This document shows positions 1-47,549 of a stretch of DNA of 47,549 bases, one piece after another (position 1 is the stretch's first letter; each line of letters opens with the position of its first letter). The stretch lies in contig JAGAKZ010000065.1 of NCBI GenBank assembly GCA_017848115.1, positions 1-47,549 on the forward strand, in the 5' to 3' direction. The notes beneath the pieces are model-generated. The model did not search any database. It saw nothing but the letters and a program-made list of their open reading frames with translations, and was not told the origin of the DNA. Source of the DNA: Oscillospiraceae bacterium (GTDB lineage Bacteria; Bacillota; Clostridia; Oscillospirales; Ruminococcaceae). The position numbers and the translations under genes are program-made.

Positions 1-1
1 T

Positions 2-66
2 AACAACCAGCTCCTTATTGTTGTGAATTTCATCTATTTATATTATAACATAAATAGCTGGTTGTT
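2..66. repeat. Inverted repeat at window edge
   Basis: The arms AACAACCAGCT (2-12) and AGCTGGTTGTT (56-66) are perfect 11-bp complements around an AT-rich 43-base loop. A nested CTATTTAT/ATAAATAG pair overlaps the right arm. It could be the terminator of a gene ending left of the window, but the T-run after the right arm is short. From 67 to 222 I see only an AT-rich leader with a TATAAT at 193-198 and no good -35 box. Confidence 0.45.
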
Positions 67-222
67 TCTATAGTGATAAAAAAATTTTTTTGTTTAAAAA
101 ACAACGATTTTACGTGGCTTATGAGTTTTGCTCAAGGCTAATATTATAACAATATAATTGAAAATGCGTACGGTTTCTTTAAATTGTTTTAGTATAATTA
201 TTTTTTTGGAGGAATAACAAAA

Positions 223-651
223 ATGAAGATGAATGTGAAAAGAATGCTTTTGAGTATGCTTTCAGTAGCTGTTGTATCAGCATCGTTGGGGGCAACAACG
301 TATGCAGCATCAAATAAATATTACACAAGTGTGGAGATTGATAGTCAAAAGAGTGTAGTAGGTGCTGAAAGGGTTTATGAAGAAAAAACTATTGGCGTTG
401 ATGTAGCTAATGCCAAAATAGGTGGTAAAGATACAACTTCAGATAATTTTGTAATATCTGTTGGGAAAAAGGACATTTTCGGATTTACTGCTACTCAATC
501 ACAACTCAGAACGCTAAGTGAAGGATGTACAACTGTTACTTATTTTTTTGATGAATCAAGCAAGAAAGATAAAAGAAAGCGTGCAGTAAAGTTCAAGGCT
601 AATTATAGTAGTCTGGATAGTGATTATGTAACATTGTATGATTGCAAATAG
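223..651 (+). CDS. Small secreted protein of unknown family
   Basis: This 142-residue protein has a clear signal peptide: MKMNVKR, a hydrophobic core to about residue 23, and a cleavage site after TTYA (residue 28). The mature part, about 113 residues, is lysine-rich and strand-like, with two cysteines (EGCT and the terminal YDCK) that could form a disulfide. The start is fixed by GGAGG at 208-212. It lies directly before an ABC transporter with FtsX-like subunits, an order seen for secreted peptides or bacteriocins with a self-protection transporter (lactococcin-972-type loci, for example). I cannot show homology to any such family, so the function is open. The upstream -10 (TATAAT, 193-198) has no good -35, which may mean an activator is needed. 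Confidence 0.8.
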   Translation: MKMNVKRMLLSMLSVAVVSASLGATTYAASNKYYTSVEIDSQKSVVGAERVYEEKTIGVDVANAKIGGKDTTSDNFVISVGKKDIFGFTATQSQLRTLSEGCTTVTYFFDESSKKDKRKRAVKFKANYSSLDSDYVTLYDCK

Positions 652-739
652 AAAACTTTATTATTTGTAGTATTTGGAAATCAGCTCAAAGGTATTCGAG
701 TTTTTATCGGATGCCTTTGTAGTTTTATTGAGGTGTATC

Positions 740-1402
740 ATGAGTAAAGATTTTTTGATTTTAAAAAATGTGTATAAAAGATATAGTGATGATATTATTC
801 CGATAAATAATATCAGTATATCTTTTAAAATGTCGAAGTTTTATGTAATAAAAGGTGCATCTGGTGCTGGAAAAAGTACATTTCTTCATGTTTTAGGATT
901 GCTGGAAAAAGTTGATGAGGGGGAGATTATTTGGTGTGAGAATGATATAACAAAATTGAACGGAGATAAGGTATCAGAATATCGTAAGAAAAAGATAGGA
1001 TTTATGCCTCAATCGGGTTTGCTTATTCCGGAGTTTACCGCATTGGAAAATGTGATGATACCAATTTTATTAAATAAAGATATAAAAGAAGCTGAAAAAT
1101 TAGCATGTGATTTACTGGAGAAAGTAGGTGTGTATAATAGAAGAAATCACTTTATAAAACAATTATCCGGAGGAGAACAGCAGAGAGTTGCAATAGCGAG
1201 AGCTATGGCTAATAATCCTGAGTGTATAATTGCAGATGAACCAACAGGAAACCTCGATGAAGATAATGAAAGAAAGATTTTTGAATTATTTAAGCAGTAT
1301 ACACTTTCGGGAAAGTGTGTGATATGTGTAAGTCATAGCGATAAAGCAGAGGAATACGCTGATGAAGTTTTACATTACAAAAAAGGTGAAATAATATTAT
1401 GA
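740..1402 (+). CDS. ABC transporter ATP-binding protein, MacB/LolD-like
   Basis: This is a 220-residue cytoplasmic ATPase subunit. Walker A is GASGAGKS (about residues 39-46), followed by the Q-loop (FMPQSG), the signature LSGGEQQR, Walker B IIADEPTGNLD and the H-loop CVSHS. The combination DEPTGNLD plus LSGGEQQR is typical of the MacB/LolD/FtsE group, which works with FtsX-like permeases rather than classic import channels. The start at 740 is chosen because GAGGTG (730-735) precedes it. The gene overlaps the next one by 4 bp, so the two are probably translated together. It should power the two membrane proteins that follow; the substrate may be the small secreted protein upstream or a toxic peptide (inference). 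Confidence 0.9.
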   Translation: MSKDFLILKNVYKRYSDDIIPINNISISFKMSKFYVIKGASGAGKSTFLHVLGLLEKVDEGEIIWCENDITKLNGDKVSEYRKKKIGFMPQSGLLIPEFTALENVMIPILLNKDIKEAEKLACDLLEKVGVYNRRNHFIKQLSGGEQQRVAIARAMANNPECIIADEPTGNLDEDNERKIFELFKQYTLSGKCVICVSHSDKAEEYADEVLHYKKGEIIL

Positions 1403-2649
1403 GTTTTGATAAAGTCTGGTTTATAATTAAAAGAAATATTCTGAAAAATAAATTCAATAGTATATTAAACATTATACTATATGTGATAATATTTAATATG
1501 CTGTTGGTTTCAGTCGGAGTTTTGGGCTTTTTTGCGAATTATTCTGAGGCGTCACAAAGATATAACAGAAATTTCAGGACAATGATGGTATATGAAAATG
1601 ATGAGAGCGATGAGAAAGATATAGTTTCACTGTTTTCCGGGTATGAATATGTTGAAATGGTAATTAATCAAAATGAGTATTGTATGCATATGTCTTTTGT
1701 TGATGATAAAGGAAATTATGATATAGATTTGAAAGCATGTAATGAAAAAAATGTTCCGGAAGTAATTTATGGAAGACAAATAAATTTTGATAATAATGAT
1801 GAAATATTATTACCTGAAAAAATGCTGTTATATAATAATTATACAGAAGAATACGATATAATAGAAGCGAAAAATCTTATCGGCACAAGTATTAAATGTT
1901 CCAAAGAAAATTTTGATTACAATACCATATATGATGAAGTTGAAAATAAAATAGTAAGTGGTAGAAAAGATATAGGTCAGACTATAATTGATTTCGAAGT
2001 AGTAGGCGTATATGATAGTGCGTTGTATTTTGAAGAATCATATGTTGGCTATATTTCAGAGAAAATGTCAAAAATTCTTCATGCATCAGATATAAAAGAT
2101 AAATCTGGATATACTTATGAAACAATATGGGTTTTGTCAGATACAGTTGAAAATTACAACAAACTAAAACAAATCGCAGAAGAAAATAGTTTGGATTATA
2201 TGGTTGTAACTGATATTTATGAAAGGGTGAAGTTGTTTTGTATAGTGGGATATATTATTATAGTGGGTATATTTATTTTTCATTTTATTGTTTCAAGTGT
2301 TTTGTTTAAGATAGAAACAAAGAAAGATAGATTTATACATAATGTTTTGAATATCTGTGGATATAGGCATAAAGAAATTTGTAAAATAGTTTCAGCAAAA
2401 TATTTTATATTGCAGTTTTTATCGTTTTGGATATCTATACCCATTTCTATAGTCTTGTTGAACAAAATCAATTTTATTTTTTATAGTAGTGAACATATGG
2501 GAGGATTAGTGGTAGGTATAACACCATTAGCGATTTTTGTTTGCCTGATACTCTTTATCGGTAAGATAATATGGGTTTATTATAAATATTATGTTATGAC
2601 AGGAAAATATACTATAAGCAAGATTAGTGATAAAAAGAGGAAAAAATGA
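1399..2649 (+). CDS. FtsX/MacB-like ABC transporter membrane subunit
   Basis: The 416-residue protein has one transmembrane helix near the N-terminus (about residues 20-45), an extracytoplasmic domain of roughly 230 residues, and three C-terminal helices (starting near LFCIVGYIII, KYFILQFLSF and ITPLAIFVCL). This one-plus-three topology with a large outer domain is that of MacB/FtsX mechanotransmission permeases, which do not form a channel but couple ATP hydrolysis to outer-domain movement. It overlaps the ATPase (ATGA) and the next permease by 4 bp. Its base composition is very AT-rich compared with the cobalamin genes to the right, which suggests accessory DNA. Assignment is by topology and context, since I recognise no specific family signature. 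Confidence 0.78.
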   Translation: MSFDKVWFIIKRNILKNKFNSILNIILYVIIFNMLLVSVGVLGFFANYSEASQRYNRNFRTMMVYENDESDEKDIVSLFSGYEYVEMVINQNEYCMHMSFVDDKGNYDIDLKACNEKNVPEVIYGRQINFDNNDEILLPEKMLLYNNYTEEYDIIEAKNLIGTSIKCSKENFDYNTIYDEVENKIVSGRKDIGQTIIDFEVVGVYDSALYFEESYVGYISEKMSKILHASDIKDKSGYTYETIWVLSDTVENYNKLKQIAEENSLDYMVVTDIYERVKLFCIVGYIIIVGIFIFHFIVSSVLFKIETKKDRFIHNVLNICGYRHKEICKIVSAKYFILQFLSFWISIPISIVLLNKINFIFYSSEHMGGLVVGITPLAIFVCLILFIGKIIWVYYKYYVMTGKYTISKISDKKRKK

Positions 2650-3434
2650 ACTCAAAAAAATATCTATATCTGACAACAATCAGACTTAAAAGAAACATAA
2701 AGTTAAATGCAAGTATATTTATTTTGGTTTTTCTTTTTGTTTTCTGTGGTAATGTACTGAATTTTGTTCAGACAAACTTGGTAAAAACTAAAAATGAGAT
2801 AGAAAAAAATGCATCTAAAATAGTTATTTATAATTGTAATGAAGATGTTGTATTACAATACGCAGAGGAATATAAATTTAAAATTTCGGAAATATTCTGT
2901 GAAAATGATAAGTGTACAATAACAGCAGAAACAGTGCGAGATGCACACCAAATTTTGTCTTTTTTAAATACGATGGATTATAGTGGTGTCTTTTATGATG
3001 AAGAAAATGGTAGTCCGGCTGTTTTCAATAATCATATTATAAATTTTATTAACATAACAAATAAACTATTTATTATTTCGTTGAGCCTTGCAATTTTCTT
3101 TATCTTTTTAAAAAAACTTTTTAATGAAAAATCGGAATATAATGCGTATATGGTATTTGGATATAAATGCAGAGAAATACGAATTTTATTGATGCTAGAT
3201 ATGCTGGCAATTACTTTAACTCCTTCTTTGACAGGTTTTGGTTTAGCTATTCCTTTAAGTAATACAATATCAAAAAAAATTTTGGAAAAATATTTGATGT
3301 ACGATAATATTCCGTATAAAGAAAATTTATTGTATATTGTATTGCTATTGTTTTTTGATGTTGGTATATTCATTATTACAGCTGTATATTTTACTAAAAC
3401 TGCAAAGTCGCCCGATTTTGAGAGGAGATTATAA
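2646..3434 (+). CDS. Second FtsX-like membrane subunit
   Basis: The 262-residue protein has an N-terminal helix (about residues 20-40), a short outer domain of about 90 residues and three C-terminal helices, so it looks like a shortened version of the preceding permease. The pair probably forms a heterodimer on the ATPase encoded at 740-1402. It overlaps the previous gene by 4 bp, and the lipoprotein gene starts two bases after its stop codon, so all belong to one operon. Known relatives of this design serve peptide resistance or lipoprotein release; which applies here cannot be read from the sequence. Confidence 0.72.
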   Translation: MNSKKYLYLTTIRLKRNIKLNASIFILVFLFVFCGNVLNFVQTNLVKTKNEIEKNASKIVIYNCNEDVVLQYAEEYKFKISEIFCENDKCTITAETVRDAHQILSFLNTMDYSGVFYDEENGSPAVFNNHIINFINITNKLFIISLSLAIFFIFLKKLFNEKSEYNAYMVFGYKCREIRILLMLDMLAITLTPSLTGFGLAIPLSNTISKKILEKYLMYDNIPYKENLLYIVLLLFFDVGIFIITAVYFTKTAKSPDFERRL

Positions 3435-3435
3435 A

Positions 3436-6354
3436 ATGAAAAAACTATTATCTTTTATACTGATTTGTTTGATTATGACATCATGTAATTCTAAAGATAA
3501 AAGCGTTTCACGCAGATCAGAGAGTGAAGAATTTAAAGTTGATTCTGTTTTGCAACCTATGACATTCAGGGAAAATGAAATAGAGTTTGATGATGAAAAT
3601 CTAGAGATAGAAGATGTTTTTCTAAGTGATAATAATATATATTTAAAAACTATTAGAGATGAAACTCAAAGAACTATAAAATTAAGAGTCGGTGGTATGG
3701 AAAATGAAGAAATAGATACCGGAATAGAATGTTCATATATATATGATGTATGCTGTGGTGAAGAATATCTGTATTTTTGCTGTTCCTGTAAAAGTAGTGA
3801 AATGCATGAAACTACAAATCAGATTTTGGTAGTAAGTAAAGAAACAGGTCAAATTATCAAAAATAAGGAGCTTGATATTTTATCAAATTATATGGAAGTA
3901 TCCTATGATAATGGGAATGTTGTTTTGATTTATAGTCCATATTATGATGAAGAAATTCCGAAGTATTTTATAAATATATATGACGAAAATTTAGAACTCA
4001 AAGAACAGAATTTTGATGTTGGTGTAAAAGTCGGTATGCCGGGAAGTGCGGTGGTTTCTTTTTCTGAAACAGACGGATATATGAATGCTTTGTGCATGTC
4101 ATTTGAAACATTGGAAATAGGGTTTGTACATTTTTCTTATGCCAATGATTTTTATGAATATTTTCCTTCGGACATTACTGTAGATTCCGGATATGTACCT
4201 ATTGCATTATACAGTATTTCTGATAACAGATTACTTTTTCAGTATTGTGACAACGAAGCAGATATGACATACGTGAACGTTTATGATCTGGAGTCTAAAA
4301 AAGTTACAGATATGTATGATATTGATGGTGCTGAAAATTATATCACTCCGGGTGAAAATGATTACGTTTTTTATCTTGAATCTGAAGAAAATATTATTGG
4401 TTACAGAAGTTCAGAAGAAACGACCGATATAATATACTGTGATTATAATGACTGGTTTTTGCTTTATGACTTTTATGATAACTGTATGGTTATGTACAGA
4501 GATGAAAATGAGGCTGAAATATCAATATATAAAATTCAGGAAAATTCATATGAAACCATAGTGGAATATGATATGGAAATAATTAAAGATATTTGTGTGT
4601 CAAAGAATGATAGTATTTATGCTTTGCTAGATGAAGATGATGTATATCGGATTCAGGTAAGTGATGAATATGGGCAGATTAAAGGTGAAATAAGTCTTGA
4701 TTTTCCGGAAAGTGCTGAAATAATGGATTTCTGTTGTGATAAATCTGGAAATATTTTTGTTTTAGTAAATGATGGAGAGTTTAAACTTATTGAATATGAT
4801 CCTGACGGAAATCAGTTGAATGAAAGTCACTTAAAAAATATAATCTCTATATATTGCATGTATATCAATAATGCAGATGGTGTGAATATTTATGCCAACA
4901 GTTATGATGGAAACCGAATTTATATATATAAGGACGGAGCTATTTCTGAAAAAGAACTTAATGAGTACATGACATATAATTATTTGAATCCATGTTATTC
5001 GGTTTATAGTGATGGTATGGTTTTCAGAGATAATAATGGGATATATTTGTATAGTATAGATACACAGTCTGCACAGGAAATATTTGATATGGAGCAGCAG
5101 GTGCTCAGTTGCAGTATAGATAATTGTGCGGTTTTAAGCAATGATGAAATTGTATTTTGGGGAAATGACTATATTTCCGGAAAAAGTGCTTTATGTATTG
5201 TTCAGAGAAGTGATGCTGAAAAAACAGAAAGCCGTTTGATAAATGTAGCAGAAATAGGGGTTCAGAATCATAATCTGAGAACGTTGTTCAGAAAGTATGA
5301 TAAATCAAATGATGATTATGCTGTAAAGATAACTAATTATAAGAATCAGAATGCATTTAATGAGGCTCTTGGAAAAGGATATGAACCGGATATAATTACA
5401 TATGATTATCAAAGCGGATTTAATTTTGCAAGATATGTTTCCAAGGGTTATGTCGAAAAACTGGATAATTATATTTTAAATGATAAAGATTTAAAATCAG
5501 ATGATTATTATTGGAATCTCTTTAAACTTGAAAGCTGTCCGGACGGTATTTATCATATAGGTTCATCGGCAGAGCTTACGGTTATGTATTCTGAAAAAAC
5601 GAAAAAAGATTTTGATAATGTCAGTATGAAATATTTGCTTGAACTTTCCGAAAATTATGGGCTGACAACATTTGCTCCCGTATCGTATACTGTGACATAT
5701 AATATGATTCTTAAGGATATATTAGGAAATTATATTGAAAATAATATAAATTACAGTGAAGATACTTTTGATGCAGATAAAGAAGTTATTTCAGATTTAT
5801 TGGAGTTAGCAAAGTTGTATTATGATAATAATGAGGAGATTATAAATTCAGATTTAACTGATAATGAAGATTATCAGTTGAGTGTTTTCAATATTTATGA
5901 TTTTTCTCATTGGTATAATCCTGATAATCTGATTGTATTTTCTGCAGGTGCCGACAATTGTCAGGCGTCTATTTCAGATAAAATGCTTATTTCCGGTAAT
6001 TCTCATAATAAAGAAGAAGCATGGAAAATAATAAAAACAATACTTCTTGATGATTATCAGAATGATATTGCCACGGGAAATAATGGATTTCCAGTTAAAA
6101 AATCTGCATATTTCCAAAAAGCAGAGATCAGTCGAGAACAGGAAATAAAAAAATCAGAGAGTATTTTAAGCGATGAACATTTAAACGCCATCAGTGATAT
6201 TTTATCATGTGCAAATACTTACAGAATGCCTGATAATAATATTACTTATTTTATAAATGAGTGTTTTACTGATTATATATCGCAAAAGCATTCTTCGGAA
6301 GAAATAAGCGAAAAATTGGTTTCTCAGATAAAAAGGTTTTTGCAGGAAGAATAA
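3436..6354 (+). CDS. Giant lipoprotein: propeller-like region plus solute-binding-like domain
   Basis: The start at 3436 follows AGAGGAG (3421-3427); the open frame extends upstream but has no ribosome site there. The 972-residue protein has a lipoprotein signal ending IMTSC, so it should be lipid-anchored outside the membrane. Residues from about 50 to 600 are many short beta-rich segments, consistent with a propeller-like fold (inference). From about residue 610 onward it resembles a family-1 extracellular solute-binding protein (LRTLFRKYDK, EPDIITYDY, EEAWKIIKTILLDDYQ, NGFPVKKSAY). A shorter relative lies at 29030-30001. It ends the transporter operon and may be a surface receptor or sensor for what the transporter handles. 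Acidic and very AT-rich. Confidence 0.78.
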   Translation: MKKLLSFILICLIMTSCNSKDKSVSRRSESEEFKVDSVLQPMTFRENEIEFDDENLEIEDVFLSDNNIYLKTIRDETQRTIKLRVGGMENEEIDTGIECSYIYDVCCGEEYLYFCCSCKSSEMHETTNQILVVSKETGQIIKNKELDILSNYMEVSYDNGNVVLIYSPYYDEEIPKYFINIYDENLELKEQNFDVGVKVGMPGSAVVSFSETDGYMNALCMSFETLEIGFVHFSYANDFYEYFPSDITVDSGYVPIALYSISDNRLLFQYCDNEADMTYVNVYDLESKKVTDMYDIDGAENYITPGENDYVFYLESEENIIGYRSSEETTDIIYCDYNDWFLLYDFYDNCMVMYRDENEAEISIYKIQENSYETIVEYDMEIIKDICVSKNDSIYALLDEDDVYRIQVSDEYGQIKGEISLDFPESAEIMDFCCDKSGNIFVLVNDGEFKLIEYDPDGNQLNESHLKNIISIYCMYINNADGVNIYANSYDGNRIYIYKDGAISEKELNEYMTYNYLNPCYSVYSDGMVFRDNNGIYLYSIDTQSAQEIFDMEQQVLSCSIDNCAVLSNDEIVFWGNDYISGKSALCIVQRSDAEKTESRLINVAEIGVQNHNLRTLFRKYDKSNDDYAVKITNYKNQNAFNEALGKGYEPDIITYDYQSGFNFARYVSKGYVEKLDNYILNDKDLKSDDYYWNLFKLESCPDGIYHIGSSAELTVMYSEKTKKDFDNVSMKYLLELSENYGLTTFAPVSYTVTYNMILKDILGNYIENNINYSEDTFDADKEVISDLLELAKLYYDNNEEIINSDLTDNEDYQLSVFNIYDFSHWYNPDNLIVFSAGADNCQASISDKMLISGNSHNKEEAWKIIKTILLDDYQNDIATGNNGFPVKKSAYFQKAEISREQEIKKSESILSDEHLNAISDILSCANTYRMPDNNITYFINECFTDYISQKHSSEEISEKLVSQIKRFLQEE

Positions 6355-6430
6355 ATCAGCATTTTACTTAAAACATATATTTGTGTTGGTGTAAATTTAC
6401 AGATTAATTGTTGCCTATCAAGAATTTTAT

Positions 6431-6477
6431 CAACAGCCTCTAAAAACGTATTTACGTCGATTGGAGGTTGTTTTTTA
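6431..6477 (+). terminator. Intrinsic terminator of the lipoprotein operon
   Basis: AACAGCCTC (6432-6440) pairs with GAGGTTGTT (6464-6472) with one G-U pair. An inner AAACGTATTTACGT segment can also pair, and a T-rich run follows. Confidence 0.8.
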
Positions 6478-6493
6478 TTTGCAACTGTAAAGC

Positions 6494-6558
6494 TCGGAAA
6501 ATAAGTGAAGAATTAGTTTCTCAGATAAAAAGATTTTTGTAGGAAGAATAAATCAGCA
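6494..6558 (+). pseudogene. Decayed copy of the lipoprotein gene 3' end
   Basis: Bases 6500-6558 repeat 6303-6361, the end of the giant lipoprotein gene together with a few bases after its stop, with about six substitutions. Read in frame it gives ISEELVSQIKRFL, then a TAG in place of the glutamine codon, then EE and the stop. It is a remnant of a second copy, left after deletion or recombination. The terminator of the intact gene lies between the two copies. Confidence 0.75.
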
Positions 6559-6636
6559 GTCAGTCATGAAATGAAGTTGTATTTTTACTCAATTTGATTT
6601 GTTAATAATTTGTTTAGTTGTTCTAATGGTAAAATA

Positions 6637-6665
6637 TTGATTTTTGGATTGCTGCGTGATATAAT
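6637..6665 (+). promoter_or_regulatory. Sigma-A promoter of the cobalamin operon
   Basis: TTGATT (6637-6642), a 17-base spacer and TATAAT (6660-6665). The leader to the first start codon is only about 30 bases and contains no riboswitch. Confidence 0.75.
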
Positions 6666-6702
6666 AATTACATATGTTTAAATAAAATATCGGAGGAATA
6701 CA

Positions 6703-7458
6703 ATGATTAATTTTGTCGGAGCGGGTTGCGGAGCGCCGGATCTCATAACAGTAAGAGGAATGAAACTTATCGAAAAAGCTGATGTTATAATATACGCCGG
6801 TTCACTTGTAAATCCGGAACTTCTTTCTTATGCAAAGGAAGAATGCGAAGTACACAACAGTGCTTATATGACGCTTGATGAGGTAATTGACGTAATGGTG
6901 AAGGCTGAAAAGGAAAATAAAAATACAGTCAGACTTCATACAGGTGATCCGTCTCTTTATGGTGCGGTACGTGAGCAGTTTGACAGGCTTGAAAAACTTG
7001 AGATAGATTATGATGTATGTCCGGGAGTAAGTTCTTTTTGCGGAGCAGCGGCGGCGTTGCGTTCTGAATATACTTTGCCTGATGTTTCCCAGACTGTTAT
7101 TATTACACGAATGGCAGGACGTACACCTGTTCCGGAAAGTGAGAGTATAGAAAAACTTGCAGAGCATGGCAGTACTATGGTAATATTTTTAAGTACAGGT
7201 ATGCTTGAAAAGTTGTCACAACAACTTATAAACGGCGGATATTCTCCTGATACACCGGCCGCTATCGTTTATAAGGCAAGCTGGGACGATGAAAAAATAT
7301 GCCGATGTACAGTGTCTTCACTTGCAAAAACCGCTGAGGAAAACAAAATAAGTAAGACAGCGTTGATAACTGTCGGAAATTTTTTAGGTGATGACTATTC
7401 GCTTTCAAAACTTTATGATAAAAATTTTGAAACAGAATTCAGAAAGGTTACAAAGTGA
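6703..7458 (+). CDS. cbiF: Cobalt-precorrin-4 C11-methyltransferase
   Basis: CbiF (CobM) transfers a methyl group from S-adenosylmethionine to C11 of the corrin precursor in the cytoplasm. The 251-residue length is standard. Visible family marks are the N-terminal GAGCGAPDLITVRG, the YAGSLV segment, HTGDPSLYGA, CPGVSSF and the TRMAGRTPVP motif typical of CbiF. GGAGG lies ten bases before the start. It is the first gene of a run of ten overlapping cobalamin genes behind the promoter at 6637. The cbi-type naming is used because cbiG and cbiK occur in the same window, which points to the early-cobalt, anaerobic route. Confidence 0.96.
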   Translation: MINFVGAGCGAPDLITVRGMKLIEKADVIIYAGSLVNPELLSYAKEECEVHNSAYMTLDEVIDVMVKAEKENKNTVRLHTGDPSLYGAVREQFDRLEKLEIDYDVCPGVSSFCGAAAALRSEYTLPDVSQTVIITRMAGRTPVPESESIEKLAEHGSTMVIFLSTGMLEKLSQQLINGGYSPDTPAAIVYKASWDDEKICRCTVSSLAKTAEENKISKTALITVGNFLGDDYSLSKLYDKNFETEFRKVTK

Positions 7459-8492
7459 AAATAGGTATAGTTTCGATAACTTTAAAAGGAAGAGAGCTTT
7501 CATATAAAATGAGTAATTTCCTTTTGAAAAATCATAGTGTGGACAGATATTGCTATGAAAAAAACAGTGATGAAAATGCCTGTAGTTTTGATGATATCAG
7601 GATTCTTGTAAATAATATTTTTTCCAAATATGATGCATTGATATTTATTTGTGCAGTCGGAATAGCGGTGCGTTGTATTGCAGGGAACATAAAGTCAAAA
7701 GTTTCCGATCCGGCAGTAGTAGTAGCAGATGACAGCGGAAAGTTTGTGATTTCACTACTGTCAGGACATCTTGGCGGAGCAAACAGGCTTGCGGAGGTCA
7801 TAGCGGAAAATATAAGTGCGACACCGGTGATAACGACAGCTACTGATACAGGAAAAAAATTTTCACCTGATACATTTGCCAAAGCAAACAATCTCATAAT
7901 AAATGATATGGAAACTGCAAAGAAAATAGCTGTTGCAGTGTTAAGTGGAGAAAAAACAGGTTTGTTAAGTGAGTATCCGTATAAAAATCTTCCCAATGAA
8001 GTAAAAGCCGGGACAGATTTCAGATATGGTATATATATAGGCGAAAATAACTCTGACTCTCCTTTTGAAATCACGCTGCGACTTGTTCCGAAAAATCTTG
8101 TTGTCGGAATAGGCTGTAAGCGTGGTACAGAGTGTGAAAAAATAGAAAAATGCGTAAAGGAAGCGTTTTTGAAAAATAATATCTGCACATCACGTATATG
8201 CGCAGTGGCTACTATAGATATAAAGGCTGATGAAAAAGGTCTTACAGAATTTTGTGAGAAAAACAGGTTTGACATGCACACATATACGTCACAGCAACTA
8301 ATGGAAACCAAAGGAGAGTTTACTGTTTCTGATTTTGTAAAATCGGTAACAGGAACTGACAATGTTTGTGAGAGAAGTGCGGTAAAGCATAGCGGAGGCA
8401 AGCTCGTTATAAAAAAATATGTGGCGTATGGTGTTACGGTGGCGGTGGCAGAAATGCCGGTAGAAATTGATTTTGAGAGGAAAATTTTATGA
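7455..8492 (+). CDS. cbiG: Cobalt-precorrin-5A hydrolase
   Basis: CbiG opens the delta-lactone ring of cobalt-precorrin-5A and releases acetaldehyde; it exists only in the anaerobic pathway, so it defines the pathway type here. The 345-residue protein has the N-terminal region with FICAVGIAVR and SLLSGHLGGANRLA, and the C-terminal CbiG domain with VVGIGCKRGTECEKIE. It starts at GTG 7455, overlapping the cbiF stop (GTGA), with AGAAAGG upstream. It also overlaps the next gene by 4 bp, so translation is probably coupled. Confidence 0.96.
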   Translation: MKIGIVSITLKGRELSYKMSNFLLKNHSVDRYCYEKNSDENACSFDDIRILVNNIFSKYDALIFICAVGIAVRCIAGNIKSKVSDPAVVVADDSGKFVISLLSGHLGGANRLAEVIAENISATPVITTATDTGKKFSPDTFAKANNLIINDMETAKKIAVAVLSGEKTGLLSEYPYKNLPNEVKAGTDFRYGIYIGENNSDSPFEITLRLVPKNLVVGIGCKRGTECEKIEKCVKEAFLKNNICTSRICAVATIDIKADEKGLTEFCEKNRFDMHTYTSQQLMETKGEFTVSDFVKSVTGTDNVCERSAVKHSGGKLVIKKYVAYGVTVAVAEMPVEIDFERKIL

Positions 8493-9214
8493 CACTTTAC
8501 ATAGTAGGATTTGGCGGAGGAAGTCATGAAGGAATGACAATTGAAGCTGAAAATGCGATACTTTCAAGTGATATTATTGTAGGATATACTGTTTATGCGG
8601 ACCTTATGAAAGAGATTTTTCCGGAAAAAGAGTTTTTTAGTACACCTATGATGCAGGAGAGAGAAAGAGTGAGATATGCACTTGAAAAAGCCTGTGAATG
8701 TACAGTTTCACTGATTTGCAGTGGTGACAGTACTGTTTATGGAATGGCAGGACTTGCATATCAGATGTCAGACGGATATCCTCAGGTAAAAATAGTTCCT
8801 GTTGCAGGCGTGACGGCGGCACTTAGCGGAAATGCGGTACTTGGAGCACCGCTTACACATGATTTTGCGATTATAAGTCTTTCTGATCTGCTTACGCCGT
8901 ATGAAAAAATAGAATGTCGTCTCAGATGTGCGTCAGAGGCTGATTTTACAATAGTTCTGTACAATCCGTCATCAAAAAAACGCAGTGATTATCTGAAAAA
9001 AGCCTGTGAGATCATGTTACAGTATAAGAATGAAGATACAGTGTGCGGATATGTACGCAATATAGGAAGAAAAGAAGAGGAAAGCCGTATTCTTACGCTT
9101 GGAGAATTAAAAGACTGTTGTGTGGATATGTTTACAACGGTATTTGTAGGAAATTCGCAGACAAGGATAATAAACGGAAAGATGGTAACACCAAGAGGAT
9201 ACAGAGATGTCTGA
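8489..9214 (+). CDS. cbiH: Precorrin-3B / cobalt-factor III C17-methyltransferase
   Basis: CbiH (CobJ) methylates C17 and drives ring contraction. The 241-residue protein shows the methyltransferase N-terminus VGFGGGSHEGMTIEA, the GYTVYADL segment, CSGDSTVYGMAG, PVAGVTAALSG and the conserved LYNPSSKKRSDYL and YVRNIGR stretches of the CobJ family. It starts with ATG overlapping cbiG by 4 bp and overlaps cbiJ by 8 bp. It is a single-domain form without the extra C-terminal iron-sulfur domain seen in some CobJ proteins. Confidence 0.95.
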   Translation: MTLYIVGFGGGSHEGMTIEAENAILSSDIIVGYTVYADLMKEIFPEKEFFSTPMMQERERVRYALEKACECTVSLICSGDSTVYGMAGLAYQMSDGYPQVKIVPVAGVTAALSGNAVLGAPLTHDFAIISLSDLLTPYEKIECRLRCASEADFTIVLYNPSSKKRSDYLKKACEIMLQYKNEDTVCGYVRNIGRKEEESRILTLGELKDCCVDMFTTVFVGNSQTRIINGKMVTPRGYRDV

Positions 9215-9944
9215 AATACTTATATTTGGAGGGACAACAGAGGGAAGGTTGCTCGCCTCATTTTGTGACGAAAACAATCTGGAAGCTACGGTCTGCGTTA
9301 CTTCTCAGTACGGAGCTGAGCTTATTGACGGGTCAGATAAAATAAAAGTAATAACAGGAAAGCTTGATGCTTGTCAGATGCAGAAAATGATTTTTGACGG
9401 TAATTATAAAAAAGTTATAGATGCTACACACCCTTATGCACTGGAGGCTACTGCAAATATAAAGAAGTCATGTAAGTTGTGCAATGTGTTGTATTATCGT
9501 GTTTGTCGGGAAGAAAGTGATATTGTATCAGGAGTATGCGTAAATGATCATGATGAACTCATTGCTTATCTGAATTCAAATGATAAAGTAATTCTCAGTA
9601 CGCTTGGAAGCAAGGAACTTCCTTTGCTTAAAAATGTACATAATTACAGTGAACGTGTATGGATAAGGGTACTTGAAGCTGACAAAATAGCAGAGTATTG
9701 TGAAAGTCTCGGATTTTCAAAGGAGCGTATGATTATGGGAAAAGGACCTTTTTCTGTAGCACAGAATATATGTCATATAAAGATGAGCAATGCAAAGATT
9801 CTTCTTACCAAAGACAGTGGATTAAGAGGTGGTTATCCCGAAAAAGTCGGAGCGACAGAGGAATGCGGAATAGAACTGGTGACTCTTAAAAGACCTGTGG
9901 AAACAGGTTATACATTAGAGCAGATAATGGAGGAATTACTTTGA
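9207..9944 (+). CDS. cbiJ: Cobalt-precorrin-6A reductase
   Basis: CbiJ (CobK) reduces the macrocycle of cobalt-precorrin-6A using a nicotinamide cofactor. The 245-residue length fits. Marks are the nucleotide-binding start ILIFGGTTEGRLLA, the family motif DATHPYALEAT, YYRVCREES, and late in the protein LLTKDSGLRGGYPEKVGA. The start is ATG 9207, inside the end of cbiH, with an AGAGGA ribosome site in the upstream coding sequence. The stop overlaps the TTG start of the next gene. Confidence 0.95.
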   Translation: MSEILIFGGTTEGRLLASFCDENNLEATVCVTSQYGAELIDGSDKIKVITGKLDACQMQKMIFDGNYKKVIDATHPYALEATANIKKSCKLCNVLYYRVCREESDIVSGVCVNDHDELIAYLNSNDKVILSTLGSKELPLLKNVHNYSERVWIRVLEADKIAEYCESLGFSKERMIMGKGPFSVAQNICHIKMSNAKILLTKDSGLRGGYPEKVGATEECGIELVTLKRPVETGYTLEQIMEELL

Positions 9945-11131
9945 AGGTATATATAGCGGGAATAGGAATGGAAGGAATACAGACTCTTACTGTACAGGCA
10001 GAAAAAGCAATAGAGTCCTCAGATTTGCTTATCGGCTCAAAGAGAGTGCTTGAACCTTTTTGTAAATATGGTAAGAAATTTGTCGAGGAATGGCGTGCAG
10101 AGGAAATCAGAAAAATTCTTCTTCAAAGTAGCTGTGATACAGTAACTGTTCTGTTTTCGGGAGATGTCGGATTTTACAGCGGTGCGTCAAAGCTTATACA
10201 TGAACTTAAAGAGTTTGATACGGAAATCATCAGCGGAATTTCTTCACCGGTTTATTTTTCTTCGAAAACAGGTATACCATGGCAAAATATGAAATTTATA
10301 AGCCTGCATGGAGAAAAGTCAAACATCGTGAGAAGCGTATGCAGAAATGAGTACTGTTTTTTTCTTCTCGGAGGTGAAGTAACGCCGTCAGATATATGCA
10401 GTCGTCTTTGTGACTACAAGATGGGTGATACGGAAGTTTTTATCGGAGAAAACTTAGGTTATGAAGATGAAAAAATATTATCGGGCAAGGCTCATGAATT
10501 TACAGATTTGAAAACCGGGAAGCTTGCGGTGATGGTTTGCGTAAATCATGAGTATGAACGCAGTATTCCTCATGGGATACCTGATGAAAAATTTATACGT
10601 TCTGATGTACCTATGTCAAAATCGGAAATAAGGATCTCGGCTGTTTCAAAACTTGCTGTTCTTCCTGCAGATGTGTGCTGGGATGTTGGTTGTGGTACAG
10701 GAGCGGTATCTGTTGAGATGGCTCTTAACTGCTATGAAGGGAAAGTGTGTTCGGTTGACCTAAACAAAGAGGCAGTGGAGCTTACAAGGAAAAACAGCAT
10801 AGAATTTGGGTGTGACAATATTGAAGTAAGTGAAGGGAGAGCACCGCAGTGTCTTGAGAGTTTTCCAAAGCCGGACAAGGTATTTATAGGAGGTTCCTGC
10901 GGAGAAGTTGGAGGTATCATAGATATAGCACTAAGAAAAAATCCGTATGTACGATTTGTGATAACAGCAGTATCGCTTGAAACTCTTGAAGAAACACGCA
11001 GAGAAATGGAATATTTGGACATGAAATATGATGTGGTTCAGCTTGCTGTTACTGATATGATAAAGCGTGGTTCGCACACAATGTTCAGTGCAAAAAATCC
11101 TGTATTTATAATAAGAGGAGAAATGGTTTGA
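9941..11131 (+). CDS. cbiET: Cobalt-precorrin-7 C5,C15-methyltransferase/decarboxylase, CbiE-CbiT fusion
   Basis: The 396-residue protein joins two enzymes. CbiE (about residues 1-195, VYIAGIGMEGIQTLTVQAE, FSGDVGFYSG) methylates C5. CbiT (about 200-396, with the SAM-binding loop CWDVGCGTGAVSVEMA) methylates C15 and decarboxylates the ring-C acetate. The same fusion is known as CobL in the aerobic pathway. The start is TTG 9941, seven bases after GGAGG (9929-9933); no ATG fits. The 3' end overlaps the cbiA start by 4 bp. Confidence 0.94.
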   Translation: MKVYIAGIGMEGIQTLTVQAEKAIESSDLLIGSKRVLEPFCKYGKKFVEEWRAEEIRKILLQSSCDTVTVLFSGDVGFYSGASKLIHELKEFDTEIISGISSPVYFSSKTGIPWQNMKFISLHGEKSNIVRSVCRNEYCFFLLGGEVTPSDICSRLCDYKMGDTEVFIGENLGYEDEKILSGKAHEFTDLKTGKLAVMVCVNHEYERSIPHGIPDEKFIRSDVPMSKSEIRISAVSKLAVLPADVCWDVGCGTGAVSVEMALNCYEGKVCSVDLNKEAVELTRKNSIEFGCDNIEVSEGRAPQCLESFPKPDKVFIGGSCGEVGGIIDIALRKNPYVRFVITAVSLETLEETRREMEYLDMKYDVVQLAVTDMIKRGSHTMFSAKNPVFIIRGEMV

Positions 11132-12474
11132 GAAAAGTAATCATAGGCGGTACACATAGCGGGTGCGGAAAGACTACAGTTACTTGCGCACTGCTACAGG
11201 CTTTAAAATCAAGAAAACTCAGGACAGTATCATTTAAATGCGGTCCTGATTACATTGATCCGATGTTTCATGAGAAAATAATAGGAACATTGTCACACAA
11301 TCTTGACAGCTTTTTTTGTGATGATGACACATTGAAGTATCTTTTGATGAATAATAGTGAAGAGGCGGATATTTCTATTATAGAAGGTGTCATGGGCTTT
11401 TATGACGGTGCAAATGGCAGGGGTTCGGCTTATTCGGTTTCTGAGATTACGCATACACCGGCGATAATAGTTGTTGACTGCAAGGGTATGAGCGATTCGC
11501 TCGGAGCAGTTTTAAAGGGATTTTTAAGTTACAGGAAAAATAACATATCCGGATTTATTTTCAATCGGTTACCGCAAAAGCTGACAGGGCTTGCACAACA
11601 AATCTGTGAGGAACTCGGTACGGAGTATTTTGGATATATGCCACTTCACAAAGAGATTATCGAAAGCCGTCATCTTGGTCTGGTTACAGCAGATGAGATA
11701 ACAGATATTAAAGAAAAGATGAAAAGGCTTGGAGAACTGGCAGAGAAATATATTCTTATTGATAAAATCATAGAAAAGTCAGAAAGCGTTAAGCCGTCTT
11801 ACAGCTATAACAAGCCGGAAAGAGTTGAGAATGCGCCTGTTATTGCAGTGGCAAAGGATAAGGCTTTTTGTTTTATTTACAGGGATAATATTTCTTTTCT
11901 TGAATCTGTCGGGTGCAGGATAAAATATTTTTCTCCTCTTGACGATGAAAAAATTCCGGAAGATGCCTGTGGCTTGATTTTAAGTGGTGGTTATCCCGAA
12001 TTATATGCAGACAAATTGTCGAAAAATAAAAGTATGCTTTCTGATATTTATAAAAGGATAAATGACGGAATTCCGACAATAGCAGAATGCGGAGGATTTA
12101 TGTATCTTCATCGCTCTATAGAGGACAAGAGCGGAAATGTGTTTTCAATGGCAGGTGTTCTTGATGCAAGGGCGTATCCGCTTGACAGATTGCAGAGATT
12201 TGGATATGTTACGCTTTATGCCAAAAAAGACTGTTTGATCTGCAGTGAGGGTGAAAGTCTTAAAGCACATGAGTTTCATTACTGGGACAGTTCTATGTGC
12301 GGAGAGGATTTTACTGCAAGGAAATCAGACGGACGCAGTTGGGAATGTGTAAACGTCAGTGACAGTCTGTATGCCGGATTTCCGCATATTTATTATTATT
12401 CTGCTCCCGATAAGATAATAGGATTTGTGAAAAAGTGTGCTTTGTACGGAGGAAGATATGAAGAGAGTATATGA
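11128..12474 (+). CDS. cbiA: Cobyrinate a,c-diamide synthase
   Basis: CbiA (CobB) amidates the a and c side chains of cobyrinate with glutamine and ATP. The 448-residue protein has a P-loop at the start (GGTHSGCGKTT), the VEGVMGFYDG-like segment IIEGVMGFYDGANGRGS, and a C-terminal class-I-like glutaminase domain with nucleophile Cys in AECGGFMYL and a late HEFHYWDS region. The start is TTG 11128, seven bases after GGAG (11117-11120). It overlaps cobT by 17 bases. Confidence 0.95.
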   Translation: MRKVIIGGTHSGCGKTTVTCALLQALKSRKLRTVSFKCGPDYIDPMFHEKIIGTLSHNLDSFFCDDDTLKYLLMNNSEEADISIIEGVMGFYDGANGRGSAYSVSEITHTPAIIVVDCKGMSDSLGAVLKGFLSYRKNNISGFIFNRLPQKLTGLAQQICEELGTEYFGYMPLHKEIIESRHLGLVTADEITDIKEKMKRLGELAEKYILIDKIIEKSESVKPSYSYNKPERVENAPVIAVAKDKAFCFIYRDNISFLESVGCRIKYFSPLDDEKIPEDACGLILSGGYPELYADKLSKNKSMLSDIYKRINDGIPTIAECGGFMYLHRSIEDKSGNVFSMAGVLDARAYPLDRLQRFGYVTLYAKKDCLICSEGESLKAHEFHYWDSSMCGEDFTARKSDGRSWECVNVSDSLYAGFPHIYYYSAPDKIIGFVKKCALYGGRYEESI

Positions 12475-13504
12475 TATAACACCTGTTGATATGGAAGCTT
12501 TTTTTAAGGCAAAAGAGCGTTGGGACAGTGTTGCCAAGCCACTCGGCAGTCTTGGAATTCTTGAAGAAAATATTGCACGTATAGCATCGGTGTATGGTGA
12601 ATTTGATATAAATATAGACAAGAGGGCTGTAGTGGTCATGTGTGCAGATAACGGTGTTGTATGCGAAGGTGTGACTCAGTCTGACAGTTCGGTAACTGCA
12701 ATATGTGCCATGGAAATAGCAGACGGAAACTCAAATATCAATAAACTTGCAGAAGTTTACAATACACAAGTGATCACAGTAGATATTGCAATAGCGTGTG
12801 ATATGCAAAATAACAAAATAATAAATAAAAAAGTCGCATATGGTACGGATAATATCGCTACAGGCAGGGCAATGACAGAAGAACAGGCTTGTCAGGCTAT
12901 AGTACACGGTATGGATATAGTCAGGGACTTAAAGAATGATAATGTACGTATAATGATCACCGGAGAAATGGGAATAGGCAACACTACTACCGCATCTGCT
13001 CTTTCTTCTGTTCTTCTGGGTGTTTCTCCCGAAGTTGTTACAGGCAGAGGTGCAGGTCTTAGTGATGACGGACTTGTTCGGAAGATAGAAGTGATAAAAA
13101 GGGCGTTAAGAGTAAATAATGTTGATAAGAACAAACCAATCGAACTTCTGTCAAAAATAGGCGGATATGACATAGCCGGTATGGTCGGGCTTTTTCTTGG
13201 TGGTGCGTATTATCATGTTCCTGTTGTTATAGATGGTGTAATCTCGGCGGTTTCTGCTCTTCTTGCGTCTATGATAAATCCGCTTTGCAAAGGGTATATG
13301 CTCGCAAGTCATGTTTCAGGGGAGCCTGCCGGAAAACTTCTGCTTGAAAAGCTGGGGCTTTGCCCTGTTATAACTGCCAATATGCGACTTGGTGAGGGAA
13401 CAGGCGGAATAATGCTTTTACCACTTCTTGACGGGGCGCTTGCTGTTTACAACAGTGCACACCGTTTTGAAGATATTTCTATCGAAAGGTATGAAAAATT
13501 TTAA
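12458..13504 (+). CDS. cobT: Nicotinate-nucleotide:benzimidazole phosphoribosyltransferase
   Basis: CobT activates the lower-ligand base to its alpha-ribotide phosphate. The start at ATG 12458 is preferred because GGAGG (12448-12452) sits five bases before it, although the frame is open further upstream. The 348-residue protein has KPLGSLG, the ADNGVV segment, MGIGNTTTASAL, GRGAGLSDDGL and the catalytic-glutamate motif MRLGEGTGG near the C-terminus. No benzimidazole synthesis genes are present in the window, so the base is probably made elsewhere or scavenged. It overlaps cobU by one base (TAATG). Confidence 0.95.
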   Translation: MKRVYDITPVDMEAFFKAKERWDSVAKPLGSLGILEENIARIASVYGEFDINIDKRAVVVMCADNGVVCEGVTQSDSSVTAICAMEIADGNSNINKLAEVYNTQVITVDIAIACDMQNNKIINKKVAYGTDNIATGRAMTEEQACQAIVHGMDIVRDLKNDNVRIMITGEMGIGNTTTASALSSVLLGVSPEVVTGRGAGLSDDGLVRKIEVIKRALRVNNVDKNKPIELLSKIGGYDIAGMVGLFLGGAYYHVPVVIDGVISAVSALLASMINPLCKGYMLASHVSGEPAGKLLLEKLGLCPVITANMRLGEGTGGIMLLPLLDGALAVYNSAHRFEDISIERYEKF

Positions 13505-14022
13505 TGACAGTACTTGTTAGTGGTGGCTCGAAATGCGGAAAATCCCGATACGCAGAGGATATTATTTCAAAGTCGGGCATTGATAAAAAATATTATATAG
13601 CTACTATGCAACCTTTTGGAGAAGAGGCACATCTGGCTATAGAAAGGCACCGGAAAATGCGTGAAGGAAAAGGTTTTTTGACTCTGGAACAGTATACTGA
13701 TATAGAAAAGGCGGAAATTTCCTTGCAAAGTGCGGTGCTTATCGAATGTATGGGGAACTTGTGTGCAAATGAGATGTTTTCAGACAGCGCTGTTGAAGAT
13801 CCTGTAAGCAAAATAGTGAGCGGAATAAAAAAACTGTCGGAACGTGCCGGATTGCTGGTGATAGTAACAAATGAAGTTTTCTCAGACGGAATAGAGTACG
13901 AAAGTGGTACTATGGAGTATATAAAGGCAATGGGTGAGATAAACAGCCGTATCTCTGCTTTTGCAGATGTGGTTACAGAATGTGTATATGGCATACCGGT
14001 TGCAGTGAAGGGTGATGTATGA
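13504..14022 (+). CDS. cobU: Adenosylcobinamide kinase/guanylyltransferase
   Basis: CobU phosphorylates adenosylcobinamide and then adds GMP. The 172-residue protein has the P-loop GGSKCGKSR at the N-terminus, the AIERHRKMR region expected to hold the guanylylated histidine, IECMGNLCANE, VTNEVFSDG and the conserved C-terminal FADVVTECVYGIPVAVKG. Length and order are normal for CobU. A second, shorter CobU-like gene follows cobS, so this is likely the true bifunctional enzyme. Confidence 0.93.
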   Translation: MTVLVSGGSKCGKSRYAEDIISKSGIDKKYYIATMQPFGEEAHLAIERHRKMREGKGFLTLEQYTDIEKAEISLQSAVLIECMGNLCANEMFSDSAVEDPVSKIVSGIKKLSERAGLLVIVTNEVFSDGIEYESGTMEYIKAMGEINSRISAFADVVTECVYGIPVAVKGDV

Positions 14023-14792
14023 TGATTTTCAGGTCAATGTTAAGTGCATTTCTTATGTATTCAAGGATACCGGTTCCGATGGTGGAGTGGAAAGAGGAAA
14101 ATCGTCGTTACAGCCTTTGTTTTTTTCCTCTTGTCGGTGTGATTATCGGCGGAATATTTGTTCTGTGGCAGTATTTATGCGGTATTGCAGATATAAGCCG
14201 TTTTCTTGAATCAGTGGTGTCGGTGCTGATTCCGGTAGTGGTTACAGGCGGAATACACCTTGACGGATTTTGTGATGTAAACGATGCAAAATCGTCATTT
14301 GGCGATCGTGATAAGAAACTTGGTATAATGAGTGATTCACATATCGGGGCATTTGCAGTTATTTATCTTTGCAGTTATTTTCTTTTGCAGTTAGCTCTTA
14401 TGTATGAATTAAGCGGAAGCGGTACAGTTATTGTTGCGTGTGGTTATGTACTTTCGAGGACACTTAGTGCATTTTCGGCGGTTACATTCAGAGGGGCAAA
14501 AAAAGACGGAACGTTGCAGAGTTTTGCTATGCCGGCTCATAGAACGGTGACGATTTTTGTATTGGTGATGTTGTTTATAGGTACATTTGTGTTTATGTCA
14601 GTCAGCAATCTGGTTCTTGGTATATTTGCGGTTTGCGGGGCATTGGTGGCACTTGTGTATTACAGATTATCATCGTATAAAAATTTTGGCGGAATAACAG
14701 GTGATACAGCAGGGTGGTTTTTGCAGGTGTGCGAAATAGTAATACTTGCGTTTGTTGTTGTTGGCGAGAAATTTTTGGAGGTGATCTCATGA
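14019..14792 (+). CDS. cobS: Adenosylcobinamide-GDP ribazoletransferase
   Basis: CobS is the integral membrane enzyme that joins GDP-cobinamide to alpha-ribazole phosphate. The 257-residue protein has several hydrophobic helices (for example SLCFFPLVGVIIGGIFVLW and TIFVLVMLFIGTFVFM). It carries the conserved acidic motif GGIHLDGFCDVNDA, then the GDRDKKLGIMSDSHIGAFA segment. ATG 14019 overlaps the cobU stop; a second ATG is at 14022. It overlaps the next gene by 4 bp. Confidence 0.94.
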   Translation: MMIFRSMLSAFLMYSRIPVPMVEWKEENRRYSLCFFPLVGVIIGGIFVLWQYLCGIADISRFLESVVSVLIPVVVTGGIHLDGFCDVNDAKSSFGDRDKKLGIMSDSHIGAFAVIYLCSYFLLQLALMYELSGSGTVIVACGYVLSRTLSAFSAVTFRGAKKDGTLQSFAMPAHRTVTIFVLVMLFIGTFVFMSVSNLVLGIFAVCGALVALVYYRLSSYKNFGGITGDTAGWFLQVCEIVILAFVVVGEKFLEVIS

Positions 14793-15178
14793 AAATGATA
14801 ACAGGCGGAGCTTTTCAGGGAAAGACATCGTATGCAGTCCATAATTTCGGTATTTTGGCAGAGAATATAAAAGACGGTGAAAAATGCGGATTTGACGAGG
14901 TTTTTGGTGCGAAGTGCATAGTTAATTATCATCTGCTTGTAAAAAGGCTCATTGATAACGGAGTTGAACCGATGGAATTTACAGAGCAGTTATGCAGTGA
15001 AAACAGTGATATGGTAGTGATTATAAATGAAATAGGGTGCGGAATAGTGCCAATTGAAAAATCAGAGAGAATATGGCGTGAACAGGTCGGTCGCTGTGGG
15101 TGTATTATTGCCGGAAAATCACAGGAGGTTGTGCGAGTTATTGGGGGGATAGGAGTTGTTATAAAAGGGGGGATTTAA
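14789..15178 (+). CDS. Short CobU-like P-loop protein
   Basis: The 129-residue protein resembles CobU but is shorter. It has a P-loop (GGAFQGKTS) and a C-terminal region much like the CobU end (IINEIGCGIVPIEKSERIWREQ, then AGKSQEVVRVIGGIGVVIKG). The middle region where CobU carries its histidine and ERHR-type motif is replaced by unrelated sequence. The start at 14789 follows TTTTGGAGGTG and gives a 4-bp overlap with cobS, so it is the last gene of this operon. It may be a kinase-only paralogue, an accessory factor, or act on a salvaged corrinoid (inference). Confidence 0.8.
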   Translation: MKMITGGAFQGKTSYAVHNFGILAENIKDGEKCGFDEVFGAKCIVNYHLLVKRLIDNGVEPMEFTEQLCSENSDMVVIINEIGCGIVPIEKSERIWREQVGRCGCIIAGKSQEVVRVIGGIGVVIKGGI

Positions 15179-15191
15179 GTGGGGAATCAAT

Positions 15192-15245
15192 AAAATAAAT
15201 TCCAATTTTTGGGAGTAGACAGATTGTAGTTTGGAAAGATGATAA
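15192..15245 (+). repeat. Repeat copy A: 3'-flank element of a lost gene
   Basis: About 50 bases here match 17315-17366 with around ten mismatches. The common core is AGTAGACAGATT followed by TAGTT. In the other copy it follows a decayed coding end, so it is probably the downstream flank of a mobile or recombined gene. A weak GGAAT/ATTCC hairpin (15183-15203) with a T-run overlaps it and may end the cobalamin operon. Confidence 0.55.
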
Positions 15246-15279
15246 TCGGCAATTTTTTTGTTAATTTTTTATGAACCTA

Positions 15280-15335
15280 TTGACTTTCTCGATATTCGAG
15301 AATATAATATAAACAGGATACTCGATATTCGAGAA
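15280..15335 (+). promoter_or_regulatory. PadR promoter with two palindromic operators
   Basis: TTGACT (15280-15285) and TATAAT (15303-15308) are separated by 17 bases, and those 17 bases are exactly the palindrome TTCTCGATATTCGAGAA (arms of 7 around TAT). A second copy, CTCGATATTCGAGAA, lies at 15321-15335 between the -10 box and the ribosome site. The centres are 33 bp apart, about three helical turns. Bound repressor would cover the promoter. Confidence 0.85.
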
Positions 15336-15350
15336 TTGGAGGTGAGCCAT

Positions 15351-15671
15351 GTGGCACGTGTAAAATTTCAAACACTGACAGAGCAGATGTTTTATACCTT
15401 GCTCTGCCTTAAAGATGAATGTTATGGCATGGATATTCTTGATCGTGTTCCTGCGATGACCAAACAGAGAGTCAATGTTGGCTCCGGTACGCTCTATACG
15501 CTTCTGGAGCAATTTTTGGATGCAGGGATGATACGGGAAACCAAAGTTGAAGGCAGGCGACGCAGCTATATCCTTACGGATAAAGGCAGAGAAATGTTAG
15601 AAAAAGAGTGTGCCCGCATAACGTTGCAGTTGGCTGATTATCATATGATTTTCGGGAAGGAGGAAATCTAA
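15351..15671 (+). CDS. PadR-family transcriptional repressor
   Basis: The 106-residue winged-helix regulator has the PadR pattern: LTEQMFYTLLCLKDECYGMDILDRV, then VNVGSGTLYTLLEQFLDAGMI and the wing RRSYILTDKGREML, followed by a dimerisation helix. The start is GTG 15351, eight bases after GGAGG. The frame is open to 15258, but that stretch overlaps the promoter and operators and cannot be coding. It overlaps the DUF2812 gene start by one base. PadR and DUF2812 pairs are common in Firmicutes, where PadR represses the operon until an effector, often a drug or membrane stress, relieves it. Autoregulation is strongly suggested by the two operators. Confidence 0.93.
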   Translation: MARVKFQTLTEQMFYTLLCLKDECYGMDILDRVPAMTKQRVNVGSGTLYTLLEQFLDAGMIRETKVEGRRRSYILTDKGREMLEKECARITLQLADYHMIFGKEEI

Positions 15672-17074
15672 TGAAAAATACAAAAAGATGTTTTGCTTTC
15701 TTTTCGTTTTATGATTGCACTGAAATAGAGGAATTTTTAGAAAAGCAAGCGGAGAAAGGTTGGATGTTGGATAAGTCATCTTCCTTCGGTTGGCATTTCC
15801 ATCGCATTGAGCCGAGGAAAATGCATTTTTCGGTTGTATACTTCGCAAAGGCTTCTGTGTTCGATCCAGAGCCGTCCAAAGCACAGTTGGTTTTTCATGA
15901 TTTTTGCGAACATACCGGTTGGAAGTTGGCTGCATCCAATGCACAGATGCAGATTTTCTACAATGAAGCACCTAACCCAACACCGATTGAAACCGATGCA
16001 ACTTTAAAGGTTTCAGCAATTCATGCATCGGCAAAGAAAAGTCATTTGAGCAGTTATTATCTCTTAGCGGGCATGGGAATATTGCAGGCATCACTCTTTT
16101 TCTGGCGATTCTTTTCTGACCCGATCGGGATTCTTGCCAACAACGTAAATCTGTTTTTCTGTATGTGTTGGATGTTGATGTTAGCTACTTCTGTGGTAGA
16201 TATAGTCGGATACCATATATGGTACAAACGAGCAAAATCAGCAGCCAAGTTGGATGGCAGCTTTGTTGAAACCAAGGGTCACCGAAATTTCCGGATAGTG
16301 ATGTTGTGCATGATGCTGTTGGCTTTTGCTTTTATTCCGATTTCTTATGGCAGAAGCAAAATGACGTTGATTGTGTTGGTTTCTGTCGTAGTTGTTCTAA
16401 GTGTTACGGCGATTATTGTATGCACATCTAAACTGATGAAGAAAATGAAGTTATCGGCTAAAATCAATCGTAACATTACGATTATTCTGACGCTTATTAT
16501 CTCTTATGTATTTGTAGGAATTTTGTCAATAAGCGTTATTAGTAGAGTAATTTCTTTTCTGCCAGAGAAAGTTACGGCGGGAACCTATGAACTTTATGGA
16601 CATACTTTCAAGGTTTATTGTGATGAACTTCCGTTAACTATTGAGGATTTGATTGAAACAGATTATGATGGCTATTCTTATGAAATCCGCACTCTTGACA
16701 AATCTGTTTTCATAGAGCATAAGGAAGCTGCTCAGCGTCCTCGTATGGACGCACTTGTTCATCCGAAACTTGACTATTCTATCACTACGGTCAAGATGTC
16801 GTTCATGTACGAATTTTGTAAGAAAGCATTGCTTGATGATTTTGTACACGATTATGGTCATCCCGAACCGGAGGATGATATGTGGGAAGAACATATCAAA
16901 ATAGATGCAACTCCGTGGGGAGCAAACGAAGCATATCAGCTAAAACTTGGTGGTGAAATGTATATGCGGTTCCTGCTCTGTTACGATAATTGCATCGTTG
17001 AAATTGAATTCGAGCGGGATTGGCAATTAACATCGGAACAGATGAAAATTGTTGCAGAAAAACTTGGAAAGTAA
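15671..17074 (+). CDS. DUF2812 domain membrane protein
   Basis: The 467-residue protein begins with the DUF2812 pattern (the FFSFYDCTEIEEFLEKQAEKG stretch split over the first 35 residues, GWHFHRIEP, HDFCEHTGWKLAASN). It then has four or more transmembrane helices (LLAGMGILQASLFFW, NLFFCMCWMLMLATS, FRIVMLCMMLLAFAFI, TLIVLVSVVVVLSVTAI, IILTLIISYVFVGIL) and an outer C-terminal domain of about 160 residues. It is always expected with a PadR regulator. Its molecular function is unknown; a role in envelope stress is a guess from such pairs. Codon use here is less AT-biased than in the neighbouring accessory genes. Confidence 0.85.
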   Translation: MKNTKRCFAFFSFYDCTEIEEFLEKQAEKGWMLDKSSSFGWHFHRIEPRKMHFSVVYFAKASVFDPEPSKAQLVFHDFCEHTGWKLAASNAQMQIFYNEAPNPTPIETDATLKVSAIHASAKKSHLSSYYLLAGMGILQASLFFWRFFSDPIGILANNVNLFFCMCWMLMLATSVVDIVGYHIWYKRAKSAAKLDGSFVETKGHRNFRIVMLCMMLLAFAFIPISYGRSKMTLIVLVSVVVVLSVTAIIVCTSKLMKKMKLSAKINRNITIILTLIISYVFVGILSISVISRVISFLPEKVTAGTYELYGHTFKVYCDELPLTIEDLIETDYDGYSYEIRTLDKSVFIEHKEAAQRPRMDALVHPKLDYSITTVKMSFMYEFCKKALLDDFVHDYGHPEPEDDMWEEHIKIDATPWGANEAYQLKLGGEMYMRFLLCYDNCIVEIEFERDWQLTSEQMKIVAEKLGK

Positions 17075-17142
17075 AATTGTAACATAATAAATCGCTGTAT
17101 TTTTTATCATCACAAGGATGAAGGTTAATTTATATAAATGTT

Positions 17143-17319
17143 ATGCTGAAAGAATGTTGGGATGATAAATTTGAATTTGGCGGAGGTTAATATGGCTTCA
17201 AATATGATGGAGCAAAAGAAATGTTGTTGGTCGATAATATAGACAGTAAAGAGTTTCTAAAAAACTGTTTACTGCAATGTATGATGAACTTCCTGAACCA
17301 AAGAAAAAGAAATAAATAA
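17143..17319 (+). pseudogene. Decayed gene fragment ending LPEPKKKK
   Basis: Conceptual reading gives MLKECWDDKFEFGGG, a TAA, then YGFKYDGAKEMLLVDNID and SKEFLKN in the same frame. A frameshift then leads to KKLFTAMYDELPEPKKKK and a stop at 17317-17319. It is the C-terminal end of a gene broken by one stop and one frameshift. The same last 12 or so codons recur at 19988-20031. I do not recognise the parent family. The rest of 17075-17459 holds repeat copy B and the promoter of the next gene. Confidence 0.6.
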
Positions 17320-17366
17320 ATCCTAATTTGCAGAAAGTAGACAGATTATAGTTAGGAAGAACGATA
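17283..17366 (+). repeat. Repeat copy B
   Basis: The first part, from TGAACTTCCTGAACC to the AAATCCTAATTTG stretch, matches copy C (19998-20046) almost perfectly. The second part (17315-17366, with AGTAGACAGATTATAGTT) matches copy A at 15192. Copy B therefore links the other two and shows the full order: gene end, then flank. Confidence 0.65.
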
Positions 17367-17391
17367 ATTATATGAGTTATAGCAATATCAA

Positions 17392-17420
17392 TTGAATTTT
17401 GAATTTGCATATGATATAAT
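17392..17420 (+). promoter_or_regulatory. Sigma-A promoter before the Rpn-like gene
   Basis: TTGAAT (17392-17397), a 17-base spacer and TATAAT (17415-17420), 40 bases before the original start codon. Confidence 0.65.
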
Positions 17421-17459
17421 AAACACAGGAAAACAACGTCGTAAAATGGGGTGTTACAA

Positions 17460-18350
17460 ATGCCGTCAGATACAAAAATAGTAAAACTAAAACTTGATGC
17501 AATCTTCAAGAAAATGTTTGCAAATAAGAAAAATGAAAACACTTTATGAAAGTTCCTTGAAAGTGTGCTCGAACTGCCCGAAAATTCAATCACCGGAATA
17601 ATAATGGATAATGTTGAGCTTTTACCCGAAGATATTGATGACAAGTTCAGCCGACTTGATATTTTAATGAATGTTGGAGAAAAGCAGATAAATATAGAAA
17701 TGCAGATATGTAATGAAAAATCATTTGCCAACCGTACATTGTTCTACTGGTCAAAGCTGTATTCGGGAAATCTGAAAAGCGGGGAAAGCTATGATAAATT
17801 ACCGCAGACAATTTGCATAAACATAATAAATTTCAATATGTTTGAGGATACAACAGATTTCCATTCGCATTTTCAGGTAATGGAGAAGAAAAGACATACA
17901 CTTCTGACAGATAAGCTTGCGATACATTTTTTTGAACTTGGAAAAATAAATAAAAAGCCGGATACAAGTAACAAAATGCAACTCTGGATGCAACTGATAA
18001 ACGCAGAAACGGAAGGTGACCTTGAAATGCTTGAACAGACAAACGTAAAAGAAATACAGGAAGCAGTACTCATCTTACGTGAAATGAGTGCAGACGAAAA
18101 GATGAAAGAACTTGCCAGACGAAGAGAACTTGCGCTTTATGACAGGATAACAGACCTGGAAGTTTCGAGGGCTGAGGGACGAGCAGAAGGACTGGAAGAA
18201 GGAATGCAAAAGGGAATGCGAAAAGGTAAAGCGGAAGGCATAGAAGAAACGAAAAAAATCTTTAAACTTTTTATGCAGGGCTATAACGCAGAACATATAT
18301 CTCAGGAACTTAGAATTCCAGAGGAACAGGTGCAATCAATAATCAATTGA
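17460..18350 (+). pseudogene. Rpn-type PD-(D/E)XK nuclease/putative transposase, interrupted
   Basis: The frame opens at ATG 17460 (MPSDTKIVKLKLDAIFKKMF), runs into an in-frame TGA at 17547-17549, and continues unbroken as KFLESVLELPEN to 18350. The family's nuclease motif is intact after the stop: SRLDIL for the metal aspartate and INIEMQ for the E-x-Q. The C-terminal tail with repeated AEG, EEG and KG segments and a short helix-turn-helix-like end is typical of the PD-(D/E)XK transposase/Rpn group, which promotes recombination. Either the gene is dead, or a shorter product starts at GTG 17565 and lacks the first 35 codons. A promoter and ribosome site remain upstream, so the loss looks recent. 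Confidence 0.8.
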
Positions 18351-18380
18351 TATAAGGATTTTATAAAATTTGCGATAAGT

Positions 18381-18401
18381 CCTCTTCCTTTTTGGGAGAG
18401 G
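18381..18401. repeat. Small GC-rich hairpin
   Basis: CCTCTTCC and GGGAGAGG pair around a five-T loop just after the Rpn-like gene. There is no T-run after it, so a terminator role is uncertain. Confidence 0.4.
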
Positions 18402-18488
18402 ATAAATTGTATAAAAACCATAATTTGTTTAAACACTATACAAAAAGAATTGTCAGAAAGATAATTGGCAAATTGCAGGAGTAACAAT

Positions 18489-18833
18489 ATGGGGATTAAT
18501 AAAAAAGGAAAACGCAAGATTTGCGTTGAAAATAAGGAATATGTTTGGTATGTAAACGAAGATTATGACAGTCCTTATTATGTGTTAAATATATTATCGG
18601 AAGATAAATCACTGATTGTATCCTGTCCGTTGAAAACTGAAACTGCATACCTGATTTGTAAAGGCATAGTATTTCAAAATCAAAAAACAAGTGGTGTCTG
18701 GAATAGATATTTATTGCCGTTTATTATTCCTGAAATTATTACCCCTGTTTTTGTTGCTGGAATAATAACCTGGGCAACAAAAGGTGCAAATGCTACATTG
18801 GTAGAATGGAATGGCAGAGATATTCCGGTATAG
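18489..18833 (+). CDS. Hypothetical protein with one hydrophobic segment
   Basis: The 114-residue protein starts at ATG 18489, after AGGAG at 18477-18481. The N-terminal 75 residues look like a small beta-rich cytoplasmic domain (RKICVENKEYVWYVNEDYD, KSLIVSCPL). Near residues 77-98 there is a hydrophobic stretch (LPFIIPEIITPVFVAGIITWA) that may be a membrane helix. I do not recognise the family. It stands alone in the accessory stretch between the interrupted nuclease and the nucleotidyltransferase. Confidence 0.6.
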   Translation: MGINKKGKRKICVENKEYVWYVNEDYDSPYYVLNILSEDKSLIVSCPLKTETAYLICKGIVFQNQKTSGVWNRYLLPFIIPEIITPVFVAGIITWATKGANATLVEWNGRDIPV

Positions 18834-18861
18834 CAAATTCTGATTTTTTAGAGGTGATAAA

Positions 18862-19521
18862 ATGATAGATATTACTGCTTGGATGGATAACTTTTTGCAG
18901 AAATTAAACGAGAATTTTGCAAATCGTGTATGGTTTGTGGGGTTACAAGGTAGTTATGGTCGTGGTGAAGCAACAGAAACAAGTGACATTGATGTTGTTG
19001 TGATTTTAGATGAATTGTCTGCTGTTGACATTCAAACGTATAATAATATGCTCAATACTATGTCTTATAGGGAATTGATTTGCGGTTTTCTTTCGGGCAA
19101 AAAGGAAATTATAAATTGGGAACCATCTGACCTGTTCCAGTTTTGTAATGACACAACACCAATCAAAGGAAGTCTTGACGAGGTGATGACATTTATTGAT
19201 GAAAGTGTTGTGAACAGAGCGATTAAAACAGGTGTCTGTAACATATTTCACGGATGTGTACACAATATGCTGTATGAAAAGAGCGAAGATATTGTTCGTG
19301 CACTGTACAAATCTGCTTCTTTTGTTGTACAGGCAATTGCTTTTAAGCAAACCGGAAAATATATAAGCCGTCAAAAAGATTTGCTTCAAGTTGTATCTTC
19401 AGATGAACGAGGTGTAATTGAAACCTTTTTAAAATTAAAAAATGGCGGAACGGTAGATTTTAATCTGATGTCTGAAACATTGTTTGATTGGTCGAAGAAA
19501 TGGATTTCTGAAAACAGTTAA
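18862..19521 (+). CDS. Nucleotidyltransferase-fold protein
   Basis: The 219-residue protein has the polymerase-beta-type nucleotidyltransferase signature LQGSYGRGEATETSDIDVVVIL at about residues 29-50 (GSxxxG, then SDID with two metal aspartates). The C-terminal half is helical and resembles the helical partner domain of MNT/HEPN or aminoglycoside adenylyltransferase-like proteins. The substrate cannot be told. Relatives adenylylate antibiotics or act in toxin-antitoxin pairs; no HEPN toxin gene is adjacent. RBS: AGAGGTG eight bases before ATG. Confidence 0.82.
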   Translation: MIDITAWMDNFLQKLNENFANRVWFVGLQGSYGRGEATETSDIDVVVILDELSAVDIQTYNNMLNTMSYRELICGFLSGKKEIINWEPSDLFQFCNDTTPIKGSLDEVMTFIDESVVNRAIKTGVCNIFHGCVHNMLYEKSEDIVRALYKSASFVVQAIAFKQTGKYISRQKDLLQVVSSDERGVIETFLKLKNGGTVDFNLMSETLFDWSKKWISENS

Positions 19522-19593
19522 ATAAAATCCGGTTTACAAAAGAGGGTAAAGTATTTTGTTGATAGGTAATAAAATGTTATAGAGGTTAACGAT

Positions 19594-19977
19594 ATGTATA
19601 TAGAACATATTGCAATGTATGTAAATGATTTAGAAAAGGCGAGAGAGTTTTTTGTTAAATATTTTAATGCAGTATCAAACGAAGGATATCATAATAAGAA
19701 AACAGAATTTCGTTCCTATTTTTTAAGTTTTGATAATGGTGCAAGATTAGAAATTATGAATAAGCCTCAGATAAACGATGATGAAAAGGCATTGAATCAT
19801 ACAGGATATATTCATATTGCTTTTAGGCTTGGAAGTAAAACGGCAGTAGATGAACTGACAGAAAAAATGAGGAATGATGGTTATACGGTTGTCAGCGGAC
19901 CAAGAACAACAGGTGATGGTTATTATGAAAGCTGTATTATCGGAATAGAAGGAAATCAAATTGAGATAACAGAATAG
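19594..19977 (+). CDS. VOC/glyoxalase-fold protein
   Basis: The 127-residue protein fits the vicinal-oxygen-chelate fold. The two beta-alpha-beta-beta-beta modules begin IEHIAMYVNDLEKAREFFVKYF and GYIHIAFRLGSKTAVDELTEKM. Expected metal-site positions are His in the first (EHIA), Glu in the first (ARLEIM), His in the second (YIHIAF) and Glu near the end (IEITE), so metal binding appears kept. Such small proteins are lyases, isomerases or antibiotic-binding proteins. The substrate is not predictable, and no operon partner is evident. Confidence 0.86.
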   Translation: MYIEHIAMYVNDLEKAREFFVKYFNAVSNEGYHNKKTEFRSYFLSFDNGARLEIMNKPQINDDEKALNHTGYIHIAFRLGSKTAVDELTEKMRNDGYTVVSGPRTTGDGYYESCIIGIEGNQIEITE

Positions 19978-19987
19978 TATCAAAATA

Positions 19988-20046
19988 CTGCAATGTATTA
20001 TGAACTTCCTGAACCAAAGAAAAAGAAATAAACAAATCCTAATTTG
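19988..20046 (+). repeat. Repeat copy C: remnant gene end
   Basis: In frame this reads TAMYYELPEPKKKK and stop (20029-20031), nearly the same as the end of the pseudogene at 17143-17319. The similarity continues 15 bases past the stop and breaks at the GGAGG of the next gene. Confidence 0.6.
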
Positions 20047-20056
20047 GAGGTGAAAA

Positions 20057-20254
20057 ATGTTAGCTTATTATCACTATCCTTTTGTTCCAAATCAAGAATG
20101 TTGTGAATACACCAGAGATGAGTTAATGAAGCCGGAAATTGTAGAAGAATTGTTTGACTATTGTCAAATACTCGAAGCGTACATTACCAAAAAAAGGTTG
20201 GGCTTTTTTAATAATCAGTGTTTGCAGAAAGAATGTCTGTTTTATTCGGGTTAA
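20057..20254 (+). CDS. Small hypothetical protein, possibly a fragment
   Basis: The 65-residue product follows a good ribosome site (GGAGGTGAAAA, then ATG). It begins MLAYYHYPFVPNQECC and has an acidic helical middle (RDELMKPEIVEELFDYCQIL). The last 15 residues (FFNNQCLQKECLFYSG) look unlike the rest and may be out-of-frame readthrough of a truncated gene, since the whole stretch is full of remnants. I do not recognise it. Confidence 0.4.
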   Translation: MLAYYHYPFVPNQECCEYTRDELMKPEIVEELFDYCQILEAYITKKRLGFFNNQCLQKECLFYSG

Positions 20255-20284
20255 ATTATCACGTTCCGACAATGCATACTCATC

Positions 20285-20313
20285 TTGCGTTTTCCATGTC
20301 GTTATGGTACAAT
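20285..20313 (+). promoter_or_regulatory. Promoter of the cobC-cbiB-cobD-cbiP operon
   Basis: TTGCGT (20285-20290), a 17-base spacer and TACAAT (20308-20313). No riboswitch-like sequence lies in the roughly 55-base leader. Confidence 0.6.
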
Positions 20314-20374
20314 AAGGATATGTGATTTTGAAAAATCAGCTACCGATTGACAAATAAGAAAGTGAAAAAATCAG

Positions 20375-20935
20375 ATGAAAATAAATTTTATACGTCATGG
20401 AAAAACACATGGCAATCTCGAAAAAAGGTATATCGGAGTAACAGATGAGCCACTTTGTGATACAGGTGTACAAGAACTGAAAAACAGAAAATACCCCGAT
20501 TGTGACATAGTGGTATTAAGCCCGATGAAAAGGTGTATTCAGACGGCAGAAATTTTGTATCCTGACAAGAAAAAGATCATCATTGACAGTTTGAGTGAAT
20601 GTGATTTTGGAAAATTTGAGGGCAAAAATTATAATGAACTGTCATGTAACTCTGATTATATCAGGTGGGTTGAAAGCGGTGGAGTGACAACATTTCCAAA
20701 TGGCGAAAATCCCTATGACTTCAGAAAGAGATGTATTGATGCTTTTTATGAAGCTATAAAGAAATGTCAGGGATATAAAACATTGTCGTTTGTTGTACAT
20801 GGTGGTACGATAATGTCAATATTTGAGCGGTTTGCAGAGCCTGGGGGTGATTATTTTGATTTTCAGGTTGCAAACGGTTGCGGATATATTTGTGAATATG
20901 AAAAAGAAAAATTAATGATACTGGAGAAAATATGA
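20375..20935 (+). CDS. cobC: Alpha-ribazole phosphatase-like histidine phosphatase
   Basis: The 186-residue protein belongs to the histidine phosphatase superfamily. It has the nucleophile motif FIRHGKT at the N-terminus, LSPMKRCIQTAEI, the SECDFGKFEGKNY segment and the second histidine in VVHGGTIMS. In this position, overlapping cbiB (ATGA), it is best read as CobC, which removes the 5'-phosphate left by CobT/CobS chemistry. The family is broad, so the assignment leans on context. It is the first gene of the second cobalamin block, separated from the first by about 5 kb of accessory DNA. Confidence 0.88.
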   Translation: MKINFIRHGKTHGNLEKRYIGVTDEPLCDTGVQELKNRKYPDCDIVVLSPMKRCIQTAEILYPDKKKIIIDSLSECDFGKFEGKNYNELSCNSDYIRWVESGGVTTFPNGENPYDFRKRCIDAFYEAIKKCQGYKTLSFVVHGGTIMSIFERFAEPGGDYFDFQVANGCGYICEYEKEKLMILEKI

Positions 20936-21900
20936 ATATTTTAGTGTATGCATTGCCGATGATTATAGGGTTTGTCATAGATATGGCATTAGGTGACCCT
21001 TATGATCTGCCACACCCAATAAGGCTTATCGGAAATCTTATAACTGCGACTGAGAAGAAAGTGAGAGCACACTTTGCCCATGATCTGAGAAAAGGCGGAG
21101 TAGTGCTGTTCTTTGCAGTTGCTTTTTTATCGTTTACAGTGCCTTTTTTACTGTTGCTTTTAATTTATAAAATCCATATTGTACCCGGAATTATTGCGGA
21201 AAGTATAATGTGCTACTACCTTATTGCTCCAAAATGTTTGCGTGATGAGAGCATGAAGGTCTACAGAGCCGTAAATGAGGGTGATACCGAAAAGGCAAGA
21301 AAAGCAGTTTCAATGATAGTCGGACGTGACACAGCGGTGCTTGACGAGAAGGGTATAATAAAGGCGACAGTCGAAACAGTTGCAGAAAATACGTCAGACG
21401 GTGTAACTGCACCGCTTATATATATGACACTTGGAGCACCGGCAGGATTTTTGTACAAAGCTGTAAATACTATGGACTCTATGGTCGGATACAAAAATAA
21501 AAAATACATTGATCTTGGCAGATTTCCGGCCAAAGCAGATGATGTGTTTAATTTTATTCCGTCAAGGCTGACGGCAGTAGTTATGATAATATCGGCATAT
21601 ATTTTAAAAATGAACGGAAAAAATGCTTTTAAAATATGGAAACGTGACCGTTTAAAACATGCCAGCCCAAACTCGGCACAGACAGAATCGGTATGTGCAG
21701 GAGCGCTTGAAGTAAGGCTGGCAGGCGATGCTTATTATTTTGGAAAATTACATAAAAAAGATTATATAGGTGATGATATCAGAGATATTGAAAATGAGGA
21801 TATACGACGTGCCAACAGGCTTATGTACTGCAGTTCGGTTATAGTACTTCTCATATTTTCTTTGATTCGTGTATTTTTTTTCGGAGGTGTTTTTGGTTGA
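20932..21900 (+). CDS. cbiB: Adenosylcobinamide-phosphate synthase
   Basis: CbiB (the CobD of the aerobic nomenclature) is an integral membrane enzyme that amidates adenosylcobyrate with aminopropanol phosphate. The 322-residue protein has the family start DMALGDPYDLPHPIRLIGNL, several membrane helices, the ETVAENTSDGVTAPLIY segment, KAVNTMDSMVGYKN and SPNSAQTESVCAGAL. The start overlaps cobC by 4 bp and the stop overlaps the cobD TTG start. It is the direct user of the product of the next gene. Confidence 0.95.
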   Translation: MNILVYALPMIIGFVIDMALGDPYDLPHPIRLIGNLITATEKKVRAHFAHDLRKGGVVLFFAVAFLSFTVPFLLLLLIYKIHIVPGIIAESIMCYYLIAPKCLRDESMKVYRAVNEGDTEKARKAVSMIVGRDTAVLDEKGIIKATVETVAENTSDGVTAPLIYMTLGAPAGFLYKAVNTMDSMVGYKNKKYIDLGRFPAKADDVFNFIPSRLTAVVMIISAYILKMNGKNAFKIWKRDRLKHASPNSAQTESVCAGALEVRLAGDAYYFGKLHKKDYIGDDIRDIENEDIRRANRLMYCSSVIVLLIFSLIRVFFFGGVFG

Positions 21901-22922
21901 CGGATAAACATGGAGGTGATATTTACAAGAGAAACATAATATATGATTTTTCTGCAAATACAAATCCCTTTGGCATGCCTGAAGGTGTTAAAAAAGCGCT
22001 GATATCGTCAGTAGATAAATGGGACGCATACCCCGACCCGTTCTGTCGGGCTCTTAAAGAAAAGATTTCCGAAAAAACAGGTGTTGATCCCGATAAAATA
22101 GTCTGCGGAAATGGCGCAGCGGATCTTATCTATCGTATAGTGCGTACCGTTGACCCCAAAAAAGCAGTCGTATCAGCACCGACATTTTCAGAGTATGAGA
22201 AGGCACTTCTGGAAAGTAAATGTTCTGTCAGCCGGTATTATACAAAAGAGGAAAATGATTTTGAGATAAAAGAGGATATCCTGGAGTTGCTTTGTGATGA
22301 TACGGATATGCTTGTTTTGTGTTCGCCGAACAATCCCACAGGAATGATTATTGAGCGTGATATATTAAAAAAGATATGCGAAAAATGTTTTGAAAAAGAT
22401 ATAGTTTTTTTATGTGATGAGTGTTTTATGGAGTTTGTAAAGAACGGTGAAAGTTTTAGTGCCATGAACTTTATAAATAAAAATGTTATCATTCTTAAAG
22501 CTTTTACAAAAATATATGCAATGGCAGGACTTCGGCTTGGATATGCAGTTTTTGATGATGCAAGTCTGGCAGAAAAAACTGCGGAGAACGGACAGTACTG
22601 GAGTGTCGGTACACCGGCACAGATTGCCGGAATAGCAGCACTTGATGAAAAACTTTATATAGAAAAAACGGTTGCAACCGTAGAGAAGGAAAGGTTGTTT
22701 ATGGTGCAAACTTTAAAAGAACTTGGGTTTAAAGTTTATCCTTCAAAAGCAAATTTTATTCTTTTTAAAGCCACTTCTCTGCTTACTCCCCTGCTCTCTC
22801 CCAAACATATTCAATTGCGTAATTGCGGGAATTATGAGGGACTGACTTCTGATTATTACCGTACAGCAATAAAGCTTAATGAGCAGAACAATGTGCTTTT
22901 AAACGCGTTGTCAAACCTATGA
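21897..22922 (+). CDS. cobD: L-threonine-O-3-phosphate decarboxylase
   Basis: CobD makes (R)-1-aminopropan-2-ol phosphate from threonine phosphate with pyridoxal phosphate. The 341-residue protein has the fold-type-I marks HGGD, DFSANTNPFGMP, CSPNNPTG, DECFMEF and the cofactor lysine in AFTKIYAMAGLRLGYA, plus the CobD-typical end IQLRNCGNYEGL. The start is TTG 21897, nine bases after GGAGG (21883-21887). A threonine kinase (PduX type) to make the substrate is not in the window. Near the C-terminus, TSLLTPLLSP replaces a usually shorter loop. Confidence 0.93.
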   Translation: MTDKHGGDIYKRNIIYDFSANTNPFGMPEGVKKALISSVDKWDAYPDPFCRALKEKISEKTGVDPDKIVCGNGAADLIYRIVRTVDPKKAVVSAPTFSEYEKALLESKCSVSRYYTKEENDFEIKEDILELLCDDTDMLVLCSPNNPTGMIIERDILKKICEKCFEKDIVFLCDECFMEFVKNGESFSAMNFINKNVIILKAFTKIYAMAGLRLGYAVFDDASLAEKTAENGQYWSVGTPAQIAGIAALDEKLYIEKTVATVEKERLFMVQTLKELGFKVYPSKANFILFKATSLLTPLLSPKHIQLRNCGNYEGLTSDYYRTAIKLNEQNNVLLNALSNL

Positions 22923-22978
22923 GTTTTTTGGTTGCAAGGTTGCAAAAAGGGTTTAAAAACAAGGAAAGGGGCTAATTA

Positions 22979-24448
22979 ATGTCAAAATCAATAATGTTGC
23001 AGGGAACAATGTCAAATGTGGGGAAAAGTCTTCTTGTGGCTGCTCTTTGCCGTATATTCAAACAGGACGGTTATTCTGTTGCACCGTTTAAATCTCAGAA
23101 TATGGCGCTTAATTCATATATAACATCTGATGGCGGAGAAATGGGCAGAGCGCAGGTGATGCAGGCGGAAGCGGCAGGAACAGAGCCATTGGTGCTTATG
23201 AATCCTATACTCCTTAAACCAACAACAGATATAGGCTCGCAGGTTATAGTCAACGGAAAAGTTTACGGAAATATGAAGGCAATGGAGTATTTCAAAAGGA
23301 AAAATGAGTTTATACCCGATATTTTAAAGGCTTACAACACATTGAAATCACAGTATGATATAGTTGTGATCGAAGGCGCAGGAAGTGCGGCAGAGGTCAA
23401 TCTCAAGTCCGGTGATATAGTAAATATGGGAATGGCAAAGCTTGCGAAATCTCCTGTTCTGCTTGTCGGAGATATCGACAGAGGCGGAGTTTTTGCCCAG
23501 CTTCTCGGAACGCTTATGTTACTCGATGATGATGAGCGGGAAATGGTAAAAGGACTTCTTGTAAATAAGTTTCGAGGGGACAAGTCTATTTTTCAGAGCG
23601 GGGTGGATATACTCGAAAATCGTGGCGGAAAACCGGTTGCAGGAGTTATACCATATATTTATTGTGATATTGAGGATGAGGACAGTCTGGGAGATAAGCT
23701 TGAAAATACGCAGGTAAAAGGTGTTATAGATATAGCTGTAGTGCGTTTGCCGAGAATATCAAATTTTACTGATTTTGATGTATTTTCTCAGTATGAGGGT
23801 GTTTCTGTACGATATGTTACAAAGCCGTCACAACTTGAAAATCCGGATATGATAATCATTCCGGGAACAAAGAGTACGATTTCTGATATGAAGTGGTTAC
23901 GTGAGAGCGGTATGGAATCAGCGGTTTTAAAATGTGCAGGAAGAAAAATCCCGATTTTTGCGATATGCGGTGGTTATCAGATGCTCGGCACACATATTTC
24001 TGACCCTTTTGGTTCGGAAGGTGGTGGAGAAATACGAGGAATGGGACTTTTGAAATGTCAGACCGTATTTGCAAAAGAAAAAAGCCGTTGTCAGACTAAC
24101 GGACATTTTCTTAAAGTCAAAGGTGTATTTTCAGAACTTTCAGATAAAAAATTTTACGGATACGAGATTCATATGGGACAGACAGTGACAGAAGAACAGA
24201 CGCTTCTTTCAGCCGGTGGTGCATACAATGAAAATATATACGGCTGTTATATCCATGGAGTATTTGATTCGCCCGAAGTTTCGCAGACTATAGTGAAGGC
24301 ATTATACAAGAAAAAAGGACTTGTTTATGACGGAAATGCAGTAGACAGGAAGGCTTACAAGGAAAAACAGTATGATATTCTTGCAGATGAAGTGCGTAAA
24401 AATCTGGATATGAAATTTATATACCGTATTTTAAATGAAGGTGTGTAG
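22979..24448 (+). CDS. cbiP: Adenosylcobyric acid synthase
   Basis: CbiP (CobQ) amidates four side chains of adenosylcobyrinate diamide. The 489-residue length is standard. The P-loop region is [18 protein letters not shown], followed by [31 protein letters not shown] and PGTKSTISD. The C-terminal glutaminase has Cys in AICGGYQML and His in CYIHGVFDS. It is separated from cobD by 56 bases with an AAGGGG ribosome site. It ends the second cobalamin operon, and I see no clear terminator after it. Confidence 0.96.
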
Positions 24449-24489
24449 AATATTGGTGTTTTTTAAGAAATAATTAAGATTTATCCCTT

Positions 24490-24517
24490 TTGAAAATTAA
24501 GATATGAGCATTATAAT
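24490..24517 (+). promoter_or_regulatory. Sigma-A promoter
   Basis: TTGAAA (24490-24495), a 16-base spacer and TATAAT (24512-24517), 67 bases before the next start codon. Confidence 0.6.
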
Positions 24518-24584
24518 ATAATCAGACACAGAGATGTGAAAATTACAAATAATAAATTTAAAGTAAAGAAAGGTTTGTTAAGTT

Positions 24585-25130
24585 ATGAAAAGTATGATTA
24601 TAGTAGGTGCTCTTATTGGTATATTAGGTGGTTCAACTGCTACAGTAAACAGTCTGAACAATTTTCAGATTCATCACACATCAGTCATTGAAACTCAGGG
24701 ATTTGGTTCATCTGAGGTATGTCTGAGTATTACAGATGTTACAGTACAAGACAGTATTGATGAAAAATATTCTCGTTGGACAAGAGAACATGATGGCATT
24801 AATGAAGACGGTACTTTGAACGAAGACTATAAATTTGTTGTTCTTTCGCTTGATATTTCAAGTAAAGATGATATAGATGCCACTATGAACTGTATAAGAC
24901 TCGGAAAAAGCAGATTGAGTTGTGATGAAGAACCTGTTTACAGTGATATAGACTGCAATAATGTACATGATGGGTTTAAGTTAAGTCTTACAAACGGAGA
25001 ACGTAAGAGCTGTAAAATAGGATTTCTGGTTAAAAATGATGTGATTGAATCAGATGAACTGATACTGAAATGGAATCCGAACGATATAAGCTTTGATGAA
25101 AATATCAGATATATAGCACTTGAAGTATAA
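24585..25130 (+). CDS. Secreted or membrane-anchored hypothetical protein
   Basis: The 181-residue protein has a short hydrophobic N-terminus (MIIVGALIGILGGSTATV) that acts as signal or anchor. The remainder looks like an immunoglobulin-like extracellular domain: SSEVCLSITDVTVQDSI, EDYKFVVLSLDISSKDD, then SCKIGFLVKNDVIESDELILKW. This is the usual layout of DUF4352/TelA-like accessory domains, but I cannot confirm that family. It has its own promoter and a shared terminator with the convergent regulator gene. No functional partner is evident. Confidence 0.7.
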   Translation: MKSMIIVGALIGILGGSTATVNSLNNFQIHHTSVIETQGFGSSEVCLSITDVTVQDSIDEKYSRWTREHDGINEDGTLNEDYKFVVLSLDISSKDDIDATMNCIRLGKSRLSCDEEPVYSDIDCNNVHDGFKLSLTNGERKSCKIGFLVKNDVIESDELILKWNPNDISFDENIRYIALEV

Positions 25131-25136
25131 AAAAAG

Positions 25137-25178
25137 AAAACAGCCGGTTATGAAAAACAAATCATAATCGGCTGTTTT
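25137..25178. terminator. Bidirectional intrinsic terminator
   Basis: AAAACAGCCGGTTATG (25137-25152) pairs with CATAATCGGCTGTTTT (25163-25178), with one G-U pair, between two convergent genes. The A and T ends serve both strands. Confidence 0.9.
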
Positions 25179-25193
25179 GTTTGATTTTAGAAA

Positions 25194-25787
25194 TTATCTT
25201 CTGGAAATCTTCTGTTTCATAAGTCCGTGGTGGTTGCAGTAGTAATAGATATATCCGTCACCACGTATAAAAAATCTTGTTCCCGAAGTTCCTTCCGGAT
25301 AGAGTTTGACTATTTCGGCTTTGTCTGATGTGAGATAAGCTATAAAAGAAATATAGTGCTGTTTTGTCATTTCGTGATTGACAGTGACATAATATTCGTC
25401 TTCGATATACTCTATATTGAGTCGGTGTTCATCGTCCGGTTCGTCAACGTCTGTTCTTGGCAGTGTTATACCACAACAGCTTATGACAGCTTTGCCGGTT
25501 GAACATATAATATTTCCGCAAACAGGGCATATATAAAATCCTGCACGAAGCATATTTGCAGAAACATTCTGATTTGTTACAGTCTGTCCGGAAAAGAGTT
25601 CTATCACCGAAATCCCAAGAGCCTCTGCAAGTGTTTCCACAAGGCTTATATCAGGAAACCCTTTTCCTGTTTCCCAGCGTGAAACGGCTTTGTCACTTAC
25701 ATTTATCATATTTGCAAGCTGAAGTTGTGTAAGTCCTTTTTGTTCTCTTAACTGTTTTATTGTATTTCCTGTTATGTAATTATTCAT
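25194..25787 (-). CDS. XRE regulator fused to a desulfoferrodoxin (superoxide reductase)
   Basis: The 197-residue protein starts at ATG 25787, nine bases after GGAG. Residues 8-66 are an XRE helix-turn-helix (LTQLQLANMINVSDKAVSRWE). Residues 84-193 look like a whole two-iron desulfoferrodoxin. The desulforedoxin-type centre is Cys87, Cys90, Cys104 and Cys105 (CPVCGN, SCCG). The catalytic superoxide reductase centre is His121, His138, His144, Cys184 and His187 (NHEMTKQHY, CNHHG). The H-x5-H and C-x2-H spacings match the classic enzyme. The iron sites could sense superoxide or redox state and control DNA binding, or the protein could be an enzyme with its own regulator. Targets are unknown. Confidence 0.85.
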   Translation of the reverse strand: MNNYITGNTIKQLREQKGLTQLQLANMINVSDKAVSRWETGKGFPDISLVETLAEALGISVIELFSGQTVTNQNVSANMLRAGFYICPVCGNIICSTGKAVISCCGITLPRTDVDEPDDEHRLNIEYIEDEYYVTVNHEMTKQHYISFIAYLTSDKAEIVKLYPEGTSGTRFFIRGDGYIYYYCNHHGLMKQKISRR

Positions 25788-25808
25788 CAAAATCAACTCC
25801 TTGAAAAT

Positions 25809-25837
25809 ATATTAGCATATTATTTGTGTAGATACAA
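25809..25837 (-). promoter_or_regulatory. Sigma-A promoter of the XRE fusion gene
   Basis: On the minus strand, TTGTAT (25837-25832), a 17-base spacer and TAATAT (25814-25809). The start codon is 21 bases further on. Confidence 0.65.
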
Positions 25838-25860
25838 CCTATGGTACGTGGAGGTGGGGG

Positions 25861-25893
25861 ATAACAAATGAAATAAATAGGTACATTTGTTAT
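25861..25893. promoter_or_regulatory. Perfect inverted repeat in the divergent promoter region
   Basis: ATAACAAATG (25861-25870) and CATTTGTTAT (25884-25893) are exact complements around 13 bases. The repeat lies between the promoters of the XRE fusion gene and the response regulator gene, ending 18 bases before the latter's -35 box. It could be an operator for the XRE protein or for the response regulator. Confidence 0.55.
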
Positions 25894-25911
25894 ATGTTTT
25901 CAAAAAATATG

Positions 25912-25940
25912 TTGAAAATAATTGGTTGGAATGTTATAAT
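25912..25940 (+). promoter_or_regulatory. Sigma-A promoter of the two-component operon
   Basis: TTGAAA (25912-25917), a 17-base spacer and TATAAT (25935-25940). Confidence 0.75.
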
Positions 25941-25973
25941 GATTGTATGATGTTTTGAAGAGAGGGATAAGAT

Positions 25974-26705
25974 TTGCTTAGAATCGCTGTTATAGATGAT
26001 GATAAAGTTATAGGAGATGAGTTTGAGCAATATATAAAAATAAGCTGTGATAAATTACAAATAAAAGTTGATATTGATGTTTATTATGTTGGGGAACGTT
26101 TTTGTGATGTGTTGAAAAATGGTGAAATATATAATTTAATATTTCTTGACATTGAACTATATACATTAAATGGAGTACATGTTGGAAGATATATACGTGA
26201 AGATATGAAAAATAATCAAATGCAAATAGTTTTTATATCTGCAAAACAAGAGTATGCAATGCAACTTTTTCAGATAAGACCTATGGATTTCATAATAAAA
26301 CCTATTTCTGAAAATATTATTTATAATTGCATAAAAAAATATATAGATATATTTTCATGTAATGATTATTTTCATTTTAAATCTGGCAAGCTAAATCAAC
26401 GAATTCCATATATATCGATAATTTTTTTTGAAAGTAGTAACAGAATAGTCAGAATACATACAACAGATTCTGTTATAGAATGTTATGCTAAGCTTTCAGA
26501 TGTTGAAAAAAAACTTCCTAATTTTTTTAATCGTATACATAATTCTTTTATAATAAATACAAATTATATTTTACAACATAGTATTGATGATGTTGTTATG
26601 ACAGATAATACAACGCTGTCTATAAGTAGAAAGTATAAAAGTAAATTTAAGAAGTATATGATGAACATAAATTGCAGTGGAGGAGAAGATTTCTTCGATG
26701 AGTAA
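25974..26705 (+). CDS. AgrA-like response regulator with LytTR DNA-binding domain
   Basis: The 243-residue protein starts at TTG 25974 behind AGAGGGA. The receiver domain covers residues 1 to about 125: acidic pocket IDDDK, phospho-acceptor Asp in LIFLDIEL, and the late lysine in FIIKPIS. The LytTR domain follows (about 135-235: RIPYISIIFFESSNRIVRIHT, FFNRIHNSFIINTNYI). This is the AgrA/ComE/VirR architecture, in which the domain binds pairs of direct repeats in target promoters. The histidine kinase gene overlaps its 3' end, and an AgrD precursor lies after that, so the trio forms a peptide quorum-sensing circuit. Confidence 0.93.
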   Translation: MLRIAVIDDDKVIGDEFEQYIKISCDKLQIKVDIDVYYVGERFCDVLKNGEIYNLIFLDIELYTLNGVHVGRYIREDMKNNQMQIVFISAKQEYAMQLFQIRPMDFIIKPISENIIYNCIKKYIDIFSCNDYFHFKSGKLNQRIPYISIIFFESSNRIVRIHTTDSVIECYAKLSDVEKKLPNFFNRIHNSFIINTNYILQHSIDDVVMTDNTTLSISRKYKSKFKKYMMNINCSGGEDFFDE

Positions 26706-27939
26706 AGTGTTGGCGGATAATGTTATATATGCGATAACAAATATTTTCAGAGTGTATTGTTTCTATAGATTTGCTCAATTTTGGTTTAAAAAGAAAGATT
26801 TTTATCATTTGTTGGAGTACGGGCTTTATGTTGTGTATTTTATTGTGAATACACTATGTCATGTGCTTTTTCATAATCCATTAATAAATATGATGACGAA
26901 TATTTTACCTTTTTTTCTTATAACCTGTTTATATCACGCCAAAAATCACATAAGAGTAGTTACTACATTGATGATATATGCTGTGTGCATGGTTACAGAT
27001 GGTATTGTTTATTCTCTGGCTCAACTTGTTGGCGTTGATTCTGTGGTTATAACTTCCGGTATGGCTTCAACCATAATGCTTCTTTGTACAGAACTTATGA
27101 TTGAGAGATTTATACAGTACCGAAAACATCAGAAAATAATACTTAAACATATTTTAATACTTCTTGTTGTACCTGTCGGTAGTGTTATTATAGGTGTGTT
27201 TACAATGCAACCTGAACAATTTGATTCTGAGCCGGCAACTATAGCAGCAGAATGTTTTATTTTGCTTATAATGAATGTAATGGTATTTGTTTTTTATGAT
27301 ATGACTGGAAAAGTAAATGAACAGCAGAAAATTCATACTATTCTTGAAAATCAAAATAAAGCATATGCTAATCAGATACGATTAATGAATCAGTCACAAG
27401 ACAAGATAAAATATTTAAGACATGATTTAAAAAATCATCTTTCAAAAATAAGAATATTAGCACAATGTGGCGAATGTGAAAAAATACTTGAATATACAAA
27501 GGATGCTGAAAAATATATTATTGTACCAGAAAAGTATGTTGAAAGCGGAAACTCCGGGATAGACAGTATTCTTAATCTTAAACTTAGTGAAGCCGATATA
27601 CAGGGAATTATCATTCAGACAGAAATTTCCGTTCCAACCGATTTGAAAATAACTGATTTTGATATAAATATTATCTTGGGAAATCTTTTAGATAATGCAA
27701 TAAATGCACTTGATAATTGTCAAGAAAAAAAATTATATATAAAAATAAAATATGATACAGGTGCTATGTATATTATAATAAAGAATACATTTGCAGAAAA
27801 AAGTAAAAAGCAATATGATGATGCAGAACATGGCTTAGGATTGTTAAGTGTGGAAAATACTATAAAAAAATATTCAGGATTTTCAGAATATTCCAGAAAA
27901 AATTCTGTTTATACTGCAAAAATAGTCATTTATCTATAA
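26698..27939 (+). CDS. AgrC-like sensor histidine kinase
   Basis: The start at 26698 (MSKVLADNVIYAI) follows GGAGGAG at 26679-26685; a GTG at 26677 is a weaker choice. About 413 residues. The first 200 hold five to seven membrane helices, the usual AgrC peptide receptor part. The cytoplasmic part has a coiled linker, the phospho-acceptor motif LRHDLKNHLSKI (H-box with the D-L-K-N-H pattern of AgrC-type kinases), the N-box NIILGNLLDNAINAL and a G-box around HGLGLLSVEN. It overlaps the response regulator gene by 8 bp. Its likely ligand is the cyclic peptide encoded at 28053-28193. Confidence 0.92.
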   Translation: MSKVLADNVIYAITNIFRVYCFYRFAQFWFKKKDFYHLLEYGLYVVYFIVNTLCHVLFHNPLINMMTNILPFFLITCLYHAKNHIRVVTTLMIYAVCMVTDGIVYSLAQLVGVDSVVITSGMASTIMLLCTELMIERFIQYRKHQKIILKHILILLVVPVGSVIIGVFTMQPEQFDSEPATIAAECFILLIMNVMVFVFYDMTGKVNEQQKIHTILENQNKAYANQIRLMNQSQDKIKYLRHDLKNHLSKIRILAQCGECEKILEYTKDAEKYIIVPEKYVESGNSGIDSILNLKLSEADIQGIIIQTEISVPTDLKITDFDINIILGNLLDNAINALDNCQEKKLYIKIKYDTGAMYIIIKNTFAEKSKKQYDDAEHGLGLLSVENTIKKYSGFSEYSRKNSVYTAKIVIYL

Positions 27940-27948
27940 CGTCATGCT

Positions 27949-28014
27949 AATTTCAACAAAAAAGTATACCAATTTCAACAACTAACGGCACAAAATCTAA
28001 ATCTATGCTACAAT
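27949..28014 (+). promoter_or_regulatory. Direct-repeat activator site and promoter before the AgrD gene
   Basis: The 11-base word AATTTCAACAA occurs at 27949-27959 and 27971-27981, a 22-bp period, i.e. two helical turns. The -10 box TACAAT (28009-28014) has no -35 match at the right distance (CGGCAC). Two repeats with this period just upstream of a -35-less promoter are the layout of LytTR/AgrA-activated promoters; the word itself matches the published LytTR consensus only in part. Confidence 0.65.
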
Positions 28015-28052
28015 GTACTTGCCAAAAAGAATGTCTGAAAGGAGGACTCGCT

Positions 28053-28193
28053 TTGAAGAAGTACATTAATCTGTATAGCATGCTTGCATCTTTAGCATTA
28101 ATAGCGACAACATACATATCCAATTCTACATGTTCATGGATTACCTATCAGGAAAAACTTCCTGAAGCCGCAAAAGAACTTCGTAAATTTTAA
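28053..28193 (+). CDS. agrD: AgrD-like cyclic (thio)lactone autoinducer precursor
   Basis: The 46-residue peptide starts at TTG 28053, seven bases after GGAGG (28041-28045). It has the three AgrD parts: an amphipathic leader (MKKYINLYSMLASLALIATT), a core with Cys27 (NSTCSWIT), and a charged tail (QEKLPEAAKELRKF). The core C-S-W-I-T has the same pattern as the five-residue C-L-W-F-T ring known from Clostridium perfringens, so the predicted signal is a five-membered thiolactone with a short tail. Processing needs the membrane peptidase AgrB, which is not encoded in this window. The gene follows the receptor kinase by 113 bases and has its own activator-type promoter. Confidence 0.9.
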   Translation: MKKYINLYSMLASLALIATTYISNSTCSWITYQEKLPEAAKELRKF

Positions 28194-28202
28194 TGTTTAA
28201 GT

Positions 28203-28409
28203 ATGGCTGCATATTATGTGGCTAGTAGTGGCGATGTAGTATGTCAATATTTTAATAGAAGTCGCAGTGAAGGTGTAGTTAGTATCGGTAAAGCATATGC
28301 ACAGGTATCATATAAGTTTTACAATAGTTTAATACCGGTTCAATCATCAAGCGGAAAATTTAAAATAACTTGCTCTGATGAAGGTACTATCAGTGACAAT
28401 GGCAATTAA
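28203..28409 (+). pseudogene. 68-residue fragment, probably a secreted protein without its signal
   Basis: The frame is the same as that of the AgrD gene; only a TAA and three codons separate them. There is no ribosome site before ATG 28203. The product starts MAAYYVASSGDVVCQYF and has two cysteines and a serine/glycine-rich end (SSSGKFKITCSDEGTI). It looks like the mature part of a small secreted protein whose signal-peptide end was lost, perhaps when a deletion joined it to the AgrD gene. A functional short protein cannot be excluded. Confidence 0.4.
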
Positions 28410-28437
28410 CTAAAAATAATAGGGTGGGTGGTTAAAT

Positions 28438-28725
28438 ATGAATAAAAAGTTACTTTCAGGTATAGTGATTATAGTACTCGCGAATCTAATTTCCATTATT
28501 ATTGCTTGTGCTATTTCCGACAATTCTCAAAGCGAAGAAAAAAGAGCTGAGAAATCACTATCGTCTCATGGTTATTCACTTGATGATATAGAACAGTTTG
28601 TATTTGAATACAACGCTGAATACACCATGGATGATGAATCAGTTAAAAGCATCAACAGTCGGGAAGTTTACTGTTATGACGGCAAAAAATTTATTTTAGT
28701 TTCTGATTTTTTGAAAGGCAGGTAA
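28438..28725 (+). CDS. Small membrane-anchored protein
   Basis: The 95-residue protein has an N-terminal hydrophobic helix (residues 5-25, LLSGIVIIVLANLISIIIA) followed by an acidic outer part of 65 residues (GYSLDDIEQFVFEYNAEYTMDDE). RBS: GGGTGGG before ATG 28438. It belongs to a group of small envelope genes right after the quorum-sensing peptide gene and may be part of its regulon (inference from position). I do not recognise the family. Six bases separate it from the next gene. Confidence 0.6.
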   Translation: MNKKLLSGIVIIVLANLISIIIACAISDNSQSEEKRAEKSLSSHGYSLDDIEQFVFEYNAEYTMDDESVKSINSREVYCYDGKKFILVSDFLKGR

Positions 28726-28730
28726 TTTTC

Positions 28731-28988
28731 ATGAACAAAAAAAGTAAAATAATATTTGTTGTTGTATTGCTTGCCACGTGTATAATATCATTCGGACTAA
28801 CCTTTGTTGTTAAAAACAACGGAACAAAGTACATCGAAGACGATATTATAATTGCTGTTGCCGGCAAAGAAGAAGCAACAAAGATAACTCAAAGATATTA
28901 TTCTTTTTCCAGAACATATATAATGAAGGACGGAACAATCATCGAGGGTTCAAAGGGTAACAACAACGGAAAAATCAATATAGAATAA
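28731..28988 (+). CDS. Small membrane-anchored protein
   Basis: The 85-residue protein again begins MNKKSK with one N-terminal helix (IIFVVVLLATCIISFGLTFVV) and a short outer part ending in glycine and asparagine (GSKGNNNGKINIE). A GCAGG-type ribosome site precedes ATG 28731. It is similar in layout and size to the preceding gene product (same MNKK start, same anchor), but the outer parts do not align. The two are probably co-transcribed. Function unknown. Confidence 0.6.
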   Translation: MNKKSKIIFVVVLLATCIISFGLTFVVKNNGTKYIEDDIIIAVAGKEEATKITQRYYSFSRTYIMKDGTIIEGSKGNNNGKINIE

Positions 28989-29029
28989 TAAATCCGTAAA
29001 AGATATATGTCAGTAAATCAAAGTATACC

Positions 29030-30001
29030 TTGATAATGACATTGAATAAACACCCTCCCTTTAGTAGATGTTATAAAGATGATTACTTGAAAAACGTTAT
29101 GGATTGTTTTGTATATGACGGAAAGCAGTATCTGATGCCTGTAAGTTTTTACATAAGTACACTTATAGGAAAGGAATCGCTGCTTGGTGTGGACGGTTGG
29201 ACATTTGACGAGCTTTTCAGATTTGCAGATGAAAAAAATATATTTTATAACTACAGCAGAAGTCAGCTCGTTAATTTACTCATAGAAAATAACATAACCG
29301 AATTTGTAGACTATGAAGCTATGAGGGCGGATTTTGATAGTGAGATCTTCGTAAGGCTTATTGAATATATTAAGAAAAATGGAATAGCGGATGACGATTA
29401 TCTCCATTACAGTCAGTATCCGATGCAAAACGAAGTATATAAAAATTATTTTGTGAGATTTACAGATGACTTTTGTTGTGTTGATGAGAGAAATGTATTT
29501 AATCTCAGACCGATAGCCGAATATAAATACGGATATATCGGAGAAGAAATAGTGTACAAAGGTTATCCTTCAAATGAACGCAATGGAAATCTTGTGTATA
29601 CAAAATGTGTAATGGGGATTTCTGATAAGTCGGAAGTGAAAGACGGTGCATGGGAATTTTTAAAACTTCTTATTTCAGACGAATATCAGAATGCACTTGG
29701 TTCTATGTGTTTTCCCATAAAAATAAGTTCTTTTGAAAAAAATTTATCCGAGAGTGAAAAAAGTTCCGTGATTCATCGTGCGGATGGTACGTTTTTTAAA
29801 ACGGAAGATGTCTCAGAAACTGATATAGAAAAGTTGAGAGCGGTTATTAACAGCGATTTGCGACCTTTTACTAAAGACAGCAGTATAAATGCAATTATTG
29901 ATGAAGAACTTGAAATATATTTTAACACATTTGCAAGTGCGGAAGAAACAGCAAAAATTATACAAAGCAAGGTGAATTTGTATCTTAGCGAAATAAAATA
30001 G
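29030..30001 (+). pseudogene. 5'-truncated solute-binding lipoprotein gene
   Basis: The open frame of 323 codons begins at a TTG with no ribosome site and has no signal sequence or lipobox. Its content matches the second half of the solute-binding domain of the giant lipoprotein at 3436-6354: YDGKQYLMPVSFYI against CPDGIYHIGSSAEL, AWEFLKLLISDEYQNALGS against AWKIIKTILLDDYQNDIAT, and CFPIKISSF against GFPVKKSAY. The domain's first half, the anchor and any propeller region are missing. It is therefore most likely a truncated gene, although the remaining frame is unbroken. The next lipoprotein gene has its own start 50 bases on. Confidence 0.75.
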
Positions 30002-30051
30002 TTAATTTTCCTTGCGTCAACTTTGTGTTTTGAGAATACCGGAGGTTTATT

Positions 30052-31233
30052 ATGAAAAAACAGATACTTTTAATGATTGTAACAATTCTTTTTCTTACAA
30101 GCTGTGCCGAAACACCCGATGAAGTAAAAGAAGATATGAGTAGCTACAGAGATTTACAATCATCAGTTTCAGATGAAAATTCTCAGTTTTCGTATATAAA
30201 AGTCAGTGATTTGGAAAACAATGCAGAAATTGCACTAAAAAAAGATTATGGTCAGTTTTCTGTTTCAGATAAAATTAATTTTGTTCAACCTGATGCTGTT
30301 AATATAATGGAGTTTTCCGGTATAACCGGATTCGTTAACAAGTCAAAAGAAGCAATGTCATATTTCTTTTCGGAATCTGTAATTGATTCACAAAATATTC
30401 AGATGAATGGTGATTGCATGTTTATGAACGAGGAAGAAAAAATATATTGCGGTGTGGGAAACGATGGTTTTATTGCAATGCTTAATCCTCAGACATTCGA
30501 CATTTCTTTCTTATACAATCAACCTGTTGTTAAAGTATATCATGCAAACCGCAATGATGACCTGAGTGATGAATATGAACTGAATGACAAAACTTGTTCT
30601 GTACAAGAAGCGGTAGACTATATCAACAATTGGTTAGATACAGAATATAAGAAATTATCACCTGACTTTGATTATAACGTAAATACAGTAGTTGTAAGAG
30701 AGTATAACAGCAAATGTTTATTTCAAATTATTACAGAAGCTGTGTATGAAGGAGTACATATTGATAATTACACAAGGCAACCTGAAATAAAGAACGGAGA
30801 ATTAACAGGAAAAACTGAATATTCTGACTATGGAATTGAAATACAAATGGTAAACAAAAATTCCATAGATTCATTTACAAATCTGTCAGGCATATATATT
30901 CCCAGTGTTAAAGAAACCGTTCAGGAAGTTATATCCATGGAAAGTGCACTCAGTTTCTGTGAAAAAACATTTACTGATTTTAAAGATGTTGAAATATCAG
31001 ATATAAGAATAATGTATACACTGCAACCTGTTTATAATACCGATAAGGAAACGATAATCGGGGAGAAAGATGTTGAGGTTACAGGTTATTCTTCAAGACC
31101 TGTATGGGAAATAATAATGGACGTTCCGCCCGAATTTTTACCTGAAAACAGAATAAACACTCGTGGAGATCTGCGAAAATATATTTATATTGATATGATC
31201 ACCGGAGAATATTACTATTGTTTTGATATATAA
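30052..31233 (+). CDS. Lipoprotein of unknown family
   Basis: The 393-residue protein has a lipoprotein signal ending FLTSC (Cys at residue 18) and a GGAGG ribosome site. The mature part is mixed alpha/beta and acidic. A segment near residues 180-250 (CSVQEAVDYINNWLDTEYKK and FQIITEAVYEGVHIDNY) and one near 300-345 (SMESALSFCEKTFTDFKD) suggest two repeats of a PepSY-like or similar small fold, but this is weak. It is followed 18 bases later by two ABC-2-type permeases and an ATPase, so it is probably the extracellular partner of that transporter. Confidence 0.7.
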   Translation: MKKQILLMIVTILFLTSCAETPDEVKEDMSSYRDLQSSVSDENSQFSYIKVSDLENNAEIALKKDYGQFSVSDKINFVQPDAVNIMEFSGITGFVNKSKEAMSYFFSESVIDSQNIQMNGDCMFMNEEEKIYCGVGNDGFIAMLNPQTFDISFLYNQPVVKVYHANRNDDLSDEYELNDKTCSVQEAVDYINNWLDTEYKKLSPDFDYNVNTVVVREYNSKCLFQIITEAVYEGVHIDNYTRQPEIKNGELTGKTEYSDYGIEIQMVNKNSIDSFTNLSGIYIPSVKETVQEVISMESALSFCEKTFTDFKDVEISDIRIMYTLQPVYNTDKETIIGEKDVEVTGYSSRPVWEIIMDVPPEFLPENRINTRGDLRKYIYIDMITGEYYYCFDI

Positions 31234-31251
31234 AAAGTTAAGAGGGATAGT

Positions 31252-32070
31252 ATGAAAAAATTTCTGAACAGCTTGATGTCTGACTTAAAAAAGATAATAG
31301 TGGGATATGGTTTCATCGCAAGTATAATCGTTGTATTTCTTTTATGTTTCACTTCTGTTATCTATCAGGATAACTTCACCGGTAAAGAGTATACAGTTAT
31401 TGAAATTATAACATCAAAGAGAAACTTTATAAATGTGGAGTTTTCGGCACAAAGTATATTGTACATATCTGTAAGTCCGTATATAACTATATTTCTTCCG
31501 ATACTGTCATCTATTCCGTTTGTAACAACATTGTGTGCGGAAAGAGCAGGCGGAAATATCAGATTTATCATCACGCGAACAGGGAAAACAGTATACTACA
31601 TATCAAAATTTTTATCTGCATTATTAAGCGGAATGTTATCTGTTATGTTGGGGTTTGTGCTGTATAGCGTAGCAATATGTATATCATTTGAATGTAACAT
31701 AAAGGTTTCAGAACTTATAAAAATGTATATAGGCATGGCTTTTTATGGCGCAGTATCAGTCCTTCCGGCACTATTGCTGTCAGCATTTATAAAAAACAAA
31801 TATGTGGTCTGCTGTTTTCCTTTTATATTCATGCACTTTTATTATACAATCATTGCGAAAATTCAGGATTATCTTTTCTCGGAAAATATGGGATCGACTG
31901 TTGTAAAAATGGGCTTTTTATTCCCTGATATGCTGAAAAATATTTTACTTGATTACAATAATGTTGAGAAACTCCATGAATATACCGTGATCTATTATTC
32001 CTTGCTTACGATTTTTACATTTATTGGGTTTGTCGTTATTATGAACAGGAGGTTTGATTATGGTCAGTAA
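31252..32070 (+). CDS. ABC-2-type transporter permease
   Basis: The 272-residue protein has six hydrophobic segments: near residues 18-35 (YGFIASIIVVFLLCF), 75-95, 120-145 (ALLSGMLSVMLGFVLYSVAI), 160-180, 190-210 and 245-265. A loop SERAGGNIRFIITRTGK-like stretch (CAERAGGNIRFIITRTG) resembles the cytoplasmic coupling loop of exporter permeases of bacteriocin and lantibiotic immunity transporters. AGAGGGA is the ribosome site. It overlaps the next permease gene by 11 bases. Probably forms a heterodimer with it. Confidence 0.75.
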   Translation: MKKFLNSLMSDLKKIIVGYGFIASIIVVFLLCFTSVIYQDNFTGKEYTVIEIITSKRNFINVEFSAQSILYISVSPYITIFLPILSSIPFVTTLCAERAGGNIRFIITRTGKTVYYISKFLSALLSGMLSVMLGFVLYSVAICISFECNIKVSELIKMYIGMAFYGAVSVLPALLLSAFIKNKYVVCCFPFIFMHFYYTIIAKIQDYLFSENMGSTVVKMGFLFPDMLKNILLDYNNVEKLHEYTVIYYSLLTIFTFIGFVVIMNRRFDYGQ

Positions 32071-32932
32071 ATTTTCAGTACCGGAAATTTTCCGTATTTC
32101 AATGATCGAACTTTACAAGTGGATTGTGAATCCACGAATGATAACAGCTGTAGCAATGATCATTTTTGTTTGGAATTTTGCTGTTGATCCTCTGATCGAT
32201 ATAAGTCATGAAATGAACAGTCCGCTCAACTTTATTGAGCCGTTTATAGCTGTTTTTAATTCAAGAACACTGTGCCTTGTAATGCCTGCTATGTATATAT
32301 TTCTTATTTCCGATTATCCGCATCTCGACAGAAACAGTCTTTTTGTGCTTCATCGTGTAAGAAAAACCCAATGGGTGTGGGGACAGTTCTTTTTCTTTGT
32401 TATTTCTTCATTTTTATTTATACTTCTGATATTTATATGTACGGTTTTACCGAATGCTGTAAATTCATTTGTGGATAACGGCTGGAGTCTGGTTGTTACA
32501 CGTTACGGAATTTATTTTCCCGATAAATCACAATCATTTGCAGCAACATTGATTACCGAAAAACTACATAATCAGATAGCGCCATATCAGGCGGCTTTAT
32601 TCTTCTTTCTGTTAAACTGGCTATATATGATACTTTGCGGAACGGTTTTACTGATGTTTCACGTTTTGAATCTGCGTAAAATCGGAGTTCCTGTTTTGAT
32701 AAGCATAGTAGGTATCGGAAGTGCGTTAGGTGTTTTCAGTTCTAAAGGTATGTGGTGTTTTCCGATGGCACATACAATGGTAAGTTTGCATTTTACAAAA
32801 TATTTACGCAAACCTGTAATGAAAATTGAAAATTCTTTTTTATACTTCGGAGTAATGATTTTTGTTTTGCTCACTGTTAGTTTGATCGGTTGTAAAAATA
32901 CTGATTTTCTGAGCATAGATGATAACGAATAG
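32060..32932 (+). CDS. ABC-2-type transporter permease, second subunit
   Basis: The 290-residue protein starts at ATG 32060, seven bases after AGGAGG (32047-32052); an in-frame TTG lies at 32054. It has six membrane segments, including MITAVAMIIFVWNFAV, FFFVISSFLFILLIFICTVL and ALFFFLLNWLYMILCGTVLLM. An FVLHRVRKTQWVWGQ loop sits where the ATPase contact is expected. A large outer loop (about residues 130-175) follows helix three. Nine bases separate it from the ATPase gene. Confidence 0.75.
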   Translation: MVSKFSVPEIFRISMIELYKWIVNPRMITAVAMIIFVWNFAVDPLIDISHEMNSPLNFIEPFIAVFNSRTLCLVMPAMYIFLISDYPHLDRNSLFVLHRVRKTQWVWGQFFFFVISSFLFILLIFICTVLPNAVNSFVDNGWSLVVTRYGIYFPDKSQSFAATLITEKLHNQIAPYQAALFFFLLNWLYMILCGTVLLMFHVLNLRKIGVPVLISIVGIGSALGVFSSKGMWCFPMAHTMVSLHFTKYLRKPVMKIENSFLYFGVMIFVLLTVSLIGCKNTDFLSIDDNE

Positions 32933-32941
32933 AGGTTAATT

Positions 32942-33592
32942 ATGGACATTATTATTGTTAAAAATCTGGAATTAACTATAAAAAAAGCTGAAATACTTAA
33001 ATCTGTAAATATTTCTTTTGAAAAAGGCAAAATTCATGGATTGATTGGCAGAAACGGCAGTGGGAAAACCATGCTTATGAAATGCATTTGTGGCTTTATA
33101 AGACCGACAGGCGGAGAAATAATTGTCAATGATAAAAGAGTCGGTTCTGATTGTGATTTCCCCGAAAATATCGGTATAATAATAGAAACTCCCGGTTTTA
33201 TCCCTTATTATTCAGGATATAAAAATCTGAAAATCCTTGCTGATTTGAATAAGAAAATTGACAGTAAAACAGTAAAGCAAACAATAAAACAAGTGGGACT
33301 TGACCCTGATTCAAAACTTCATGTAAAAAAATATTCGCTTGGCATGCGTCAGCGTCTCGGACTTGCACAAGCTATAATGGAAAATCCCGATATTTTGATT
33401 CTTGATGAACCTATGAACGGACTTGATAAAGATGGTGTTGCAGATATGAGAAAGTATTTGCTTGCGCTAAAAGAACAGGGCAAAACAATTCTGATTGCCT
33501 CACATTCAACCGAAGATATTGAAATACTTTGTGATACTGTCTGTGAAATGGATAAGGGTGTACTTGCAAAAATCAAAGGTTTTGATGAGTGA
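32942..33592 (+). CDS. ABC transporter ATP-binding protein
   Basis: The 216-residue ATPase has Walker A GRNGSGKTM, the signature in YSLGMRQRLGLAQA, Walker B ILILDEPMNGLDKDG and the H-loop IASHSTE. The LSLG-type signature and DEPMNGLD pattern are those of the CcmA/BcrA/NatA group of exporters used for antibiotic or peptide resistance and export. It ends the operon that starts with the lipoprotein at 30052. Because the operon lies behind an AgrD-type circuit, it may serve peptide export or self-protection (inference). Confidence 0.9.
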   Translation: MDIIIVKNLELTIKKAEILKSVNISFEKGKIHGLIGRNGSGKTMLMKCICGFIRPTGGEIIVNDKRVGSDCDFPENIGIIIETPGFIPYYSGYKNLKILADLNKKIDSKTVKQTIKQVGLDPDSKLHVKKYSLGMRQRLGLAQAIMENPDILILDEPMNGLDKDGVADMRKYLLALKEQGKTILIASHSTEDIEILCDTVCEMDKGVLAKIKGFDE

Positions 33593-33645
33593 GTAAATTA
33601 CTTGTATTTGCTGTAAATACAATACATATCCAATCAAAATAACTA

Positions 33646-33674
33646 TTGACAAAATAAATATGCTGTGATATCAT
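33646..33674 (+). promoter_or_regulatory. Sigma-A promoter of the corrinoid uptake operon
   Basis: TTGACA (33646-33651), a 17-base spacer and TATCAT (33669-33674), about 35 bases before the riboswitch. Confidence 0.8.
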
Positions 33675-33710
33675 ATAAAATTGTTAAGGAATAAAAAATT
33701 GAATATATAA

Positions 33711-33904
33711 ACAACAGGTGTCGGAGATTTTTCTTAAAAAAATCGGTCCGATGAAAAGGGAAGTCGGGTGAGAATCCCGCACGAACTCGTCACCGTAATT
33801 GAGGAGTAAGGAAAGATGCTGTTTTATAGCAGTAAGTCACTGTGATATATCATGGGAAGACCTTTCCGAACATTGATACATAAGCCGGGAGACCTGCCTG
33901 TTTG
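33711..33904 (+). ncRNA. Cobalamin (adenosylcobalamin-type) riboswitch
   Basis: The aptamer carries the conserved core GGGAAGTCGGGTGAGAATCC (33758-33777 region) followed by CGCACGAACTCGTCACCGTAA, and the B12 box AAGCCGGGAGACCTGCCTG at 33882-33900. The ends (ACAACAGG, CCTGTTTG) can pair to close the first helix. With cobalamin bound it should favour the downstream terminator at 34002-34034 and switch the uptake operon off. The genes that follow (BtuF/C/D-like, CbiK, CobA, CbiC) fit this control. Confidence 0.95.
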
Positions 33905-34001
33905 TTTGTACAGAAACTTTGTTTCAATGTCACGAGTAACTGGCAGTACGATACAGCATATGCGGTGTGGTTTTTTATATCGTTATATGTTTTCTTGTCG
34001 T

Positions 34002-34034
34002 GCGTGCATAAATTTCTTTTATGCCGCTTTTTTT
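34002..34034 (+). terminator. Riboswitch expression-platform terminator
   Basis: GCG-T-GCATAAA (34002-34012) pairs with TTTATGC-CGC (34018-34027), ten pairs with one bulged T and a five-base loop, followed by seven T (34028-34034). It sits between the aptamer and the first gene's ribosome site. Bases 33905-34001 hold AT-rich linker with possible antiterminator segments that I cannot assign by eye. Confidence 0.8.
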
Positions 34035-34077
34035 GTGTCAGAAAAAACGGTAATAATCATAGTCGGAGGTAATAATG

Positions 34078-34509
34078 ATGGTTGACGGAAAATATATGAT
34101 CGATGTAGAACTTACAGGAGGAAGCGGAAAGGCAACAGTAAAATCACCTGCTGAACTTATTGTTGATAATGGTGATATGCAGGCTAAAATAGAATGGAAC
34201 AGCCCGAATTATGACTATATGAAAATAGGCGATGAAGAATATTATCCCGAACCTGACAATGAAAATTCAGTATTTATAATAAATGTCAGTGAACTTGATA
34301 AGGATATAGAGATAACAGCTCAGACAGTGGCAATGAGCAAACCACGAATGATAGATTATACTCTTCATTTTGATTCGTCTACGATGGAGAATGCTGACAA
34401 ATCGTTTGTTCCTTTCATTGTTGCAGGCGGAATACTTGCGGTAACGATAATTTCAGCAGTTGTACTCATAAAAAACAGAAAGAAGAAAAATAATGAAAGT
34501 AAAATTTAA
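34078..34509 (+). CDS. Small surface-domain protein with C-terminal membrane anchor
   Basis: The 143-residue protein starts at ATG 34078 (eight bases after GGAGG; 34075 is also possible). Residues 3-105 form a beta-rich domain: GKYMIDVELTGGSGKATVKS, AKIEWNSPNYDYMKIGDEEYYP, MSKPRMIDYTLHFDSS. A single helix (FVPFIVAGGILAVTIISAVVLI) and a basic tail (KNRKKKN) follow, which predicts the domain outside and the tail inside. Oddly there is no N-terminal signal peptide, and a stop codon just upstream rules out a longer start. It is the first riboswitch-controlled gene and may catch or hand over corrinoid, cobalt or tetrapyrrole (inference). Confidence 0.75.
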   Translation: MVDGKYMIDVELTGGSGKATVKSPAELIVDNGDMQAKIEWNSPNYDYMKIGDEEYYPEPDNENSVFIINVSELDKDIEITAQTVAMSKPRMIDYTLHFDSSTMENADKSFVPFIVAGGILAVTIISAVVLIKNRKKKNNESKI

Positions 34510-35650
34510 GTTTTTTTTATTTTTGGCTTTAACATTAATATTCTGCGCCGGATGTTCAGCGGAAAACAAAGGGATACCTGAAAAAGCCCCTGAAATAAAC
34601 GGATACGAATTTTTAAAGAGAGATGAAAATAAATATGCCCAAAAATTTGCAATAGACCGTTATGATGGCGGATATTCTATAATACATACAATGAATTCGG
34701 AATCATTTCTCATAGTTCCGCAGGGTATGGAAATACCGCAGTGCAGTGATGATGACATAACTGTTCTGCAACAGCCGATGACAGATATTTATCTGGTAGC
34801 AACATCGGCAATGGGGCTTTTTGACGAACTTGGAAGTGGCGATGTGATAAAGTTTTCGGGAACTAAGGCGGAGGACTGGTGCATTGACTATGCACGTAAT
34901 GCCATGGAAAAGGGCGATATGCTCTATGCCGGAAAATACAGAGAACCTGATTATGAACTGCTTATGAAAAATAAATGCAGATTATCGGTGCAGTCAAGTA
35001 TGATAGGGCATTCACCCGAGGTAAAAGATAAACTTGAGGAACTCGGAATAGATGTGTTTGTTGACTATTCAAGCTATGAGCCACACCCTTTGGGAAGAAG
35101 CGAATGGGTAAAAGTTTATGGTGAAATATGCGGAAAAACCGATATAGCAAATGAACTTTTCAACGCTCAGACAGCAGTACTTGAAAATCTGGTGCAGACA
35201 GGGGAAGAACCCAGAACAGTGGTTTACTTCTATATCAGTACATCAGGACAGGCAGTAACACGAAAATCGGGAGACTACGTAACAAAGATGATTGAGCTTG
35301 CAGGCGGAAAAAATGTTTTTGAAAATATTGGTGATGATAAAAAAGCAACTTCAACTGTTACTATGGAAATGGAAGAATTTTATCGCACTGCACGAGATGC
35401 CGATTTTATCATATATAACAGTACAATAAGCGGTCAGGTCGGTTCGATAGAAGAACTTGTATCGAAAAATGAACTTCTTGCAGATTTTAAGGCAGTAAAA
35501 AACGGTGATGTGTGGTGTACCCATGAAAATCTTTTTCAGGAAACCTTAAAACTCGGACAGGTGATAAATGATTTTAACCTTATTTTTTCGGGAGAAACAG
35601 AAAACAGATCTCCGGAATTTCTGTTCAGACTTGAAAACGGAGGCGAATAA
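34493..35650 (+). CDS. Corrinoid ABC transporter substrate-binding lipoprotein (BtuF-like)
   Basis: The 385-residue protein has a lipoprotein signal ending FCAGC. The mature part follows the BtuF/FhuD helical-backbone fold: QPMTDIYLVATSAMGLFDELG, LMKNKCRLSVQSSMIGHSPEVKDKLEELGIDVFVDYSSYEPHPLGRSEW split over residues 155-205, and MIELAGGKNVFENIG in the second lobe. The riboswitch and the neighbouring cobalt and adenosyltransferase genes point to corrinoid as the ligand, rather than haem or siderophore. It overlaps the previous gene by 17 bases and the permease gene by one base. Confidence 0.9.
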   Translation: MKVKFKFFLFLALTLIFCAGCSAENKGIPEKAPEINGYEFLKRDENKYAQKFAIDRYDGGYSIIHTMNSESFLIVPQGMEIPQCSDDDITVLQQPMTDIYLVATSAMGLFDELGSGDVIKFSGTKAEDWCIDYARNAMEKGDMLYAGKYREPDYELLMKNKCRLSVQSSMIGHSPEVKDKLEELGIDVFVDYSSYEPHPLGRSEWVKVYGEICGKTDIANELFNAQTAVLENLVQTGEEPRTVVYFYISTSGQAVTRKSGDYVTKMIELAGGKNVFENIGDDKKATSTVTMEMEEFYRTARDADFIIYNSTISGQVGSIEELVSKNELLADFKAVKNGDVWCTHENLFQETLKLGQVINDFNLIFSGETENRSPEFLFRLENGGE

Positions 35651-36666
35651 TGGAGAGCCGAAAGAAAAACTATATTTTTCCCATATTTATGATGATACTG
35701 CTTACTATATCTGTTCTTTTGGTGAATATTTTTACAGGAAGTTCTGATATATCAGTCAGGGAGACATTGCAGATATTTTTTTTGAAAAACAAGGGTTCTG
35801 TAAATTACGATATATTATGGAAAATACGTATGCCAAGAGCGCTGGCGTCTATGCTCTTGGGTGGTGCTCTTTCTCTTTCGGGTTATCTTTTGCAGACATT
35901 TTTCCATAACCCTATAGCAGGGCCTTTTGTACTTGGTGTTTCGTCAGGTGCAAAACTTACAGTTGCCGTGTCCATGATGTTTTTTATGAGTGCCGGAATC
36001 GGTATGAGTGCATCGTCTATGGTCGTGTCTGCATTTGCAGGATCTATGATATCGCTCGGTTTTGTACTGCTTGTGTCACGTAAGATAAAGAGAATGTCGA
36101 TGCTTGTTGTTTGTGGTATAATGATAAGTTATATATGTTCTGCGATTACAGACTTTATTGTCACATTTGCCGATGACAGCGATATAGTAAATCTTCATGA
36201 CTGGTCGCTTGGAACTTTTTCGGGGACCAATATGAACGATGTTCTTGTGATACTGATATTTGTAACGGTTTCTGTTATCGGTACAGTCATGATATCAAAA
36301 CCGATGGGAGCATACATGCTTGGTGAAAACTATGCCGGAAGTATGGGCGTAAATGTGAAATTTTTAAAGGTGATGATAGTGGTGCTTTCGGGGCTTTTGT
36401 CAGCAACAGTGACCGCATTTGCAGGTCCGGTGTCATTTGTGGGGATAGCTGTTCCGCATATTGCAAGAGTTGTTTTCAGAACTTCAAAGCCCCTTGTCAT
36501 GATACCGTGTTGTTTTTTCGGTGGCAGTATTTTCTGTATGGTCTGTGATATGATAGCCAGAACTGCTCTTGCACCTACGGAAATAAGTATAAGTACAGTT
36601 ACAGCTATTTTCGGTGCGCCTGTGGTGATAGTGGCAATGCTCAGAAGAAGGCAGGGTGAATTGTGA
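35650..36666 (+). CDS. btuC: Corrinoid ABC transporter permease (BtuC/FecCD family)
   Basis: The 338-residue protein belongs to the BtuC/FecCD permeases with about ten helices. Marks include RMPRALASMLLGGALSLSGYLLQT, NPIAGPFVLGVSSGAK, and the coupling-helix region GPVSFVGIAVPHIARVVFR near residue 260. It forms the membrane channel for the BtuF-like protein before it and the ATPase after it. The start overlaps the previous stop (TAATG) and the stop overlaps the ATPase start. Confidence 0.93.
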   Translation: MESRKKNYIFPIFMMILLTISVLLVNIFTGSSDISVRETLQIFFLKNKGSVNYDILWKIRMPRALASMLLGGALSLSGYLLQTFFHNPIAGPFVLGVSSGAKLTVAVSMMFFMSAGIGMSASSMVVSAFAGSMISLGFVLLVSRKIKRMSMLVVCGIMISYICSAITDFIVTFADDSDIVNLHDWSLGTFSGTNMNDVLVILIFVTVSVIGTVMISKPMGAYMLGENYAGSMGVNVKFLKVMIVVLSGLLSATVTAFAGPVSFVGIAVPHIARVVFRTSKPLVMIPCCFFGGSIFCMVCDMIARTALAPTEISISTVTAIFGAPVVIVAMLRRRQGEL

Positions 36667-37421
36667 TGGACGATATTATAATATCTGCTGATGATCTCAA
36701 TGTGGGGTATGATCGGAAAATAGTTGTAGACGGTGTAAATTTCAGCATAAAAAGCGGTGAGATACTGTCACTTATCGGTCCTAACGGTGCCGGAAAGTCA
36801 ACGGTCCTCAAAACCCTTGCCGGATATCTGCAAAAACTTAGCGGTAAAGTAACGTTGTGCGGTGAAGACACAGGCAGGATAAGTCGTGATAATTTTTCAC
36901 GTAAACTTTCGGTTGTACTTACAGAAAGAATACGCCCCGAACTTATGACTTGCAGAGAAGTAGTTGAAACAGGCCGTTATCCCTATACGGGAAGATTTGG
37001 AAAACTTACTGTCGGAGATACTGAGGTCGTGGAAAAATCTATAAAAATGGTTGAAATAGAGGAAATAAGCGACAAAGATTTTAACTCCGTAAGCGACGGA
37101 CAGAAACAGCGTGTAATGCTTGCAAGAGCCATTTGTCAGGAACCACAGGTTCTGATACTTGATGAACCTACATCGTTTCTTGACATTCATCATAAGATAG
37201 CATTTCTGGAAATATTAAAGAAACTTGCAGTTTCAGGAGAAATTGCCGTGATACTGTCGATGCATGAACTTGATTTTGCTGAAAAGATATCGGATAAGGT
37301 GCTTTGCATAAAAGACGGTACTGTTACAAAATCAGGGACACCAAAAGAAATATTTACGCAGGAAAATATTATGTCGCTTTATGATATTTCAGAAGAGATG
37401 TATGAAAAATATTTCAGATAA
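36663..37421 (+). CDS. btuD: Corrinoid ABC transporter ATPase (BtuD family)
   Basis: The 252-residue ATPase has Walker A GPNGAGKST, Q-loop VVLTERI, signature VSDGQKQRVMLARA, Walker B VLILDEPTSFLDIHH and H-loop LSMHELD. Motif DEPTSFLDI is typical of FecE/BtuD ATPases. The signature begins with VSDG rather than LSGG, a common variant in this family. It starts at 36663 (GTGATGG region, overlapping btuC by 4 bp); an ATG at 36666 is equally possible. It completes the importer. Confidence 0.92.
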   Translation: MMDDIIISADDLNVGYDRKIVVDGVNFSIKSGEILSLIGPNGAGKSTVLKTLAGYLQKLSGKVTLCGEDTGRISRDNFSRKLSVVLTERIRPELMTCREVVETGRYPYTGRFGKLTVGDTEVVEKSIKMVEIEEISDKDFNSVSDGQKQRVMLARAICQEPQVLILDEPTSFLDIHHKIAFLEILKKLAVSGEIAVILSMHELDFAEKISDKVLCIKDGTVTKSGTPKEIFTQENIMSLYDISEEMYEKYFR

Positions 37422-37484
37422 ATGTGCATAAGCATTTATATATATTATTATCCGAAAAAAATTCGGGGAAGGAAGTTAAAAACA

Positions 37485-38351
37485 ATGAAAAAAAGATGTG
37501 TGTTAACAGCTGTAGTGATGGCAGGTTCAATGTTTCTTAATGGTTGTGACAAGAAAGATGTTAAGCCGGTAATACTTGCTGTAAGTTTTGGTACAAGTTT
37601 TGATGATAACAGAGAACTTACCATAGGTGCTGTTGAGAAGGCTATAAGTTCGGCTAACTCTGACTTTGATACAAGAAGAGCATTTACAAGCCAGATAGTT
37701 ATTGATGTGATAAAAGAAAATAAAGGCGAAGAAATAGACAACGTTGAAGAAGCTTTTGACAAGCTTGTCAAAGACGGTGTAAAGGAACTTGTTGTACAGC
37801 CGACACATGTTATCAGCGGTTTTGAATATGATGACCTTGTGACTGTAGTTGAAAAGTATGAAGACAAATTCGACAGCATTTCTATGGGTATGCCACTTCT
37901 TGATACAGATGAGGATTATAAAAAGCTTGCTGATGCACTTGTTGCGGACACTGAGTCATATAGTGGTGATGATACTGCTATAGTATTTATGGGACATGGC
38001 ACTCATCACGAAGCAAATGAGTCATACGGAAAACTTCAGAATGTATTTTTTGAAAATGGAAATGAGAATTATTTTGTAGGTACTGTAGAAGGTACTCCTG
38101 CACTTGAAGATGTAGTAAAGGCTGTAAAAGACGGTGGCTATAAAAAGGTAGTTCTTCAGCCACTTATGGTAGTTGCCGGAGACCATGCCAACAATGATAT
38201 GGCCGGTGATGAAGAAGACAGCTGGAAAACAGTTTTTGAAAATGAGGGCTTTGAAGTAGAGTGTATTTTAAGAGGACTTGGTGAAATAAAGGCAGTACAG
38301 GATATATATGTTTCACATACAGCTAATGCTGTAACAGCTTTGAAAAAGTAA
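37485..38351 (+). CDS. cbiK: Lipid-anchored sirohydrochlorin cobaltochelatase
   Basis: CbiK inserts cobalt into sirohydrochlorin, the first committed step of the anaerobic pathway. The 288-residue protein shows AVSFGTSFDDNRELTIGAVE, VQPTHVISGFEYDDL and the catalytic histidine regions FMGHGTHHEANE and VVAGDHANNDMAG. Unusually it begins with a lipoprotein signal (MKKRCVLTAVVMAGSMFLNGC), so it should sit outside the membrane, while the rest of the pathway is cytoplasmic. Periplasmic CbiK is known from Desulfovibrio. Start 37485 follows GGGGAAGGAAG. It may serve metal capture or act on an imported tetrapyrrole. Confidence 0.92.
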   Translation: MKKRCVLTAVVMAGSMFLNGCDKKDVKPVILAVSFGTSFDDNRELTIGAVEKAISSANSDFDTRRAFTSQIVIDVIKENKGEEIDNVEEAFDKLVKDGVKELVVQPTHVISGFEYDDLVTVVEKYEDKFDSISMGMPLLDTDEDYKKLADALVADTESYSGDDTAIVFMGHGTHHEANESYGKLQNVFFENGNENYFVGTVEGTPALEDVVKAVKDGGYKKVVLQPLMVVAGDHANNDMAGDEEDSWKTVFENEGFEVECILRGLGEIKAVQDIYVSHTANAVTALKK

Positions 38352-38367
38352 GAAAAAGGTGAAAAGC

Positions 38368-38829
38368 TTGAAAAAATTGATCGGTATAATAATGCCACTT
38401 TTTTTATGTATTTTTTTATTTTCTTGTCAGACCGAAGAAGACGGTATATCAAAATTTGAATTTTTAAATGCGTCAGCTTTGAATGCCGGAACATATGCAG
38501 GAATTGAAGTTGAGTCAAATTCTTCGATGTTTAAAGTGACAGATTGCACTATTAATGTTGAAGATGAAAAAATTTATGCAACGGTTACTCTTAACGGAAA
38601 AGGATATGGGAAACTTTTTGCAGGTACTGCGCAGGAGGCACAGAAAGCTGATGAAAGTCTGTATTCACTTTTTACAGAAAATGCAGATGGTAAATATGAG
38701 TATACTATAGAAATAGAAGCTCTTGATAAAGAAGTTCCTTGTGCTGCGTGGAGTACGAGAAAAGAAAAGTGGTATGACAGGACGCTTGTTTTTAAGTCGG
38801 ACTCACTTAGGGACGGAGCGATAAAATAG
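38368..38829 (+). CDS. Lipoprotein with small surface domain
   Basis: The start is TTG 38368 (AAGGTG upstream; GTG 38359 is possible). The 153-residue protein has a lipoprotein signal ending FLFSC. The single mature domain contains GTYAGIEVESNSSMFKVTDC, ATVTLNGKGYGKLFAGTAQEA and AAWSTRKEKWYDRTLVFKSDS. Its layout matches the domain of the first gene of this operon: GxYxxxVE start, strand with S-x-x-x-x-V, then an A-x-x-x-x-W/L-x-x-x-x-Y core. Both are probably surface proteins that work with the importer or CbiK. The family name is unknown to me. Two bases separate it from cobA. Confidence 0.78.
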   Translation: MKKLIGIIMPLFLCIFLFSCQTEEDGISKFEFLNASALNAGTYAGIEVESNSSMFKVTDCTINVEDEKIYATVTLNGKGYGKLFAGTAQEAQKADESLYSLFTENADGKYEYTIEIEALDKEVPCAAWSTRKEKWYDRTLVFKSDSLRDGAIK

Positions 38830-38831
38830 CT

Positions 38832-39341
38832 ATGGGTATACTTCACATTTATTGCGGTGATGGAAAAGGAAAAACCACGTCAGCGATAGGGCTTGCGATA
38901 CGTGCAGTCGGCAGTGGTATGAAAGTATGTTTTGTACAGTTCATGAAAAGCAGTCTTACATCGGAACTGGCTGTTTTTTCACGTATTCCTGAGATAACGG
39001 TTATGAGAAGTGAAAAAAAGTATGGTTTTTACAAAGATATGAGCGAAACTCAGAAATGTGAGCTGGCATCTTGCCATGAAAAAATGTTGGAGGAAGCATT
39101 TGAAGGCGATTTTGACATGATAATTCTTGACGAGTTCAACTGGGCATACCATTATGGGCTTATGGATACCCAAAAAGCAGAAAACCTCATATCAGCAGGA
39201 CTTGCAAATTCTGAAATAATACTTACAGGCAGAGAACCGGCAAAGGTATTTCTCGAAAAAGCCGGATACATAAGCCGGATAAATTGCGAAAAGCACCCTT
39301 TTTCTGAGGGTGTCAAAGCTAGAAAGGGGATAGAATATTGA
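38832..39341 (+). CDS. cobA: Corrinoid adenosyltransferase
   Basis: CobA (BtuR) transfers the adenosyl group from ATP to cob(I)alamin or cob(I)yrinate diamide. The 169-residue protein has the family P-loop GDGKGKTTSAIGLAIRA, the QFMKS segment, MIILDEFNWAYHYGL and ILTGREPA. In this operon it would adenosylate both imported corrinoids and the pathway intermediate. ATG 38832; the end overlaps the TTG start of cbiC by 4 bp. Confidence 0.95.
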   Translation: MGILHIYCGDGKGKTTSAIGLAIRAVGSGMKVCFVQFMKSSLTSELAVFSRIPEITVMRSEKKYGFYKDMSETQKCELASCHEKMLEEAFEGDFDMIILDEFNWAYHYGLMDTQKAENLISAGLANSEIILTGREPAKVFLEKAGYISRINCEKHPFSEGVKARKGIEY

Positions 39342-39967
39342 AACCTGAATATGTACTTCCCGATGAAATAGAAAAAAGAAGTTTTGAAATAATCAGCGAT
39401 GAACTTGGTGACATAAAAATACTTGATGAGATAAGACCGATACTTATGCGTGTCATTCATACTACAGCTGATTTTGATTATCTTGAAAATCTGAAATTTT
39501 CTGAAAATGCAGTAAAAACAGCACTTGACGCAATAAAAAAAGGTGCTGTATTTGTGACTGATACAAATATGGCAAAGTCGGGTATAAATAAACCTGCGTT
39601 AAAAAAACTCGGTTGCACGGCAGAATGCTTTATGGCAGATGATGATGTAGCGGATATTGCAAAGCAAAAATGCATAACAAGGGCTACAGCTTCAGTTGAT
39701 AAAGCGTCCCAAATAGACACTCCGGTCATATACGCAGTAGGAAATGCCCCGACCGCACTTATCCGTTTGTATGAACATCTGCAGTTGGGTACTTTCAGCC
39801 CTGCACTGATAATAGGCGTTCCTGTAGGCTTTGTAAATGTCGTTCAGTCAAAAGAAATGATAATGTCATGTGACACCGAATATATAGTTGCTTCCGGAAG
39901 GAAAGGTGGCAGTAACGTAGCAGCCGCTATATGCAATGCACTTTTGTATATGGCAGGTGGCAGATGA
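39338..39967 (+). CDS. cbiC: Cobalt-precorrin-8 methylmutase
   Basis: CbiC (CobH) moves a methyl group from C11 to C12 to give cobyrinate. The 209-residue protein carries the catalytic histidine in VIHTTADFDY, then FVTDTNMAKSGI, YAVGNAPTALIRL, IGVPVGFVNVVQSKE and ASGRKGGSNVAAAICNALLYMA. TTG 39338 is the start, with AAGGGGA upstream. It is a biosynthetic gene placed in the uptake operon, far from the other ring-building genes at 6.7-11.1 kb. Confidence 0.95.
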   Translation: MKPEYVLPDEIEKRSFEIISDELGDIKILDEIRPILMRVIHTTADFDYLENLKFSENAVKTALDAIKKGAVFVTDTNMAKSGINKPALKKLGCTAECFMADDDVADIAKQKCITRATASVDKASQIDTPVIYAVGNAPTALIRLYEHLQLGTFSPALIIGVPVGFVNVVQSKEMIMSCDTEYIVASGRKGGSNVAAAICNALLYMAGGR

Positions 39968-39976
39968 AATGAAAAA

Positions 39977-40025
39977 ACAGCTTGACGGAAATCTGGATGT
40001 TGTTTTCCGTTCAAGCTGTCTTTTT
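39977..40025 (+). terminator. Intrinsic terminator of the corrinoid uptake operon
   Basis: ACAGCTTGACGGAAA (39977-39991) pairs with the segment ending TCAAGCTGT (to 40019), with one bulged base, followed by CTTTTT. Confidence 0.9.
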
Positions 40026-40055
40026 ATGCTGATTTTTATATCTGTATAGGTGTTT

Positions 40056-40505
40056 TTATGTAGTTGGCTGGAGTAATGATTTTAAAATAAAGAGAATAAT
40101 ACCTAATGCTATCAGAACAACTATAAAATCTTTAAGCATTATAAAAAAAACTGTGATATTAATGAATGAAACGATTAAAGATAGAATGAATGCATAGGGA
40201 AACTCTGATATGTTGCTAAAAGTATTATATAATTTATCTATAAAACTAAAGTTTTTGCATTGTGGTGTTGTGAAATACTCTAAAGTTGAAAGAGCACTAA
40301 ATATCGTCATTGCGATACATATTAATGTAGTTAGTACTATCCAGAACACCGTAGATTGGTCGGATGTTGTAAACATAGCAGAGAATAAGTCGCCTAAAGA
40401 TAATGAGCCAAATGGTTCTATCTCTTTTATAAAATGTTTATGCAACATGGCGGATATAATGTTAAGAAAAGTAAGTGTAATTGCGATTGTAATGCTTTTT
40501 TTCAT
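40056..40505 (-). CDS. Small four-helix membrane protein
   Basis: The 149-residue protein starts at ATG 40505 behind AAGGAGG. It has four predicted membrane helices: SITIAITLTFLNIISAML, VFWIVLTTLICIAMTIFSAL, FPYAFILSLIVSFINITVFFIML and FIVVLIALGIILFILKSLL, with a short polar C-terminus. I do not recognise a family. It lies on the same strand as, and downstream of, the two RNA genes and the GTPase, 114 bases past the terminator of the second RNA. It could belong to that system, for example as a membrane effector, but the link is only positional. Confidence 0.6.
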   Translation of the reverse strand: MKKSITIAITLTFLNIISAMLHKHFIKEIEPFGSLSLGDLFSAMFTTSDQSTVFWIVLTTLICIAMTIFSALSTLEYFTTPQCKNFSFIDKLYNTFSNISEFPYAFILSLIVSFINITVFFIMLKDFIVVLIALGIILFILKSLLQPTT

Positions 40506-40618
40506 AATGAACCTCCTTCCTTTTAAAAATTAAATATCTTGGATAACTGTGGTAATATCACCTCCGTAAAATTTTTATCCGGCTGTCAAGTCCAAACTTG
40601 CTCCGAAAAATAAGTGAT

Positions 40619-40835
40619 AAAAAAACCGACACTGAGAACTCTCAATGTCGGCTAAATGTTCAATAATCTACACTTATACCTTGGTAACATTATGAGGACT
40701 CAAAAACCCTACAAACAAGAGTGCCTAAAACTAATGAAGAGATCAAAAAACCTCGTTCGTAAAGAAACTCTTGTGATTGGCTATGCAATTTTATACAATG
40801 GAAAATACATTGATAAATAGGTATGCAAAAAGCCT
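40619..40835 (-). ncRNA. Structured RNA R2, homologous to R1
   Basis: Minus-strand promoter: TTGACA (40870-40865), 17 bases, TATACT (40847-40842), giving a start near 40835. The end is a strong terminator: CCGACATTGAGA pairs with TCAGTGTCGG (40651-40626), then seven U. The RNA, about 217 nt, has a 5' leader, a helix ACAAGAGT/ACTCTTGT (40774-40767 with 40722-40715) closing a 44-base loop, a conserved region containing AAGGTATAAGTGTA with an AATGTT/AACATT pair around it, and the terminator. No ribosome-site-led reading frame is evident. The 3' half is closely similar to R1 (43123-43306). It accounts for the 40506-40921 gap. Confidence 0.82.
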
Positions 40836-40921
40836 ATAATTAGTATAACATAAAAATGTTTCTATGTCAATAGTTTTTTAAAATTTTTTTCTTAAACTTT
40901 AAAATTTTGATAAATTGTTAG

Positions 40922-43069
40922 TTAGCAAGTGAGGTTCTTGAAAATAATCGAATAATCTTCAAGTGCTTTTTTCATAGCAGCTTCTACGAACGTTGTGTCG
41001 GATAATTTATCATGAATGCAATTAAGAGCGTCCCAGAAGTACGTTTTGTTAAAATCATCTGCAAAAAATTTGTATGTCAACATTAATCTTAAGTAATAAA
41101 AAAATCCGTTATATTGATTTATATTAATTTCTATATTATGCTTAAAATCATTTTCGATTGCTTTTATTGTATCGTTTTCAAGGCTGTCAATATTAATTTT
41201 TATATTTATAGCTTCTAAAATTTCTGTTCTTGACATAATCTCGGATATGAAGTTTGCTACATATATACTTATGTTGTCATATACTTTAGCTGATGATGAC
41301 CAGCCTAAACCAACGACGTGCATATCACGCCATTTGTAAATTGTGTTCCAATGTGGATATGAATTGATGTAGCGGTAATAGTTTTTTGAGGCATTACTAT
41401 TGTGATATTTGACAATTTTTTCGGCGATTTTTGTGATATCGTCGTTCTTGAAACTGATTTCTATATTGTTAATGTCACTTTCATTTAATGTTATATCAGC
41501 ATTTTGTAATTTATTATAGTGAGTAAAATAGTTGAAGCGCTGTTTACCAATAAACTCAAATATCTTATTACGGTTGAAGGAGTTTAAATGTATTTTTATA
41601 TTGCTGCTAACAATATAGTATTTTTCTTTAGTAGATTCGATGCCATTAAAGTCTTGTTCTTCTATGAAGGATTCATCCTTCACCAGTTCCAGTTTTTTAA
41701 TAATATATTTGGTGTCTCTATTGTCCACTAGCGAACATGCTATAGTGGCATTAATATTGTCTTTAGTATCGTCTTCGGTGTATTTTTTAAAAGCTTCTTT
41801 AAAAGCTTCAATGTAATATTTGGCTTCATTATCGTCATTGTCCACATAATCAAAAGAGGAGTTTGTCTTGTTATCAAAGAATTTATTGATAACTTGGTCG
41901 ATATGTGTTGTTATTTTACAAATCGGCACTCCTTTGAAGTAATTCTTAAGTGTTACAAGAAAACTGTTGAAACCGTCAACAGCAGTATTGGCATTATGGA
42001 AAGCTAATATCATATCAGGCATAATTTCCTTGAGATTTTCTATAGTTGAATCAACACCTTCGTCCCCTTTTTTTTCAAGCCCCATGAGGTCATAAATCAC
42101 AAAAGGTGGTTTATTAAGTGTGTAAAATAGTTCATTATTTTTTTTCTCATATATTTTGTGTTTGTATGCTTCTTTTATTTCTGTTTTGTTAAGTATATCT
42201 ACTATCTGCTTGCTTATTTTAGCTGCAAAGGTAATTTGTGATACAATCAAATGTTTTCCGTCATTTACTTTCAGGTAGTCTAAAAAATTTATGATAGCTT
42301 CTTTGCTGGTATTTTCGTCGTTGACGCATAATGTGATTTTATCATGTATCAGATCATCTTTTGAGAGTTTTTCTATCTCTTCTTTGAAATTTTCTTGTAT
42401 CTTTTTAAAAATCTCGTTAAGTACATTTGATGAATCAAATTCAATGAGAGATAGTCTTTTGTTAATAAGTTCTTTCTTTACTTTTAATTTGTTAAACTCT
42501 TTATTGCTAGAGTCAGCTCTTTGCTTTGCTTTTTTTAGCATTTCTTCAAGAGTTCCTTGGCAGTCATCACCACTGATTATTTTTTTTGCTGCATCGGAAA
42601 AAGTCTTTTTTAAATCTTTTTTGATATCTTCGGAGCAATATTTTGTGATGTCAAAAGTTTTGCTGGTGTTATCGGTCATAAAGCTGTTGACTGCTTTTTC
42701 CGATTCGTCATCAAAACCGTCGGAATCTTTCAAGTTAAAAGTCATGTTAGCTATGGAATCACGCATAGTCTTTTGCAAAATATTGTATTGATTTGAAAAG
42801 TTAAACTCAAAAAAGACTGTATCTTCAGGAATTTTGTTACCTTCGCTATTGCTATCAGGGAATTTGATTATTGGGATAAGCTGTGTTTTTATCTTTGTTG
42901 ACTGAACGTTATTCATTAATCTAAGCAAATATTTATTCGCCGGCGAATCGAAAATCATTGATCCGAATCTGCTTTTTCCTGCACCGCTGGTGCCCGCCAA
43001 AGCATAGCGAGGGATACCTCTGGTTGCATTTATTTGTTGTTGAAAAAAACGATATTCTTGATTAGGCAT
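40922..43069 (-). CDS. Large predicted P-loop GTPase
   Basis: The start is ATG 43069, eight bases after GGAGG (43082-43078); a further ATG upstream overlaps that site. The 715-residue protein has a P-loop at residues 26-33 (GTSGAGKS), a G3-like DLMG in VIYDLMGLEKKGDEG near residue 330, and a G4-like THID in CKITTHIDQV near 390. Between them lies a helical, charged insertion of some 200 residues (residues 150-300), perhaps a coiled coil. A helical C-terminal region follows. There is no signal or membrane segment. Overall it resembles a large TRAFAC-type or dynamin-like GTPase, but no family is recognisable. It lies between two homologous RNAs and directly behind the first one's terminator. Confidence 0.82.
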   Translation of the reverse strand: MPNQEYRFFQQQINATRGIPRYALAGTSGAGKSRFGSMIFDSPANKYLLRLMNNVQSTKIKTQLIPIIKFPDSNSEGNKIPEDTVFFEFNFSNQYNILQKTMRDSIANMTFNLKDSDGFDDESEKAVNSFMTDNTSKTFDITKYCSEDIKKDLKKTFSDAAKKIISGDDCQGTLEEMLKKAKQRADSSNKEFNKLKVKKELINKRLSLIEFDSSNVLNEIFKKIQENFKEEIEKLSKDDLIHDKITLCVNDENTSKEAIINFLDYLKVNDGKHLIVSQITFAAKISKQIVDILNKTEIKEAYKHKIYEKKNNELFYTLNKPPFVIYDLMGLEKKGDEGVDSTIENLKEIMPDMILAFHNANTAVDGFNSFLVTLKNYFKGVPICKITTHIDQVINKFFDNKTNSSFDYVDNDDNEAKYYIEAFKEAFKKYTEDDTKDNINATIACSLVDNRDTKYIIKKLELVKDESFIEEQDFNGIESTKEKYYIVSSNIKIHLNSFNRNKIFEFIGKQRFNYFTHYNKLQNADITLNESDINNIEISFKNDDITKIAEKIVKYHNSNASKNYYRYINSYPHWNTIYKWRDMHVVGLGWSSSAKVYDNISIYVANFISEIMSRTEILEAINIKINIDSLENDTIKAIENDFKHNIEININQYNGFFYYLRLMLTYKFFADDFNKTYFWDALNCIHDKLSDTTFVEAAMKKALEDYSIIFKNLTC

Positions 43070-43122
43070 TATAAAAACCTCCATAAAACTTTGCTTCTGG
43101 TTATTGGAACTTAGAAATAATT

Positions 43123-43306
43123 AAAAAAATCCGACACAAGCGAAGATACACTCATGTCGGTTAAATGTCGAATAATCGAATATTTACACTTATACTTAAT
43201 AACATGAGATTAAAAAACCACATACAAAAAAGTAAGAATCATAATGATACGAACCGTGGAATTGACCAACAGCCAGATCGAAACACTTTTTTGTTTATCG
43301 TATAAT
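43123..43306 (-). ncRNA. Structured RNA R1, upstream of the GTPase gene
   Basis: Minus-strand promoter: TTGACT (43341-43336), 17 bases, TACAAT (43318-43313), start near 43306. The terminator is CCGACATGAGTG...CTTGTGTCGG (43160-43131) followed by A and seven U. The RNA, about 184 nt, has a 10-bp helix ACAAAAAAGT/ACTTTTTTGT (43294-43285 with 43233-43224) closing a 51-base variable loop, then the conserved region with AAGTATAAGTGTA, then the terminator. The helix sits in the same place as the ACAAGAGT/ACTCTTGT helix of R2 with different bases but kept pairing. The GTPase ribosome site is about 40 bases past the terminator, with no clear promoter between. Confidence 0.82.
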
Positions 43307-43453
43307 AATTTCATTGTATCATGTTATTTTTCAGAAGTCAATAGTGAGAAATGAACAATTTTTTTTAATATAATTTATTATTAATAGTTGTTCTGAATAT
43401 ATTTAAAGTTTATCATAGATTTTGAAAATTACCGCTAGACATATCGTATCTGT

Positions 43454-43482
43454 TTGCTAAATTCGTAAAAAAGTGATATACT
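43454..43482 (+). promoter_or_regulatory. Sigma-A promoter of the sigma-factor operon
   Basis: TTGCTA (43454-43459), a 17-base spacer and TATACT (43477-43482). It gives basal expression upstream of the autoregulated promoter at 43521. Confidence 0.6.
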
Positions 43483-43520
43483 TTTTATTTGGAAATACAC
43501 ATTTTAAGCAAATATTTTTA

Positions 43521-43549
43521 TGCAACCTTTTTTATATTATGAGCGTGTT
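43521..43549 (+). promoter_or_regulatory. ECF sigma autoregulatory promoter
   Basis: TGCAACC (43521-43527), 16 bases and CGTGTT (43544-43549). The same boxes with the same spacing recur at 44695-44723 before the transglutaminase gene. Confidence 0.85.
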
Positions 43550-43603
43550 ATTTATGAAAGCTCTGATAAATCGGTTGCTGGTTGCAGAAAGGAGAAATTT
43601 GCG

Positions 43604-44095
43604 GTGGGTAAAAATGCCGTAGAACTGTCTGCCAGAGAATTGGTTGATAAATATTCAGCTATGATATATCGTCTTGCATATGTAAGACTTAACAGCAACG
43701 CTGACGCAGAGGACATAACACAGGAGGTGCTGTTAAAATATATACGTGCAGATAAAAAATTTAAAGATGAGGAACATCGTAAAGCGTGGCTTCTTAAAGT
43801 TACTGCAAATGCAGTTGTTTCGCATATAAGAAGTCAGAAACGCAGTCAGATGGTAGACCTTGAAGAAATAGAAGAAGTGGTTGCAGCACCTGAAAATAAA
43901 CATCGTGATTTAAAATATGTCATAGAGCAGTTGCCCGAAAAATATCGTATGGTGATTCATATGTTCTATTATGAAGAGTTAAGCATAAAAGAAATATCGG
44001 AAATAACGGGTGACAGTGAAGGTACAGTAAAATCACAGCTATCAAGAGGACGTGACAAATTAAAGAAATTGCTTGAAGAGGGGGGCAGATTATGA
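43604..44095 (+). CDS. ECF-family sigma factor
   Basis: The start is GTG 43604 (MGKNAVELSARELVD), nine bases after AAAGGAG; the upstream open frame contains the operon's own promoter and is not coding. The 163-residue protein has sigma region 2 (YSAMIYRLAYVRLNSNADAED then ITQEVLLKYI and AWLLKVTANAVVSHIR) and region 4 (LPEKYRMVIHMFYYEELSIKE, ISEITGDSEGTVKSQLSRGRDKL). It overlaps the membrane partner gene by 4 bp (ATGA). The identical promoter boxes before it and before the transglutaminase gene suggest it recognises TGCAACC-N16-CGTGTT and activates both. Confidence 0.94.
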   Translation: MGKNAVELSARELVDKYSAMIYRLAYVRLNSNADAEDITQEVLLKYIRADKKFKDEEHRKAWLLKVTANAVVSHIRSQKRSQMVDLEEIEEVVAAPENKHRDLKYVIEQLPEKYRMVIHMFYYEELSIKEISEITGDSEGTVKSQLSRGRDKLKKLLEEGGRL

Positions 44096-44688
44096 GTGAC
44101 AAGATAAAAACATTTTACAATGATATGGTTGAGGAAATAGTACCTGATGAAAAATTTCTCAACTCGCTTGTTGATGTTCTTGAAAAAGAACAAACTCAGA
44201 TAAAAAGACAGAAAACAAAAATATACTATATGAAACGCATTTTACCGATGGTAGCGTGTGTTGCACTTGTTGTAGGAACAGCTGTATTTGCAGGCGTAGG
44301 AAAAGATAAACAGGGAACAGGTGTAAAAGTTCAGCAGGGTGATATAACATCTCCTGTACTTACAGGAAACTTTGAAAAAAATGAAAGTGTCAGTACCGAC
44401 AAATCAGAGTATATCTCAAAGCTGTACAACAAACTTATATCAGACGCATCGGCATATATATATGTAAATAACGAAAATACATTTGTAGAAGAAAAACTCG
44501 TTTCAGATGAAGAAAAGAAAAATATTCTTGAGATTTTAAAGAACGGCACACTGACAGATGAATATGAAAAATCCGATACAAAGTTTTTTATGGCTGTCTT
44601 TAGTGACGGCGAAATACTGAAATTTAATATTTCTGATGATACATATATGGAAATTCCGTCTGAGGAAATATTTTTAAAAATTTTTTAA
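44092..44688 (+). CDS. Probable membrane anti-sigma factor
   Basis: The 198-residue protein has a cytoplasmic N-terminus of about 45 residues (MSDKIKTFYNDMVEEIVPDEKFLNSLVDVL), one membrane helix (about 48-68, ILPMVACVALVVGTAVFAGV) and an outer domain of about 130 residues. It overlaps the sigma gene, the usual place for an anti-sigma factor. There is no zinc-binding H-x3-C-x2-C motif, so it would be a non-zinc type. The outer domain (ISKLYNKLISDASAYIYVNNE, FFMAVFSDGEILKFNI) may sense the envelope signal. Confidence 0.8.
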   Translation: MSDKIKTFYNDMVEEIVPDEKFLNSLVDVLEKEQTQIKRQKTKIYYMKRILPMVACVALVVGTAVFAGVGKDKQGTGVKVQQGDITSPVLTGNFEKNESVSTDKSEYISKLYNKLISDASAYIYVNNENTFVEEKLVSDEEKKNILEILKNGTLTDEYEKSDTKFFMAVFSDGEILKFNISDDTYMEIPSEEIFLKIF

Positions 44689-44694
44689 ACTGAC

Positions 44695-44723
44695 TGCAAC
44701 CTTTTTATATTTTACAGCGTGTT
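44695..44723 (+). promoter_or_regulatory. ECF sigma target promoter
   Basis: TGCAACC (44695-44701), 16 bases and CGTGTT (44718-44723). The whole 30-base stretch is nearly the same as the one before the sigma gene, including the T-run after TGCAACC. Confidence 0.85.
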
Positions 44724-44744
44724 ATTGATGTAGGAGGCAATAAG

Positions 44745-44798
44745 ATGCCAAGAACAAAGTTTTTTTATTTAAAGAAAAGAGAGGATATTTTATTATGA
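44745..44798 (+). CDS. 17-codon leader ORF coupled to the transglutaminase gene
   Basis: ATG 44745 follows GGAGG (44733-44737) at seven bases, an ideal site. The product is MPRTKFFYLKKREDILL. Its TGA overlaps the ATG of the next gene (ATGA), and the weaker AGAGAGGA site of that gene lies inside it. It is probably a translational coupler rather than a functional peptide. Confidence 0.6.
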   Translation: MPRTKFFYLKKREDILL

Positions 44799-47410
44799 AA
44801 AAGAAAGTAAGAGTATTATGGTTGTGTCTGGCTATGGCGATGACAGTTTCAACATTTGGTGGTTGTGCGGATAAAAACAGCAGTTCTTCCGAAAAGGAAA
44901 GCAGCAGTATAAGCGAAACAAAGGAAGAAGTAACTGAAAGCAAAAAAGAAAATGAAAAAAATAATAAAGATGATAAAAAAGAGGAAACAGTTGAAGGTGT
45001 GACAGGAAGTTATGCAGCAGGGATTTCTCCGGCTGATTTGAAAAAGAGATATGGTGTTGAAGAAACAGAAGAAATCATGCCACTCTATAACGTTTCTCAG
45101 ACAGAAAACTTTACTTTTGAGTTTAATTTCAGTGATTATGAATACGATGTTGAGCTGTATGATTATGTTTCCATACACACAGACTATAACTGCGAAGAGG
45201 ACAGCAAGATATACTACAATGCAATGACCGAAGTAGTTGACGATAAGAAAACAGTACTTACAGTTTCACCAATGTCACCTGTTCTAGCGTCACAGCAGCA
45301 GGATACCGAATATGTTTACGGCGGAGAGGACCAGTGGGGAAATGCGCCGATGTACTATATCGCTGTTCACTATGATATGGACGCTGATACACCGGTAAAA
45401 CTTGATACTCCTGTAGTTATACCGTTTACAGTAAGAAATGAAGTAAATGCACCGACCCTTGACAGAAATGTTGACAGTGAAGGTTGTTTTTCATTAAGCT
45501 GGACACCTGTTGACGGTGCAGAAAAATACAATGTGTATCATCTTGTAACAGACTCGACATCTACAGGTGACAATAATGATGCGGTAAATGGCGCACAGAA
45601 AGGATATGATGCAGGCAACAATCCTGTATATCTTCTTTTTGATGCTTCAACAACTGAATGTACTTTTAATAACTTTGCAGGTGAAGGCGGAGGAAAATCT
45701 GAGCTTGAAACTTCTGACGGTATAGTAAATCTTGGTCAGAATTACTGCGTATGCGGTGAATACTACGTTACAGCAGTGGTCAACGGAGTAGAGAGCGGAA
45801 TGAGTAATGGTGTCGGAACAAGTGACCTTGTACTTCCGTACAAGACTGTAAGTGATTTTAGCACGGAAGATTATGCATCACCTTCTGATTTCCCATCTTC
45901 TGTTGATGTTTTAAATATTGACGGAAGTATCACAGCGAGAGATGTAATATATACTCCGATTGAAAACGGAAAGTATTCATATGTTGTAGAAGGCACATCA
46001 CTTATGGGAAAAATAAGAGCGCTTGAAGATAACGCACAGCCTCCTGTACCTGTAATCGATAAAAATGATGGCGGTGATGTACTTCCCGAAAGCGATATAG
46101 ACATGGTTCCTGATAATGATATAGAAACGATCATTGGAACAGATGACAATATATATGAAGAACCCGAAGTAGCAGAGCCCGAAATAACAGAACCTGAGGT
46201 AACAGAGCCCGAAGTAACAGAGCCCGAAGTAACAGAGCCTGAGGCAACAGAGCCCGAAGTTACAGAACCTGAAGTTACAGACCCCGAAGTAACTAAAACA
46301 GAACCAAAATCACCTGAAAGTGATGAAAATATTATTGAAAAACAGCGTGAGAATACAGATAACCACATTTCCAATTCTCTTGATGAAAAAGTTATAGTAG
46401 CCGCAGAAGGAATATATGTAAATGCTGATTCTGCTGAAGAAGAATGGCTTGCGCTTAATATGATAAGCGGAAATGAAGAATTTTCACTTGAAGCATTCCC
46501 TTCACTTCAGGACCCGAACAGACTTGTTGACGTATTTTTAAAAACTATGCAACAAAATCCTTATGTGTTCGGAGTAGAGAGATACGCATATGATTATGAT
46601 ACATTTACATTCAGAGTACAGTATGCGTATGACAAGGAAGAACTTACACAAAAGCAGACCGAACTTGCACAGAAGGCACAGCAGGTCGTTGAGCAGACTG
46701 TAACAGATGGTATGTCAGATGAAGAAAAAGCAGATGCTTTTTATGAATATCTGGAGAATAATTCTGTTTATGATGATGATGCTCTGAGTGCAGCAGAAGA
46801 GAGCGGTTTCCTTGCAGAAAATCTTTCAGACTTCAAGGATTCATTTGAAGCATATGGAATACTTGTAAACGGAAAAGGTGTGTGTGCGTCATATGCAGCA
46901 TCATACAGACTTCTTTGCGACATTGCCGGAGTAGAATGCCTTGTTGCTACAGGATATGTTGACGGAAATCTCCCTCATGCATGGAATATAATAAATCTTG
47001 AAGATAAATGGTATGAAGTTGACTGTACAAATAACTATAATGTAACCGGAATAAACTATTTCCTTTACAAAGCTGATGACGAAATAACAAAGAAATCAGG
47101 TTATGAACGAGATGCGGATTTTGCACTTGATATGATGCTTGAAGATTATAAATGTGAAGACGAATCAAAGGATTACTACAATAAAAATGGTCTTGTTGCA
47201 AGTTCTGTTGACGAATACAAAGAAGTTCTGCTTGCAAATCTTAAAGAAGATACAACTTCACTTGCTGTACGCTGGTACGGAGAAGAAGTCGGAACAGAAG
47301 ATGTGAAAAATACTATACAGCTTGCTTTCAACGAACTTGGTATGGAAGATAAATTAAGCAGTGTTATGTTTGGTGTTTGTGCAGGATTTATACTGATTGA
47401 GATAGCTTAA
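44795..47410 (+). CDS. Large surface lipoprotein with transglutaminase-like domain
   Basis: The 871-residue protein has a lipoprotein signal ending TFGGC and a charged Ser/Lys/Glu linker. A beta-rich region (about 85-400) includes a fibronectin-like segment (APTLDRNVDSEGCFSLSWTPVDGAEKYNVYHL). Nine EPEVT-type repeats follow (about residues 455-505). The C-terminal transglutaminase-like domain has the triad Cys near 697 (GKGVCASYAAS), His near 727 (LPHAWN) and Asp near 743 (YEVDCT). Such domains act as cysteine proteases or cross-linkers at the cell surface. It is preceded by the ECF sigma promoter, so it is the likely main target of that sigma factor. Confidence 0.9.
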   Translation: MKKKVRVLWLCLAMAMTVSTFGGCADKNSSSSEKESSSISETKEEVTESKKENEKNNKDDKKEETVEGVTGSYAAGISPADLKKRYGVEETEEIMPLYNVSQTENFTFEFNFSDYEYDVELYDYVSIHTDYNCEEDSKIYYNAMTEVVDDKKTVLTVSPMSPVLASQQQDTEYVYGGEDQWGNAPMYYIAVHYDMDADTPVKLDTPVVIPFTVRNEVNAPTLDRNVDSEGCFSLSWTPVDGAEKYNVYHLVTDSTSTGDNNDAVNGAQKGYDAGNNPVYLLFDASTTECTFNNFAGEGGGKSELETSDGIVNLGQNYCVCGEYYVTAVVNGVESGMSNGVGTSDLVLPYKTVSDFSTEDYASPSDFPSSVDVLNIDGSITARDVIYTPIENGKYSYVVEGTSLMGKIRALEDNAQPPVPVIDKNDGGDVLPESDIDMVPDNDIETIIGTDDNIYEEPEVAEPEITEPEVTEPEVTEPEVTEPEATEPEVTEPEVTDPEVTKTEPKSPESDENIIEKQRENTDNHISNSLDEKVIVAAEGIYVNADSAEEEWLALNMISGNEEFSLEAFPSLQDPNRLVDVFLKTMQQNPYVFGVERYAYDYDTFTFRVQYAYDKEELTQKQTELAQKAQQVVEQTVTDGMSDEEKADAFYEYLENNSVYDDDALSAAEESGFLAENLSDFKDSFEAYGILVNGKGVCASYAASYRLLCDIAGVECLVATGYVDGNLPHAWNIINLEDKWYEVDCTNNYNVTGINYFLYKADDEITKKSGYERDADFALDMMLEDYKCEDESKDYYNKNGLVASSVDEYKEVLLANLKEDTTSLAVRWYGEEVGTEDVKNTIQLAFNELGMEDKLSSVMFGVCAGFILIEIA
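46158..46304 (+). repeat. Nine tandem 15-bp repeats (EPEVT pentapeptide)
   Basis: The units read PEVAE, PEITE, PEVTE three times, PEATE, PEVTE, PEVTD and PEVTK. At DNA level the units are close to CCCGAAGTAACAGAG. They make a stiff acidic spacer between the outer domains of the lipoprotein, and unit number is likely to vary between strains. Confidence 0.9.
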
Positions 47411-47549
47411 TGTTATTAAAAATATTAAACTTAATAAAAATAATATAAAATTTTATTAAAACATATTTTATTTATTGTTCAACCCAGGACTAACCCAAGT
47501 TTACTACAACCGGGTGTAACACACACCCTATATCCCATTTTATTGGGAA
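47411..47549. other. AT-rich tail with two small palindromes
   Basis: No gene is visible. GGGTGT-AAC-ACACACCC (about 47513-47529) and CCCA-TTTTAT-TGGG (about 47534-47547) can form short hairpins, and the AACCCA words at 47480 and 47492 are short direct repeats. Neither hairpin is followed by a T-run inside the window. Confidence 0.35.

Follow-up and report, generated by a model that had tools for sequence, protein, structure and literature searches.

The window analyzed here is the whole 47,549-nt stretch of contig JAGAKZ010000065.1 (assembly GCA_017848115.1, Oscillospiraceae bacterium). It contains two homologous structured RNAs, R1 and R2, each situated directly ahead of a gene in the same orientation: R1 lies upstream of a gene encoding a GTPase-like protein, and R2 upstream of a gene encoding a 149-aa hydrophobic protein. 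The features of the locus are as follows.

43313..43341, minus strand: R1 promoter, TTGACT-17-TACAAT, TG preceding the second hexamer (consensus scan, 10/12)
43123..43306, minus strand: R1 leader RNA, homologous to R2; start inferred from the promoter, end at the T tract; fold z -3.45
43224..43294, minus strand: R1 upper hairpin P1, arms 43285-43294 and 43224-43233, loop unlike that of R2 (minimum-energy folds)
43205..43222, minus strand: R1 linker hairpin with a U-rich loop, possible anti-antiterminator (weak, -1.9 kcal/mol)
43151..43208, minus strand: R1 candidate antiterminator, CUCAUGUU (43201-43208) with GACAUGAG (43151-43158) around hairpin H2 (43162-43192)
43131..43160, minus strand: R1 intrinsic terminator (12 pairs, T tail)
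40922..43069, minus strand: open reading frame of a GTPase-like P-loop protein, 715 aa from the ATG behind GGAGG (720 aa from an upstream ATG at 43084); Shine-Dalgarno sequence and start read from the sequence
40842..40870, minus strand: R2 promoter, TTGACA-17-TATACT, TG preceding the second hexamer (consensus scan, 11/12)
40619..40835, minus strand: R2 leader RNA, homologous to R1; start inferred; fold z -4.38
40715..40774, minus strand: R2 upper hairpin P1, arms 40767-40774 and 40715-40722 (minimum-energy folds)
40693..40713, minus strand: R2 linker hairpin with a U-rich loop, possible anti-antiterminator (weak, -2.5 kcal/mol)
40639..40696, minus strand: R2 candidate antiterminator, CUCAUAAUGUU (40686-40696) with GACAUUGAGAG (40639-40649) around H2 (40653-40676); two registers predicted
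40624..40653, minus strand: R2 intrinsic terminator (13 pairs, T tail)
40056..40505, minus strand: open reading frame of the 149-aa hydrophobic protein, second target gene, GGAGG before the ATG; hydrophobic stretches 3-22, 50-76 and 99-149

An earlier note on this DNA described the RNAs as flanking the GTPase gene. Both do lie beside it, but each stands as a 5' leader ahead of a gene of its own, the one downstream of R2 being absent from that note. The T tract of R1 (to 43123) ends approximately 40 nt ahead of the Shine-Dalgarno sequence of the GTPase-like gene, and the T tract of R2 (to 40619) approximately 110 nt ahead of the start of the 149-aa protein.

The GTPase-like protein contains GTSGAGKS at position 31, DLMG at 332 and THID at 393 (in the 720-aa form), which we take to be the G1, G3-like and G4-like motifs, respectively, the G3-like motif following G1 at a distance of about 300 residues. 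The designation of the 715-aa protein as a putative GTPase is based on these motifs only. It has no significant match in Pfam, NCBIfam or PADLOC, in agreement with the earlier description of a GTPase of no known family beside the RNAs, while the suggestion of a defence system found no PADLOC match. At E up to 1, Pfam yields a single family (Evr1_Alr, E 0.14, below its cut-off); the comparison of the G4-G5 fragment with G-alpha (E 0.04) is also below the cut-off, and the single-sequence AlphaFold model is unusable (mean pLDDT 33.6). No relatives of this protein were found in genome contigs, viral contigs or plasmids, or in phages at 1e-5 (one 25%-identical stretch, E 0.1), and in 394 genomes of the order and 348 of the phylum, of which at most the best 2 or 3 candidates from each genome were scored, only its own genome matched. 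In 197 genomes of the family, one match besides its own was short and judged to be a chance one.

The 149-aa protein is probably a multi-pass membrane protein, judging from its hydrophobic stretches. No known-family match was found for it, and no relatives in viral contigs or plasmids; the only match besides its own in the 197 genomes (E 0.00099) is antisense to another gene and was rejected. In another genome (G181), the genes flanking the locus are located on separate contigs with other neighbours, and so no clean empty site is available for defining the border of an island.

The homology of R1 and R2 is evident from their local alignment, with a score of 77 against the best score of 34 among 500 dinucleotide-shuffled pairs. 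In a hand alignment of the 3' scaffold, 56 of 64 ungapped columns are identical (with 13 gap columns), and therefore the previous estimate by eye of roughly 50 of 60 was correct. Both RNAs are more stable than their shuffled versions, none of 200 being equally stable in either case, although these z-scores are partly owed to the terminator hairpins. Alignment and fold statistics thus agree with two homologous structured RNAs that have a conserved scaffold and differing upper hairpins. The covariation reported for the helix ACAAAAAAGU/ACUUUUUUGU versus ACAAGAGU/ACUCUUGU stands in one respect, as the alignment by eye contains one change on both sides, from A-U to G-C. It is weak evidence, since this is a single such change in two sequences, and one copy of the helix is two pairs shorter. 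The stem of the lower hairpin, UAAGUGU/ACAUUUA, is invariant between R1 and R2. The constrained part consists of the linker and hairpin H2, while the upper hairpin varies freely.

As had been claimed, each RNA has a promoter with a 17-base spacer and an intrinsic terminator. The R2 promoter is the highest-scoring promoter-like site of the region in the consensus scan, and the score of the R1 promoter is equalled at three further sites, including a minus-strand one (41727-41700). TG before the second hexamer is found on the minus strand only in the promoter-like sites of R1 and R2. The total number of promoter-like sites in the region shows no enrichment (19, shuffle mean 20.8). Terminator-like stems with T tails number four (shuffle mean 1.3), two of which are those of R1 and R2. 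Between the R2 terminator and the 149-aa gene, no minus-strand promoter-like site passes the consensus scan, and the sole alternative from the scan for the gene of R1 is a 9/12 site at 43171-43143, which overlaps the R1 terminator. This site could bypass that terminator. By the consensus scan only, both units have the attenuator order of promoter, leader, terminator and a gene without its own promoter, cleanly in the case of R2 and with one 9/12 site in the case of R1. Since R2's gene has no minus-strand promoter-like site after the terminator, the lone alternative for R1 reaches 9/12, and the site counts are at the chance level, read-through from the leader promoters is the simplest route to both genes.

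In predicted folds of both RNAs, the CUC..AUGUU segment can pair with the 5' arm of the terminator around the conserved hairpin. When folding is followed over nascent lengths, this antiterminator pairing peaks at 0.99 in R1 and 0.88 in R2, and drops to 0.00 and 0.01, respectively, as the 3' arm of the terminator emerges. The aligned segments that pair are equivalent in R1 and R2 despite the length differences, and a C unpaired in R1 is predicted to be paired by an extra G in R2. One predicted R2 register has two bulged bases, with the extra U of the arm matched with an A; the other one (nascent-length folding) has ten pairs and one A-A mismatch.

The statistics of this arrangement are moderate. 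For pairing of the terminator 5' arm with upstream RNA, R2 (0.989) ranks 4th among 155 terminator-like sites, R1 and R2 included, while R1 (0.833) ranks 16-20, which is unimpressive. The real consensus energy was reached in 11 of 2000 column shuffles of the linker and H2, and in 112 of 2000 when only the linker was shuffled. The strength of the duplex is ordinary relative to the whole upstream sequence (fractions 0.22 and 0.47 of 1000 shuffles are as good); relative to the linker alone, the fractions are 0.003 (R1) and 0.107 (R2). Mutual exclusion of antiterminator and terminator is predicted in both RNAs, that is, in two sequences of a single genome.

R1 and R2 are homologous, stand in leader position, carry terminator sequences and have predicted mutually exclusive folds. 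We consider it somewhat probable that they are duplicated and diverged 5' leaders controlling two neighbouring units by transcription attenuation. In the default state, the terminator would form, yielding only a short leader RNA. A signal common to both units would stabilise the helix formed by CUC..AUGUU with the terminator 5' arm, enclosing the conserved UAAGUGU..ACAUUUA hairpin; as long as this antiterminator is held, the terminator would be blocked and the gene transcribed. Candidates for this signal are a small molecule and a protein, which might be the GTPase-like protein. Constraint on the linker and H2, with an upper hairpin under no such constraint, fits a scaffold that offers a site for a protein or ligand. 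That such switching takes place in living cells is what we infer.

If true, the locus would provide a testable switch and a leader-RNA element of no known class whose two natural targets both lie within it, and two orphan proteins, one a P-loop GTPase-like protein and the other a hydrophobic protein of the membrane, would be tied into one regulated function. Common leaders before unlike genes would then be a strong partnership clue where homology offers none. With low confidence, we also propose a dual role for the scaffold, as an RNA that binds protein: it would switch the transcript to which it belongs and, after termination, associate with the GTPase-like protein, so that one RNA architecture would control both an enzyme and its membrane partner. 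If the RNA does bind protein as well, RNA-restrained systems would be extended to a new protein class; to our knowledge, a GTPase-based RNA-restrained module is unlike any toxin-antitoxin or defence kind.

The RNAs themselves have no recognized relatives in the sets searched. The outcome that the earlier note named as refuting it, a known Rfam family occurring without the GTPase, did not arise; no Rfam family matches R1 or R2 at the gathering score, and the two matches in 40590-43330 at E up to 5 overlap neither of them. We built a covariance model from alignment A4 with a hand-given structure, alignments A1 and A3 having been rejected because their H2 motif was out of register. In its own genome (81% complete), the model identifies R1 and R2 only. 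In 394 genomes of the order, there was no further match among the best candidates (at most 9 per genome) under strict filters, which may have missed relatives. In 391 genomes of the class, a sample overlapping that of the order and scored in the same number of candidates per genome, there was one match (G724, 38.8 bits, single-genome E 0.0012), counted as chance; it coincides in part with the end of a gene for what we take to be a transporter binding protein.

Exact-pattern scans yielded 0, 0, 7 and 3 stretches in viral contigs and 96 in the genome collection; with the covariance model, none of the 96, of the seven viral ones or of the two new ones of the last viral scan was convincing. The best of the 96 (L045, 24.7 bits, E 0.16) is at a pattern site and has no linker, and one further candidate (L129) looks by eye like coding sequence. 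A pattern-chosen stretch of a phage contig (L025, 26.7 bits) has the H2 stem, GATTA in the loop and a terminator as in R1 and R2, while its predicted folds lack an antiterminator of the R1/R2 type; it precedes a gene that presumably encodes a portal-like protein. The R2 nucleotide query matched five plasmid and five phage records over 11-16% of its length (E 0.07 to 0.9), taken as chance. The R1 nucleotide search of its own genome yielded only chance-level matches besides itself, which says little, because R2 was missed as well. In the literature, as represented by titles and abstract openings, with subscription papers barely covered, we found no such pair of a GTPase and a leader. With no known family matched by the RNAs or either protein, and no relative among the candidates scored, the locus appears to be an orphan one.

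The main rival to attenuation is an RNA antitoxin of the type III or AbiF style, in which the abundant terminated RNA would bind and restrain the protein that occasional read-through produces; the GTPase-like protein may be bound by R1 and R2 alike. We regard it as possible, although rather unlikely. The toxin-antitoxin-like idea of the earlier note survives to this extent because type III and AbiF systems have the same promoter-RNA-terminator-gene layout, with no promoter between RNA and gene in RCd22-abiF of C. difficile (available text of PMC12373285). The conserved scaffold sequence is as expected of a protein site, and the GTPase-like gene is unmatched in either same-genus genome sampled. 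At the same time, abiF and the other Rfam families do not match, direct repeats are limited to one 11-nt pair in R2 with none in R1, no toxin or defence family is significantly similar to the GTPase-like protein, and the second RNA heads a gene of a different kind.

In ribosome-mediated attenuation, a leader peptide would sense translation stalling and free the terminator arm. R2 has a possible 18-codon frame with a TTG start behind GAGG, ending within the antiterminator strand, and a second frame of 6 codons after the terminator; yet R1, sharing the scaffold, has no frame of at least 5 codons behind a Shine-Dalgarno-like word of at least 4 bases, and this reading is quite improbable. Free-standing small RNAs acting elsewhere, with the genes transcribed independently, would account for the good promoters and terminators and for the 9/12 site overlapping the R1 terminator, but given the chance-level number of promoter-like sites and the empty interval before R2's gene, they are hardly probable. 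A defence machine built from these RNAs and the GTPase-like protein, either RNA-guided or a ribonucleoprotein, in which the variable upper hairpins provide specificity, would suit a conserved scaffold with differing hairpins and a large orphan P-loop protein, but is very improbable, as the layout suits leaders, defence models do not match, and the covariance model finds two copies only in the genome.

The leaders of the proposed attenuation module can be compared with several known systems. In T-box and metabolite riboswitch leaders, antiterminator and terminator exclude each other, the antiterminator having two helices separated by unpaired bases, and the gene follows the terminator. R1 and R2 resemble them in the leader length (approximately 185-215 nt) and in the predicted terminator/antiterminator alternatives, but have no relevant Rfam match at E up to 5, no aptamer was recognized, and the T-box sequence is not apparent by eye. 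In protein-dependent antitermination (the RAT of BglG/LicT, ANTAR targets), a short conserved hairpin just ahead of the terminator is common to two target genes, as it is here; the RAT and ANTAR consensuses are not apparent by eye in R1 and R2, and Pfam identifies no regulator domain of these types in the 8 neighbouring proteins scanned.

Type III toxin-antitoxin systems (ToxIN, TenpIN, CptIN) share the arrangement of an RNA and a terminator ahead of the gene, according to the available text of PMC12373285. Unlike them, R1 and R2 have no tandem repeat array, and the P-loop protein here, of 715 aa, matches no toxin in Pfam, NCBIfam or PADLOC. RCd22-AbiF of C. difficile (RF03085) comprises, in the same text, a SigA-type promoter, a structured RNA and an intrinsic terminator, with the gene expressed by read-through and no intervening promoter, an order common to the R1 and R2 units (PMC12373285). 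R1 and R2 do not match RF03085, and Pfam shows no Abi_2 domain, present in AbiF, in the GTPase-like protein. In contrast to RCd22-AbiF, the locus described here has two units with one RNA each, the second one preceding a hydrophobic protein, and a candidate antiterminator.

The two structured RNAs that the earlier note described as flanking a GTPase gene are present on the minus strand, and that observation is sound, but the arrangement is better described as a pair of related leaders that each precede a separate gene. The starts of both RNAs were placed according to their promoters, and the second gene is missing from the earlier note.

43306-43123, minus strand: leader RNA R1
43069, minus strand: most probable start of the GTPase-like (P-loop protein) gene, judged from the sequence, 8 nt after GGAGG
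40835-40619, minus strand: leader RNA R2
40505-40056, minus strand: gene of a hydrophobic, probable membrane protein (149 aa) with its own GGAGG

The T tract of R1 ends at 43123, about 40 nt from the Shine-Dalgarno sequence of the GTPase-like gene, where an alternative ATG (43084) overlaps the same GGAGG. The membrane-protein gene, encoding hydrophobic stretches 3-22, 50-76 and 99-149, starts about 110 nt after the R2 terminator, and the promoter scan lists no minus-strand promoter-like site in between. The sole alternative listed ahead of the GTPase-like gene is a 9/12 site (43171-43143) overlapping the R1 terminator. Because of these distances and the scarcity of other promoter-like sites just in front of the two genes, each RNA is placed, on sequence grounds, as the leader of its own gene.

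The promoter and terminator previously assigned to each RNA were recovered. In the mechanical scan, the R2 promoter-like site is the best of the region (11/12), while the R1 site (10/12) is tied with three others; the R1 and R2 sites are the only ones on the minus strand with a TG ahead of the second hexamer. The number of promoter-like sites in the region is at the chance level (19 found, compared to a mean of 20.8 in shuffles), and hence position and quality of the two sites are what matter. R1 ends in a terminator-like hairpin of 12 pairs and R2 in one of 13.

The homology of the leaders is strong: the local alignment score is 77, compared to 34 for the best of 500 shuffled pairs, and the 3' scaffolds, aligned by hand, have 56 identical positions in 64 ungapped columns, with 13 gap columns, in agreement with the roughly 50 of 60 estimated earlier. 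Each RNA is also more stable than all its own shuffles (n=200 each). The covariation claimed for the locus is real but small, since the kept upper helix differs between the two RNAs by a single A-U to G-C replacement and by two pairs that one of them lacks. The linker, the following hairpin H2 (UAAGUGU..ACAUUUA) and the terminator arm are kept, the H2 stem and the GAUUAUU loop element being identical in both; the upper hairpin can vary. A phage contig found by pattern scan (L025:2115-2220, minus strand) has the same H2 stem with GATTA in its loop, followed at once by a terminator, before a gene that we call portal-like. No antiterminator of the R1/R2 type is predicted there, and this element may be a relative or a coincidence.

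In both RNAs the conserved linker segment is predicted to pair with the 5' arm of the terminator:

R1, minus strand: candidate antiterminator pairing, CUCAUGUU with GACAUGAG
R2, minus strand, register one: CUCA-(UA)-AUGUU with GACAUUGAG, predicted when the RNA is cut early
R2, minus strand, register two: CUC-A-UAAUGUU with GACAUUG-A-GAG, ten pairs and one A-A mismatch, with two more bases present

When growing transcript lengths are folded, this pairing peaks at 0.99 (R1) and 0.88 (R2) before the 3' arm of the terminator emerges, and is predicted to fall to 0.00 and 0.01, respectively, once it has emerged. The G inserted in R2 pairs with a C that is left unpaired in R1; in register one, the U inserted in R2 has a matching A. 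The linker can also form a weaker hairpin, its loop rich in U (-1.9 kcal/mol in R1, -2.5 in R2), which shares CUCA with the antiterminator and, according to the folding, could act as an anti-antiterminator. In R2 (40700-40753, minus strand) an 11-nt element, AGGGTTTTTGA, occurs twice with one mismatch, in the linker and in the upper-hairpin loop, and is possibly a repeated binding site; by eye, R1 has a similar copy in the linker only (GGTTTTTTAA).

The comparison rests on two RNA sequences from one genome. The real consensus energy was reached in 11 of 2000 column shuffles of the linker with H2 and in 112 of 2000 of the linker alone. Shuffled linkers matched or beat the duplex in a fraction of 0.003 (R1) and 0.107 (R2) of 1000 trials, and when all of the upstream sequence was taken, the fractions were 0.22 and 0.47, respectively. 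A ranking of 155 terminator-like sites, those of R1 and R2 among them, by how strongly the 5' arm pairs with RNA upstream of it places R2 fourth (0.989) and R1 between 16 and 20 (0.833). The sites come from the window and from fetched loci, and because most of these loci are pieces of other genomes picked by pattern, the control is rough. In a narrower first version, three of 54 sites reached at least 0.85, R2 being one of them. Another terminator-like site, at 8183 of the window (minus strand), also has a 5' arm pairing strongly with upstream sequence (0.919). The modelled switch is plausible and conserved in position, not proven. Attenuation mediated by ribosomes is less likely, as no leader frame of five or more codons in R1 has a Shine-Dalgarno-like word in front.

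As two unlike genes have the same leader, a common input is suggested. The kept linker, H2 and terminator arm, together with the free upper hairpin, fit a protein or ligand that would act on the scaffold and favour read-through.

In the larger protein, GTSGAGKS stands close to the N terminus, DLMG follows after 301 residues and THID after another 61; we take these to be the G1, G3 and G4 motifs of GTPases. It has no significant match in Pfam, PADLOC, NCBIfam or PDB sequences; PHROGs gave weak matches of unknown function (best E 0.0088), and in a scan of fragments G-alpha appeared at E 0.04, which falls short of the cut-off for that family. The sequence warrants no firmer name than "GTPase-like". 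No relatives of either protein were found among the candidates scored in genome, viral-contig and plasmid searches.

The locus looks accessory, because the GTPase-like gene was not seen in either same-genus genome sampled and in one of the two (G181) the flanking genes lie beside different genes. Composition is a weak guide to its origin: G+C of the GTPase-like gene (0.312) is below that of seven of the eight other window genes measured (the membrane-protein gene apart), its third-position G+C (0.32) is above five of the eight, but the 3.3-kb stretch comes only 61st when 443 windows are ordered from low to high G+C. Next to the locus (window 43520-47410, plus strand) there are genes for a sigma-70-family factor, a 198-aa partner without a Pfam match, in our reading a probable anti-sigma factor, and an 871-aa protein that has a transglutaminase domain and an EVTEPEVTEP repeat; G181 retains the first two, beside other genes. 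Elsewhere, a cobalamin riboswitch (33699-33915, plus strand; RF00174, 93.1 bits) is followed along the same strand by FecCD-type transporter, ABC ATPase, CbiK, CobA/BtuR and CbiC genes, likely a corrinoid uptake and synthesis cluster.

This kind of control is already known; for the leader element and its target proteins, the libraries searched gave no match. An RNA antitoxin is the main competing explanation. The abiF RNA motif (Rfam) and type III tandem repeats were not found in R1 or R2, nor the AbiF family (Pfam) for the GTPase-like protein, and for these reasons the RNAs are not filed as an antitoxin member. Still, by analogy, R1 and R2 could work in that way: according to PMC12373285, RCd22 of C. 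difficile lies between a promoter and a terminator ahead of abiF, the terminator stops most transcription, and the RNA neutralises the AbiF protein, so that the order of promoter, RNA, terminator and gene is the same as in the locus studied here.
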